In this document: piece by piece, positions 1-43,538 of the stretch
How the letters are laid out: every line of letters begins with the position of its first letter
Position numbering within the stretch: the first letter of the stretch is position 1
Origin: Clostridia bacterium
GTDB taxonomy: Bacteria; Bacillota; DULZ01
Direction of reading: 5' to 3'
Assembly: GCA_012840125.1 (NCBI GenBank)
Contig: DULZ01000096.1
Span: 1 to 43,538, forward strand
Length of the DNA stretch: 43,538 bases
Translations under genes and position numbers: made by a program
Notes under the pieces: model-generated
What the model was told of the DNA's origin: nothing
The model's database searches: none
What the model saw: the letters and a program-made list of their open reading frames with translations, nothing else

Positions 1-53
1 AACACTATTATAACCAGGGGAAATTTGACGGAAGACTGACTATCAGTGAATGA
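1..53 (+). CDS. 3' end of an upstream gene (possibly spoIID)
   Basis: The third forward frame is open from the window edge and ends at TGA 51-53, giving a 16-residue tail that begins HYYNQGKFDG. The stop lies 6 bases before the queA ATG, so it looks like the preceding gene of the same operon. SpoIID/LytB-domain proteins often end in a short tail containing HYY, and spoIID commonly precedes queA in Peptococcaceae, so a SpoIID-like protein is a guess. Too little sequence is visible to prove coding or family. Confidence 0.4.
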   Translation, partial: HYYNQGKFDGRLTISE

Positions 54-59
54 GGTACC

Positions 60-2223
<2,164 letters not shown>

Positions 2224-2285
2224 AAGGAATTAAACTACATATCACGAATTCCTAAACGAAAACTTGCAGAAAGGATGTTGGTATA

Positions 2286-2567
2286 GTGGAAGGTCTTGGT
2301 CAATGGGGTGGAACAATTATTTATTTGGCGGTATTTTTCGGCATCATCTATTTCTTGATGATTCGGCCGCAGCAGAAGCAGCAAAAACAGAGAATGGAAA
2401 TGCTGAATTCGGTTAAAGTGAACGACCGTATTGTTACTATCGGCGGTATGCACGGCCGGATCACCAAAATCAAAGACGATGTCATCACTGTTCGCATAGC
2501 TGATAAAGTGGAAGTGGAAATGGAAAAGCAGGCTATCGGGCGGGTTATCAGCAATAAGGACAGTTAG
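2286..2567 (+). CDS. yajC: Preprotein translocase subunit YajC
   Basis: Small accessory membrane protein of the Sec translocon that associates with SecD-SecF. The 93-residue product has one N-terminal transmembrane segment (about residues 8-24), the diagnostic FLMIRPQQKQQKQ motif directly after it, and a small soluble domain with VKVNDRIVTIGGMHGRI. The start is GTG, with AAAGGA about 10 bases upstream. It closes the queA-tgt-yajC operon and is followed by a strong hairpin terminator. secD-secF lie 900 bases downstream, separated by a toxin-antitoxin-like pair. Confidence 0.93.
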   Translation: MEGLGQWGGTIIYLAVFFGIIYFLMIRPQQKQQKQRMEMLNSVKVNDRIVTIGGMHGRITKIKDDVITVRIADKVEVEMEKQAIGRVISNKDS

Positions 2568-2574
2568 AAACGGG

Positions 2575-2650
2575 CGGTCTCGTGAGCTTATTCCCGGACA
2601 CGAACTTTCAAGCAGAAAGCGAGGGCGGGATAAGCATCGAGACCGTTTTT
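2575..2650 (+). terminator. Large hairpin terminator after yajC
   Basis: CGGTCTCG (2575-2582) pairs with CGAGACCG (2638-2645). Inside it, GCTTAT and CCCG pair with CGGG and ATAAGC, and a small CTTTC/GAAAG stem sits in the loop. Five T follow at 2646-2650. The roughly 18-bp two-part stem is longer than most intrinsic terminators in this window. Confidence 0.8.
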
Positions 2651-2661
2651 GTTGACAGCTA

Positions 2662-2679
2662 CCTGCATAATTAGGCAGG
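2662..2679. promoter_or_regulatory. CCTGC/GCAGG dyad upstream of the toxin-antitoxin-like pair
   Basis: Five-base inverted repeat with an 8-base spacer (2662-2666 and 2675-2679), just after a TTGACA at 2652-2657. It could be an operator for the downstream pair. No convincing -10 at 17 bases was found, so this is weak. Confidence 0.25.
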
Positions 2680-2760
2680 AAATTACAATAGGAGTCAAAG
2701 GGATTCTGGCAAGTATATCCAATTATTCTATTAACTTGTTTTTGCAGCAGGGGTGATATC

Positions 2761-2925
2761 ATGTCGTGGTTGGTTAGACTATTTGGATTCAAAGAAGAAT
2801 TTGCTGAGAAATACGCCAGGGATTACACCAAGGCTGTTATGTGGGGCATTGGTGTGGAAAGTGTGTGGAATGAAACGGAAAACAGGGCCTTTCTTAGTTT
2901 GGAAGAATCCGGGGAGGGAGGTTGA
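2761..2925 (+). CDS. 54-residue protein, candidate antitoxin of the MazF-like toxin
   Basis: Reads from ATG 2761, with a weak ribosome site (GGGGTGAT about 5 bases upstream), to TGA 2923-2925, and its stop shares a base with the next ATG. The product starts MSWLVRLFGFKEEF and is largely charged and helical in character; it ends in a Glu/Gly-rich tail. I do not recognise the family: it is neither an obvious AbrB/MazE barrel nor a clear ribbon-helix-helix protein. The one-base overlap with a PemK/MazF-like toxin gene, and the usual antitoxin-then-toxin order, suggest an antitoxin role by position only. Confidence 0.55.
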   Translation: MSWLVRLFGFKEEFAEKYARDYTKAVMWGIGVESVWNETENRAFLSLEESGEGG

Positions 2926-3347
2926 TGCTGCGGCTGCCTCGCAGTAGAGTGTCCATTAAAAGAGGTGACCTGTTTTCTATCCAATTAGGAACCAACGAGG
3001 ATGGGCGGGATTTTTACCGCCCGGTTCTGGTCATCCAAAATGATATCGGCAACCGGTACTGCAATTCTGTCATTGTAGTTCCCCTGTCCTATAAATTGCG
3101 TGCGAAACACTTGTTTTTCGGCGTGCTGGTGAAAAGCACCCCGCAGACAGGCCTTATTCACGATGCAGTGGCTGTCCTTTCACAAATTCGCACGGTGGAG
3201 AAATCATATTTTTCCAATGATAACTACTTGGGCCGGGTGGACAGCCAAACCATGGAGAAAATCGACCAGTGCCTGGCCTTGAGCCTAGGGCTAAGCACCC
3301 TGCAAAAACTGCAAGACCGTTTTCCCAGCCAAGTAGAGTCTTCTTGA
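2925..3347 (+). CDS. PemK/MazF-family toxin-like endoribonuclease
   Basis: About 140 residues. The N-terminal IKRGDLFSIQLG, the RPVLVIQNDIGNRY block near residues 30-45 and the following VIVVPLS strand match the conserved face of PemK/MazF ribonucleases, which cleave mRNA at specific short sites. The start is taken as ATG 2925, overlapping the 54-residue gene by one base; a TTG three bases earlier is possible. The C-terminal MEKIDQCLALSLGL also fits the family. The pair interrupts the usual yajC-secD adjacency and has terminators on both sides, consistent with an independently acquired toxin-antitoxin module. Confidence 0.85.
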   Translation: MLRLPRSRVSIKRGDLFSIQLGTNEDGRDFYRPVLVIQNDIGNRYCNSVIVVPLSYKLRAKHLFFGVLVKSTPQTGLIHDAVAVLSQIRTVEKSYFSNDNYLGRVDSQTMEKIDQCLALSLGLSTLQKLQDRFPSQVESS

Positions 3348-3352
3348 GGTAC

Positions 3353-3385
3353 AAAGGAGCCGGCCTCGCCGGCTTCTTTGCTGTT
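3353..3385 (+). terminator. Intrinsic terminator after the MazF-like gene
   Basis: GCCGGC (3358-3363) and GCCGGC (3367-3372) pair around a CTC loop, with flanking AAAG/CTTT extending the stem and a T-rich stretch after it. Confidence 0.7.
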
Positions 3386-3405
3386 TGCCCTTGCCCCGGC
3401 TTTCA

Positions 3406-3434
3406 TTGACAACGCAGATCCTGAGGTTTATAAT
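3406..3434 (+). promoter_or_regulatory. Consensus sigma-A promoter for secD-secF
   Basis: TTGACA (3406-3411), 17-base spacer, TATAAT (3429-3434): a perfect consensus. The expected start near 3441 lies almost at the ATG 3443, which supports the downstream TTG as the real secD start. Confidence 0.88.
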
Positions 3435-3478
3435 TTTAAAGTATGGAATCATTAATGGGTGTTAAGGAGGGGAACCTA

Positions 3479-4717
3479 TTGCGACCGGGAGGAGTAACAA
3501 AGCTTGCAGTTGTTATTATAGCCATCATTGCCCTCGGTTTATTTGCGTTCCAACCCCTCGTTACCGGCCTTGATTTGGGTTTGGATTTGCGGGGTGGTGT
3601 GCAGGTTACTTTGCAAGCGGTGGAAAAACCGGGAGAAAAAGTAACACGTGAGCAAATGCAGCAGCTGCAGGCGGTGATCAGGGAAAGAGTTGACCAGTTA
3701 GGCATATCCGAGCCCAGGATTCAAATCGCCGGCGCCGACAGGTTAATTGTAGAGCTGGCTGGCATAGAGGACCCGGAAGAAGCTGTAGAACTCATCGGTA
3801 AGACTGCCATGTTGGAGTTCAAGAAAGCCGACGGTACAGTGATCCTGAAGGGCGACCAACTTCAGGATGCCAGGGCCGGGCATGATCCCAGGGATAACAG
3901 TCCTATGATCAGTTTGAAGTTTAATTCCCAAGGAGCCAAAGCTTTTGCAGACGCCACTGCTGAGGCAGCCAAGTACCCCCAAGGTGATCCTAGGCGGTAT
4001 ATTGCTATCTATCTCGACAACCAGTTAATTTCTAATCCCCATGTGAACGAGCCCATCGCCAATGGACAGGCTGTAATCAGCGGTGGGTTTGAGAGTTTTG
4101 AGGAAGCGGCTAATTTAGCCGCATTGCTCAGAGGCGGAGCTTTGCCGGTTGAAACGGAAGTGATCGCCAAGCAGACTGTGGGACCCACGTTAGGACTGGA
4201 ATCCTTAAATAAGAGCAAGACGGCCATTGTGGTGGGCTTAACCGCCATCGGCTTGTTCTTATTGCTGGTATACCGTGTACCGGGAATTGTGGCAAATCTA
4301 TCCTTAATAGTCTACGGAATTATTGTGCTGGGAGCCCTTTATCTCCTAAAGGCGGTGCTCACATTGCCCGGTATTGCCGGTCTACTGCTGTCGGTAGGTA
4401 TGGCGGTAGATGCCAATATCCTGATCTATGAGCGGATCAAAGAGGAACTGAGAAATGGGAAGACGCTGCGGGCCGCCGTGGAAGCGGGCTTCAAGAGAGC
4501 TTTCTGGACGATTTTCGATGCTAACTTAACCACATTAATTGCCGCAGCTATTCTGTACTATTTGGGTTCCGGTCCCATCCGTGGGTTTGCCGTGACCCTG
4601 AGTATCGGTATCATCGCCAGTATGTTCACCGCTATCACTTTGACCAGGTGGCTGCTGCGCTTGACCGTCCAATCAGGCTTGTTTAACAAGCTATCATTTT
4701 ATGGGGTGAGGAGGTAG
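3479..4717 (+). CDS. secD: Protein translocase subunit SecD
   Basis: Membrane protein of the RND-like SecDF complex that uses the proton gradient to finish protein export. About 412 residues: an N-terminal membrane segment, then DLGLDLRGGVQVTLQA, the large extracytoplasmic P1 domain, and a C-terminal five-helix bundle with GLLLSVGMAVDANILIYERIKEEL. I choose TTG 3479 because AAGGAGG (3464-3470) sits 8 bases upstream. ATG 3443 is only a couple of bases after the predicted transcription start. Followed 5 bases later by secF. Confidence 0.94.
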   Translation: MRPGGVTKLAVVIIAIIALGLFAFQPLVTGLDLGLDLRGGVQVTLQAVEKPGEKVTREQMQQLQAVIRERVDQLGISEPRIQIAGADRLIVELAGIEDPEEAVELIGKTAMLEFKKADGTVILKGDQLQDARAGHDPRDNSPMISLKFNSQGAKAFADATAEAAKYPQGDPRRYIAIYLDNQLISNPHVNEPIANGQAVISGGFESFEEAANLAALLRGGALPVETEVIAKQTVGPTLGLESLNKSKTAIVVGLTAIGLFLLLVYRVPGIVANLSLIVYGIIVLGALYLLKAVLTLPGIAGLLLSVGMAVDANILIYERIKEELRNGKTLRAAVEAGFKRAFWTIFDANLTTLIAAAILYYLGSGPIRGFAVTLSIGIIASMFTAITLTRWLLRLTVQSGLFNKLSFYGVRR

Positions 4718-4722
4718 CCGTC

Positions 4723-5604
4723 ATGTCAGTGATTCAGAACCGAAAAATCTGGTACGCCATTTCCTTGATCCTCCTCCTGGCTGGGTTCATTTCCCTGGGA
4801 ATTCAAGGTTTTAATAAAGGAATTGATTTTACATCCGGGAACGTGCTGCAAATTGAATTTGAAGACGTTATTTCCACGCAGCAAGTTGAGGCTGTATTAG
4901 ATGCTCAGGGCTTGACAGGGTATTCTATTCAAGCGGCGGGTGACGGATCGGATTATATTATCCGGACCAAAGAAATGACGGAAGCACAGAATAGAGAGCT
5001 GCTGGCGGCTTTCGAGGAAAAGTTGGGTGAGCTTACAGTTAAGCAAAACCAGAAAGTCGGGGCAGTTATAGGCCGGGAATTGACCAGAAATGCCATCATG
5101 GCGCTGGCGATTGCCTCGGTGCTGATGATCATTTACATTTCTTTTCGTTTCCAAGCGGCTTATGGTATCGTCGCCATTCTGGCGCTGCTGCATGACGTGT
5201 TAGTTACGGCCGGACTGTTTTCCATTTTTCAAATTGAAATCGACAGCACTTTTGTGGCGGCATTGCTCACTATCGTCGGTTATTCCATCAACAATACCAT
5301 CGTCATTTTTGACCGGATCCGGGAGAATCTCAGTTTTGACAAGAAACTGCCCTTTGACGTCTTGGTGGACAACAGCATCAAGCAGACCCTTGTCCGTTGC
5401 ATCAATACGGCAATGACTGTGATATTTGCCCTGCTGGCGTTGATTTTCCTGGGAGGGGCCACTACTAAACTGTTTGCCTTGGCCTTGTTGACGGGTACCG
5501 TAGTTGGCACCTATTCATCCATTCTTATTTCTACTTCTCTATTGTATGACTTTCAAACGAAAGTCTTTGCCAATTTTAAAGTAAAACATGCTAATGCTCG
5601 CTAA
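4723..5604 (+). CDS. secF: Protein translocase subunit SecF
   Basis: Partner of SecD in the export motor. The 293-residue product has an N-terminal transmembrane segment, the GIDFTSGNVLQIEF motif, a short periplasmic-type domain and the helix bundle with GYSINNTIVIFDRIREN. ATG 4723 follows GAGGAGGT. SecD and SecF are separate genes here, as in many Clostridia, rather than the fused SecDF of Bacillus. Confidence 0.95.
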   Translation: MSVIQNRKIWYAISLILLLAGFISLGIQGFNKGIDFTSGNVLQIEFEDVISTQQVEAVLDAQGLTGYSIQAAGDGSDYIIRTKEMTEAQNRELLAAFEEKLGELTVKQNQKVGAVIGRELTRNAIMALAIASVLMIIYISFRFQAAYGIVAILALLHDVLVTAGLFSIFQIEIDSTFVAALLTIVGYSINNTIVIFDRIRENLSFDKKLPFDVLVDNSIKQTLVRCINTAMTVIFALLALIFLGGATTKLFALALLTGTVVGTYSSILISTSLLYDFQTKVFANFKVKHANAR

Positions 5605-5605
5605 G

Positions 5606-5632
5606 AAAGCCAGCCGGCAAGGCTGGTTTTTT
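5606..5632 (+). terminator. Intrinsic terminator after secF
   Basis: CCAGCC (5610-5615) pairs with GGCTGG (5621-5626) around GGCAA, with A/T pairs extending the base, then six T. Confidence 0.8.
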
Positions 5633-5653
5633 CATGCAGGAAAATCCTCCCCC

Positions 5654-6037
5654 ATGTCGAATAATGCTAAAAACCAAAAAGGAGTGTTACTTCTGGTACA
5701 GGTATACTGGGTTACGGCGTTGCTGTTTGCTTTGATGGTGGCTGTTTTTGCGGTGCAGAATGCGGAAACGGTTAATATCCGGCTCTTGTATTGGCAGTTT
5801 CAGGACATTTCCCTGGTGCTGGTCATCCTGGGTTCAGCTGCCGTCGGAGCTTTATTGCTGTTTATCTTGGGCAGTATCAAACAGTTCAGTTTGATGCTGC
5901 GGCTAAAGGAAGCGGAGAACAAGATTCGCAAGCTGGAAAACCAATTGAAGGAACTGCAGGCCAGTACACCGCCACCCCAGGCTGAGGAATCCAAGCAAAG
6001 CCAACCGGGCGACATGACCTCCCAGTCCCTTTTATGA
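5654..6037 (+). CDS. LapA-domain (DUF1049) small membrane protein
   Basis: About 127 residues from ATG 5654. Two transmembrane segments, around residues 14-36 and 47-70, bracket AVQNAETVNIRLLYWQF, the signature of the lipopolysaccharide-assembly LapA/DUF1049 family. A coiled-coil stretch (LRLKEAENKIRKLENQLKEL) and a polar Pro/Gln-rich tail follow. The start is uncertain: ATG 5654 has little ribosome site, while AAAAAGGAG (676-684 of the 5 kb block) would favour a CTG at 5693. Its role in Gram-positives is unknown. It stands between two terminators and appears monocistronic. Confidence 0.75.
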   Translation: MSNNAKNQKGVLLLVQVYWVTALLFALMVAVFAVQNAETVNIRLLYWQFQDISLVLVILGSAAVGALLLFILGSIKQFSLMLRLKEAENKIRKLENQLKELQASTPPPQAEESKQSQPGDMTSQSLL

Positions 6038-6078
6038 ATCATTCCGGTTTGGTCAAAATCCGGCAATTTTCTTTACAG

Positions 6079-6102
6079 GCTGTCTGAACAGACAGCTTTT
6101 CT
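6079..6102 (+). terminator. Intrinsic terminator after the LapA-like gene
   Basis: GCTGTCTG (6079-6086) pairs perfectly with CAGACAGC (6089-6096) across an AA loop, followed by TTTT. Confidence 0.85.
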
Positions 6103-6119
6103 ATTTACCTGAAGTCTGC

Positions 6120-6148
6120 TTGCACCTAGGAAATGGTTATTCTATAAT
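6120..6148 (+). promoter_or_regulatory. Sigma-A promoter for recJ
   Basis: TTGCAC (6120-6125), 17-base spacer, TATAAT (6143-6148). The predicted start near 6155 gives a very short leader before the recJ ribosome site. Confidence 0.8.
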
Positions 6149-6168
6149 GGTTGCATGGAGGAAAGTCG

Positions 6169-9051
6169 ATGAATATCAGAAATACAAAATGGCACCTGCC
6201 CTCTTTCGACTGGCATGCCGTGGCTGGGTTAGTCCGGGAACTGTCGATTTCGCCGATTACCGCCAAGGTATTGCTTAACAGGGGTATTGCGACTGCAGAA
6301 GAGGGCCGTGTTTTTTTTAATGGCACGCTGTCTGACCTGAGTTCTCCCTGGGATTTGCCGGGCATGGAGGCAGCGGTGCAGCGGATTGTGCGTGGCATCA
6401 GGGCAAAAGAAAAAACACTGGTCTTCGGTGATTATGATGTAGACGGCATCACAGCCACTGCCATGGTGGTTTCCTTTCTTAAGCACCTTGACGTCCCCGT
6501 TGGATACTATATACCGGAACGGTCAGCAGGCTATGGATTAACCTTGGAGGCGCTGCAAGATATCCACCGGCAGGGTTACAGCTTGATTATTACCGTTGAT
6601 TGTGGCATTTCGGCCACGGCGGAAATAGCTTATGGTAGGAAGCTGGGTTTAGATTTTGTCATCACGGATCACCACGAGCCGGGGGATATGCTTCCGGATT
6701 GTGAAGCGGTCATCAATCCAAAAGCCGGTTGCTGCCGGCACCAGGCAAGGGAACTGGCCGGGGTAGGGGTAGCTTTCAAGCTCCTCCAAGGGCTGGCGGA
6801 GAGGCTGGGTTTGGCCCCGGAGAGCCTTTTCAGCTACTTGGATTTGGTGACATTAGGTACCATAGCTGATGTGGTGCCCTTGGTGGGCGAAAACCGCATC
6901 ATTGTCAAAAACGGTCTGGCTTTGTTGCAAGATTCCGGGAGAACCGGTGTCAGAGCCTTGCTGGAGGCGGTCGGTGTCGGCGACGGGCAGTTGACACCTA
7001 ACCAGGTAGCATATGCTTTGGCTCCACGGTTGAATGCAGCCGGAAGAATGGCCTCGCCCCTTATCGCTTTGGAAATGCTTTTGACCCATTCGGTGCAAAG
7101 AGCGAGAGAGCTGGCTTTGAAGCTGAACGAACTTAATGCCACCCGCCAGCTGCTGGTGCAGCAAGTCATGCAAGAAGCACTGGCCATGATTGAGCAGGAA
7201 GCCGGAGCCTGGCTGCAGCCGGTAACGGTTCTGGCTTCTCCCTTGTGGCATCCCGGTGTTATTGGGATTGTGGCGGCAAAGCTGGCGGATATGCTTTTTA
7301 AGCCGGTGATCCTGTTAACTGTCGAAGGTGAATTAGCTAAGGGGTCAGGCCGCAGCGTTCCCGGTTTTGACCTTTTTCAGGGCATCCGGCATTGCCAGGA
7401 CTTGTTGGTAAAAGCCGGCGGGCATTCCCAAGCAGTGGGACTGACCGTGGCGTTGGAGCACCTGGAAGAATTCCGGGAGAGAATCAATTGTTTCGCCGCT
7501 GAGGTGTTAAAGACTACCAGGTTGGAACCAACCCTGCCCATTGAAGCTGAGGTGCTGCCGGGCCAATTGGACTTCCAACTGCTGGATGAGCTGGCACAAT
7601 TGCAGCCATTTGGGTACGGGAATCCGGAACCGGTGTTAGCTTTACGGTCTACCATCATCAGAGACTGTCGTACCGTCGGTAAAGAGGGAGAGCATTTAAA
7701 GTTTCAAGTCCTGGCGGGCCAGGAAGCTCTTGACGGTATCGGCTTTAACATGGCGGCGGTACTGAAGGAGCTGGACTTAACGGGTCCGGTGGACTTGGCT
7801 TTTCGCCTGCAGCGGAATCTATGGAACGGCCAGGCGAAGTTGCAGCTGGTCCTGGAAGATATTAAACCCTGCCGGGAAACAAAGCCCCGGGTGAATGCTA
7901 TGTGTTTAGACACCGGGGCAGGACCGGTTGAAGCCGGCGGCCCTGTCCACCGGTGCCGGCATGGGGAGGAACAGTTCCGGCGCCTGGTGCAGCTTATTTT
8001 AGAAACAGTGCAAGCAGGAGCGCCGGTTTACCTGGTCTTTCCGACCCAGCGCGTATTAGCCCTTTATGAAAGACTTTTAACCGACGTCTTGGTCAAATAC
8101 GATGTTACTTGCGGGCGTTATCATAATGGACGTCAACAGAACCCCCCGGAGCAGGTCCGGGTTTTATTAGCCGCGGGGCACCTATTGGATCCCCCACCGG
8201 GGGCCAAAGTGGTGCAACTGGCCTATCCTGATTGGGATGATGGGATTGGAGCAGGACATGAAGAAGCGGGAACAGTATTAGGCTTTAAAGAGCCGGCGCC
8301 GGGAGCACTCGCTTTTGTGCGGGAACCAATTCCGGCCCGGGGGAAATTGACTTTCTTAAAGGATTTATGCACCGAATGGTCAGGTCCCTTATTCATCTAC
8401 ACCAACCGGTTAAACCAAGTCACCTATTTGTACCAGCAGCTGCGGCTGCTGCTGCCGGAAAGGAAACAAAGGATTTGGTATTATCATCATAACCTGAGTT
8501 TTACCCAAAAGGAATTGGTCCTTAACGCCGTTTCCCACGGTTTAGCTGAGATAGTGGTTGCTAATGAGTTTCTTGAATTCCTGATCCCTGAACGTTATGG
8601 GGCAGGCACCCGCATCCTTTTGGATGCCCCTTACAGTGTGGAAGAGTTGTACCTGAAAACACGACCGGCCAGACCGGGCATGACAGTGTACGGGGTTTGG
8701 GACTGGGAGGAATTATGCCGCAACGAATTGACTTTACAGGCGATTTTCCCGGAAGAACCCCTTTTGGAAGGACTGCTGTTTGCTTTAAAGGAACTGAGTC
8801 CCAGCCTGGAGGAGGATCCGGCGGCAGTGGTAAAAGAGATGCGGCTTAAGTTCTCCAGTATTCAAGCACCCACCGTACAGTTTGGCTTGGATATCCTGCG
8901 TGAAATCAGCGAATGCCCGGACATTACTTTAGATTATCACCAGACCCGGGTTTATCAAGCAGCCCAGAAAGAAAAAAGAGCTTTCGCCAAACTAAAACAC
9001 TTGGAGCAAACGGGCGATTACACTGCCTACCTTTTCCGGGGTGCGCCTTGA
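6169..9051 (+). CDS. recJ: Single-stranded-DNA-specific exonuclease RecJ with long C-terminal extension
   Basis: 5'-3' single-strand DNA exonuclease used in recombinational and mismatch repair. About 960 residues from ATG 6169, with GGAGGA 7 bases upstream; an upstream ATG at 6151 lacks a ribosome site. The DHH-family motifs are intact: GDYDVDG near 87, VDCGIS near 143, DHH near 166, TIADVVPL near 230, RLNAAGRM near 287 and the DHHA1 block with GGHSQAVG near 417, then an OB-fold region to about 570. The last 390 residues are longer than in most RecJ and contain a stretch resembling motifs IV-VI of RecQ-type helicases, without a Walker A motif. Confidence 0.94.
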   Translation: MNIRNTKWHLPSFDWHAVAGLVRELSISPITAKVLLNRGIATAEEGRVFFNGTLSDLSSPWDLPGMEAAVQRIVRGIRAKEKTLVFGDYDVDGITATAMVVSFLKHLDVPVGYYIPERSAGYGLTLEALQDIHRQGYSLIITVDCGISATAEIAYGRKLGLDFVITDHHEPGDMLPDCEAVINPKAGCCRHQARELAGVGVAFKLLQGLAERLGLAPESLFSYLDLVTLGTIADVVPLVGENRIIVKNGLALLQDSGRTGVRALLEAVGVGDGQLTPNQVAYALAPRLNAAGRMASPLIALEMLLTHSVQRARELALKLNELNATRQLLVQQVMQEALAMIEQEAGAWLQPVTVLASPLWHPGVIGIVAAKLADMLFKPVILLTVEGELAKGSGRSVPGFDLFQGIRHCQDLLVKAGGHSQAVGLTVALEHLEEFRERINCFAAEVLKTTRLEPTLPIEAEVLPGQLDFQLLDELAQLQPFGYGNPEPVLALRSTIIRDCRTVGKEGEHLKFQVLAGQEALDGIGFNMAAVLKELDLTGPVDLAFRLQRNLWNGQAKLQLVLEDIKPCRETKPRVNAMCLDTGAGPVEAGGPVHRCRHGEEQFRRLVQLILETVQAGAPVYLVFPTQRVLALYERLLTDVLVKYDVTCGRYHNGRQQNPPEQVRVLLAAGHLLDPPPGAKVVQLAYPDWDDGIGAGHEEAGTVLGFKEPAPGALAFVREPIPARGKLTFLKDLCTEWSGPLFIYTNRLNQVTYLYQQLRLLLPERKQRIWYYHHNLSFTQKELVLNAVSHGLAEIVVANEFLEFLIPERYGAGTRILLDAPYSVEELYLKTRPARPGMTVYGVWDWEELCRNELTLQAIFPEEPLLEGLLFALKELSPSLEEDPAAVVKEMRLKFSSIQAPTVQFGLDILREISECPDITLDYHQTRVYQAAQKEKRAFAKLKHLEQTGDYTAYLFRGAP

Positions 9052-9080
9052 GTTGACAGTCGACAAGGAGGTGGGGGTAG

Positions 9081-11243
9081 ATGCCGGAGCCCATTGACCA
9101 GCTGATTGAACAGATCAAAAGCTATAATCCCCAGGCCGATTGTGACAAGGTGAAAAGGGGATATGAGTATGCCTGCCGGGCTCATCAAGGGCAAAAGCGC
9201 AAATCCGGTGAAGATTATATCGTTCACCCGATGGGAGTGGCCAGAATCCTAGCCGAATTGCAGCTGGATGTTACCACCATCACCGCGGGACTGCTCCATG
9301 ACGTAGTGGAGGATACGGAAATCTCCCTGGGAGATATCAAAGCGGAATTTGGTGAAGAAGTAGCGCTGTTAGTAGATGGGGTCACCAAATTAAGCCGGAT
9401 TGAGTTTAAATCGAAAGAAGAGCAGCAGGTAGAAAACCTCCGCAAGATGTTCTTGGCCATGGCCAAAGATATCAGGGTGATCTTGATCAAATTGGCGGAC
9501 CGGCTGCATAACATGCGCACTTTGAAGTACCAGCCCCCTGAGAAACAGAAAGAGATCGCGGAAGAAACGGTAGAGATATTCGCCCCTCTGGCTCACCGTT
9601 TGGGTATTTTTAGGTTGAAATGGGAATTGGAAGACCTGTCCCTGCGCTATCTGGAGAAAGAGAAGTATTATGAGCTGGTGCAAGCCATTAACATGAAGCG
9701 GCAGGAGCGGGAAGCATATATTAACGAGGTTATCGCCGTTCTCCAGAAACAGCTGCAGGAAATGGGGATTGAAGCTGACATACAAGGGCGACCGAAGCAT
9801 TTTTACAGCATCTACAACAAGATGGTGAAACAGGGCAAGACCCTGAGCGAGATTTACGACCTGATTGCCGTGCGGGTGATTGTCAGCACCGTCAAGGACT
9901 GTTACGGAGTCCTAGGTGTAGTGCACAGCTTGTGGAAGCCCATTCCGGGCCGGTTCAAGGATTATATCGCCATGCCTAAACCCAACATGTATCAATCCCT
10001 GCATACTACGGTGATCGGCCCCCGGGGCGAACCCTTTGAGATCCAAATCCGGACCTGGGAAATGCACCGGACTTCCGAGTACGGCATCGCGGCCCACTGG
10101 CGTTACAAGGAAGGTTCTGCCCTTTCAGACCGGGAGTTTGAAGATAAACTGTCCTGGCTTAGGCAGTTGTTGGAATGGCAAAGGGAATTGCGGGATGCCC
10201 GGGAGTTTATGGACTCCCTGAAAATAGATCTATTCTCCGACCGGGTTTACGTCTTTACACCCAAGGGCGATGTGGTGGAGCTTTCCGCCGGCTCGGTACC
10301 CATTGATTTTGCTTACCGGGTGCATACCGACGTCGGTCACCGGTGTATCGGTGCTAAAGTTAACGGGCGCATTGTGCCCCTGGATTATGAATTGAAAACC
10401 GGAGATATTGTGGAAATCCTGACCTCCAAGACCGGCGCCCCGAGCCGGGATTGGCTTAATATCGTGAAAACCTCCCAGGCGAAGAATAGGATTAGGCAGT
10501 GGTTCAGAAAGGAAGAGCGGGAGGAGAACGTTAGCAAAGGACGGGAATTACTGGAAAGAGAAGCTAGGAAGCAAGGATTAACGGAGGAAGACTACAGGCT
10601 GACATATTTGGCCGAGGTGGCCAAGAAATTTAATTTCCAGGGAGTAGAGGAGCTGTATTTAGCCGTCAATGACGGTGTGATCACCGTTCCCCAGGTGCTC
10701 ATGAAGCTCCGGGAGATCAGCAAGAGTTCCAAAGGGGAAAGCGAAGAGGCTGCCCTGGCTGTTACTCCCAGTAAGGCCAACCGGAAACCATCAAAAGGTA
10801 TTAAAGTCAAAGGCATTGACAATGTGATGCTCAGGCTGTCCCGTTGCTGTAATCCTTTACCGGGAGATGATATCATCGGTTATGTGACCAGGGGAAGAGG
10901 CGTCTCCATTCACCGCACCGATTGTCCCAATATTACTCACTACCGGGCGGAAGACGCCGGGCGGCTGATCGAGGTTACCTGGGACGAGGAAGTTGACGGG
11001 ATTTTCCAAGTTCAATTGGAGGCCATCGCCATTGACCGGCCCCGGTTAGCGATGGATATTATGATGGCTGTGGCGGATACCAAGACGGTCATTAACGCCA
11101 TTAATGCGCGCAGCACCAAAGATAATCTTGCCACGGTAGACCTAAAGCTTGAAATCAGGGGCATGGAGCATTTAGAATATATTACCAACAAGATTAAGAA
11201 AGTACATGATGTCATCGAAGTAAAGAGGGTTACACCCAGTTAG
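9081..11243 (+). CDS. relA: Bifunctional (p)ppGpp synthetase/hydrolase Rel
   Basis: Makes and degrades the stringent-response alarmone (p)ppGpp. The 720-residue protein has the complete Rel layout: HD hydrolase domain (HPMGVARIL and HDVVEDT, about 49-75), synthetase domain with [20 protein letters not shown] (about 290-308), TGS domain (about 383-445), a conserved Cys-containing [10 protein letters not shown] region and a C-terminal ACT domain. The RFKD sequence is the RXKD motif of bifunctional enzymes. AAGGAGGTGG precedes ATG 9081. The apt gene often found between recJ and relA is absent. Confidence 0.96.
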
Positions 11244-11256
11244 AGGAGTGTTGCGG

Positions 11257-11697
11257 ATGCGAGCCGTAGTACAAAGAGCAGCAAAGGGCAGGGTGACCAT
11301 TGCCGGTGAGGTGGTGGGAGAAATCGGTCGCGGATTGGTGGTCCTACTAGGCGTGGGCCATGCGGATACTAAAGATGACCTGGATTACCTGGCCTCCAAA
11401 ATAGTCAACTTGCGCATTTTTCCCGATGAAGAAGGAAAAATGAACCGGTCCATCAAAGATGTCGGCGGTCAGATGTTGATCGTCTCTCAATTCACCCTAT
11501 ACGGGGATTGCCGCAAGGGTCGCCGACCAAGTTTTATTGATGCGGCTGCATCTGAGAAGGCAAACAAATTGTATGAAGAATTTGTGGCTTTAATTCAAGC
11601 TGAAGGGATCCCGGTGGCCACCGGGCGTTTTCAGGAAGAAATGCTGGTGGAGATTCATAATGACGGGCCGGTGACCATTCTCTTAGACAGCAAGTGA
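11257..11697 (+). CDS. dtd: D-aminoacyl-tRNA deacylase Dtd
   Basis: Removes D-amino acids, and some glycine, mischarged on tRNA. About 146 residues, the typical length. It starts MRAVVQRA and carries the two active-site motifs, SQFTLYGD near 77-84 and GPVTILLDS near the C-terminus. ATG 11257 is chosen because AGAGGAG lies 8 bases upstream; the in-frame TTG at 11248 abuts that site. It lies 13 bases after relA, in the conserved relA-dtd order. Confidence 0.95.
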
Positions 11698-11718
11698 GAA
11701 TTCTAAAAAGGCGGGTGG

Positions 11719-12348
11719 ATGGAAATGATTTTAAAAAGGCTGGAAGTAGGCCCTTTGGGAACTAATTGTTATATTCTTGGTTGCGAACAGACTTTAAAAG
11801 GTGCGGTAATTGATCCCGGCGGGGATGCCGGGATGATTAAGCGGGAAATCGATGCCCTCAAGCTTGAGATAGAGTACATTATTAATACCCACGGGCATGG
11901 CGACCATATTCTTGGCAACGAGGAGCTTAAAGAACTGACCGGCGCCTCCCTATTAATCCATGAAGAGGATGCCGGTTATCTTGTGGATCCCCAGAAAAAC
12001 CTGACTGGGTTTTTCGGCAAGGCCATCAAGGGATTACAAGCGGACAGGTTGTTAAAAGAAGGGGATGCAATCAACATCGGTCAAGAGGTTACCCTGACTG
12101 TGATCCATACGCCGGGCCATACACCCGGGGGCATCTGCCTGGATACCGGTGAGCACTTGTTTACCGGTGATACTCTTTTTGCCGGTTCCATCGGTAGAAC
12201 TGACTTTCCGGGTGGATCGTACCAAACATTAATTAATTCAGTCCGCACGAAACTATTCACCTTGCCCGGGGACCGCCGCGTCTGGCCGGGGCACGGCCCG
12301 GGCAGTACCTTGGCATATGAAAAGCAGACTAATCCCTTCTTTAGATAA
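11719..12348 (+). CDS. Metallo-beta-lactamase-fold hydrolase (glyoxalase II-like, YqgX type)
   Basis: 209-residue cytoplasmic hydrolase with the metal motif THGHGDH (about residues 57-63), then HTPGHTPGG, FTGDTLFAGSIGRTDFPGG and the terminal PGHGPGSTLAYEKQTNPFF. The missing glyoxalase II C-terminal domain and this tail place it with the YqgX/YcbL-like group, whose substrate is usually given as a hydroxyacylglutathione-like thioester but is unproven in bacteria without glutathione. Either ATG 11719 or ATG 11725 could be the start. It belongs to the relA-dtd-hydrolase-hisS-aspS run. Confidence 0.88.
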   Translation: MEMILKRLEVGPLGTNCYILGCEQTLKGAVIDPGGDAGMIKREIDALKLEIEYIINTHGHGDHILGNEELKELTGASLLIHEEDAGYLVDPQKNLTGFFGKAIKGLQADRLLKEGDAINIGQEVTLTVIHTPGHTPGGICLDTGEHLFTGDTLFAGSIGRTDFPGGSYQTLINSVRTKLFTLPGDRRVWPGHGPGSTLAYEKQTNPFFR

Positions 12349-12387
12349 CCGGAAGGGTTTGGTAAGACCAGGCGAGGAGGATTAAAG

Positions 12388-13656
12388 ATGTTGACGACAC
12401 GGCCGAGAGGCACCAATGATATCCTGCCCGGAGACAGTGACAAGTGGCGACGGGTGGAGGGGATTATTCACCAGATTTGTGCCGAGTACGGTTATAAAGA
12501 AATCCGCACTCCTATTTTCGAGCATACGGAGCTTTTTCTCAGAGGAGTGGGAGAGACCACCGATATTGTAGAAAAGGAGATGTATACCTTTTACGACCGG
12601 AGTGACCGTTCTTTGACCCTGAGGCCGGAAGGGACCGCTCCCACCGTGCGGGCTTTCTTGGAGCATAACATGCACACGCAAACCCTACCAGTGAAGCTGT
12701 ATTATATCGGTCCCATGTTTCGCTACGGCCGGCCGCAAGCGGGGAGATTTCGCCAGTTCCACCAGTTTGGCGTAGAGGCTTTCGGCACCAATGACCCGGC
12801 CATCGATGCCGAAGTGATCTGCCTAGCCATGGAATTCTATGCTCGCTTGGGGCTAAAAAACCTGACCTTACAGCTTAACAGCGTGGGCTGCCCTAAGTGC
12901 CGGGCAGAGCACAGGAGCTTGCTGCACCGGTTTTTAGAGCCGAGAAAGCAGGAACTATGCAGCACTTGTCAAGGACGTTTTGAGCGCAATCCCTTGCGCA
13001 TTTTTGACTGTAAGAGTGACATCTGCCAGGAAATCATCGGTACGGGTCCTACCATTCTGGCTTCCTTGTGTGATGACTGCAAGGACCACTTTGCCCGGGT
13101 GCAAAAATACCTGCAGCTTGCCGGCGTCTCTTATGTTATCGCGCCCCACCTGGTAAGAGGGTTGGACTACTACACGAATACGGCTTTTGAGATCATTGTG
13201 GAAGGCATCGGCGCCCAGAGTGCTATCGGGGGTGGAGGGCGCTACAACGGCTTGGTGCAGGAAGTAGGCGGGCCGTCGCTGCCCGGCATCGGCTTTGGCT
13301 TAGGCCTGGAACGGATCCTTTTGGCCCTGCAGGAACAAGGCGTGAACTTGGAGGGAGATGTGTTTCCCGAGGTATTTGTCGCCGTTTCCGGTCCATCAAT
13401 GAAAGAGGAAGCCTTTAAGCTGGTGAATCAACTACGGCAGCATGGATTTAAAACAGATATGGATTACCTGGACAGGAGTATGAAAGCCCAGCTCAAGTAC
13501 GCAGGTAAACATCGGTACCGTTATGTGGTCATTCTGGGTGAGGAGGAATTCGCCCGGGAGCAGGCGGCAGTGAAGGACATGAGCGGCGGGGAACAACAAA
13601 ACATACGCATACCCGAACTAGTATCGTTCCTAGCAAAGGGATTAGGCAGAGATTAA
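12388..13656 (+). CDS. hisS: Histidyl-tRNA synthetase HisS
   Basis: Class II synthetase charging tRNA-His. 422 residues, starting RPRGTNDILPG. Motif 2 (LRPEGTAPTVRAF) lies near 77, the histidine-specific LVRGLDYYTNTAFE near 255 and motif 3 (GFGLGLERIL) near 300, with an anticodon-binding domain at the end. The insertion domain carries three Cys pairs (CPKC, CSTC, CDDC, about 168-231), suggesting a structural zinc site. Only 39 bases separate it from the preceding gene, so there is no T-box here. GCGAGGAGG precedes the ATG. Confidence 0.96.
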   Translation: MLTTRPRGTNDILPGDSDKWRRVEGIIHQICAEYGYKEIRTPIFEHTELFLRGVGETTDIVEKEMYTFYDRSDRSLTLRPEGTAPTVRAFLEHNMHTQTLPVKLYYIGPMFRYGRPQAGRFRQFHQFGVEAFGTNDPAIDAEVICLAMEFYARLGLKNLTLQLNSVGCPKCRAEHRSLLHRFLEPRKQELCSTCQGRFERNPLRIFDCKSDICQEIIGTGPTILASLCDDCKDHFARVQKYLQLAGVSYVIAPHLVRGLDYYTNTAFEIIVEGIGAQSAIGGGGRYNGLVQEVGGPSLPGIGFGLGLERILLALQEQGVNLEGDVFPEVFVAVSGPSMKEEAFKLVNQLRQHGFKTDMDYLDRSMKAQLKYAGKHRYRYVVILGEEEFAREQAAVKDMSGGEQQNIRIPELVSFLAKGLGRD

Positions 13657-13671
13657 GGAGGTTTTCACGCT

Positions 13672-15468
13672 ATGGTGGCATCAATCAGTGGATTTAAAAG
13701 AACCCATGGCTGCGGAGAACTGGGTCTCCAGCACGTGGGAGAAGAAGTAACCTTGATGGGATGGGTCAGCAAGAGAAGGGATCACGGGGGACTGATCTTC
13801 ATTGATTTGCGGGATCGTTCCGGAAAAGTGCAGGTGGTGTTCAGCCCCGAGATCAATCGGGAAGCATTTAAACTGGCGGAAACGGTCCGCGGGGAGTATG
13901 TGCTGGCCGTGACCGGACAAGTCGCCAGGCGGCCGGAAGGGACGGAAAACCCGACCCTGGCTACCGGTGACATCGAAGTGGAAGCCACAGCGGCAGAGAT
14001 TCTCAATCAGGCTAAGACCCCTCCCTTTTATATCGCCGAAAACATTGATGTGGACGAGAACGTGCGCCTGAAGTACCGTTATTTAGATTTGAGAAGACCG
14101 GACATGCAAGCTGCGATTATCTTGCGGCATCGCATCACGAAGACTATGCGTGACTTTCTTGATAAAAAGGGCTTTTTGGAAATAGAAACCCCCATGTTGA
14201 CGAAAAGCACGCCGGAAGGAGCCAGGGACTATTTAGTACCCAGCCGGGTGCATCCCGGTGAATTTTATGCTCTGCCCCAGTCGCCCCAGCTCTTCAAACA
14301 GCTGCTCATGGTGGCCGGCTACGAAAAGTACTACCAGTTTGCCCGTTGTTTTCGTGATGAAGACTTGCGGGCGGACCGGCAGCCCGAGTTTACTCAACTG
14401 GATATGGAAATGTCTTTTGTGACCCGCGAGGATGTCATGGATCTAATTGAGGAGATGTTTTGCGATCTATTTGCCCGGGTGCTCGGCATCGAACTGGCCA
14501 GGCCCTTCCCGCGCCTGACTTATCAGGAAGCGATGGATAAATACGGCTCCGACAAACCTGATCTCCGCTTCGGCTTGGAGCTGCAGGACATAACGGAGCT
14601 GGTGAAAGATTCGGGGTTCAAAGTTTTTGCCGGTGTCTGTGCCCAAGGTGGACAAGTTAAAGGGCTGCGGGTACCCGGATGTGCCGGCTATTCCAGGAAG
14701 GACTTGGATGACCTGACCAAATTCGCCGCCGGTTTCGGGGCAAAGGGATTGGCCTGGATAGCGTTAACCGCCGAGGGGCTCAAATCTCCCATCAGTAAGT
14801 TCTTTACTGAGGCAGAGTTGGAGAGCATTGTCAACAAAATGCAGGCAGAAACCGGCGATCTCCTCCTCTTCGTAGCGGACAGCCCGGCGGTGGTGGCGCA
14901 AAGTTTGGGCGCCCTCCGGGTGGAGTTCGGCAAGAGGTTGAATCTGATCAATTCCAAAGAGTATAAACTGGCCTGGGTAGTGGATTTTCCGTTATTGGAA
15001 TACGATGCGGAGGAAAAACGGTACGTGGCTATCCATCACCCCTTTACTTCCCCCCGGGAAGAAGACCTGCCCTTACTGTTGAGTGAACCTTTGCAGGTCC
15101 GGGCACAAGCTTATGATTTGATTCTTAACGGGGTCGAAGTGGGTGGAGGCAGCATCAGGATCCATAAAAGAGAGGTCCAGGAACAGCTTTTCTCCCTCTT
15201 GGGATTTAGCCAGGAAGAAGCCTGGGCAAAATTCGGTTTCCTGCTGGAGGCTTTTGAATACGGGACGCCGCCCCACGGAGGCATCGCTTTTGGCCTGGAC
15301 CGGCTGGTGATGCTGATGGCAGGTAAGGATACCATCAGAGACGTGATGGCCTTCCCCAAAACCCAAAGCGCCTCCGATTTGATGACGGGGGCCCCTTCAG
15401 GGGTAAGTGAACACCAGTTGAAAGAGTTGAGAATCAAAATCGAGCCCGTGGAAAAGCCATCTTTATAA
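13672..15468 (+). CDS. aspS: Aspartyl-tRNA synthetase AspS, probably non-discriminating
   Basis: 598-residue bacterial-type class II synthetase: N-terminal OB anticodon-binding domain, class II core, GAD insertion (about 290-420) and motif 3 ([12 protein letters not shown] near 537). [20 protein letters not shown] near 227 is motif 2. The anticodon domain reads [10 protein letters not shown] with His-38; in characterised bacterial AspRS a His here, rather than Leu, goes with relaxed specificity that also aspartylates tRNA-Asn. AAGGAGG precedes the ATG, 15 bases after hisS, so the two are cotranscribed. Confidence 0.95.
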
Positions 15469-15522
15469 AAGACCCGGATTGAGTGAAAAGCCTGTCAAAT
15501 ATAGGTTAGACCGTGATGGCGC
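15469..15522. other. Short spacer between aspS and the 6S RNA promoter
   Basis: About 54 bases after the aspS stop. I see no clear terminator with a T tract here; the 6S RNA promoter follows directly. Confidence 0.4.
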
Positions 15523-15551
15523 TTGCAAATCATCGCAAAGTGTGCTACTAT
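15523..15551 (+). promoter_or_regulatory. Promoter of the 6S RNA gene
   Basis: TTGCAA (15523-15528), 17-base spacer, TACTAT (15546-15551), placing the start near 15558, just where the predicted closing stem of the RNA begins. Confidence 0.75.
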
Positions 15552-15557
15552 AGTCCT

Positions 15558-15780
15558 AGCAAAAACGGAGATTTACCCTGCGGTGTTTGTGATAGCCACT
15601 AGTTTTGAGCCAACACCTATTAAAAGGGAGCCTGGCCTCTGGATGTGGATTGTAGGCCTTCGTACTGTGCGCGAGCTCGTGAAGGAAACAAAGAAGCATT
15701 CAGGAGGGCACCCACCTGCGGAGAGCAGGTTCAAAACAGGGCGTCACGGCACGTGTGGGGTTTCATCTTTCGTTGCCACG
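15558..15780 (+). ncRNA. ssrS: 6S RNA
   Basis: 6S RNA binds sigma-A RNA polymerase holoenzyme as a promoter mimic and tunes transcription in stationary phase. The 5' arm holds CTGCGGTGTTTGTGA, followed about 15 bases later by GAGCCAACACCT, the same layout as the 5' part of known 6S RNAs, where GGTGTT pairs with AACACC. Terminal pairing joins AACGGAG (about 15564-15570) with CTTTCGTT (about 15768-15775). An adjacent promoter and terminator bracket it. Position also agrees: in Bacillus subtilis a 6S gene lies between aspS and the tcdA homologue yrvM. The 3' end is approximate. Confidence 0.85.
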
Positions 15781-15790
15781 AGCAAGCAAA

Positions 15791-15829
15791 GGCTTCATCA
15801 TCCATGGATGTTTGAAGCCTTTTGTTTTT
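15791..15829 (+). terminator. Intrinsic terminator of the 6S RNA gene
   Basis: GGCTTCA (15791-15797) pairs with TGAAGCC (15813-15819), and CATCCA pairs with TGGATG inside it, followed by TTTTGTTTTT. It ends just before the tcdA ribosome site. Confidence 0.88.
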
Positions 15830-15843
15830 GGGAGGTTGTTAAC

Positions 15844-16554
15844 TTGACAGACCAGTTTGAGCGCACCAGGTTATTAATTGGGGAGGATGGCCTTCAAGTT
15901 TTACGCCAAGCCTCGGTGATCGTTTTCGGTGTGGGCGGGGTAGGCTCTTTTGCGGTAGAGGCCCTGGCACGGGCCGGCATTGGGAAACTGACTTTGGTGG
16001 ACCATGATGTAGTGACTTGGAGCAATTTGAACCGGCAATTGCCGGCCCTCCATTCCACGGTGGGACAACCCAAAGTAGCCGTGCTCCGGCAACGCATCGC
16101 CGATATCAACCCCCAGTGCGAAGTCGTTACATGGCAAGAGTTTTACGAGGCCGGTAATAGAGAATTGTTTTTTCAGGCAAAATACGATTACGTGGTCGAT
16201 GCCATCGACAAGGTTAAGAGCAAGGTTGATTTGATCGAGCAGTGTGTCATCAGAAAGCTGCCCATTGTGTCCAGCATGGGGGCAGGCAACCGGTTGGACC
16301 CGGTAGGGTTCCGGGTGGCGGATATTGCCGACACCTTTAATTGTCCTTTGGCCAAGGTGGTGCGGAAAGAATTGCGCAACCGGGGTATTGGGGAAGGAGT
16401 AAAAGTGGTCTTTTCGCCCAAACCGTGCGCCAAGGTCATGAGGGAAAACAGTATGACAGAAAGAGTGCCCGGCAGCATCTCCTTTGTGCCTCCGGTGGTG
16501 GGTATGATCCTGGCCAGCGTCGTGGTCAATGATCTTTTGGCAAAAAACCGATAA
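15844..16554 (+). CDS. tcdA: tRNA threonylcarbamoyladenosine dehydratase TcdA (CsdL)
   Basis: E1-like enzyme that uses ATP to cyclise t6A-37 of tRNA to ct6A. About 236 residues from TTG 15844, with GGAGG (15831-15835) 8 bases upstream. The Rossmann nucleotide motif GVGGVGSFAVEALARAGIG, LVDHDVV, and SNLNRQLPALHSTVGQPK (about 33-82) are typical of the ThiF/TcdA family. The frame stays open upstream through the 6S RNA gene, but that extension is not coding. Follows the 6S gene as in Bacillus. Confidence 0.9.
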   Translation: MTDQFERTRLLIGEDGLQVLRQASVIVFGVGGVGSFAVEALARAGIGKLTLVDHDVVTWSNLNRQLPALHSTVGQPKVAVLRQRIADINPQCEVVTWQEFYEAGNRELFFQAKYDYVVDAIDKVKSKVDLIEQCVIRKLPIVSSMGAGNRLDPVGFRVADIADTFNCPLAKVVRKELRNRGIGEGVKVVFSPKPCAKVMRENSMTERVPGSISFVPPVVGMILASVVVNDLLAKNR

Positions 16555-16571
16555 AATTTTGCAGGGAAAAA

Positions 16572-16600
16572 TTGCATTCTTCGCCGTCCTGTATTATAAT
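16572..16600 (+). promoter_or_regulatory. Promoter of csoR-trxA
   Basis: TTGCAT (16572-16577), 17-base spacer, TATAAT (16595-16600). The -10 abuts the CsoR-like operator. Confidence 0.82.
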
Positions 16601-16614
16601 ACCCACATGGGGTA
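16600..16614. promoter_or_regulatory. CsoR-type operator
   Basis: TACCC-ACAT-GGGGTA, a dyad with GC tracts flanked by TA steps, as in characterised CsoR copper operators. It covers the end of the -10 and the predicted start (about 16607), where a bound repressor would block initiation. Confidence 0.7.
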
Positions 16615-16631
16615 GCTGGAGGGGGTTAACT

Positions 16632-16910
16632 ATGACTGCCGCTTATTGCCGAGAAGAAAAAAAGAGTCTCCTGACCAGGTTAAAAAAAATCGAAGGGCAA
16701 GTGCAGGGTCTCCAGCGCATGTTAGAAGAAGATAAAGACTGCGTGGACGTATTAATCCAGATCGCCGCCGTACGAGCCGCCCTGGATAAAGTGGGTATTA
16801 TTCTATTTGAAAATCATACCCGGAAATGCCTTGTCAAGGCTTTGGAAGAGGGACGGCAAGAGGAAATGGTGGATGAGTTAATCGAGGTCCTACGCAAGTT
16901 TATGAAATAG
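16632..16910 (+). CDS. csoR: CsoR-family (DUF156) metal-sensing repressor
   Basis: All-helical repressor, about 92 residues. The Cu(I) ligand pattern of CsoR is present as Cys-37 (DKDC), His-62 and Cys-66 (NHTRKC), which favours copper over the persulfide sensor CstR or the formaldehyde sensor FrmR. ATG 16632 follows GGAGGGGG. An operator of CsoR type overlaps its promoter, so it is probably autoregulated. The next gene, 21 bases on, is thioredoxin rather than copper ATPase or chaperone genes. The effector is inferred, not shown. Confidence 0.88.
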   Translation: MTAAYCREEKKSLLTRLKKIEGQVQGLQRMLEEDKDCVDVLIQIAAVRAALDKVGIILFENHTRKCLVKALEEGRQEEMVDELIEVLRKFMK

Positions 16911-16931
16911 TAAAAGAAAGGGGAAATGAAA

Positions 16932-17255
16932 ATGTCCAATGTAGTTGTGGTCACCAATGACAATTTCCAAAAGGAAGTCCTGGAAAGCGAACTCCCGGTA
17001 TTAGTGGACTTTTGGGCTGCATGGTGTGGTCCTTGCAAGATGATTGCCCCGGTGATTGAGGAAGTTGCTGATGAACTGAAAGGTGAAGTCAAGGTATGCA
17101 AGCTGAACGTGGATGAAAACGGTGAAACAGCGGCCAAGTACGGCATTATGAGCATTCCTACTTTACTGCTGTTCAAGAACGGAGTGCTGGCGGGGCAGCA
17201 AATCGGATTTCAACCAAAAGATGCTTTAATCAAGTTTATCCGAAATCATATTTAA
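16932..17255 (+). CDS. trxA: Thioredoxin TrxA
   Basis: 107-residue cytoplasmic dithiol reductase with the full fold: FWAAWCGPCKM (Cys-32 and Cys-35), LNVDEN, the cis-Pro loop MSIPTLLLFKNG and a C-terminal helix. I choose ATG 16932, giving MSNVVVVT, because the GGGG ribosome site is 8 bases upstream; ATG 16926 would be only 2 bases away from it. Cotranscribed with csoR and closed by a terminator, so it is likely under the same metal- or thiol-responsive control. Confidence 0.95.
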   Translation: MSNVVVVTNDNFQKEVLESELPVLVDFWAAWCGPCKMIAPVIEEVADELKGEVKVCKLNVDENGETAAKYGIMSIPTLLLFKNGVLAGQQIGFQPKDALIKFIRNHI

Positions 17256-17280
17256 GTAGTGGCTGGGCGAGTACTGGTAC

Positions 17281-17315
17281 AACGGTTAGTTAATCGACGC
17301 TAACCGTTTTTGTTT
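17281..17315 (+). terminator. Intrinsic terminator after trxA
   Basis: AACGGTTAG (17281-17289) pairs with CTAACCGTT (17300-17308), followed by TTTGTTTT. Confidence 0.85.
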
Positions 17316-17334
17316 TATATGGGAGGAGGATTTC

Positions 17335-18678
17335 ATGAACCTTTTCGATTACAGCAGGGAGCAGCATTTGAAAAAGAACGCTCCCCTGGCGATGAGGATG
17401 AGTCCCCGTAACCTGGATGAATACGTAGGGCAAGAGCATTTAGTAGGACCGGGAAAGCTCCTCCGCCGGGCCATCCAGGCCGACCGGCTGTCCTCCATGA
17501 TCTTTTACGGCCCGCCGGGAACGGGCAAAACCGCCCTGGCCAGGGTTATCGCCGCCACCACCGCCTCTGCTTTTGTACAGCTGAATGCGGTATCCACCGG
17601 GAAAGGCGACCTGCAAAAGGTGATCGATGAAGCGGGGGAGCGGCTGGGCATGTGGCAGCAAAAAACCATTCTTTTCATCGATGAGATTCATCGTTTTAAT
17701 AAAGCTCAGCAGGATGCCTTGTTGCCGGCGGTGGAAAGCGGCCAGGTGATCTTGATTGGAGCCACTACGGAGAATCCCTACTTCGAGGTTAACGGGGCTT
17801 TGCTCTCCCGGTCTCAAATCTTTGTTTTGAAACCTCTGGAACCGCACCATTTAAAAGAAATACTGATGAGAGCCCTGGCCGATGAAGAAAGGGGCCTGGG
17901 TTCCTTTCGAGTTTCCATTACTGAGGAAGCTTTGAGCCATATCATTCGCCGGGCGGAAGGTGATGCCAGGCGAGCCCTTAACGCCTTGGAGTTGGCGGTG
18001 TTAACCACAAGCCCTAACGACGACGGCGTGATTCACATTACTTTGGAAGTGGCCGAGGAATCGATCCAGCAAAAAGCCGTGCGGTATGACAAAACCGGGG
18101 ACCAGCACTATGATGTGATTTCCGCTTTCATCAAGAGCCTAAGAGGTTCTGATCCCGACGGGGCCCTCCACTGGCTGGCCAGGATGCTGGAAGCCGGAGA
18201 AGATCCGAGGTTTATCGCCCGCCGGATGGTGATCCTGGCAGCCGAGGACATCGGGCTGGCAGATCCGCAGGCTCTGGTGGTGGCGACTGCCGCCGCCCAG
18301 GCTTTTGAGTTTGTCGGGATGCCGGAAGGGAGACTGCCCCTGGCAGAAGCAGCTATTTACCTAGCCTGTGCTCCGAAAAGCAATGCCGTCATCAAGGCTA
18401 TTGACCAGGCCATCAGTGACGTGCGAAATAAACCCCTGGGGCCGGTACCGGCCCACTTGCGGGACAGCCACTATCAAGGAGCCGCCCAACTGGGACACGG
18501 CAAAGGTTATCTCTACCCGCATCATTTTCCGGGCAACTATGTCCAACAGCAGTATTTGCCGGATAACCTAAAAGGGGTAGCTTATTACCAGCCCAACGAG
18601 AACGGGTATGAAAAAGTAATCCGGCAGCGATTAAAAGAACGGCTGGCTTCTCATCATAGTAAAAATAAATCTGAGTAA
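17335..18678 (+). CDS. rarA: Replication-associated recombination protein RarA (MgsA)
   Basis: AAA+ ATPase that acts at stalled replication forks. 447 residues: N-terminal AAA+ module with Walker A GPPGTGKTALAR (about 58-69), Walker B LFIDEIHRF (about 112-120) and sensor 1 GATTENPYF, then the MgsA tetramerisation region with RGSDPDGALHWLARML and YPHHFPGNYVQQQYLP near the end. ATG 17335 follows GGGAGGAGG. Its stop codon lies inside the first palindrome of the iscR control region. Confidence 0.94.
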   Translation: MNLFDYSREQHLKKNAPLAMRMSPRNLDEYVGQEHLVGPGKLLRRAIQADRLSSMIFYGPPGTGKTALARVIAATTASAFVQLNAVSTGKGDLQKVIDEAGERLGMWQQKTILFIDEIHRFNKAQQDALLPAVESGQVILIGATTENPYFEVNGALLSRSQIFVLKPLEPHHLKEILMRALADEERGLGSFRVSITEEALSHIIRRAEGDARRALNALELAVLTTSPNDDGVIHITLEVAEESIQQKAVRYDKTGDQHYDVISAFIKSLRGSDPDGALHWLARMLEAGEDPRFIARRMVILAAEDIGLADPQALVVATAAAQAFEFVGMPEGRLPLAEAAIYLACAPKSNAVIKAIDQAISDVRNKPLGPVPAHLRDSHYQGAAQLGHGKGYLYPHHFPGNYVQQQYLPDNLKGVAYYQPNENGYEKVIRQRLKERLASHHSKNKSE

Positions 18679-18687
18679 ATTACTCGG
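18671..18687. promoter_or_regulatory. Upstream IscR-like operator
   Basis: CTGAGTAAATTACTCGG, a near-perfect palindrome (GAGTAA-A-TTACTC) centred about 52 bases before the predicted iscR start. It matches the downstream copy at 14 of 17 positions. Confidence 0.65.
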
Positions 18688-18694
18688 TTTAATC

Positions 18695-18724
18695 TTGACA
18701 GGAATACTCGCATATGGTTACAAT
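18695..18724 (+). promoter_or_regulatory. Promoter of the iscR operon
   Basis: TTGACA (18695-18700), 18-base spacer, TACAAT (18719-18724), lying between the two operator-like palindromes. Confidence 0.75.
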
Positions 18725-18728
18725 AATA

Positions 18729-18745
18729 CCGAGTAAATCACTAGG
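18729..18745. promoter_or_regulatory. Downstream IscR-like operator
   Basis: CCGAGTAAATCACTAGG, centred just past the predicted transcription start (about 18731), where binding would block initiation. An imperfect palindrome, and a direct copy of the site at 18671-18687. Confidence 0.65.
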
Positions 18746-18769
18746 AATTTCATAAGGGGGTGGATTGGG

Positions 18770-19222
18770 GTGAAGCTGTCTACCCGAGGGGAGTACGGTT
18801 TGAGAGCGATGTTTGACTTGGCCCTGCGGCAAGGGCAAGGACCGGTTCCCTTAAAAGATATTGCGGAGCGACAAGATATTTCAGGTCATTACCTGGAACA
18901 ATTAATTGCCAGCTTGCGCAAAGCCGGCCTGGTCAAGAGTATCCGCGGCGCCCAAGGGGGATACCTGCTGGGACGACCGCCCAACGAAATAACCGTCGGT
19001 GACATTGTACGCGTGTTAGAAGGACCGATCGGACCCACCGAGTGTGTCAGTGAAGAAGATGCGGTGTTGTGTAAGAAATCGGAAACATGTATTGCGCGCC
19101 GGGTGTGGGAACGTGTACGAGACAGCATCGTTGAGGTAATGGATTCCATCACCTTAGAAGATATGTGCATGGAAGCGAAAAAGCTGGCAGAAGAATGTAA
19201 CGGGGACATGTATTATATCTAA
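18770..19222 (+). CDS. iscR: Rrf2-family Fe-S regulator IscR
   Basis: 150-residue winged-helix repressor starting MKLSTRGEYGLRAMFDLA, the Rrf2 signature. The recognition helix region is ISGHYLEQLIASLRKAGLVKSIRGAQGGYLL. Cys-92, Cys-101 and Cys-107 form the cluster-binding triad seen in IscR, so it probably senses Fe-S supply. It starts with GTG after a GGGGGTGG ribosome site. Leading position before iscS-iscU-mnmA and the paired palindromes at its promoter indicate an autoregulated operon. Confidence 0.93.
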   Translation: MKLSTRGEYGLRAMFDLALRQGQGPVPLKDIAERQDISGHYLEQLIASLRKAGLVKSIRGAQGGYLLGRPPNEITVGDIVRVLEGPIGPTECVSEEDAVLCKKSETCIARRVWERVRDSIVEVMDSITLEDMCMEAKKLAEECNGDMYYI

Positions 19223-19272
19223 CAAGTGTCACATGATAAATTCAAGCTATTTGACTGTGATGAGGTGAAAAC

Positions 19273-20478
19273 ATGAGAAAGGTATATCTTGACCATAGTG
19301 CCACCACCCCCATTCGTCCGGAAGTGGTAGAAGCCATGACGGCCACCCTGACAGAGCAATTCGGCAATCCTTCCAGCATTCACAGCTTCGGCCGGGCGGC
19401 CAAAAAGCTATTGGAGGAAGCCAGGGAACAAGTAGCTTTGTTAATCGGAGCCAGACCCGAAGAAATAGTGTTTACCAGCGGCGGTACGGAAGCCGACAAC
19501 ATGGCGGTGATTGGGACAGCCCTTGCCAACCGCAAGAAGGGCAAGCATATCATCACCTCTGCCATCGAGCATCATGCCCTTTTGGATAGTTGCCAATGGT
19601 TGGAGAAAAATGGCTTTGAGGTAACATATCTGCCGGTGGACCGGGATGGGCTGGTTAGGGTGGATGATGTGCTGGAAGCCATTCGGGATGACACGATCTT
19701 GATTAGTGTCATGCATGTGAACAATGAAGTGGGTACCATCCAGCCCATCGAGGAGATCGGGAAGATTGCCAGGGAGAGAGGTATTATCTTCCATTCCGAC
19801 GCGGTGCAAAGTGTCGGCAAAATACCCGTGGACGTGAATGAGCTGCAAGTAGACCTGTTGACGGTGTCAGCCCATAAGATTTACGGTCCGAAAGGGGTCG
19901 GCTGCCTGTATATCCGCAAGGGAACTCGCATTCAACCCATTCACTTCGGCGGCGGCCAAGAAAGAAAAAGACGCCCCGGGACCGAAAACATGCCCGGTAT
20001 CGTAGGTTTCGGCAAAGCCTGCGAACTGGCTCGCCTGGACCTGCCTGAAGAACAGAAATTAGCGGTGTTGCGGGATAAATTAATTGACGGGTTGCTGGAA
20101 AAAATTCCTGACTGCCGGCTCAACGGGCACAGGACCAAGAGAGTGCCCACCAATGTGAATATCAGCATTCGCTATGTGGAAGGAGAGTCCATGTTATTGA
20201 GCCTGGACTTAGTAGGTATTGCCGCTTCCAGCGGCTCAGCCTGCACTTCCGGGTCTCTGGACCCGTCCCATGTGCTGCTGGCCATGGGGATTCCCCATGA
20301 AATTGCCCACGGTTCCTTGCGCATGACTTTAGGGCGTGATAATACGGAAGAAGATGTGGATTATGTCCTGGAACAACTGCCGAAGATTGTGGAGAGACTG
20401 AGAGACATGTCGCCGTTATACCGGAGTCAACAAACAGGAAAACGTGAAACAAAGGAGTTGTGTCATCATGTACAGTGA
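19273..20478 (+). CDS. iscS: Cysteine desulfurase IscS/NifS
   Basis: PLP enzyme that takes sulfur from cysteine as a protein persulfide for Fe-S clusters and tRNA thiolation. 401 residues. It starts MRKVYLDHSATTP; the PLP Lys-202 lies in SAHKIYGPKG, and the persulfide Cys-324 lies in SSGSACTSG on a short flexible loop. It overlaps the iscU start by 11 bases. The tail after residue 375 is polar and variable. Downstream mnmA is a likely sulfur acceptor besides IscU. Confidence 0.95.
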   Translation: MRKVYLDHSATTPIRPEVVEAMTATLTEQFGNPSSIHSFGRAAKKLLEEAREQVALLIGARPEEIVFTSGGTEADNMAVIGTALANRKKGKHIITSAIEHHALLDSCQWLEKNGFEVTYLPVDRDGLVRVDDVLEAIRDDTILISVMHVNNEVGTIQPIEEIGKIARERGIIFHSDAVQSVGKIPVDVNELQVDLLTVSAHKIYGPKGVGCLYIRKGTRIQPIHFGGGQERKRRPGTENMPGIVGFGKACELARLDLPEEQKLAVLRDKLIDGLLEKIPDCRLNGHRTKRVPTNVNISIRYVEGESMLLSLDLVGIAASSGSACTSGSLDPSHVLLAMGIPHEIAHGSLRMTLGRDNTEEDVDYVLEQLPKIVERLRDMSPLYRSQQTGKRETKELCHHVQ

Positions 20479-20842
20479 GAAAGTAATGGATCACTTCATT
20501 AATCCTCGTAATGTCGGAGAAATTGAGAATGCTGACGGGGTAGGGGAAGTTGGCAACCCCACCTGTGGCGATATCATGAAAATAACCATCAAAGTGGAGA
20601 ATAATATTATTACCGATATTAAATTCAAGACTTTCGGGTGCGGTGCAGCCGTTGCCACCAGCAGTATGGTAACGGAATTGGCCAAAGGCAAAACCCTCGA
20701 CGAGGCCAAACAGATTACCAGGAAAGATGTGGCTGATGCCCTGGACGGGCTGCCGCCGAACAAAATGCATTGCTCCAATTTGGCGGCCGATGCCCTGCGT
20801 TTGGCTATTGACGACTATTTGGCGAAGCAGCAACAGGCATGA
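20468..20842 (+). CDS. iscU: Fe-S cluster scaffold IscU (NifU N-terminal type)
   Basis: 124-residue scaffold on which new [2Fe-2S] clusters are built. The ligands are all present: Cys-33 with Asp-35 (GNPTCGD), Cys-58 (FGCGAA) and Cys-102 (HCSNLA). ATG 20468 lies 10 bases after AAAGGAG and inside the end of iscS, implying translational coupling. Confidence 0.95.
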   Translation: MYSEKVMDHFINPRNVGEIENADGVGEVGNPTCGDIMKITIKVENNIITDIKFKTFGCGAAVATSSMVTELAKGKTLDEAKQITRKDVADALDGLPPNKMHCSNLAADALRLAIDDYLAKQQQA

Positions 20843-20863
20843 TCCCTGGTAGGAGTTGAAATA

Positions 20864-21952
20864 ATGAGTGCCAAGCCAAGAGTTCTGGTGGCCATGAGCG
20901 GAGGGGTAGACAGCTCGGTTACAGCATATCTCCTTAAAAAACAAGGCTATGACGTGATTGGAGTCACCATGCAGCAGTGGCCTGATGATGCCCCGCTGCC
21001 GGAAGGTGAGACGGGCTGTTGTTCCTTGTCGGCGGTGGAAGATGCCAGGCGGGTCGCCCACAAACTGGATATCCCGCACTACGTGCTTAACTATAAAGCT
21101 CAATTCGAGGAGCAGGTCATCCAGTATTTTATCCGGGAATACTTGCAGGGAAGAACTCCCAACCCATGCATGGCATGCAACCGGGTGTACCGTTTCGGGG
21201 CATTATCGCGGAAAGCGGATGAGCTGGAAATCGATTATGTAGCCACCGGCCATTATGCCAGGATTTATTACGACGAAAACAGGCAGAGATATGTTCTGGC
21301 CAAGGGTAAGGACACCAATAAAGATCAGAGCTATTTCTTGTACGGGTTCACCCAGGAGCAAATGGCGCGCACCATCCTGCCGCTAGGCAACTATACGAAG
21401 CCTGAAATCAGGGAAATCGCCCGGGAAATAGGTTTGCCGGTGGCAAGAAAGCCGGAAAGCCAGGAGATTTGTTTTATTCCCGATAATGATTACCGCAGAT
21501 TCTTGAAAGACAGGGTGGGGATGAAATTAGAACCGGGTCCTTTCCTGGATGAGACGGGCAGGAGAGTCGGTACCCATCTAGGTATCGCCTGTTATACCAT
21601 CGGGCAGAGGAAGGGCCTGGGCTTGGCTTTGGGCCGTCCGGTTTACGTGGTGGATATTGACCCCAAACGAAACGCCGTCATTGTGGGACCGGAAGAAAGC
21701 CTGTACAGTAAAGGCCTGATCGCCGGGCATAATAATTACATTCTGGTGGATGCCCCGGAAAGGCCGTTGGAAGTTACGGTGAAGATCCGTTATCGCGCCC
21801 CGTCCGTGGCGGCATATCTGGAACCCAGCGAGGACAAGGTGAGGGTGACTTTCGCCGAACCCCAGAAAGCGGTGACACCGGGCCAGGCAGTAGTCTACTA
21901 CATGGATGACTTGGTCCTGGGGGGCGGCATTATAGAACGAAAATGTGTTTAA
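20864..21952 (+). CDS. mnmA: tRNA-specific 2-thiouridylase MnmA
   Basis: ATP-dependent enzyme forming 2-thiouridine at the wobble position of Lys, Glu and Gln tRNAs. 362 residues: PP-loop AMSGGVDSSV near 10-19, catalytic Cys-102 (NPCMACNR), persulfide Cys-203 (ESQEICF), the IGQRKGLGLA region and a C-terminal beta-barrel. It follows iscU by 21 bases in the same operon, matching its need for sulfur from IscS. A terminator follows. Confidence 0.96.
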   Translation: MSAKPRVLVAMSGGVDSSVTAYLLKKQGYDVIGVTMQQWPDDAPLPEGETGCCSLSAVEDARRVAHKLDIPHYVLNYKAQFEEQVIQYFIREYLQGRTPNPCMACNRVYRFGALSRKADELEIDYVATGHYARIYYDENRQRYVLAKGKDTNKDQSYFLYGFTQEQMARTILPLGNYTKPEIREIAREIGLPVARKPESQEICFIPDNDYRRFLKDRVGMKLEPGPFLDETGRRVGTHLGIACYTIGQRKGLGLALGRPVYVVDIDPKRNAVIVGPEESLYSKGLIAGHNNYILVDAPERPLEVTVKIRYRAPSVAAYLEPSEDKVRVTFAEPQKAVTPGQAVVYYMDDLVLGGGIIERKCV

Positions 21953-21956
21953 CTAA

Positions 21957-22000
21957 AGGGTTTCAAGCATTTGGTAAAGGAATGCTCGAAACTCTTTTTT
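21957..22000 (+). terminator. Intrinsic terminator of the isc operon
   Basis: GTTTC-A-AGCATT (21960-21971) pairs with AATGCT-C-GAAAC (21981-21992), followed by CTTTTTT. Confidence 0.85.
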
Positions 22001-22065
22001 GCATATTTTTACTCACAGGATCATAAAAATCTTGTACAAAGATTTAGAATTTTCGGGGTTTGTGC

Positions 22066-22094
22066 TTGACTTTTGTTCCTATTTTGCGTACAGT
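22066..22094 (+). promoter_or_regulatory. Promoter of fadD
   Basis: TTGACT (22066-22071), 17-base spacer, TACAGT (22089-22094). Predicted start near 22101, within the dyad that follows. Confidence 0.72.
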
Positions 22095-22099
22095 AAAAA

Positions 22100-22113
22100 T
22101 GAATGAACATTCA
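22100..22113. promoter_or_regulatory. TetR/FadR-like operator at the fadD start
   Basis: TGAATG-AA-CATTCA, a perfect dyad over the predicted transcription start. TGAATGA/TCATTCA half-sites are known for the Bacillus TetR-family fatty-acid regulator FadR, though that operator is wider-spaced. No regulator gene is in the window. Confidence 0.55.
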
Positions 22114-22139
22114 AACACTACGGAAGGGGGCACCTCAGT

Positions 22140-23978
22140 TTGGACGCGACGTTAGGAGCGATGTTTTTTGACCGGGTGAATAAATACCAGGCACATACCG
22201 CCCTGCGTTTCAAAAAAGACGGTGTTTGGCATGATATAACCTGGCATGAATTCGGCAGCCGGGTTGAGCGATTGGCGTGTGCCCTGTTAGCTTTAGGTAT
22301 TAATCCTGGCGATAGGGTAGCCATCTTGTCGGAAAACCGTCCGGAATGGGCCATTACCGATTTAGCCATTATCAGCGTGCAGGGTGTTGTGGTGCCTATT
22401 TATCACACCCTTAAAGCGAAACAGATCGAGTTTATCCTGCAGGATTCAGGAGCCCGGGTACTTTTTGTTTCCAAGCCGTCCCTGTTGAAGGAAGTCTTGG
22501 AGGTCAGGGAAAACCTCAAGGAACTCTTCAAAATCGTGTTGATGGATGCCGACCAAGCCGGAGACCTGCCAAAAGACGTTACAAGCTTTCAAAATGTTTT
22601 GGACCTTGGCACTAGTCAAAAAAATAAGTATGAGAAAAGAGTCAAGGAATTGATCCAATCGGCCAAAGAAGATGACACCGTATCTTTTGTCTATACTTCA
22701 GGAACCACCGGCAATCCGAAGGGAGCTATGTTGAGTCATAAGAACTTCCTTTCGAACGCCAGAGCCTGCTCTTCCGTCGTACAAGTGGAACCCCATTGGG
22801 TGGCGTTATCCTTTTTGCCCCTGAGCCACGTGTTGGAAAGAATGGCCGGCTATTACTTAATCCTCTACAACGGCGGCACCATCGCTTATGCCGAAGGCGT
22901 TAACGAAGTAGTGAAAAACCTGCCGGAAGTGAAACCGGATGTGATGGTGAGTGTGCCCCGGCTTTACGAAAAAATGTATGCAGGCATCTTGAATAAGATC
23001 AATGAAGGAAGTGCCCTCAAGAAGAAGATTTTTGTCTGGGCGGTGGCAGTAGGTAAGGAATGGTTCTACACTAACCGGGCTAAGAAGAATCCTTCCCTGG
23101 TGCTGAGAATCAAGCATAGATTGGCTGATAAATTGGTATATTCAAAACTAAGGGATTTGACCGGAGGTAACCTGAAGTTCTTTGTTTCCGGCGGTGCTGC
23201 CCTGGCCAAGGATATTAACGAGTTCTTCCATGCCATTGGCTTGCCTATCCTGGAAGGATACGGCCTAACGGAAACAGCACCGGTGTTGACGGTGAACACA
23301 TTCGAACACCTCCGGTTAGGCACCGTAGGCCGACCGATCCCCGGTGTTCACATTAAAATTGCCGATGACGGCGAGATCATGGCCAAAGGCCCTAATGTTT
23401 TCAAAGGGTACTGGAACCGGCCCGATGCTACGGCGGAAGCTTTCAGCGACGGCTGGTTTCTCACTGGCGATGTAGGTGTTCTCGATAAAGACGGTTTCTT
23501 GACCATTACGGACCGGAAAAAGGATATCATTGTTACCTCCGGTGGTAAGAACGTAGCACCGCAAAACATCGAAGGATTGCTCGGTACCGATAATTTCATC
23601 AGCCAAGCGGTGGTATTCGGCGATAAGCAAAAATACTTGGCGGCTCTCATCATTCCGGATTTCCAAGTGCTGACCGGCTGGGCCAAGGAAAACGGCATTG
23701 CATTCGGTTCAAGGCAGGAATTGATCCAGAACCCGAAAGTCATCGAGCTGTACAACGAAAGAATCAAACATCTCATCAAAGACCTGCCCTCTTACGAACA
23801 GATTAAGAGATTTGCCCTGTTGCCGGAAGAGTTCTCAACTGACACCGGTGAGCTGACGCCATCATTAAAGGTGAGAAGGAAATTTGTGCAGGAAAAATAT
23901 AAGGACATCATCAGCGGCCTGTTCGAGGAGGACGTTCCTAAGACGGCATCCATGATGAAACCTGAACAACCGGCCTAA
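22140..23978 (+). CDS. Long-chain fatty-acid-CoA ligase (AMP-forming)
   Basis: Activates long-chain fatty acids to acyl-CoA through an acyl-adenylate; membrane-associated in function. 612 residues starting at TTG 22140, 9 bases after GGAAGGGGG. ANL-family motifs: YTSGTTGNPKGAMLSH near 184-199, EGYGLTETAP near 375, GWFLTGDVG near 440 and DRKKDIIVTSGGKNVAP near 459 with the hinge. It resembles the large FAA1-like/AMP-dependent synthetase group. It has its own promoter, operator and terminator, so it appears monocistronic, separate from the housekeeping genes around it. Confidence 0.9.
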   Translation: MDATLGAMFFDRVNKYQAHTALRFKKDGVWHDITWHEFGSRVERLACALLALGINPGDRVAILSENRPEWAITDLAIISVQGVVVPIYHTLKAKQIEFILQDSGARVLFVSKPSLLKEVLEVRENLKELFKIVLMDADQAGDLPKDVTSFQNVLDLGTSQKNKYEKRVKELIQSAKEDDTVSFVYTSGTTGNPKGAMLSHKNFLSNARACSSVVQVEPHWVALSFLPLSHVLERMAGYYLILYNGGTIAYAEGVNEVVKNLPEVKPDVMVSVPRLYEKMYAGILNKINEGSALKKKIFVWAVAVGKEWFYTNRAKKNPSLVLRIKHRLADKLVYSKLRDLTGGNLKFFVSGGAALAKDINEFFHAIGLPILEGYGLTETAPVLTVNTFEHLRLGTVGRPIPGVHIKIADDGEIMAKGPNVFKGYWNRPDATAEAFSDGWFLTGDVGVLDKDGFLTITDRKKDIIVTSGGKNVAPQNIEGLLGTDNFISQAVVFGDKQKYLAALIIPDFQVLTGWAKENGIAFGSRQELIQNPKVIELYNERIKHLIKDLPSYEQIKRFALLPEEFSTDTGELTPSLKVRRKFVQEKYKDIISGLFEEDVPKTASMMKPEQPA

Positions 23979-23991
23979 TGTGCATGCGGTC

Positions 23992-24023
23992 CGCAGCCTA
24001 TCGAATGAAGGCTGCGTTTTTTT
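23992..24023 (+). terminator. Intrinsic terminator after the acyl-CoA ligase
   Basis: CGCAGCC (23992-23998) pairs with GGCTGCG (24010-24016) and is followed by seven T. Confidence 0.87.
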
Positions 24024-24097
24024 GTATAAATCAGGATTATCCGGGCAATGATATATAGCAAAAACTGCGGTCAGCATCATAGGAGGTTTGGTGGCTC

Positions 24098-24253
24098 ATG
24101 GTGAACTGCCCGATTTGTGGAGGGCGGGAAGTGGGAAAGATTAATGTTGACCAGTATTACTGCTGGAACTGTTTTGTCGAGTATGATGTCCATAACCGTA
24201 TTTATCAGGTGGAAGAAGATGGGAGTCTTGTTGCTATCGGTAACGGAACATAA
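24098..24253 (+). CDS. 51-residue zinc-ribbon-like protein
   Basis: Starts at ATG 24098 with AGGAGG 11 bases upstream and ends at TAA 24251-24253. Four cysteines in two knuckles, CPIC near residue 4 and CWNC near 25, fit a small zinc ribbon; the rest is acidic and aromatic (VEYDVHNRIYQVEED). No function is assigned. The next gene, for a YtxH-like small membrane protein, begins 18 bases later, so they are probably cotranscribed. Too short to be found by usual length cut-offs, but the ribosome site and Cys pattern support it. Confidence 0.72.
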   Translation: MVNCPICGGREVGKINVDQYYCWNCFVEYDVHNRIYQVEEDGSLVAIGNGT

Positions 24254-24271
24254 AGGACAGGGGGTATGCGT

Positions 24272-24466
24272 ATGACCATGGGATTTTGGCGCGGTATGAT
24301 TGCAGGTGGTATTATCGGCGGTCTCATGAGTAAATGGTTTGGCAAACCGCTGAAAAAGGTCAATATGGAAGACATGTCCCACAAGATCAGTGAGTTAAGA
24401 GGAAGAGCGGAAAAAGCCATGCATGAAGCCAAGGACGGCGTCAAAGGGATAGCCAGAAAAAAGTGA
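24272..24466 (+). CDS. YtxH-like small membrane protein
   Basis: About 64 residues. A glycine-rich hydrophobic segment (MGFWRGMIAGGIIGGLMSKWFG) is followed by a basic amphipathic helix ending KGIARKK. This glycine-zipper-like layout is typical of YtxH-domain and related small envelope proteins of unknown role. ATG 24272 is placed 9 bases after GGGGG; ATG 24266 is the alternative. A terminator follows its stop immediately. Confidence 0.7.
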   Translation: MTMGFWRGMIAGGIIGGLMSKWFGKPLKKVNMEDMSHKISELRGRAEKAMHEAKDGVKGIARKK

Positions 24467-24490
24467 GGGATCGTTCAATCCCTCTTTTTT
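24465..24490 (+). terminator. Intrinsic terminator after the YtxH-like gene
   Basis: GAGGGAT (24465-24471) pairs with ATCCCTC (24478-24484), then six T. It starts within the stop codon. Confidence 0.88.
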
Positions 24491-24520
24491 GCTAGCTTGG
24501 CCGGGAGGGGTGGAGGTTTA

Positions 24521-25570
24521 TTGACATTGCATCTAGAGCCCAAGTGGTGGTACCGGATCTTGGCGGGGGCATTGGTGGCCATTACCGTGATGCTTCTTTA
24601 TTGGATTCGTTCCATCTTGGAACCTTTCCTGATAGCCGCCCTGCTGGCCTACTTCTTAAGCCCTATGGTGGAGTTCTTTCAGCAAAAGGGGTTTTCCCGC
24701 ACAGGCGGTATTGTTCTTACATATTCCATTATTGTCGTCATCTTATTGCTGGCGGGGATTTATCTCTTTCCTATTTTATGGGGGCAGCTGCAGGTGCTGC
24801 TGGTTTCTATCCCGGAATATACAAATCAGGCCCATGAACTACTGCAGGGATTTTACAATAAGTATCAAAAAATTGACATACCGCATGCCGTGCGGCAAGA
24901 AATTGACCATGCCATCAGGCAAGTGGAGACGGCCCTTACCGATAGTATCGGGCAGGTCATCAACGGAATCCTGGGCGTTTTTACTCATGTCTTCAACATT
25001 CTCATCGTGCCCGTGCTGGCCTTTTTCATGCTCAAGGATGAAGGGCGCACCATGAAAAAGATATTGGCAATGATACCGGAAGCAAAAAGAACGAGAATTC
25101 TTCATCTTTGGGCGGAACTGGACGAGCAGTTAATCAAATATTTGAAAGGTTATCTAATCCTGGCATTGACGGTGGGCCTGTTGACCTCCATCGGTTTTTT
25201 TCTCATTGGACTGGAGTTTCCCTTTCTGCTGGGCCTTGTTGTGGGGATATTCGACGTGATCCCGTATTTTGGGCCCATCATTGGAGCTATCCCGGCGTTT
25301 GCGGTAGGGATCCTGGAGTCTAAAAGTAAAGCCATCTCCGCCCTCATCGTGATCTTTGTCATCCAGCAGTTGGAAAGCAACGTCCTATCTCCTAAGATCA
25401 TCAGTTCCAGTGTGGGACTGCACCCTTTACTGGTTATTTTCGTACTGCTGTTGGGCAATAAGCTCTACGGAGTCATCGGCATGCTGCTGGCGGTACCCGT
25501 GGCCCTGACCCTCAGAGTGCTCTGGCGGCATGTGGTCCTGGCATGGCTGCTTAGGCCGGTGCAAGACTGA
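24521..25570 (+). CDS. AI-2E family transporter (PF01594-like permease)
   Basis: About 349 residues with some eight predicted membrane spans: clusters near 12-60, 65-90, 150-175, 205-270 and 280-335. The SPMVEFFQ segment, the long soluble loop with VETALTDSIGQVINGI, and the C-terminal PYFGPIIGAIPA and VQQLESNVLSPKI-like region (here IQQLESNVLSPKI) are family hallmarks. Members export AI-2 or act in Na+/H+ exchange; the substrate here is unknown. TTG 24521 is preferred, four bases after GGAGG; TTG 24527 and TTG 24497 are alternatives. Confidence 0.88.
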   Translation: MTLHLEPKWWYRILAGALVAITVMLLYWIRSILEPFLIAALLAYFLSPMVEFFQQKGFSRTGGIVLTYSIIVVILLLAGIYLFPILWGQLQVLLVSIPEYTNQAHELLQGFYNKYQKIDIPHAVRQEIDHAIRQVETALTDSIGQVINGILGVFTHVFNILIVPVLAFFMLKDEGRTMKKILAMIPEAKRTRILHLWAELDEQLIKYLKGYLILALTVGLLTSIGFFLIGLEFPFLLGLVVGIFDVIPYFGPIIGAIPAFAVGILESKSKAISALIVIFVIQQLESNVLSPKIISSSVGLHPLLVIFVLLLGNKLYGVIGMLLAVPVALTLRVLWRHVVLAWLLRPVQD

Positions 25571-25576
25571 AGGATG

Positions 25577-25618
25577 ATTGTCACAATTTGCCGAGAACCG
25601 GCCGGAATAATTGACAAT
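25577..25618. promoter_or_regulatory. Inverted repeat overlapping the alaS -35 box
   Basis: ATTGTCA (25577-25583) and TGACAAT (25612-25618) are inverted, with CCG/CGG (591-593 and 603-605 of the 25 kb block) inside. It could be a regulator site or the end hairpin of the permease transcript; there is no T tract. Confidence 0.35.
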
Positions 25619-25639
25619 GATTGCAGCCTTATGTATAAT
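25611..25639 (+). promoter_or_regulatory. Consensus sigma-A promoter of alaS
   Basis: TTGACA (25611-25616), 17-base spacer, TATAAT (25634-25639): perfect consensus. Predicted start near 25646, giving a leader of about 130 bases. Confidence 0.88.
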
Positions 25640-25645
25640 ATTACA

Positions 25646-28426
<2,781 letters not shown>

Positions 28427-28533
28427 CTCCGCCTGCTGGGAAAATTTTGTGGTAAAGTCTTTCCTCAAGCAGGGATTGGCCTGGTAGTAGCGAATGTACA
28501 CATTAGGGCTTGGTAGATGGTGGAGGTGGGATG

Positions 28534-28794
28534 ATGACTAAAGGTAACCTGGAGCAGACGATGATGTTTAGAGTGAACAAGGAAGATCTACCGGAAGCCA
28601 AAGAAGTACTCATGGCCGTGTATCAGGCGCTGCAGGAAAAGGGGTACAACCCTATTAACCAGCTTGTGGGATACCTTTTGTCCGGTGATCCCGCTTACAT
28701 TACCAGTCACAATAACGCCCGTAACCTGATCAGGAAATTGGAGAGAGATGAACTGCTGGAGGAACTATTACGCCATTATTTGAAAATAGAGTAA
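28534..28794 (+). CDS. ireB: IreB-family regulatory phosphoprotein (YrzL, DUF965)
   Basis: About 86 residues. The block [45 protein letters not shown] is the conserved core of the family. IreB of Enterococcus is phosphorylated by the PASTA kinase IreK and affects cephalosporin resistance; its role elsewhere is unclear. Starts ATG 28534 (or 28531) after GGAGGTGG. Sits in the conserved alaS-ireB-ruvX order, followed by a terminator. Confidence 0.92.
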
Positions 28795-28801
28795 GCAGTT
28801 A

Positions 28802-28831
28802 AACCTCATACAGTTTTGTATGAGGTTTTTC
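28802..28831 (+). terminator. Intrinsic terminator after ireB
   Basis: AACCTCATAC (28802-28811) pairs perfectly with GTATGAGGTT (28818-28827), followed by TTT. Confidence 0.82.
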
Positions 28832-28855
28832 CCTGCTTAGGGCGAGGTATGTGGT

Positions 28856-29287
28856 ATGAGAATTATGGGACTTGACATCGGAGATAAAACCATCGGAGTG
28901 GCCGTGAGCGATCCTTTAGGGTTGACGGCCCAGGGAGTTACCGTCATTAAACGGTCTGGCCCGGAGGAAGATTTGCGCCGGTTGGCCCAACTGATCGAAG
29001 AGTATGAAGTGGAACTGGTCGTCCTGGGATTGCCGAAAAACATGAACGGCACTCTTGGGCCACAAGGGGAAAAGGTACTGGCTTTCCGGGACATACTGGA
29101 AAAAGAGTTACAGATTCCGACGGTATTACAAGACGAAAGATGGTCAACAATAGAAGCAGAGCGCCTTTTGCTTCATGCAGACGTTAGTCGTGCCAAGCGG
29201 AAAAAAGTCATCGACAAGATGGCCGCCGGTGTCATTTTGCAAAGCTATTTGGACAGTCGTTACCATAGCCGTCACAACCAGGATTAG
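28856..29287 (+). CDS. ruvX: Putative pre-16S rRNA nuclease / Holliday-junction resolvase-like RuvX (YqgF)
   Basis: 143-residue RNase H-fold nuclease: [19 protein letters not shown] at the start with the first catalytic Asp, [16 protein letters not shown] near 60, [10 protein letters not shown] near 98 with the second acidic site, and [18 protein letters not shown] with the third. E. coli YqgF trims the 16S rRNA 5' end; a junction-resolvase role is also proposed for the family. Part of the alaS-ireB-ruvX-DUF1292 block. Confidence 0.92.
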
Positions 29288-29348
29288 TTTGACAGGACAT
29301 CTTTTACGCGGTAAGATAAGGTATGTATTTTTTGAAAGGGTGGATGCC

Positions 29349-29603
29349 ATGACTGAAACACATGATAACATTATTGAACTGGTGGATGAGGAAGGGAATG
29401 TCTTCAGCTTTACGTTGATTGAAGCCTTTGAAGTGGAAGGAAAAAGATATGCGGTCTTGATCCCCAATGATGAGGATACCGGTGAGGCATTAGTGCTGAA
29501 AATAGAAGTTGATGAGAACGGGGAAGAATGCCTCTATGAAATCACCGATGACGAGGAATGGGACACCGTAATGCAAGTTTGGGAAGCTTTGATGGACGAG
29601 TAG
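29349..29603 (+). CDS. DUF1292 (YrzB-like) acidic protein
   Basis: 84 residues, very acidic: starts MTETHDNIIELVDEEGNVFSF, with FEVEGKRYAVLIPNDE in the middle and an acidic C-terminus around EITDDEEWDTVMQVWEALMDE. That is the DUF1292 family, found next to ruvX in most Firmicutes; function unknown. ATG 29349 follows AAAGGGTGG; the frame extends upstream into ruvX but that part overlaps coding sequence. Closed by a terminator. Confidence 0.9.
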   Translation: MTETHDNIIELVDEEGNVFSFTLIEAFEVEGKRYAVLIPNDEDTGEALVLKIEVDENGEECLYEITDDEEWDTVMQVWEALMDE

Positions 29604-29608
29604 GACCG

Positions 29609-29635
29609 GCCGCCCTTGGGCGGCTTTTGTTTTTC
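29609..29635 (+). terminator. Intrinsic terminator after the DUF1292 gene
   Basis: GCCGCCC (29609-29615) pairs with GGGCGGC (29618-29624), followed by TTTTGTTTTT. Confidence 0.88.
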
Positions 29636-29645
29636 TCCCGGTTGG

Positions 29646-29674
29646 TTGTGGAAATATTGCCTAAACGCTATAAT
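29646..29674 (+). promoter_or_regulatory. Promoter of mltG
   Basis: TTGTGG (29646-29651), 17-base spacer, TATAAT (29669-29674). Confidence 0.6.
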
Positions 29675-29710
29675 AATTGTATTAATTGTTTTCTATAAGG
29701 GGAATCTGCG

Positions 29711-30790
29711 TTGGATACTCGTCAGAATTTGGCGACGGCGGAAATGGGCACCCGGGCCCGCCGGAGGCGTACCGGGGAGAGAGCCAAGGGGAATAGGGTG
29801 AAACGGCTGGTTGTGCTTTTAGTTTTTCTGACGGTTTTATGTATTTTACCATTTCCGCTGATGAACTACTACCTCAAACCTTATGCTGCCGAATCCCGAC
29901 CGGTGGAAGTGGAAATACCCATGGGCAGCAGTCCTTATGCGGTGGCCCAGATACTGGCTGATAAAAAAGTGATCCGCCATCCCAAAGTCTTTTATTACTA
30001 TACCAGGTTAAAAGGGATCAGTCCTCAATTTAAGGCAGGAACCTATACTTTGGACGCTGCCTGGCCCATGGAGCAGATTGCTGTAGCTTTAACGCGGGGG
30101 GGCCGGGGAGCGGTGGTCACGGTCACCATCCCAGAAGGTTTTGACTTGGAGCAGATTGCGGCCAGGATCGCCGCGGCGAATCTGGTGAGCCGCGAGGAAT
30201 TCCTTCAGGCGGCAGCCCACGGGGAATTTCACTATGAGTTTTTGAACGGAGTACCCGAGGGTGACAAGCGGCTGGAGGGTTTCTTGTTCCCGGATACGTA
30301 CCAGTTCGCTGCCGGTGCCACCGCCGAAGAGATTATCCACAAGATGCTGAAGCGCTTCGGCGAGGTTTATCATGAAGATTATCGCCGGCGGGCCCAAGAG
30401 CTGGGTTTATCGACGCTGGAAGTGGTGACGATGGCCTCCCTGGTGGAAAAGGAAGCGAAACTGGATGAGGAAAGAGCAATGATTGCCGGGGTCTTTTACA
30501 ATAGGTTGAAAAAGAACTGGAAATTGGAATCCTGTGCTACAGTACAGTACCTGTTGGATGAGCCGAAGGAAGTGCTTTTGTATGAAGACCTGGAGATTGA
30601 TTCGCCTTACAATACCTACAAGTACTACGGGCTGCCTCCCGGACCCATTGCCTCTCCCGGCAGGGCGTCCTTAGAAGCGGCTTTATATCCGGCAGAGGTG
30701 GATTACATGTTTTTCAGGGCAAATCCTGACGGTTCCCATGTCTTTTCCCGGACCTTGGCAGAGCATAACAGAGCCGGAGCCTCAAAATAA
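29711..30790 (+). CDS. mltG: Endolytic transglycosylase MltG (YceG-like)
   Basis: Membrane-anchored enzyme that cuts nascent glycan strands and may end peptidoglycan synthesis. 359 residues: a basic cytoplasmic N-terminus, one transmembrane segment (about 33-53), a LysM-like region, then the YceG catalytic domain with EGFLFPDTYQF near 195 and ASLVEKEAKL, whose Glu-246 aligns with the catalytic Glu. The C-terminal SPYNTYKYYGLPPGPIASPG block is typical. Starts TTG 29711 after AAGGGG. Followed by the U32 gene, a common pairing. Confidence 0.93.
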   Translation: MDTRQNLATAEMGTRARRRRTGERAKGNRVKRLVVLLVFLTVLCILPFPLMNYYLKPYAAESRPVEVEIPMGSSPYAVAQILADKKVIRHPKVFYYYTRLKGISPQFKAGTYTLDAAWPMEQIAVALTRGGRGAVVTVTIPEGFDLEQIAARIAAANLVSREEFLQAAAHGEFHYEFLNGVPEGDKRLEGFLFPDTYQFAAGATAEEIIHKMLKRFGEVYHEDYRRRAQELGLSTLEVVTMASLVEKEAKLDEERAMIAGVFYNRLKKNWKLESCATVQYLLDEPKEVLLYEDLEIDSPYNTYKYYGLPPGPIASPGRASLEAALYPAEVDYMFFRANPDGSHVFSRTLAEHNRAGASK

Positions 30791-30832
30791 TAAGTTAAGG
30801 ATATTTGTGCTCGCAGGTGGAGGCAACATGCA

Positions 30833-32053
30833 ATGACCAAGCCTGAAATCCTTGCCCCGGCAGGGAACTTGGAAAAACTGAAAATCGCCGTTATATATGG
30901 TGCTGACGCCGTTTATTTAGGAGGAGAGCGGTACAGCCTAAGAGCCGCTGCGGGAAACTTTTCCTTAGGGGAAATGGCTGAGGGAATCCGGTTTGCGCAC
31001 CAGCACGGCAGGAAAGTTTATGTGACCGTGAACATCCTGGCCCACAACCGGGACCTGGGAGGATTACCCGGTTATTTAAGAGAACTGGCGGCCCTTAAAG
31101 CAGATGGGGTAATTATATCTGATCCCGGCCTGGTGGCATTAGCCAGGGCAACGGTGCCCGAGCTTCCGATTCATTTGAGTACCCAGGCCAATACCACCAA
31201 TTGGGCCAGTGCCCGCTTTTGGCAGGAGCAGGGGGTTAAGAGGATCGTCCTGGCGCGGGAACTGTCTTTCCAAGAGATAATGGAGATAAGAGAAAAGACC
31301 CAGGTGGAGCTGGAAGCTTTTGTGCACGGTGCCATGTGCATGGCTTATTCCGGCCGGTGCTTGTTGAGCAGCTACCTGACCGGGCGCAGTGCCAACAGGG
31401 GTGCTTGTACCCATCCTTGCCGCTGGCGCTATCATTTGGTAGAAGAGACTCGTCCCGGGCAGTACATGCCCATCGAGGAGGATGAGCGAGGCACTTATAT
31501 TCTCAGCCCCAGGGATTTGTGTATGATTTCCCACGTTCCCGCGCTGGTGAGGGCCGGGTTAGACAGTTGGAAAATAGAAGGCCGGATGAAAAGCATTCAT
31601 TACCTGGCGACTGTGGTTAAAACCTACCGGGAGGCCCTGGACCTTTTTTGGGAAAACCCGGACAGTTACAGTTTCCGGGAAGATTGGCTGTTGGAGCTGC
31701 AGAAAGTCTCGGACCGGGGTTTTACGACGGGGTTTTATTTTGGTCCTCCCCATGGTGACCGGGAAACGCCTGCCGGGCGTGTTCCGCTGCCGGTGCAATT
31801 CGTGGGGCTGGTCCTGGAACACCCGTATCCCGATTTGGCCCTGGTGGAACAGAGAAACCGTTTTGCCGTGGGTGACACCTTGGAAGTACTTTCACCTCAG
31901 GGGGCCCCATTTACCTTTCGCTTGGAAAAGCTATATGATGAATCCGGAGCTCCCCTGGATGCGGCACCCCATGCCCAGCAAAAAGTATATCTGGAAGTAC
32001 CGGAAAGGATCACGCCATACTCCATCCTCCGCCGCCGGGTTGAGGGTGATTAG
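30833..32053 (+). CDS. U32 family protein (TrhP/YrrN-YrrO-like, tRNA hydroxylation)
   Basis: 406 residues. N-terminal KPEILAPAGNLEKLKIAVIYGADAVYLGG is the U32 start. HGAMCMAYSGRCLLSSYLTGRSANRGACTHPCRW, about residues 164-197, holds the conserved four Cys that probably bind an Fe-S cluster, and SWKIEGRMKS follows. U32 proteins were once called collagenase-like peptidases; TrhP members are needed for 5-hydroxyuridine at tRNA position 34. One gene here, whereas Bacillus carries two adjacent copies. Follows mltG by about 40 bases. Confidence 0.88.
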   Translation: MTKPEILAPAGNLEKLKIAVIYGADAVYLGGERYSLRAAAGNFSLGEMAEGIRFAHQHGRKVYVTVNILAHNRDLGGLPGYLRELAALKADGVIISDPGLVALARATVPELPIHLSTQANTTNWASARFWQEQGVKRIVLARELSFQEIMEIREKTQVELEAFVHGAMCMAYSGRCLLSSYLTGRSANRGACTHPCRWRYHLVEETRPGQYMPIEEDERGTYILSPRDLCMISHVPALVRAGLDSWKIEGRMKSIHYLATVVKTYREALDLFWENPDSYSFREDWLLELQKVSDRGFTTGFYFGPPHGDRETPAGRVPLPVQFVGLVLEHPYPDLALVEQRNRFAVGDTLEVLSPQGAPFTFRLEKLYDESGAPLDAAPHAQQKVYLEVPERITPYSILRRRVEGD

Positions 32054-32063
32054 TCCCGCCGGC

Positions 32064-32110
32064 AAGCCATCTCCGGCACTGGTTGACTAGAGGTGGCTTC
32101 TTTTTTTTTT
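32064..32110 (+). terminator. Intrinsic terminator after the U32 gene
   Basis: GCCATCTC (32066-32073) pairs with GAGGTGGC (32090-32097), one G-T pair, followed by C and ten T. Confidence 0.85.
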
Positions 32111-32139
32111 AAGTATGATGTATACATAACTGGCCGGGG

Positions 32140-32168
32140 TTTTCAAGCAAAGGGTCATCTATTATAAT
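32140..32168 (+). promoter_or_regulatory. Promoter of the unknown Cys-rich gene
   Basis: Weak -35 TTTTCA (32140-32145), 17-base spacer, TATAAT (32163-32168). The start near 32175 would make ATG 32180 almost leaderless, favouring GTG 32201. Confidence 0.5.
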
Positions 32169-32200
32169 TAACTAACACAATGACAGGCGGGGGGATAAAG

Positions 32201-32650
32201 GTGGATCATAAAGGGGACGCGTTGCTGACCAAGTACCTCCAGGTATTAGGCAAATCCGCCGGTAAAGAAATGGAAAATATCAGAGCGAAGATGGGCTGGT
32301 CTTTGGCCGAAGATTTATGGGGAAGTCTGGAAACTGAGCCTAAGACCGTTGAGCAATTAATTGCTTTCTTAAATTACAGACTGCAGGCGGAGTTTCCTTT
32401 TTGCGAAAGGCTTGAACTGAAAGAAGCCTCACCGGTGGATATTACGGTGATGGTTCATGGATGTGCCTTCAAGAAAGCGAACCTGGATTTAGTGCAGCAC
32501 CATCGGCAAAACTTGTGCCCGGTAGATCCCTTCTTGATATTTTTCTTGAATCGAAGCTTCAGCCAGAATTGCTGGTTGGTGGATAATGCTTTTACGGAAG
32601 ATGGCTGCATCATGAAGTTTTCTTTAAGCAAAAGCTGCGCCCTTAAGTAG
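32201..32650 (+). CDS. Unknown Cys-rich protein, about 149 residues
   Basis: I do not recognise this family. Starting at GTG 32201 (GGGGGG a few bases upstream), the product begins MDHKGDALLTKYLQVLGK. It has a helical N-terminal half and a second half with six cysteines: FPFC, VHGCAF, NLCPVDPF, QNCW, DGC and KSC. No signal peptide or membrane span is evident. Such Cys and His spacing could bind metal or heme, but no ligand set is obvious. It has its own promoter and terminator and lies just before the selenoprotein gene. Confidence 0.7.
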   Translation: MDHKGDALLTKYLQVLGKSAGKEMENIRAKMGWSLAEDLWGSLETEPKTVEQLIAFLNYRLQAEFPFCERLELKEASPVDITVMVHGCAFKKANLDLVQHHRQNLCPVDPFLIFFLNRSFSQNCWLVDNAFTEDGCIMKFSLSKSCALK

Positions 32651-32666
32651 GGGTAACGGTCATGAG

Positions 32667-32689
32667 AGGCTGCATGGGCAGCCTTTTTG
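32667..32689 (+). terminator. Intrinsic terminator before the selenoprotein gene
   Basis: AGGCTGC (32667-32673) pairs with GCAGCCT (32678-32684) across ATGG, followed by T-rich sequence. Confidence 0.85.
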
Positions 32690-32715
32690 TTAACCGTTCT
32701 TTTCGCAAATATATA

Positions 32716-32744
32716 TTGACAGCAATTTGTTTAAAAAGTATAAT
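32716..32744 (+). promoter_or_regulatory. Consensus promoter of the selenoprotein gene
   Basis: TTGACA (32716-32721), 17-base spacer, TATAAT (32739-32744): perfect consensus, leader of about 50 bases. Confidence 0.88.
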
Positions 32745-32802
32745 AAAAAAACAACCGGGAGCATAATTTGCTTGCATCATTACACTGGAAAGGAGAAAAG
32801 CC

Positions 32803-33087
32803 ATGACACGGGTGAAATTTTCGGAGGCAGCCATTAATTACATCAAGAGTAAAACTGATACGGTTACATTACTGGTGGCCTCGGTAGGGGGATGAGCAGG
32901 TTCCTGTCAAATGCCTGCCGTGTTCGCAGGCAAGCCGGATAATGTGAAATCTTATGAATACACGCAGGTGGACGGCTTAAATGTTTATATAGACAAAACC
33001 GTTCCGGTCCATCCGGAGGGGTTACAAGTGGACCTAAAAGGTTTCGGCTTGTTCAAGAGATTGGTCGTGGATGGGTTCATGGTTTAG
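32803..33087 (+). CDS. HesB-like selenoprotein with in-frame UGA (Sec-31)
   Basis: One frame runs from ATG 32803, preceded by AAAGGAGA, to TAG 33085-33087, broken only by TGA at 32893-32895. Read as selenocysteine it gives 94 residues with the active-site stretch SVGGUAGSCQMP (Sec-31 and Cys-35). The C-terminal half (GLNVYIDKTVPVHPEGLQVDLKGF) resembles the HesB/IscA fold, but the CxC pair of A-type Fe-S carriers is absent. This fits the small HesB-like CC/Se-motif (seleno)proteins of Clostridia, whose function is unknown. A SECIS-like hairpin lies 16 bases after the TGA. Thioredoxin-like and CcdA genes follow. The alternative, a nonsense-mutated gene, is less likely given the intact frame, promoter and hairpin. 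Confidence 0.88.
32912..32932 (+). promoter_or_regulatory. Bacterial SECIS-like stem-loop
   Basis: TGCCTGC (32912-32918) pairs with GCAGGCA (32926-32932), 7 perfect pairs around the 7-base loop CGTGTTC, beginning 16 bases after the TGA. Spacing, short stem and a G in the first two loop bases fit bacterial SECIS elements, which recruit SelB. An alternative stem, GCAGG (32896-32900) with CCTGC (32914-32918), would start right after the TGA. Confidence 0.78.
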
Positions 33088-33115
33088 TTTTTCTGCGATA
33101 TAATATAATAGCGCG

Positions 33116-33146
33116 GTGGGGCAACATGGACCATATGCTGTCCCAC
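33116..33146 (+). promoter_or_regulatory. Hairpin in the leader of the thioredoxin-like gene
   Basis: GTGGGGCA (33116-33123) pairs with TGTCCCAC (33139-33146), one G-T pair. It lies just downstream of a TATAAT at 33104-33109, so it would be at the 5' end of the thioredoxin-ccdA mRNA; no T tract. Role unknown (stabiliser or regulatory). Confidence 0.45.
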
Positions 33147-33171
33147 TTTATGTTTAACAGGGGGGTTGTTT

Positions 33172-33588
33172 ATGAAAAAGCGGCTAACCATTATCTTGGT
33201 CGCAGCGATCCTGATAGCCGGGGTGACGGCCTTCCGCCTCCTCAGCGCAGGTGCCGGTGAGTTGGAAGCCACCCCGAATCCGGAGGAACGCTTGGCTTTA
33301 GCCCTGGCCCAAAACAAACCCATATTCATCGAGTTTTTCGCGGACCGCTGTCCGGCGTGCGTGGCCATGAAACCGACCATCGCTGAATTGAAGAAAGAAT
33401 ACGGCGACCGGATCGAATTTATCCTGGCTGATACTGACGGTACCGGCTTGGCATTGGCCATCGAATACCAGGTCATGTATATCCCGTCATATGTATTTAT
33501 TAACGCTCAAGGTGAACGGGTCGGTGGGGATATGTCCGGTTACATGTCCAAGGCGACGCTGGAAGGTTTCTTAAAAGCGCTGTTGTAA
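33172..33588 (+). CDS. Membrane-anchored thioredoxin-fold protein
   Basis: 138 residues. An N-terminal membrane anchor or signal (about 5-24) carries a thioredoxin domain outside the cytoplasm. The redox motif is CPAC (FFADRCPACVAM, about 63-66), the cis-Pro loop is MYIPSYVFINAQGE, and a helix ends the protein. ATG 33172 follows AGGGGGG by 6 bases; the in-frame TTG at 33166 touches it. It lies 29 bases before ccdA, whose product would hand it electrons across the membrane. Confidence 0.9.
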   Translation: MKKRLTIILVAAILIAGVTAFRLLSAGAGELEATPNPEERLALALAQNKPIFIEFFADRCPACVAMKPTIAELKKEYGDRIEFILADTDGTGLALAIEYQVMYIPSYVFINAQGERVGGDMSGYMSKATLEGFLKALL

Positions 33589-33617
33589 CGAGGTAAGGTG
33601 GCGGAGAAGGGGTTAAG

Positions 33618-34304
33618 ATGATTGAGTATTTTACCAATCTGGTGAGCCAATCCATAACGGGAAGCCTGGGTTTGGCACTGCCCTTGATTTTTGTGGCCGG
33701 GGTGGTGACCAGTTTTAGTCCTTGCATTTTATCCATGATACCGGTCTTGGTAGGCTATGTAGGTGGATACAGCAATCCTTCCAGGCTTAAAGGTTTTTCC
33801 ATGTCCTTTCTTTTTGTCCTCGGGCTGGGAGTAACCTTTGCCATCCTGGGCATCACGGCCGCCAGTTTCGGCAGAGTATTTGGACAAATCGGCTCCCACT
33901 GGTACTTGATCATGGCCGCAGTAGCCATTCTCATGGGGTTGCAGCTGTGCGGTGTTTTCCACTTCAGTTTTCCCGGTTTTAAGACCATGCCCATCAAAGT
34001 AAAAGGCGTGGTGGGCAGCTTTCTCATGGGCCTCTTCTTTGGCCTCGTCGCTTCGCCTTGTGCCACGCCTGTGTTGGCGGTGATTCTCACCTATTTGGCC
34101 AGTAAAGGAGATCTGGTTTACGGGGGCTTGATGTTATTTGCCTATGGGTTGGGCCACGGCATGCCGCTAATAGTGGCAGGAACCTTTACCGGCGCTATCA
34201 AGAATTTGCGGCATTTTCAGAAATACAGTCCTTATGTCACTTATGCCAGTGGAGGCATCCTCATTCTACTGGGGGCGTATCTTTTTTCCTTGGCTTTCAT
34301 TTAA
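33618..34304 (+). CDS. ccdA: CcdA/DsbD-type transmembrane electron carrier
   Basis: 228 residues, six predicted membrane spans. It passes reducing equivalents from cytoplasmic thioredoxin to exported thiol proteins. Both redox cysteines are placed as in CcdA: VTSFSPCILSMIPVL in the first span (about 33-47) and LVASPCATPVLAVIL in the fourth (about 140-154). ATG 33618 follows GGAGAAGGGG. Paired with the thioredoxin-like gene; its nearest upstream redox neighbour is the selenoprotein. Confidence 0.92.
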   Translation: MIEYFTNLVSQSITGSLGLALPLIFVAGVVTSFSPCILSMIPVLVGYVGGYSNPSRLKGFSMSFLFVLGLGVTFAILGITAASFGRVFGQIGSHWYLIMAAVAILMGLQLCGVFHFSFPGFKTMPIKVKGVVGSFLMGLFFGLVASPCATPVLAVILTYLASKGDLVYGGLMLFAYGLGHGMPLIVAGTFTGAIKNLRHFQKYSPYVTYASGGILILLGAYLFSLAFI

Positions 34305-34326
34305 TTACGGTGCCCATCAGGCATCC

Positions 34327-35040
34327 TCAAGCTTCATGGTTTTCGGAGGTAATCTCCTTAGTCAGTTTTTCTAAGGCCCGTTTTTCAATCCTTGATACAT
34401 AGGAGCGAGAAATCCCTAGTTTCTTGGCGATTTCTCGCTGTGTTTTTCTAAAGCTGTTAAATAAGCCGTAACGCATGATCAAAACATTTCTTTCCCGGGC
34501 CGTGAGGGTTTTTAATTTAGCCAGGACTCGTTCTTGCTCGTGCAGCAGTTCTACTGTGTCGGCTACGATATCTTGATCGGTGCCTAGTACATCGATTAAA
34601 GTGATTTCATTACCTTCCCGGTCCACCCCAATGGGATCGTGAATGGACACTTCTCCCTTGGTCTTTTTGATGGAGCGGAGGTGCATGAGAATTTCGTTTT
34701 CAATGCAGCGGGCGGCATATGTAGCGAGCCTGGTGCCTTTACTGGGATTAAAGGTATTAATTGCTTTAATTAAACCAATGGTTCCGATAGAGATAAGGTC
34801 ATCATTATCCTCGCCTGTACCTTCGAATTTCTTGATGATATGGGCCACTAAACGCAAGTTGTGCTCGATGAGCATGTTCCTGGCTTCCTCGTCTCCCTGC
34901 AGCATCAATGAAATGTAACGGGCTTCTTCTTCTTCTGACAGAGGTTGGGGAAAAGCATTGTTGCTAAGGTAGGACACCAGTAATGAAATGCCTTTTAGGA
35001 GGGAAAGAATTAGAGCACCTAAGACCAGGTAATTAAACAT
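34327..35040 (-). CDS. sigK: Sporulation sigma factor SigK (pro-sigma-K)
   Basis: Late mother-cell sporulation sigma factor, 237 residues. The hydrophobic N-terminus ([25 protein letters not shown]) is the pro-sequence removed by a membrane protease. Region 2 includes [40 protein letters not shown]; region 4 includes [27 protein letters not shown]. The gene is whole, with no intervening skin element. Read on the minus strand, the start follows GGGGGTGATG. It converges with ccdA, with only 22 bases between the stops. Confidence 0.95.
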
Positions 35041-35066
35041 TTCATCACCCCCGCAGTGTTACCCTA

Positions 35067-35075
35067 TAATATATG
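35067..35075 (-). promoter_or_regulatory. Possible sigma-E/sigma-K -10 element for sigK
   Basis: On the minus strand the bases read CATATATTA, matching CATAnnnTA of sigma-K promoters and close to sigma-E -10 boxes. An AAC at about -35 (35091-35093) is somewhat too near, so this is tentative. Confidence 0.35.
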
Positions 35076-35143
35076 AAATCCACCGGAACAGTTGCTAGTA
35101 CCATTAACTGTAAAGAAAAGGCAACTCCCGCGGTTTTTGATCC

Positions 35144-35171
35144 TTGCCCGGCAGTTTTGGTATAGTATAAT
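35144..35171 (+). promoter_or_regulatory. Promoter of yqeG
   Basis: TTGCCC (35144-35149), 16-base spacer, TATAAT (35166-35171), in the divergent region with sigK. Confidence 0.6.
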
Positions 35172-35203
35172 TAAGAAGAGTACATGAAGGATAGGAGCTG
35201 GCT

Positions 35204-35701
35204 ATGTTCAAACTGTTAAGACCTCATTTGTATGTAAACCGGTTGGAGGATATTCCTTTGGCCGAACTGGCGGAAAAGGGTATCCGGGGTCTAATCATTG
35301 ATCTGGACAACACGGTGACGGAATGGAACAGCAATTTTATCCAGGAAAAAGTGCGGGCTTGGTTTGAGCAGCTGCCGCAATACAATTTAAAACCATGCCT
35401 GGTTTCCAATAACAGCCACGGCAGGGTGCGGAAGGTGGCGGAACAGCTGGGGGTGCCTTTCATTTCTAAAGCGGGCAAACCTCGCCGCAGGGCTTTCCGG
35501 AAAGCCATGGAGATGCTCGGGCTGGATCCCCAGGTCACCGCGGTGATTGGGGATCAGGTGTTTACGGATGTCTTAGGAGGCAACCGGTTGAGGTTGATGA
35601 CGATTCTGGTGGTACCTCTCACCAAGAAAGAATTCATCGGTACCAGGTTCATGCGGCAGTTGGAGAAGCTGGTCTTATCCGGTATGGCGAAGAGAACATG
35701 A
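35204..35701 (+). CDS. yqeG: YqeG family HAD IIIA-type phosphatase
   Basis: 165-residue HAD-superfamily phosphatase. The nucleophile motif reads IIDLDNTVTEW (about 31-41), motif II is LVSNNSHGRV, and motifs III/IV are SKAGKPRRRAF and VIGDQVFTDVLGGNRL. The family is conserved in Firmicutes upstream of shikimate or ribosome-assembly genes; the substrate is not established. ATG 35204 follows AGGAG. aroE begins 10 bases later, so they share a transcript. Confidence 0.92.
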   Translation: MFKLLRPHLYVNRLEDIPLAELAEKGIRGLIIDLDNTVTEWNSNFIQEKVRAWFEQLPQYNLKPCLVSNNSHGRVRKVAEQLGVPFISKAGKPRRRAFRKAMEMLGLDPQVTAVIGDQVFTDVLGGNRLRLMTILVVPLTKKEFIGTRFMRQLEKLVLSGMAKRT

Positions 35702-35711
35702 GAGGTGGCGT

Positions 35712-36569
35712 ATGAAGATATTCTCCAGTCCCCGTTTGGTAGGCATTATGGGTTATCCTTTAGGACACACCCTGTCGCCTCCCATGCATAATGCGGCTTT
35801 TCAATATCTCGGTCTTGATTATGTTTATGTACCTTTTGCCGTACCTCCCGGCAATCTGGCAGATGCTGTTAATGGCATTAGAGCCCTCCACATCGCCGGA
35901 TGCAACGTGACTATTCCATATAAAGAACAGGTCATTTCCTTCCTTGATCGCTTGCACGACTCGGCGAAAATGGTGGGTGCCGTCAATACCATTGTGAACC
36001 GGGACGGCGAACTGTGGGGTTACAACACTGACGGAGCCGGTTTCTTGCGTTCATTGACTCAGGAACTCAGTATTGACATCAAAGGAAAATCAGTATTAAT
36101 GCTCGGGGCCGGCGGTGCTGCCAGGGCCGTCGGTTTTGCCCTGGCTCAAGCAGGCGTGGGCAGGTTGCTTATCGCCAATCGCAGTTTTACCAAAGGGCTG
36201 AGCCTGGCTCAAGAAATTGCCCGTGCCGGTACCGTGATCGCCGAGGCGGTGGAATTGGTACCGGAAGCCCTGTCCGGCTGCCTGCGGTCGGCGGACATCC
36301 TGATTAATACTCTGCCGTTAGGGATGTATCCTCAGGTGGATGCCATGCCTCCCATTAACGAGGAGTGGCTTAACCCACCTTTGATCGTGTGTGATTTGAT
36401 CTATAACCCCAGGCAAACGAGACTCCTAGCCAAGGCGGAGCAAAGAGGCTGCCGGGTCCTCAACGGCGAGGGAATGCTGGTGTTCCAAGGAGCCGAGGCC
36501 TTTCGCCTGTGGACGGGGCACGAGGCGCCTGTACTCATCATGCGCCGGGTGTTGGACCGGTTTCTATGA
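35712..36569 (+). CDS. aroE: Shikimate dehydrogenase AroE
   Basis: NADPH-dependent reduction of 3-dehydroshikimate in aromatic amino acid synthesis. 285 residues: MGYPLGHTLSPPMHNAAFQ near the start for substrate binding, TIPYKE near 63 with catalytic Lys, NTDGAGF near 102 with catalytic Asp, the nucleotide motif GAGGAARAV near 129 and NRS after it. ATG 35712 follows GAGAGGTGG. Cotranscribed with yqeG and followed by a terminator; aroC, aroK and aroB lie further downstream. Confidence 0.95.
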   Translation: MKIFSSPRLVGIMGYPLGHTLSPPMHNAAFQYLGLDYVYVPFAVPPGNLADAVNGIRALHIAGCNVTIPYKEQVISFLDRLHDSAKMVGAVNTIVNRDGELWGYNTDGAGFLRSLTQELSIDIKGKSVLMLGAGGAARAVGFALAQAGVGRLLIANRSFTKGLSLAQEIARAGTVIAEAVELVPEALSGCLRSADILINTLPLGMYPQVDAMPPINEEWLNPPLIVCDLIYNPRQTRLLAKAEQRGCRVLNGEGMLVFQGAEAFRLWTGHEAPVLIMRRVLDRFL

Positions 36570-36597
36570 CGACAAGTTGCACGACTTGTCGTTTTTT
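36570..36597 (+). terminator. Intrinsic terminator after aroE
   Basis: CGACAAGT (36570-36577) pairs with ACTTGTCG (36584-36591), followed by six T. Confidence 0.88.
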
Positions 36598-36695
36598 GTT
36601 TGGAAAAGGTGAAAGAAAATTAGCATTTCATGGCAGGAAATCTCAATAATATCCATAATATTTAAATCATGGCATTTAGAGGGAGGGCTGAACAG

Positions 36696-37166
36696 GTGTC
36701 AGAGAAGCTAACGATCCAGCAAGTAGCGAGTATTCTTCAAGTCGAAGTCAGTACGCTTCGCTTTTGGGAGAAAGAATTCGCCGAATTCTTGAGAATTCGT
36801 GAACCAAAAGGAAAGAGAAAGAGATATGATCAAAACCATTTGGAAACTTTCAGTCAGATCAAAGAACTGCTGCAAACCGAGCAGTACACCATTAAAGGCG
36901 CCAAGCGCCGGTTGGAATTGGAACGCACCCTGGCAAGTGCCATGGGCATAGACCATAATTTGAAAACGACGATCTTTTTCATGTTCTCCACCATCATTGA
37001 AGAATTGCGTAAGGCCCAGGAAGAAAGCAGGAGGTTGGCCGAGGAGGTACAGCGCCTCCGGATGCAAAAAGAAGCTGCCGAGGAAAAACTGTTTGAAGAG
37101 CAGAATAAGAGCTTACTGGAGTTCTTGAGAGACAAGCTGCAGACAAGAAAACCGGAAGTCAGTTAA
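36696..37166 (+). CDS. MerR-family transcriptional regulator
   Basis: About 156 residues. The N-terminal winged helix reads LTIQQVASILQVEVSTLRFWEKEF with the two wings in EPKGKRKRYD and HLETFSQIKELL. A long coiled coil follows (roughly 90-140, rich in Glu/Lys/Arg) that would form the antiparallel dimer. There is no Cys/His metal site, so it is not a metal sensor of MerR type; the ligand is unknown. GTG 36696 is preferred, after GGGAGGG; ATG 36669 has no ribosome site. It lies between aroE and aroC. Confidence 0.87.
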   Translation: MSEKLTIQQVASILQVEVSTLRFWEKEFAEFLRIREPKGKRKRYDQNHLETFSQIKELLQTEQYTIKGAKRRLELERTLASAMGIDHNLKTTIFFMFSTIIEELRKAQEESRRLAEEVQRLRMQKEAAEEKLFEEQNKSLLEFLRDKLQTRKPEVS

Positions 37167-37190
37167 GCTGCGCAAGCAGCTATTTTATTT
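37166..37190 (+). terminator. Intrinsic terminator after the MerR-type gene
   Basis: AGCTGC (37166-37171) pairs with GCAGCT (37176-37181) across GCAA, then ATTTTATTTT. It begins at the end of the stop codon. Confidence 0.75.
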
Positions 37191-37207
37191 TGCATAGATT
37201 AACAAAA

Positions 37208-37225
37208 TGTTACATGGGAGTAACA
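37208..37225. promoter_or_regulatory. TGTTAC/GTAACA dyad upstream of aroC
   Basis: Perfect 6-base inverted repeat with a 6-base spacer (18 bases), flanked by A- and T-tracts. The size fits MerR-type operators and it lies between the MerR-type gene and aroC, but no clear 19-base-spaced promoter surrounds it. Confidence 0.4.
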
Positions 37226-37293
37226 GGATTTTAGTTAGACTGCGAGAATATGGTTAAGAATAAATTTAATACTTGACAAGGCGGGTGAAGGCA

Positions 37294-38454
37294 ATGCTCA
37301 GGTTTCTCACCGCCGGAGAATCCCATGGACCCCAGTTGACGGTTATCGTCGAGGGGATGCCTTCCGGCGTGAAAATTGATATAGATTTGATCAATGCCTG
37401 GCTGCGGGACCGGCAGCAGGGTTACGGCCGCGGCGGCCGCATGAGGATTGAAGAGGACCGGGTGGAGATTTTATCCGGGGTCCGAGGCGGCATGACCTTA
37501 GGCAGCCCGATTACGATGGTCATCCGGAACAAGGATTGGGTCAACTGGGAAGAGGTGATGCGCCCCGATGCGGGAGCAGACTTGACCCAAAGAAACGTGA
37601 CCTGTCCTCGTCCCGGCCATGTGGACCTGGCCGGGGCAATGAAATACCATCATCAAGACATCCGAAATGTCCTGGAAAGAGCCAGTGCCCGGGAGACGGC
37701 GGCACGGGTGGCGGTCGGTGCCTTGGTGTGGCAGTTTTTGTTTGAGTTCAATATTAAGGTGTTGTCCCACGTTACCTGCGTGGGCAGTGTCTTCTGTTCC
37801 GGCACCAACCTGGACTGGGACACGATTGCAGAACGGGCCGCCAAGTCCCCGTTTTTCTGCGCCGATCCGGTGGCCGGTGAATACATGATGAAGGCTGTGG
37901 ATGAAACGCGGCAAGCGGGGGAGACTCTCGGGGGGATCTTTGAAATCCTGGTGAAGGGCCTGCCGCCCGGGTTAGGAAGCTATGTGCATTGGGATCGCAA
38001 GTTGGACGGCCTCTTGGCTCAGGCTTTAATGAGCATTCAGGGCATCAAAGGGGTAGAAATCGGCTTGGGTTTCAAAGCCGGTACTTTACCCGGCTCCCGG
38101 GTCCACGATCCAATCCACTATAATCAGGTGGACGGTTATTATCGTATATCTAACGGTGCCGGCGGCCTGGAGGGCGGTATCACCAACGGTGAAATGCTGG
38201 TATTAAGGGCGGCCATGAAACCCATCCCTACCTTGATGAGACCTCTAGCCAGCGTCGATGTGGTTACCAAGGAACCTCGGGATGCGGCGAAAGAAAGGTC
38301 CGATGTATGTGCCGTGCCGGCGGCGAGCATTGTCGGAAAGGCGGCCATTGCTCCTGTACTGGCCAATGCCATGCTGGAGAAATTCGGCGGTGATAACCTG
38401 GCGGAGATCAAAGCCGCCTGGCAGCATTATTGCGAGTATGTGAGGGGCTTTTGA
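37294..38454 (+). CDS. aroC: Chorismate synthase AroC
   Basis: FMN-dependent enzyme that makes chorismate from EPSP, the last shikimate step. About 386 residues. Signatures: FLTAGESHGP at the start, RQQGYGRGGRMRIE near 50, RPGHVDLAGA near 110, RASARETAARVAVGAL near 135 and GGLEGGITNG near 290. ATG 37294 follows AAGGCGGGTGAAGG; a longer in-frame start exists without a ribosome site. Its TGA shares one base with the ATG of aroK, so the two are translationally coupled. Confidence 0.96.
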   Translation: MLRFLTAGESHGPQLTVIVEGMPSGVKIDIDLINAWLRDRQQGYGRGGRMRIEEDRVEILSGVRGGMTLGSPITMVIRNKDWVNWEEVMRPDAGADLTQRNVTCPRPGHVDLAGAMKYHHQDIRNVLERASARETAARVAVGALVWQFLFEFNIKVLSHVTCVGSVFCSGTNLDWDTIAERAAKSPFFCADPVAGEYMMKAVDETRQAGETLGGIFEILVKGLPPGLGSYVHWDRKLDGLLAQALMSIQGIKGVEIGLGFKAGTLPGSRVHDPIHYNQVDGYYRISNGAGGLEGGITNGEMLVLRAAMKPIPTLMRPLASVDVVTKEPRDAAKERSDVCAVPAASIVGKAAIAPVLANAMLEKFGGDNLAEIKAAWQHYCEYVRGF

Positions 38455-38990
38455 TGAAGGCGAACATCGTTCTCATTGGATTTATGGGCGCGGGCAAAAC
38501 CAGCACCGGCAAGAGATTGGCGGAAATCCTGCAGATGGAATTTGTGGATACCGATAAAGAAATAGAAAAACTGACCGGGATAACCATCAGCCAGATCTTT
38601 GCCCGGCATGGCGAAGTGCGCTTTCGTTCCGAAGAGCATCTCATCGTCACCAAAGCCGCTAACCGTACCAATTGCGTCATTGCCACCGGCGGCGGGGCGG
38701 TGCTCAATGAGGAGAACGTCCGGGCTTTACAGCGAAACGGCATTTTAATTTGCCTGACCGCCAGCCCGGAGGTAATCCAGGCCAGGGTGAGCAAACGAGG
38801 CGGGAGGCCTCTCTTGCAAAAAGACAAATCCGTCGAAAAGATCAGGCAAATGATGGAGGAAAGAAAGCCTTTCTATGCCCAGGCGGACTTTACCCTGGAC
38901 ACCAGCGAGCTTAGCCAGGAGGAAACCGTAGACCGGATTTTAGCCTACCTGCAGGAAAGGGGGGTTATAGATGGAAACACTTCTCGTTGA
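38454..38990 (+). CDS. aroK: Shikimate kinase AroK
   Basis: Phosphorylates shikimate with ATP. 178 residues: P-loop GFMGAGKT (9-16), substrate residues in DTDKEIEKLTG near 34, ATGGGAVL near 80 and the lid RGGRPLL near 118. The start overlaps the aroC stop by one base (TGATG), and its end overlaps aroB by 20 bases, so aroC-aroK-aroB form a tight unit. Shikimate kinase II-like length. Confidence 0.95.
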   Translation: MKANIVLIGFMGAGKTSTGKRLAEILQMEFVDTDKEIEKLTGITISQIFARHGEVRFRSEEHLIVTKAANRTNCVIATGGGAVLNEENVRALQRNGILICLTASPEVIQARVSKRGGRPLLQKDKSVEKIRQMMEERKPFYAQADFTLDTSELSQEETVDRILAYLQERGVIDGNTSR

Positions 38991-40053
38991 CTTAGGCGAA
39001 AGGAGCTACCCGATTGAGCTGGGTTGGAACTCACTGGCAGAACTGGGGGCGTATCTCAGGCGCCTCATCCCGGCCAAGAAATGCCTAGTAGTCTCCAACC
39101 CGGTAGTGATCGAGCTCTACGGCCAGATTTTGCTGGACGGGCTGAAAGACGCCGGTTTTCAGCCGGAGACTTTCATCATTTCGGACAGCGAGCAAAGCAA
39201 ATCAATCGACACCGCCGTACAGGTATACGATGCGCTGGTGGCCCATGATTTTGACCGCAATTCTCCCATCCTGGCCCTGGGGGGCGGGGTAGTAGGGGAT
39301 CTGGCGGGCTTTGTGGCCGCCACTTACATGCGGGGTGTTCCTTTTGTGCAGGTGCCAACCACCTTGCTGGCCCAAGTGGACAGCAGCGTCGGGGGCAAAG
39401 TAGGGGTTAATCACCGGGAAGGCAAGAACTTAATCGGCTGTTTCTACCAGCCCCGGGTGGTATGGATTGACCTGCAAACCTTGACCAGCTTGCCCCGGCG
39501 GGAACTAAAAGCCGGCATGGCGGAAGTGGTTAAGTATGGTGTCATCCAAGATGAAGCCTTTTTCCGCCTGCTGGAAGCAGAAGGAAACCAGATCATGCAC
39601 CTGGATAAATCCATCCTGGGCAGGGTCGTGCGGCATTCCTGTCAAATCAAGGCCCAAATCGTGGGGCGGGATGAACGGGAAGTGGGTATCAGGGCTTTGT
39701 TGAATTACGGCCATACCTTTGGTCATGCTTTGGAAACATTGACCAACTATGAAAGATACCGTCATGGGGAGGCCGTGGCGGTCGGCATGGTGATTGCGAC
39801 GAAAATCGCTTTGGCCCTGGCAGTCTGCCGGGATGAGAGTGTCTTGGACCGGCAGCTGGCCCTTTTAAATGCTTTCGGGTTGCCGGCGGAATGGCCCGCC
39901 GATGTAGATAAAGCCGGGATCCTGGACGTAATCATGCACGACAAGAAAGCGCGGGGCGGGTCCTTGCGCCTGGTGTTACCGGTGAGAATAGGCGAAATGA
40001 CCATCAGAAGGTTCACGCCGGAAGATGTGAAACTGATGCTGGAACACTTTTAA
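38971..40053 (+). CDS. aroB: 3-Dehydroquinate synthase AroB
   Basis: NAD+- and zinc-dependent ring closure of DAHP. 360 residues: LALGGGVVGDLAGFVAATYMRGV near 107 for NAD, TLLAQVDSSVGGKVGVNH near 137, AEVVKYG near 189 with catalytic Lys, and NYGHTFGHALE near 250 with zinc-binding His residues. ATG 38971 follows AGGAAAGGGGGG and lies within aroK. Confidence 0.96.
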   Translation: METLLVDLGERSYPIELGWNSLAELGAYLRRLIPAKKCLVVSNPVVIELYGQILLDGLKDAGFQPETFIISDSEQSKSIDTAVQVYDALVAHDFDRNSPILALGGGVVGDLAGFVAATYMRGVPFVQVPTTLLAQVDSSVGGKVGVNHREGKNLIGCFYQPRVVWIDLQTLTSLPRRELKAGMAEVVKYGVIQDEAFFRLLEAEGNQIMHLDKSILGRVVRHSCQIKAQIVGRDEREVGIRALLNYGHTFGHALETLTNYERYRHGEAVAVGMVIATKIALALAVCRDESVLDRQLALLNAFGLPAEWPADVDKAGILDVIMHDKKARGGSLRLVLPVRIGEMTIRRFTPEDVKLMLEHF

Positions 40054-40087
40054 CAAGCACAATGCTTGCGGTTTGGGAGAGGTCAGG

Positions 40088-41773
40088 ATGGGACGCAAAC
40101 GCCTTGGGGAGATACTGCTGGAGAAGGGTCTCTTGACCAAAGAAGGCTTGGAGGAGGCTTTGCAGCTGCAGCAAGTGACCCAAGAAAGGCTGGGACGTAT
40201 CCTGATCCGGTTGGGACTGGTACCGGAAAAGGAAATCACCGCTGCGCTGGCAGAACAATTGGGGGTCCCGGAAATACACTTGTTTGACGAAGTGGACATG
40301 AGCGTCATCCACGGGGTCGTCCCGAAATCGTTAATCGTAAGATACAAAGTGGTGCCGGTGAAACGGCAGGATAACCGCTTGCTGCTGGCCATGGCCGACC
40401 CTTTGGATGTGCTGGCTATCGATGATATTCAACAAGTGTGCAAACTGGAGGTAGAGCCGGCTATCAGCCCGGAAGGAGAAATCGAGCAGTTTATCGGCCA
40501 GTTCTACGGCTTACAGGAACTGGCCAGTCAAGCCTCCCAAGACCCTGAACTGTCGGCCGCACCCGCCGGCACCTGGGAGATTAAGGAGACCATTCACGAC
40601 GAAGCTTTAGTGATCAAGCTCATCAATACCACCCTGAGCCAAGGGATTCGGCTGCGAGCCAGCGATATTCATGTGGAACCGTCCATGGATAGGGTACGCC
40701 TCCGATACCGCATTGATGGGCTGCTCCGGGAGGTAATGGAACTTCCCCCGGGCATCCTGCCTCCCCTGGTATCCAGGATCAAAATCATGGCCAACTTAGA
40801 CATTACGGAAAAACGGCTGCCCCAGGACGGGCGCCTGCAGCTTCACCTGAATGGCAAGCTGGTGAACCTGCGGGTAGCAGTGGTGCCCACCCTGTTCGGA
40901 GAAAAGGTGGTCCTCAGGATCCTGGATGGAGCGACCTCCCTCATTCCCTTGGATGACATCGGTTTTTCAGCCGGTACGTTGAAACAATACCGGCAGTTAA
41001 TTACCAGTACCTACGGCATGATCCTCATTACCGGGCCCACGGGCAGCGGCAAAACCACCACCCTCTATGCCACCCTGGATCATATCAATAAACCTGAGCT
41101 CAACATCATGACCATCGAAGACCCGGTGGAATACGTTTTACCGGGCATCAACCAGATCCGTGTCCGTGCAAAAGCCGGGTTGGATTTTGCGGCCGGGTTA
41201 AGAGCGATTCTACGGCAAGATCCCGACGTCATTATGGTGGGAGAGATAAGAGACCGGGAAACCGCCGAGATTGCCGTACGGGCAGCCATCACCGGACACT
41301 TGGTGTTCAGTACTTTACATACTGCAGATGCGGCCGGTGCCGTGACCAGGTTGTTGGACATGGGGGTTGAACCCTATTTGGTAGCTTCTTCTTTGCACGC
41401 GGTGGTGGCCCAGCGGCTGGTACGCCGGCTTTGCCCCCATTGCCAGGAGCCTTACCGCCCCGAACCCGGGTCCAGCGAGGCCATCTACCTGGAGGAAATG
41501 GGTTTTCCGTTAGGTGAATTAACCAGGGGCACGGGTTGCCGTCATTGCGAGTACACAGGTTATCACGGGCGCCTGGCCATCTTGGAGCTGCTGCCCATGC
41601 ACCGGGAATTGAGGCAGTTGACCATGAAACGAACGGCCAGCGATGAATTGAAGAGGGCAGCCATAGCCTCGGGCATGGTGCCCCTTCAGGAAGACGGCAT
41701 CGCCAAGGCTTTTCAAAAACTCACTACCGTGGCCGAAGTGATGCGTGTAGCCTACGGTGCCGAAAACACATGA
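40088..41773 (+). CDS. Type IV pilus / type II secretion ATPase (PilB/GspE family)
   Basis: About 561 residues. N-terminal MshEN-type domain with the RLGEILLEKGLLTKEGLEEAL repeat pattern, then the ATPase core with ASDIHVEP, Walker A ITGPTGSGKTTTLY (about 314-327), Asp box EDPVEYVL, Walker B DPDVIMVGEIRDRETAEIA and His box TGHLVFSTLHTADA. A zinc site follows (CPHC and CRHC, about 450-490). ATG 40088 follows GAGAGG. The prepilin peptidase gene lies directly downstream; pilin and pilC genes are not in the window. Confidence 0.92.
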   Translation: MGRKRLGEILLEKGLLTKEGLEEALQLQQVTQERLGRILIRLGLVPEKEITAALAEQLGVPEIHLFDEVDMSVIHGVVPKSLIVRYKVVPVKRQDNRLLLAMADPLDVLAIDDIQQVCKLEVEPAISPEGEIEQFIGQFYGLQELASQASQDPELSAAPAGTWEIKETIHDEALVIKLINTTLSQGIRLRASDIHVEPSMDRVRLRYRIDGLLREVMELPPGILPPLVSRIKIMANLDITEKRLPQDGRLQLHLNGKLVNLRVAVVPTLFGEKVVLRILDGATSLIPLDDIGFSAGTLKQYRQLITSTYGMILITGPTGSGKTTTLYATLDHINKPELNIMTIEDPVEYVLPGINQIRVRAKAGLDFAAGLRAILRQDPDVIMVGEIRDRETAEIAVRAAITGHLVFSTLHTADAAGAVTRLLDMGVEPYLVASSLHAVVAQRLVRRLCPHCQEPYRPEPGSSEAIYLEEMGFPLGELTRGTGCRHCEYTGYHGRLAILELLPMHRELRQLTMKRTASDELKRAAIASGMVPLQEDGIAKAFQKLTTVAEVMRVAYGAENT

Positions 41774-41790
41774 CGCTAGGGTGATCCAGC

Positions 41791-42540
41791 TTGGCTATCC
41801 TGTCCTTTGTTTTAGGTCTTGTGACCGGCTCTTTTTTGAATGTTTGTATCTACCGTATTCCCAGGGAGGAATCCGTCGTTTACGGCCATTCCCGCTGTCC
41901 TCACTGCAACACTGAACTTGGGGTCAAGGATCTAATACCGGTTATGAGTTACCTGCTGCTGAAAGGACGCTGTCGCTACTGCCGGGAGTCTATCAGTATA
42001 CAGTATCCCCTGGTGGAGTTATTAACCGGGGTTGTCTTTTTGCTAACCTACCTGGCCACCGGTTGGCATATCCTGCTCCTTAAATACTGGTTCCTGTTCA
42101 GTATTTTGATTGTGATTACCTTCATCGACATCAAGCTGCTTCTCATTCCCAACCGGTTGATCCTGATGATCCTGAACTGGTGGTTGTTGTGGCAGGTGTT
42201 GGAGCCGGAAATATCCTGGGGGCAGTCCCTAGTGGGTTCTCTCCTAGGCGGAGGCATCTTACTGGCGATCGCCGTCCTCAGTAAAGGCGCGATGGGTGGA
42301 GGGGACATCAAGCTGATGTTTGCCGCCGGTTTGATGTTGGGAGGTCCCGCCGTGCTTCTGGCTTTGTTTATCAGCTTTGTCAGCGGGGCCCTGGGAGGCG
42401 GTTTCTTGCTCGCCACCGGGGTAAAAAAACTCAAAGAACCTATTCCTTTCGGGCCCTTCTTGGCGGTTGGCATTTTTGTGGCCGCCTTGTGGGGAGAAGA
42501 ATTAATCCAGTTGTATCTATTTTTGTCAGGGATCCGCTGA
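41791..42540 (+). CDS. Prepilin peptidase (A24 family, PilD/ComC-like)
   Basis: 249 residues, about seven membrane spans. It cleaves and N-methylates prepilins. The cytoplasmic N-terminal domain carries two CxxC pairs (CPHC and CRYC, about 36-68) that bind zinc. The aspartyl protease residues are in TFIDIKLLLIPN (about residue 112) and GGGDIKLM (near 170). Starts TTG 41791. It shares an operon with the pilus ATPase upstream. Confidence 0.93.
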   Translation: MAILSFVLGLVTGSFLNVCIYRIPREESVVYGHSRCPHCNTELGVKDLIPVMSYLLLKGRCRYCRESISIQYPLVELLTGVVFLLTYLATGWHILLLKYWFLFSILIVITFIDIKLLLIPNRLILMILNWWLLWQVLEPEISWGQSLVGSLLGGGILLAIAVLSKGAMGGGDIKLMFAAGLMLGGPAVLLALFISFVSGALGGGFLLATGVKKLKEPIPFGPFLAVGIFVAALWGEELIQLYLFLSGIR

Positions 42541-42629
42541 GATCCTTGATCAAAAAGAGATAAGTTATATGGTATAATAAGCCAAACGGTTTCAGTAACC
42601 GTGGTAGAGATTAGAAAGGGTGCGTGGGA

Positions 42630-42998
42630 ATGCGTATATTAATCATTGACGATTCGAAATTTTCCCAGATTACCACGGCGAAAATGCTCAGGAGTGTCAT
42701 GCCGGACTTGGAAATTGCTTTCGCCGGGGATGGGGAAGAGGGGTGGCAAAAGTACCTGGAGTACAAGCCTGATTTTGTTTTTGTGGATTTGCTCATGCCC
42801 TTGGTGGACGGCCAGACTTTAATCACCAGGATCAAGAAAGCCGATCCCAACGCCAATATCATCGTGATCTCCGCCGACGTACAAATGAGTGTCAGGAAGG
42901 AGCTGGAAGAACTTGGGATCAAGGCTTTCTTCAACAAGCCCTTCAATCTGGAAAAAGCCCAAATGGCTGCTGGGATAATGAAAGGCGATGCCCAATGA
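42630..42998 (+). CDS. CheY-like single-domain response regulator
   Basis: 122 residues, a receiver domain alone: ILIIDDS with Asp-7 and Asp-8, phosphoacceptor Asp-53 (FVFVDLLMP), ISADVQ with the conserved switch position, and FFNKPF with the active-site Lys. ATG 42630 follows AAAGGG by 9 bases. The next gene, for a CheC-like phosphatase, overlaps by four bases (ATGA), so it likely dephosphorylates this protein. No output domain is present. Confidence 0.9.
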   Translation: MRILIIDDSKFSQITTAKMLRSVMPDLEIAFAGDGEEGWQKYLEYKPDFVFVDLLMPLVDGQTLITRIKKADPNANIIVISADVQMSVRKELEELGIKAFFNKPFNLEKAQMAAGIMKGDAQ

Positions 42999-43538
42999 AA
43001 CTGAGTCCAATGCAATATGATATTTTGAGGGAAATCTTTAACGTAGGTGTAGGAAAGTCTGCCAGTCTCCTTTCGGAAATCGTAAACCGGCGCATTTTAT
43101 TGAATGTGCCCCATCTCGAGTTGGTGGACTTCGATAAAAGGGTGTCGGGGATTCACTTCCATGGAATGCCTGAAGGGACCCTGGTGGTGTCGTCCATTCG
43201 CTTTAGGGAACAACTGGCGGGCGTGGCCAATCTCATTTTTCCTGCCGATAAGATGAGGCAGTTTCTCAATCTGTGTCACGGCGAGGATGCAGGGTTGTAC
43301 CGGCAGCATGATCATTTTGACGATATCGATCTGGACATCATCAAAGAGATTGCCAATATTGTGCTGAATTCCATTGTGGGAGAGCTGGGCAATTACTTGA
43401 ACTTGGAACTCCATTACACCCTGCCCCAGGTCCGGCTCCTGGGCCAAGGGGATTTTCTGGTTGACCTCCAGAATGAAGAGAAACTATTCCGTTTAATGCT
43501 CTTTATCACTTTTAGAATCGACGAAACAGAGATAAACG
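42995..43538 (+). CDS. CheC-family phosphatase, partial (runs off the window)
   Basis: At least 181 residues from ATG 42995, without a stop before the window ends. Two CheC phosphatase motifs are visible: DILREIFNVGVGKSASLL at the N-terminus and DIIKEIANIVLNSIVGEL near 114-131, each with Glu and Asn for catalysis. CheC proteins dephosphorylate CheY-P, and the start overlaps the upstream receiver gene by ATGA. Whether it serves chemotaxis, or is a stand-alone two-gene module near pilus genes, is not known. Confidence 0.85.
   Translation, partial: MKLSPMQYDILREIFNVGVGKSASLLSEIVNRRILLNVPHLELVDFDKRVSGIHFHGMPEGTLVVSSIRFREQLAGVANLIFPADKMRQFLNLCHGEDAGLYRQHDHFDDIDLDIIKEIANIVLNSIVGELGNYLNLELHYTLPQVRLLGQGDFLVDLQNEEKLFRLMLFITFRIDETEIN

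Follow-up and report, generated by a model that had tools for sequence, protein, structure and literature searches.

In a 2026 review, NF041239 was listed as a predicted selenoprotein family from Moorella thermoacetica with the motif CxxU, one selenocysteine (Sec) and an unknown function (PMC13188914 Table 1). The HesB-like proteins of TIGR01911 include a verified selenoprotein in Methanococcus, whose function is likewise unclear (PMC11097638). The gene described here lies in a 43,538-nucleotide stretch of DNA from a Clostridia bacterium, called the window below, and is a new member of the already known family NF041239. The family evidence set out here indicates that the conserved feature of NF041239 is not the published CxxU motif.

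The gene and its locus

The first-pass annotation of this DNA had proposed an overlooked selenoprotein, and the frame proved to be as it claimed, running from ATG 32803 through an in-frame TGA at codon 31 to TAG 33085-33087, with a read-through product of 94 residues that contains SVGGUAGSCQ. The ribosome site that it had mentioned is also present. The features of the locus are as follows.

32664..32687, + strand: terminator-like hairpin (-15.0 kcal/mol, z -4.25), then TTTTTGTT, ending the upstream unit (orf156)
32716..32744, + strand: promoter TTGACA-17-TATAAT of the predicted selenoprotein gene (12/12 consensus matches)
32790..32795, + strand: ribosome binding site AAGGAG (from the sequence)
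32803..33087, + strand: predicted selenoprotein gene of family NF041239, 94 aa with Sec31 (profile match, relatives, codon pattern)
32893..32895, + strand: UGA codon almost certainly read as Sec (Sec31; aligned column 76 U / 16 C / 2 A / 1 V in 95 distinct homologues)
32912..32932, + strand: SECIS-type hairpin UGCCUGC-CGUGUUC-GCAGGCA (-11.8 kcal/mol, z -3.48; stem intact in 57/57)
33115..33147, + strand: hairpin in the spacer that separates the selenoprotein gene from the thioredoxin gene (-17.5 kcal/mol, z -2.62)
33172..33588, + strand: membrane-anchored thioredoxin-like protein with CPAC (Pfam PF00085, E 1.1e-11; conserved neighbour)
33618..34304, + strand: CcdA/DsbD-type transmembrane electron carrier (Pfam PF02683, E 4.7e-32)

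The gene, its TGA and the gene order are kept in two family-level relatives, which are the class's two other genomes. The order in all three is U32 peptidase, orf156, selenoprotein, thioredoxin, ccdA and sigma factor. L076 and L028 each have a similar GC-rich hairpin and T run, read by eye, at the corresponding position, and TATTGACAGCA...TATAAT with an upstream TTTCGCAAA box is conserved in both relatives. An intergenic hairpin of the type GGGAC...GTCCCA recurs in each of the class's three genomes; the one at 33115-33147 is possibly an attenuator or a processing site. The membrane anchor of the thioredoxin-like protein was read from its hydrophobic N-terminus. The product of orf156 (32180-32650), 156 residues long and encoded just upstream of the selenoprotein gene in all three genomes, belongs to no known family in Pfam or NCBIfam. 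Elsewhere in the window, a 6S RNA was recognized at 15572-15765 (113.5 bits).

Decoding of the UGA codon

An open frame of this kind is no proof by itself, as long open frames flanking a TGA are not rare in the window: of the 1443 TGA stops in its six frames, 29 are preceded by 30 or more open codons and followed by about 62. That such two-sided frames arise by chance, and that this one is broken by a single stop, could speak for a pseudogene, a sequencing error or a 30-residue product stopping at the UGA. Against this, the same TGA is present in the two family relatives and in about 70 other homologues, and the codons downstream are under selection. Differences between the window and L076, split by codon position, amount to 0.27/0.13/0.57 upstream of the UGA and 0.32/0.16/0.57 downstream; so similar a pattern argues that translation and selection act on the downstream part as they do on the upstream part. 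On these sequence comparisons, the pseudogene or short-product reading is already refuted, and we give it almost no weight. What puts decoding far above chance is the combination of a TGA kept by relatives, codon-position patterns that agree across it and a conserved hairpin (below).

Genes for SelA (611 bits), SelB (386 bits once its pieces are joined) and SelD (383 bits, itself carrying one in-frame TGA) were found in the genome that carries the window (2.47 Mb, 97.2% complete), as was a tRNA-Sec with anticodon UCA. The aligned column at position 31, counted in the list above over homologues from the same phylum, is occupied by Sec or Cys in nearly every case. Neither a lack of selenocysteine genes nor a lack of homologues with Cys or Sec at this position, which the first-pass annotation had named as signs of a pseudogene, was therefore encountered, and its selenoprotein claim is supported by the complete machinery, the homologues and the SECIS-like hairpin. 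An in-frame UGA might also be decoded as Trp, or through some other stop reassignment, and the UGA itself is all that speaks for this. The homologues align Cys and never Trp at the UGA, the Sec machinery is complete and a hairpin is tied to the codon, which leaves such a reassignment most improbable. As possible alternative Sec codons, TAA and TAG in two copies of another genome (G383) were discarded, being near the start of diverged copies and off the Sec column.

A conserved hairpin behind the UGA

The hairpin at 32912-32932 begins 16 nt past the UGA and its apical loop 23 nt past it; this is a position just 3' of the UGA, with G/GU in the apical loop CGUGUUC, as in a SECIS element. The hairpin spacing is shared by 64 Sec homologues, 7 of which are of a type with two consecutive Sec codons (UU) and another hairpin and were set apart, leaving 57 single-Sec homologues. 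Five pairs and the loop CGUGNNN are kept in 57/57 of these with the same arrangement, one having TGTGNNN. Throughout the 57, Val is always encoded by GTG and Pro by CCT or CCC. Where the Ala/Thr codon changes, so does the Ala/Val codon (GCC..GCA with ACC..GTA), so that the RNA stem holds though both amino acids change. Conservation of the protein sequence PAVYAG adds to the pattern; it cannot account for the invariant third codon positions.

A score for the positioned hairpin averaged 15.5 in Sec forms vs 11.3 in non-Sec forms (Mann-Whitney p = 8e-5, a guide and not a strict probability, because related sequences share history). The hairpin is mostly absent from Cys forms and present in a few. 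A fixed 48-nt segment folds with nearly equal energy in the two kinds of protein gene (-13.4 kcal/mol for Sec, -13.2 kcal/mol for Cys); it is the positioned hairpin alone that separates them. At one locus (L044, G046:C17), two tandem paralogues adjoin each other, an SC-U copy with the hairpin and an SC-C copy without it.

The family and its motif

The protein matches NF041239 with 88.9 bits (curated cut-off 40) over profile positions 2-90 of 91, and this is exactly the family meant by the earlier description of it as a CC/Se-motif (seleno)protein. Since a model for NF041239 exists, modern annotation is able to find the gene. The motif position that carries Cys or Sec in the family is occupied by Sec31. 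In place of the CxxU of PMC13188914, the window protein has VGGU, within the context GGUAGSC, and thus no Cys at -3; its only Sec and Cys residues are Sec31 and Cys35, in a U-x-x-x-C arrangement. Such variation is widespread, with C-x-x-U in only 22-23 of the 76 Sec members, which means that CxxU does not define NF041239. The other patterns are U-C (21), U-x-x-C (9), U-U (7) and no Cys nearby (13), and in 11 of the 76 the Sec is the protein's sole Cys or Sec.

A second NF041239 gene was not found in the window's own genome. Two other genomes (G015 and G237) hold second family copies, L045 and L121, whose site lacks both Sec and Cys (VGTAGGP and IGTAGGP), which suggests a changed or non-catalytic role for these copies.

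Another set of paralogues (L137-L147), from five families, has two consecutive in-frame TGA codons, typically read as GUUNAFYAPSG. These paralogues were found in G046, G080 (twice), G116, G149, G226, G250, G274, G341, G362 and G381, and also in G408, and run on for about 65 conserved residues past the TGA pair. Their hairpin is a distinct one, CCCCAUC-AGGU-YUGGUGGGG, 3' of the pair. From these features they are apparently natural Sec-Sec proteins. The UU motif is absent from the 119-family table of the review (PMC13188914). A consecutive-Sec branch, if decoded as read, would be out of the ordinary for the machinery that inserts Sec.

HesB/IscA ancestry

The protein had initially been called HesB-like, and profile comparison upholds this at the level of the superfamily. 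Aligned with hhalign to HesB-like Sec proteins of related genomes, the family matched over its full length with Sec on Sec (probability 96.3, E 1.5e-9), and aligned to canonical IscA it placed Sec on the first IscA cysteine (probability 89.3, E 2e-6); each E-value comes from one pairwise comparison against a small template alignment, without the correction that a library search would call for. The profiles thus indicate that NF041239 is homologous to the HesB/IscA superfamily. Assignment to the named families did not hold, as TIGR01911 is not among the NCBIfam matches at E <= 1 and the Pfam match to PF01521 is weak (18.3 bits vs a cut-off of 26.3). A canonical PF01521 protein was not found in the window's own genome.

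An IscA-type carrier has three Cys ligands, including a C-terminal CxC. The window protein offers Sec31 and Cys35 only, and the first-pass annotation was right that the CxC of Fe-S carriers is missing. Searching PDB sequences with a profile of the family gave no match up to E 10, and an AlphaFold2 model built from two sequences, the window protein and one relative, reached a mean pLDDT of 40.4; with a pLDDT of about 40, it is the profiles that carry the proposal of a HesB/IscA-type fold. A relation to bacilliredoxins, raised by weak Pfam and NCBIfam matches, was dropped after profile comparison gave a probability of 0.9.

Thioredoxin genes near the family

Across 61 family loci, the commonest neighbour is a thioredoxin-related protein. 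Of 40 genomes, 12, belonging to 6 of 24 families, have a same-strand thioredoxin gene no more than 1.5 kb away, where 0.18 families would be expected from thioredoxin counts in the 40 genomes (p ~1e-8). The arrangements differ: TrxA is directly downstream in G015, G308, G187 and G112, or past an opposite-strand regulator gene in G039, G116, G080 and G341; a Trx-TrxR fusion is upstream in G049; and membrane-anchored thioredoxin with CcdA is found in the window, G001 and G002. In some lineages (f38, f92) an opposite-strand gene stands between the selenoprotein and thioredoxin genes. Three genomes (G048, G086 and G153) have instead an upstream CoA-disulphide-reductase-like/rhodanese protein, its identity read from sequence, and no thioredoxin neighbour. 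The thioredoxin link and the profile-level relation to HesB/IscA are new additions, in that no earlier report was found in a neighbourhood literature that was incompletely covered.

A proposed role

The glycine-rich loop holds one reactive Sec, a resolving Cys is not conserved, the cluster ligands have been lost and thioredoxin genes recur as neighbours. Taken together, these features make it reasonably probable that the NF041239 protein is a thioredoxin-reduced selenoenzyme, with a redox role, whose IscA-type scaffold no longer carries Fe-S clusters. As judged from comparison, SelB and Sec-tRNA would decode UGA31 as Sec under the direction of the hairpin at 32912-32932, giving a small protein whose fold, by its profiles, would be of the HesB/IscA type. 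Sec would sit on the first IscA cysteine, within the loop GGU[A/G]G. The protein lacks the C-terminal CxC that holding an Fe-S cluster requires. The Sec would attack an oxidised substrate to form a selenenic acid or mixed selenosulphide, and thioredoxin would restore the oxidised Sec; both the reductant and the type of reaction are what we infer from these sequences. The neighbouring thioredoxin is the membrane-anchored protein with CcdA in the window's lineage, and ordinary TrxA or a Trx-TrxR fusion elsewhere.

It counts against a redox role that none of the patterns among the 76 Sec members includes a conserved resolving Cys, that 18 of the 24 lineages have no thioredoxin neighbour and that in f38 and f92 an opposite-strand gene intervenes. 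No signal peptide was seen in the window selenoprotein, and since its thioredoxin is membrane-anchored, direct contact between the two is doubtful in this lineage. The chief alternative is a selenium, persulphide or metal carrier that would hold a metal (Zn, Fe or Cu) or a labile Se or S atom on Sec31 of the IscA scaffold and pass it on, with thioredoxin merely keeping the Sec reduced. The HesB/IscA homology and a Sec at a cluster-ligand position would fit a carrier, as would ZnuA/ZnuC-like metal ABC transporter genes (identity read from sequence) within 3 kb in two or three lineages (L080, L081 and L085), and the UC, CU and UU forms would suit soft-metal sites. Yet the other two IscA ligands are missing, Sec is the sole soft ligand in many members and the commonest neighbour is thioredoxin, and we regard a carrier as rather unlikely.

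For the thioredoxin-reduced selenoenzyme, a broader and more tentative proposal can be made: that NF041239 as a whole consists of thioredoxin-dependent selenoenzymes on a cluster-less Fe-S-carrier scaffold, in which the site versions CC, UC, CU, UA and UU have all been tried, UU being consecutive Sec decoded from UGAUGA. If true, these versions would form a ready-made series showing what one vs two Sec add. A family listed without a role gains a testable one from its thioredoxin neighbourhood in six lineages and its HesB/IscA ancestry.

Comparison with known systems

The bacilliredoxins BrxA/BrxB (PF06491, TIGR04191) show a weak local match around the active-site loop of the window protein, and profile comparison does not support a relation. 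With the A-type Fe-S carriers IscA/SufA/HesB (PF01521) there is distant homology, Sec31 falling on their first conserved cysteine; these carriers have the C-terminal CxC, whereas the window protein lacks it and stays below the Pfam cut-off. The HesB-like proteins of TIGR01911 share with it the profile homology, a Sec in the same loop and the absence of CxC, but have the motif UxGP, and the window protein does not match their model at E <= 1. Closest is NF041239 as listed, from which the window protein differs in having no Cys at -3 and no second Cys of the CC pair (its two nearest relatives contain one Sec and no Cys), and with which it shares the full-length match and the place of the Sec.
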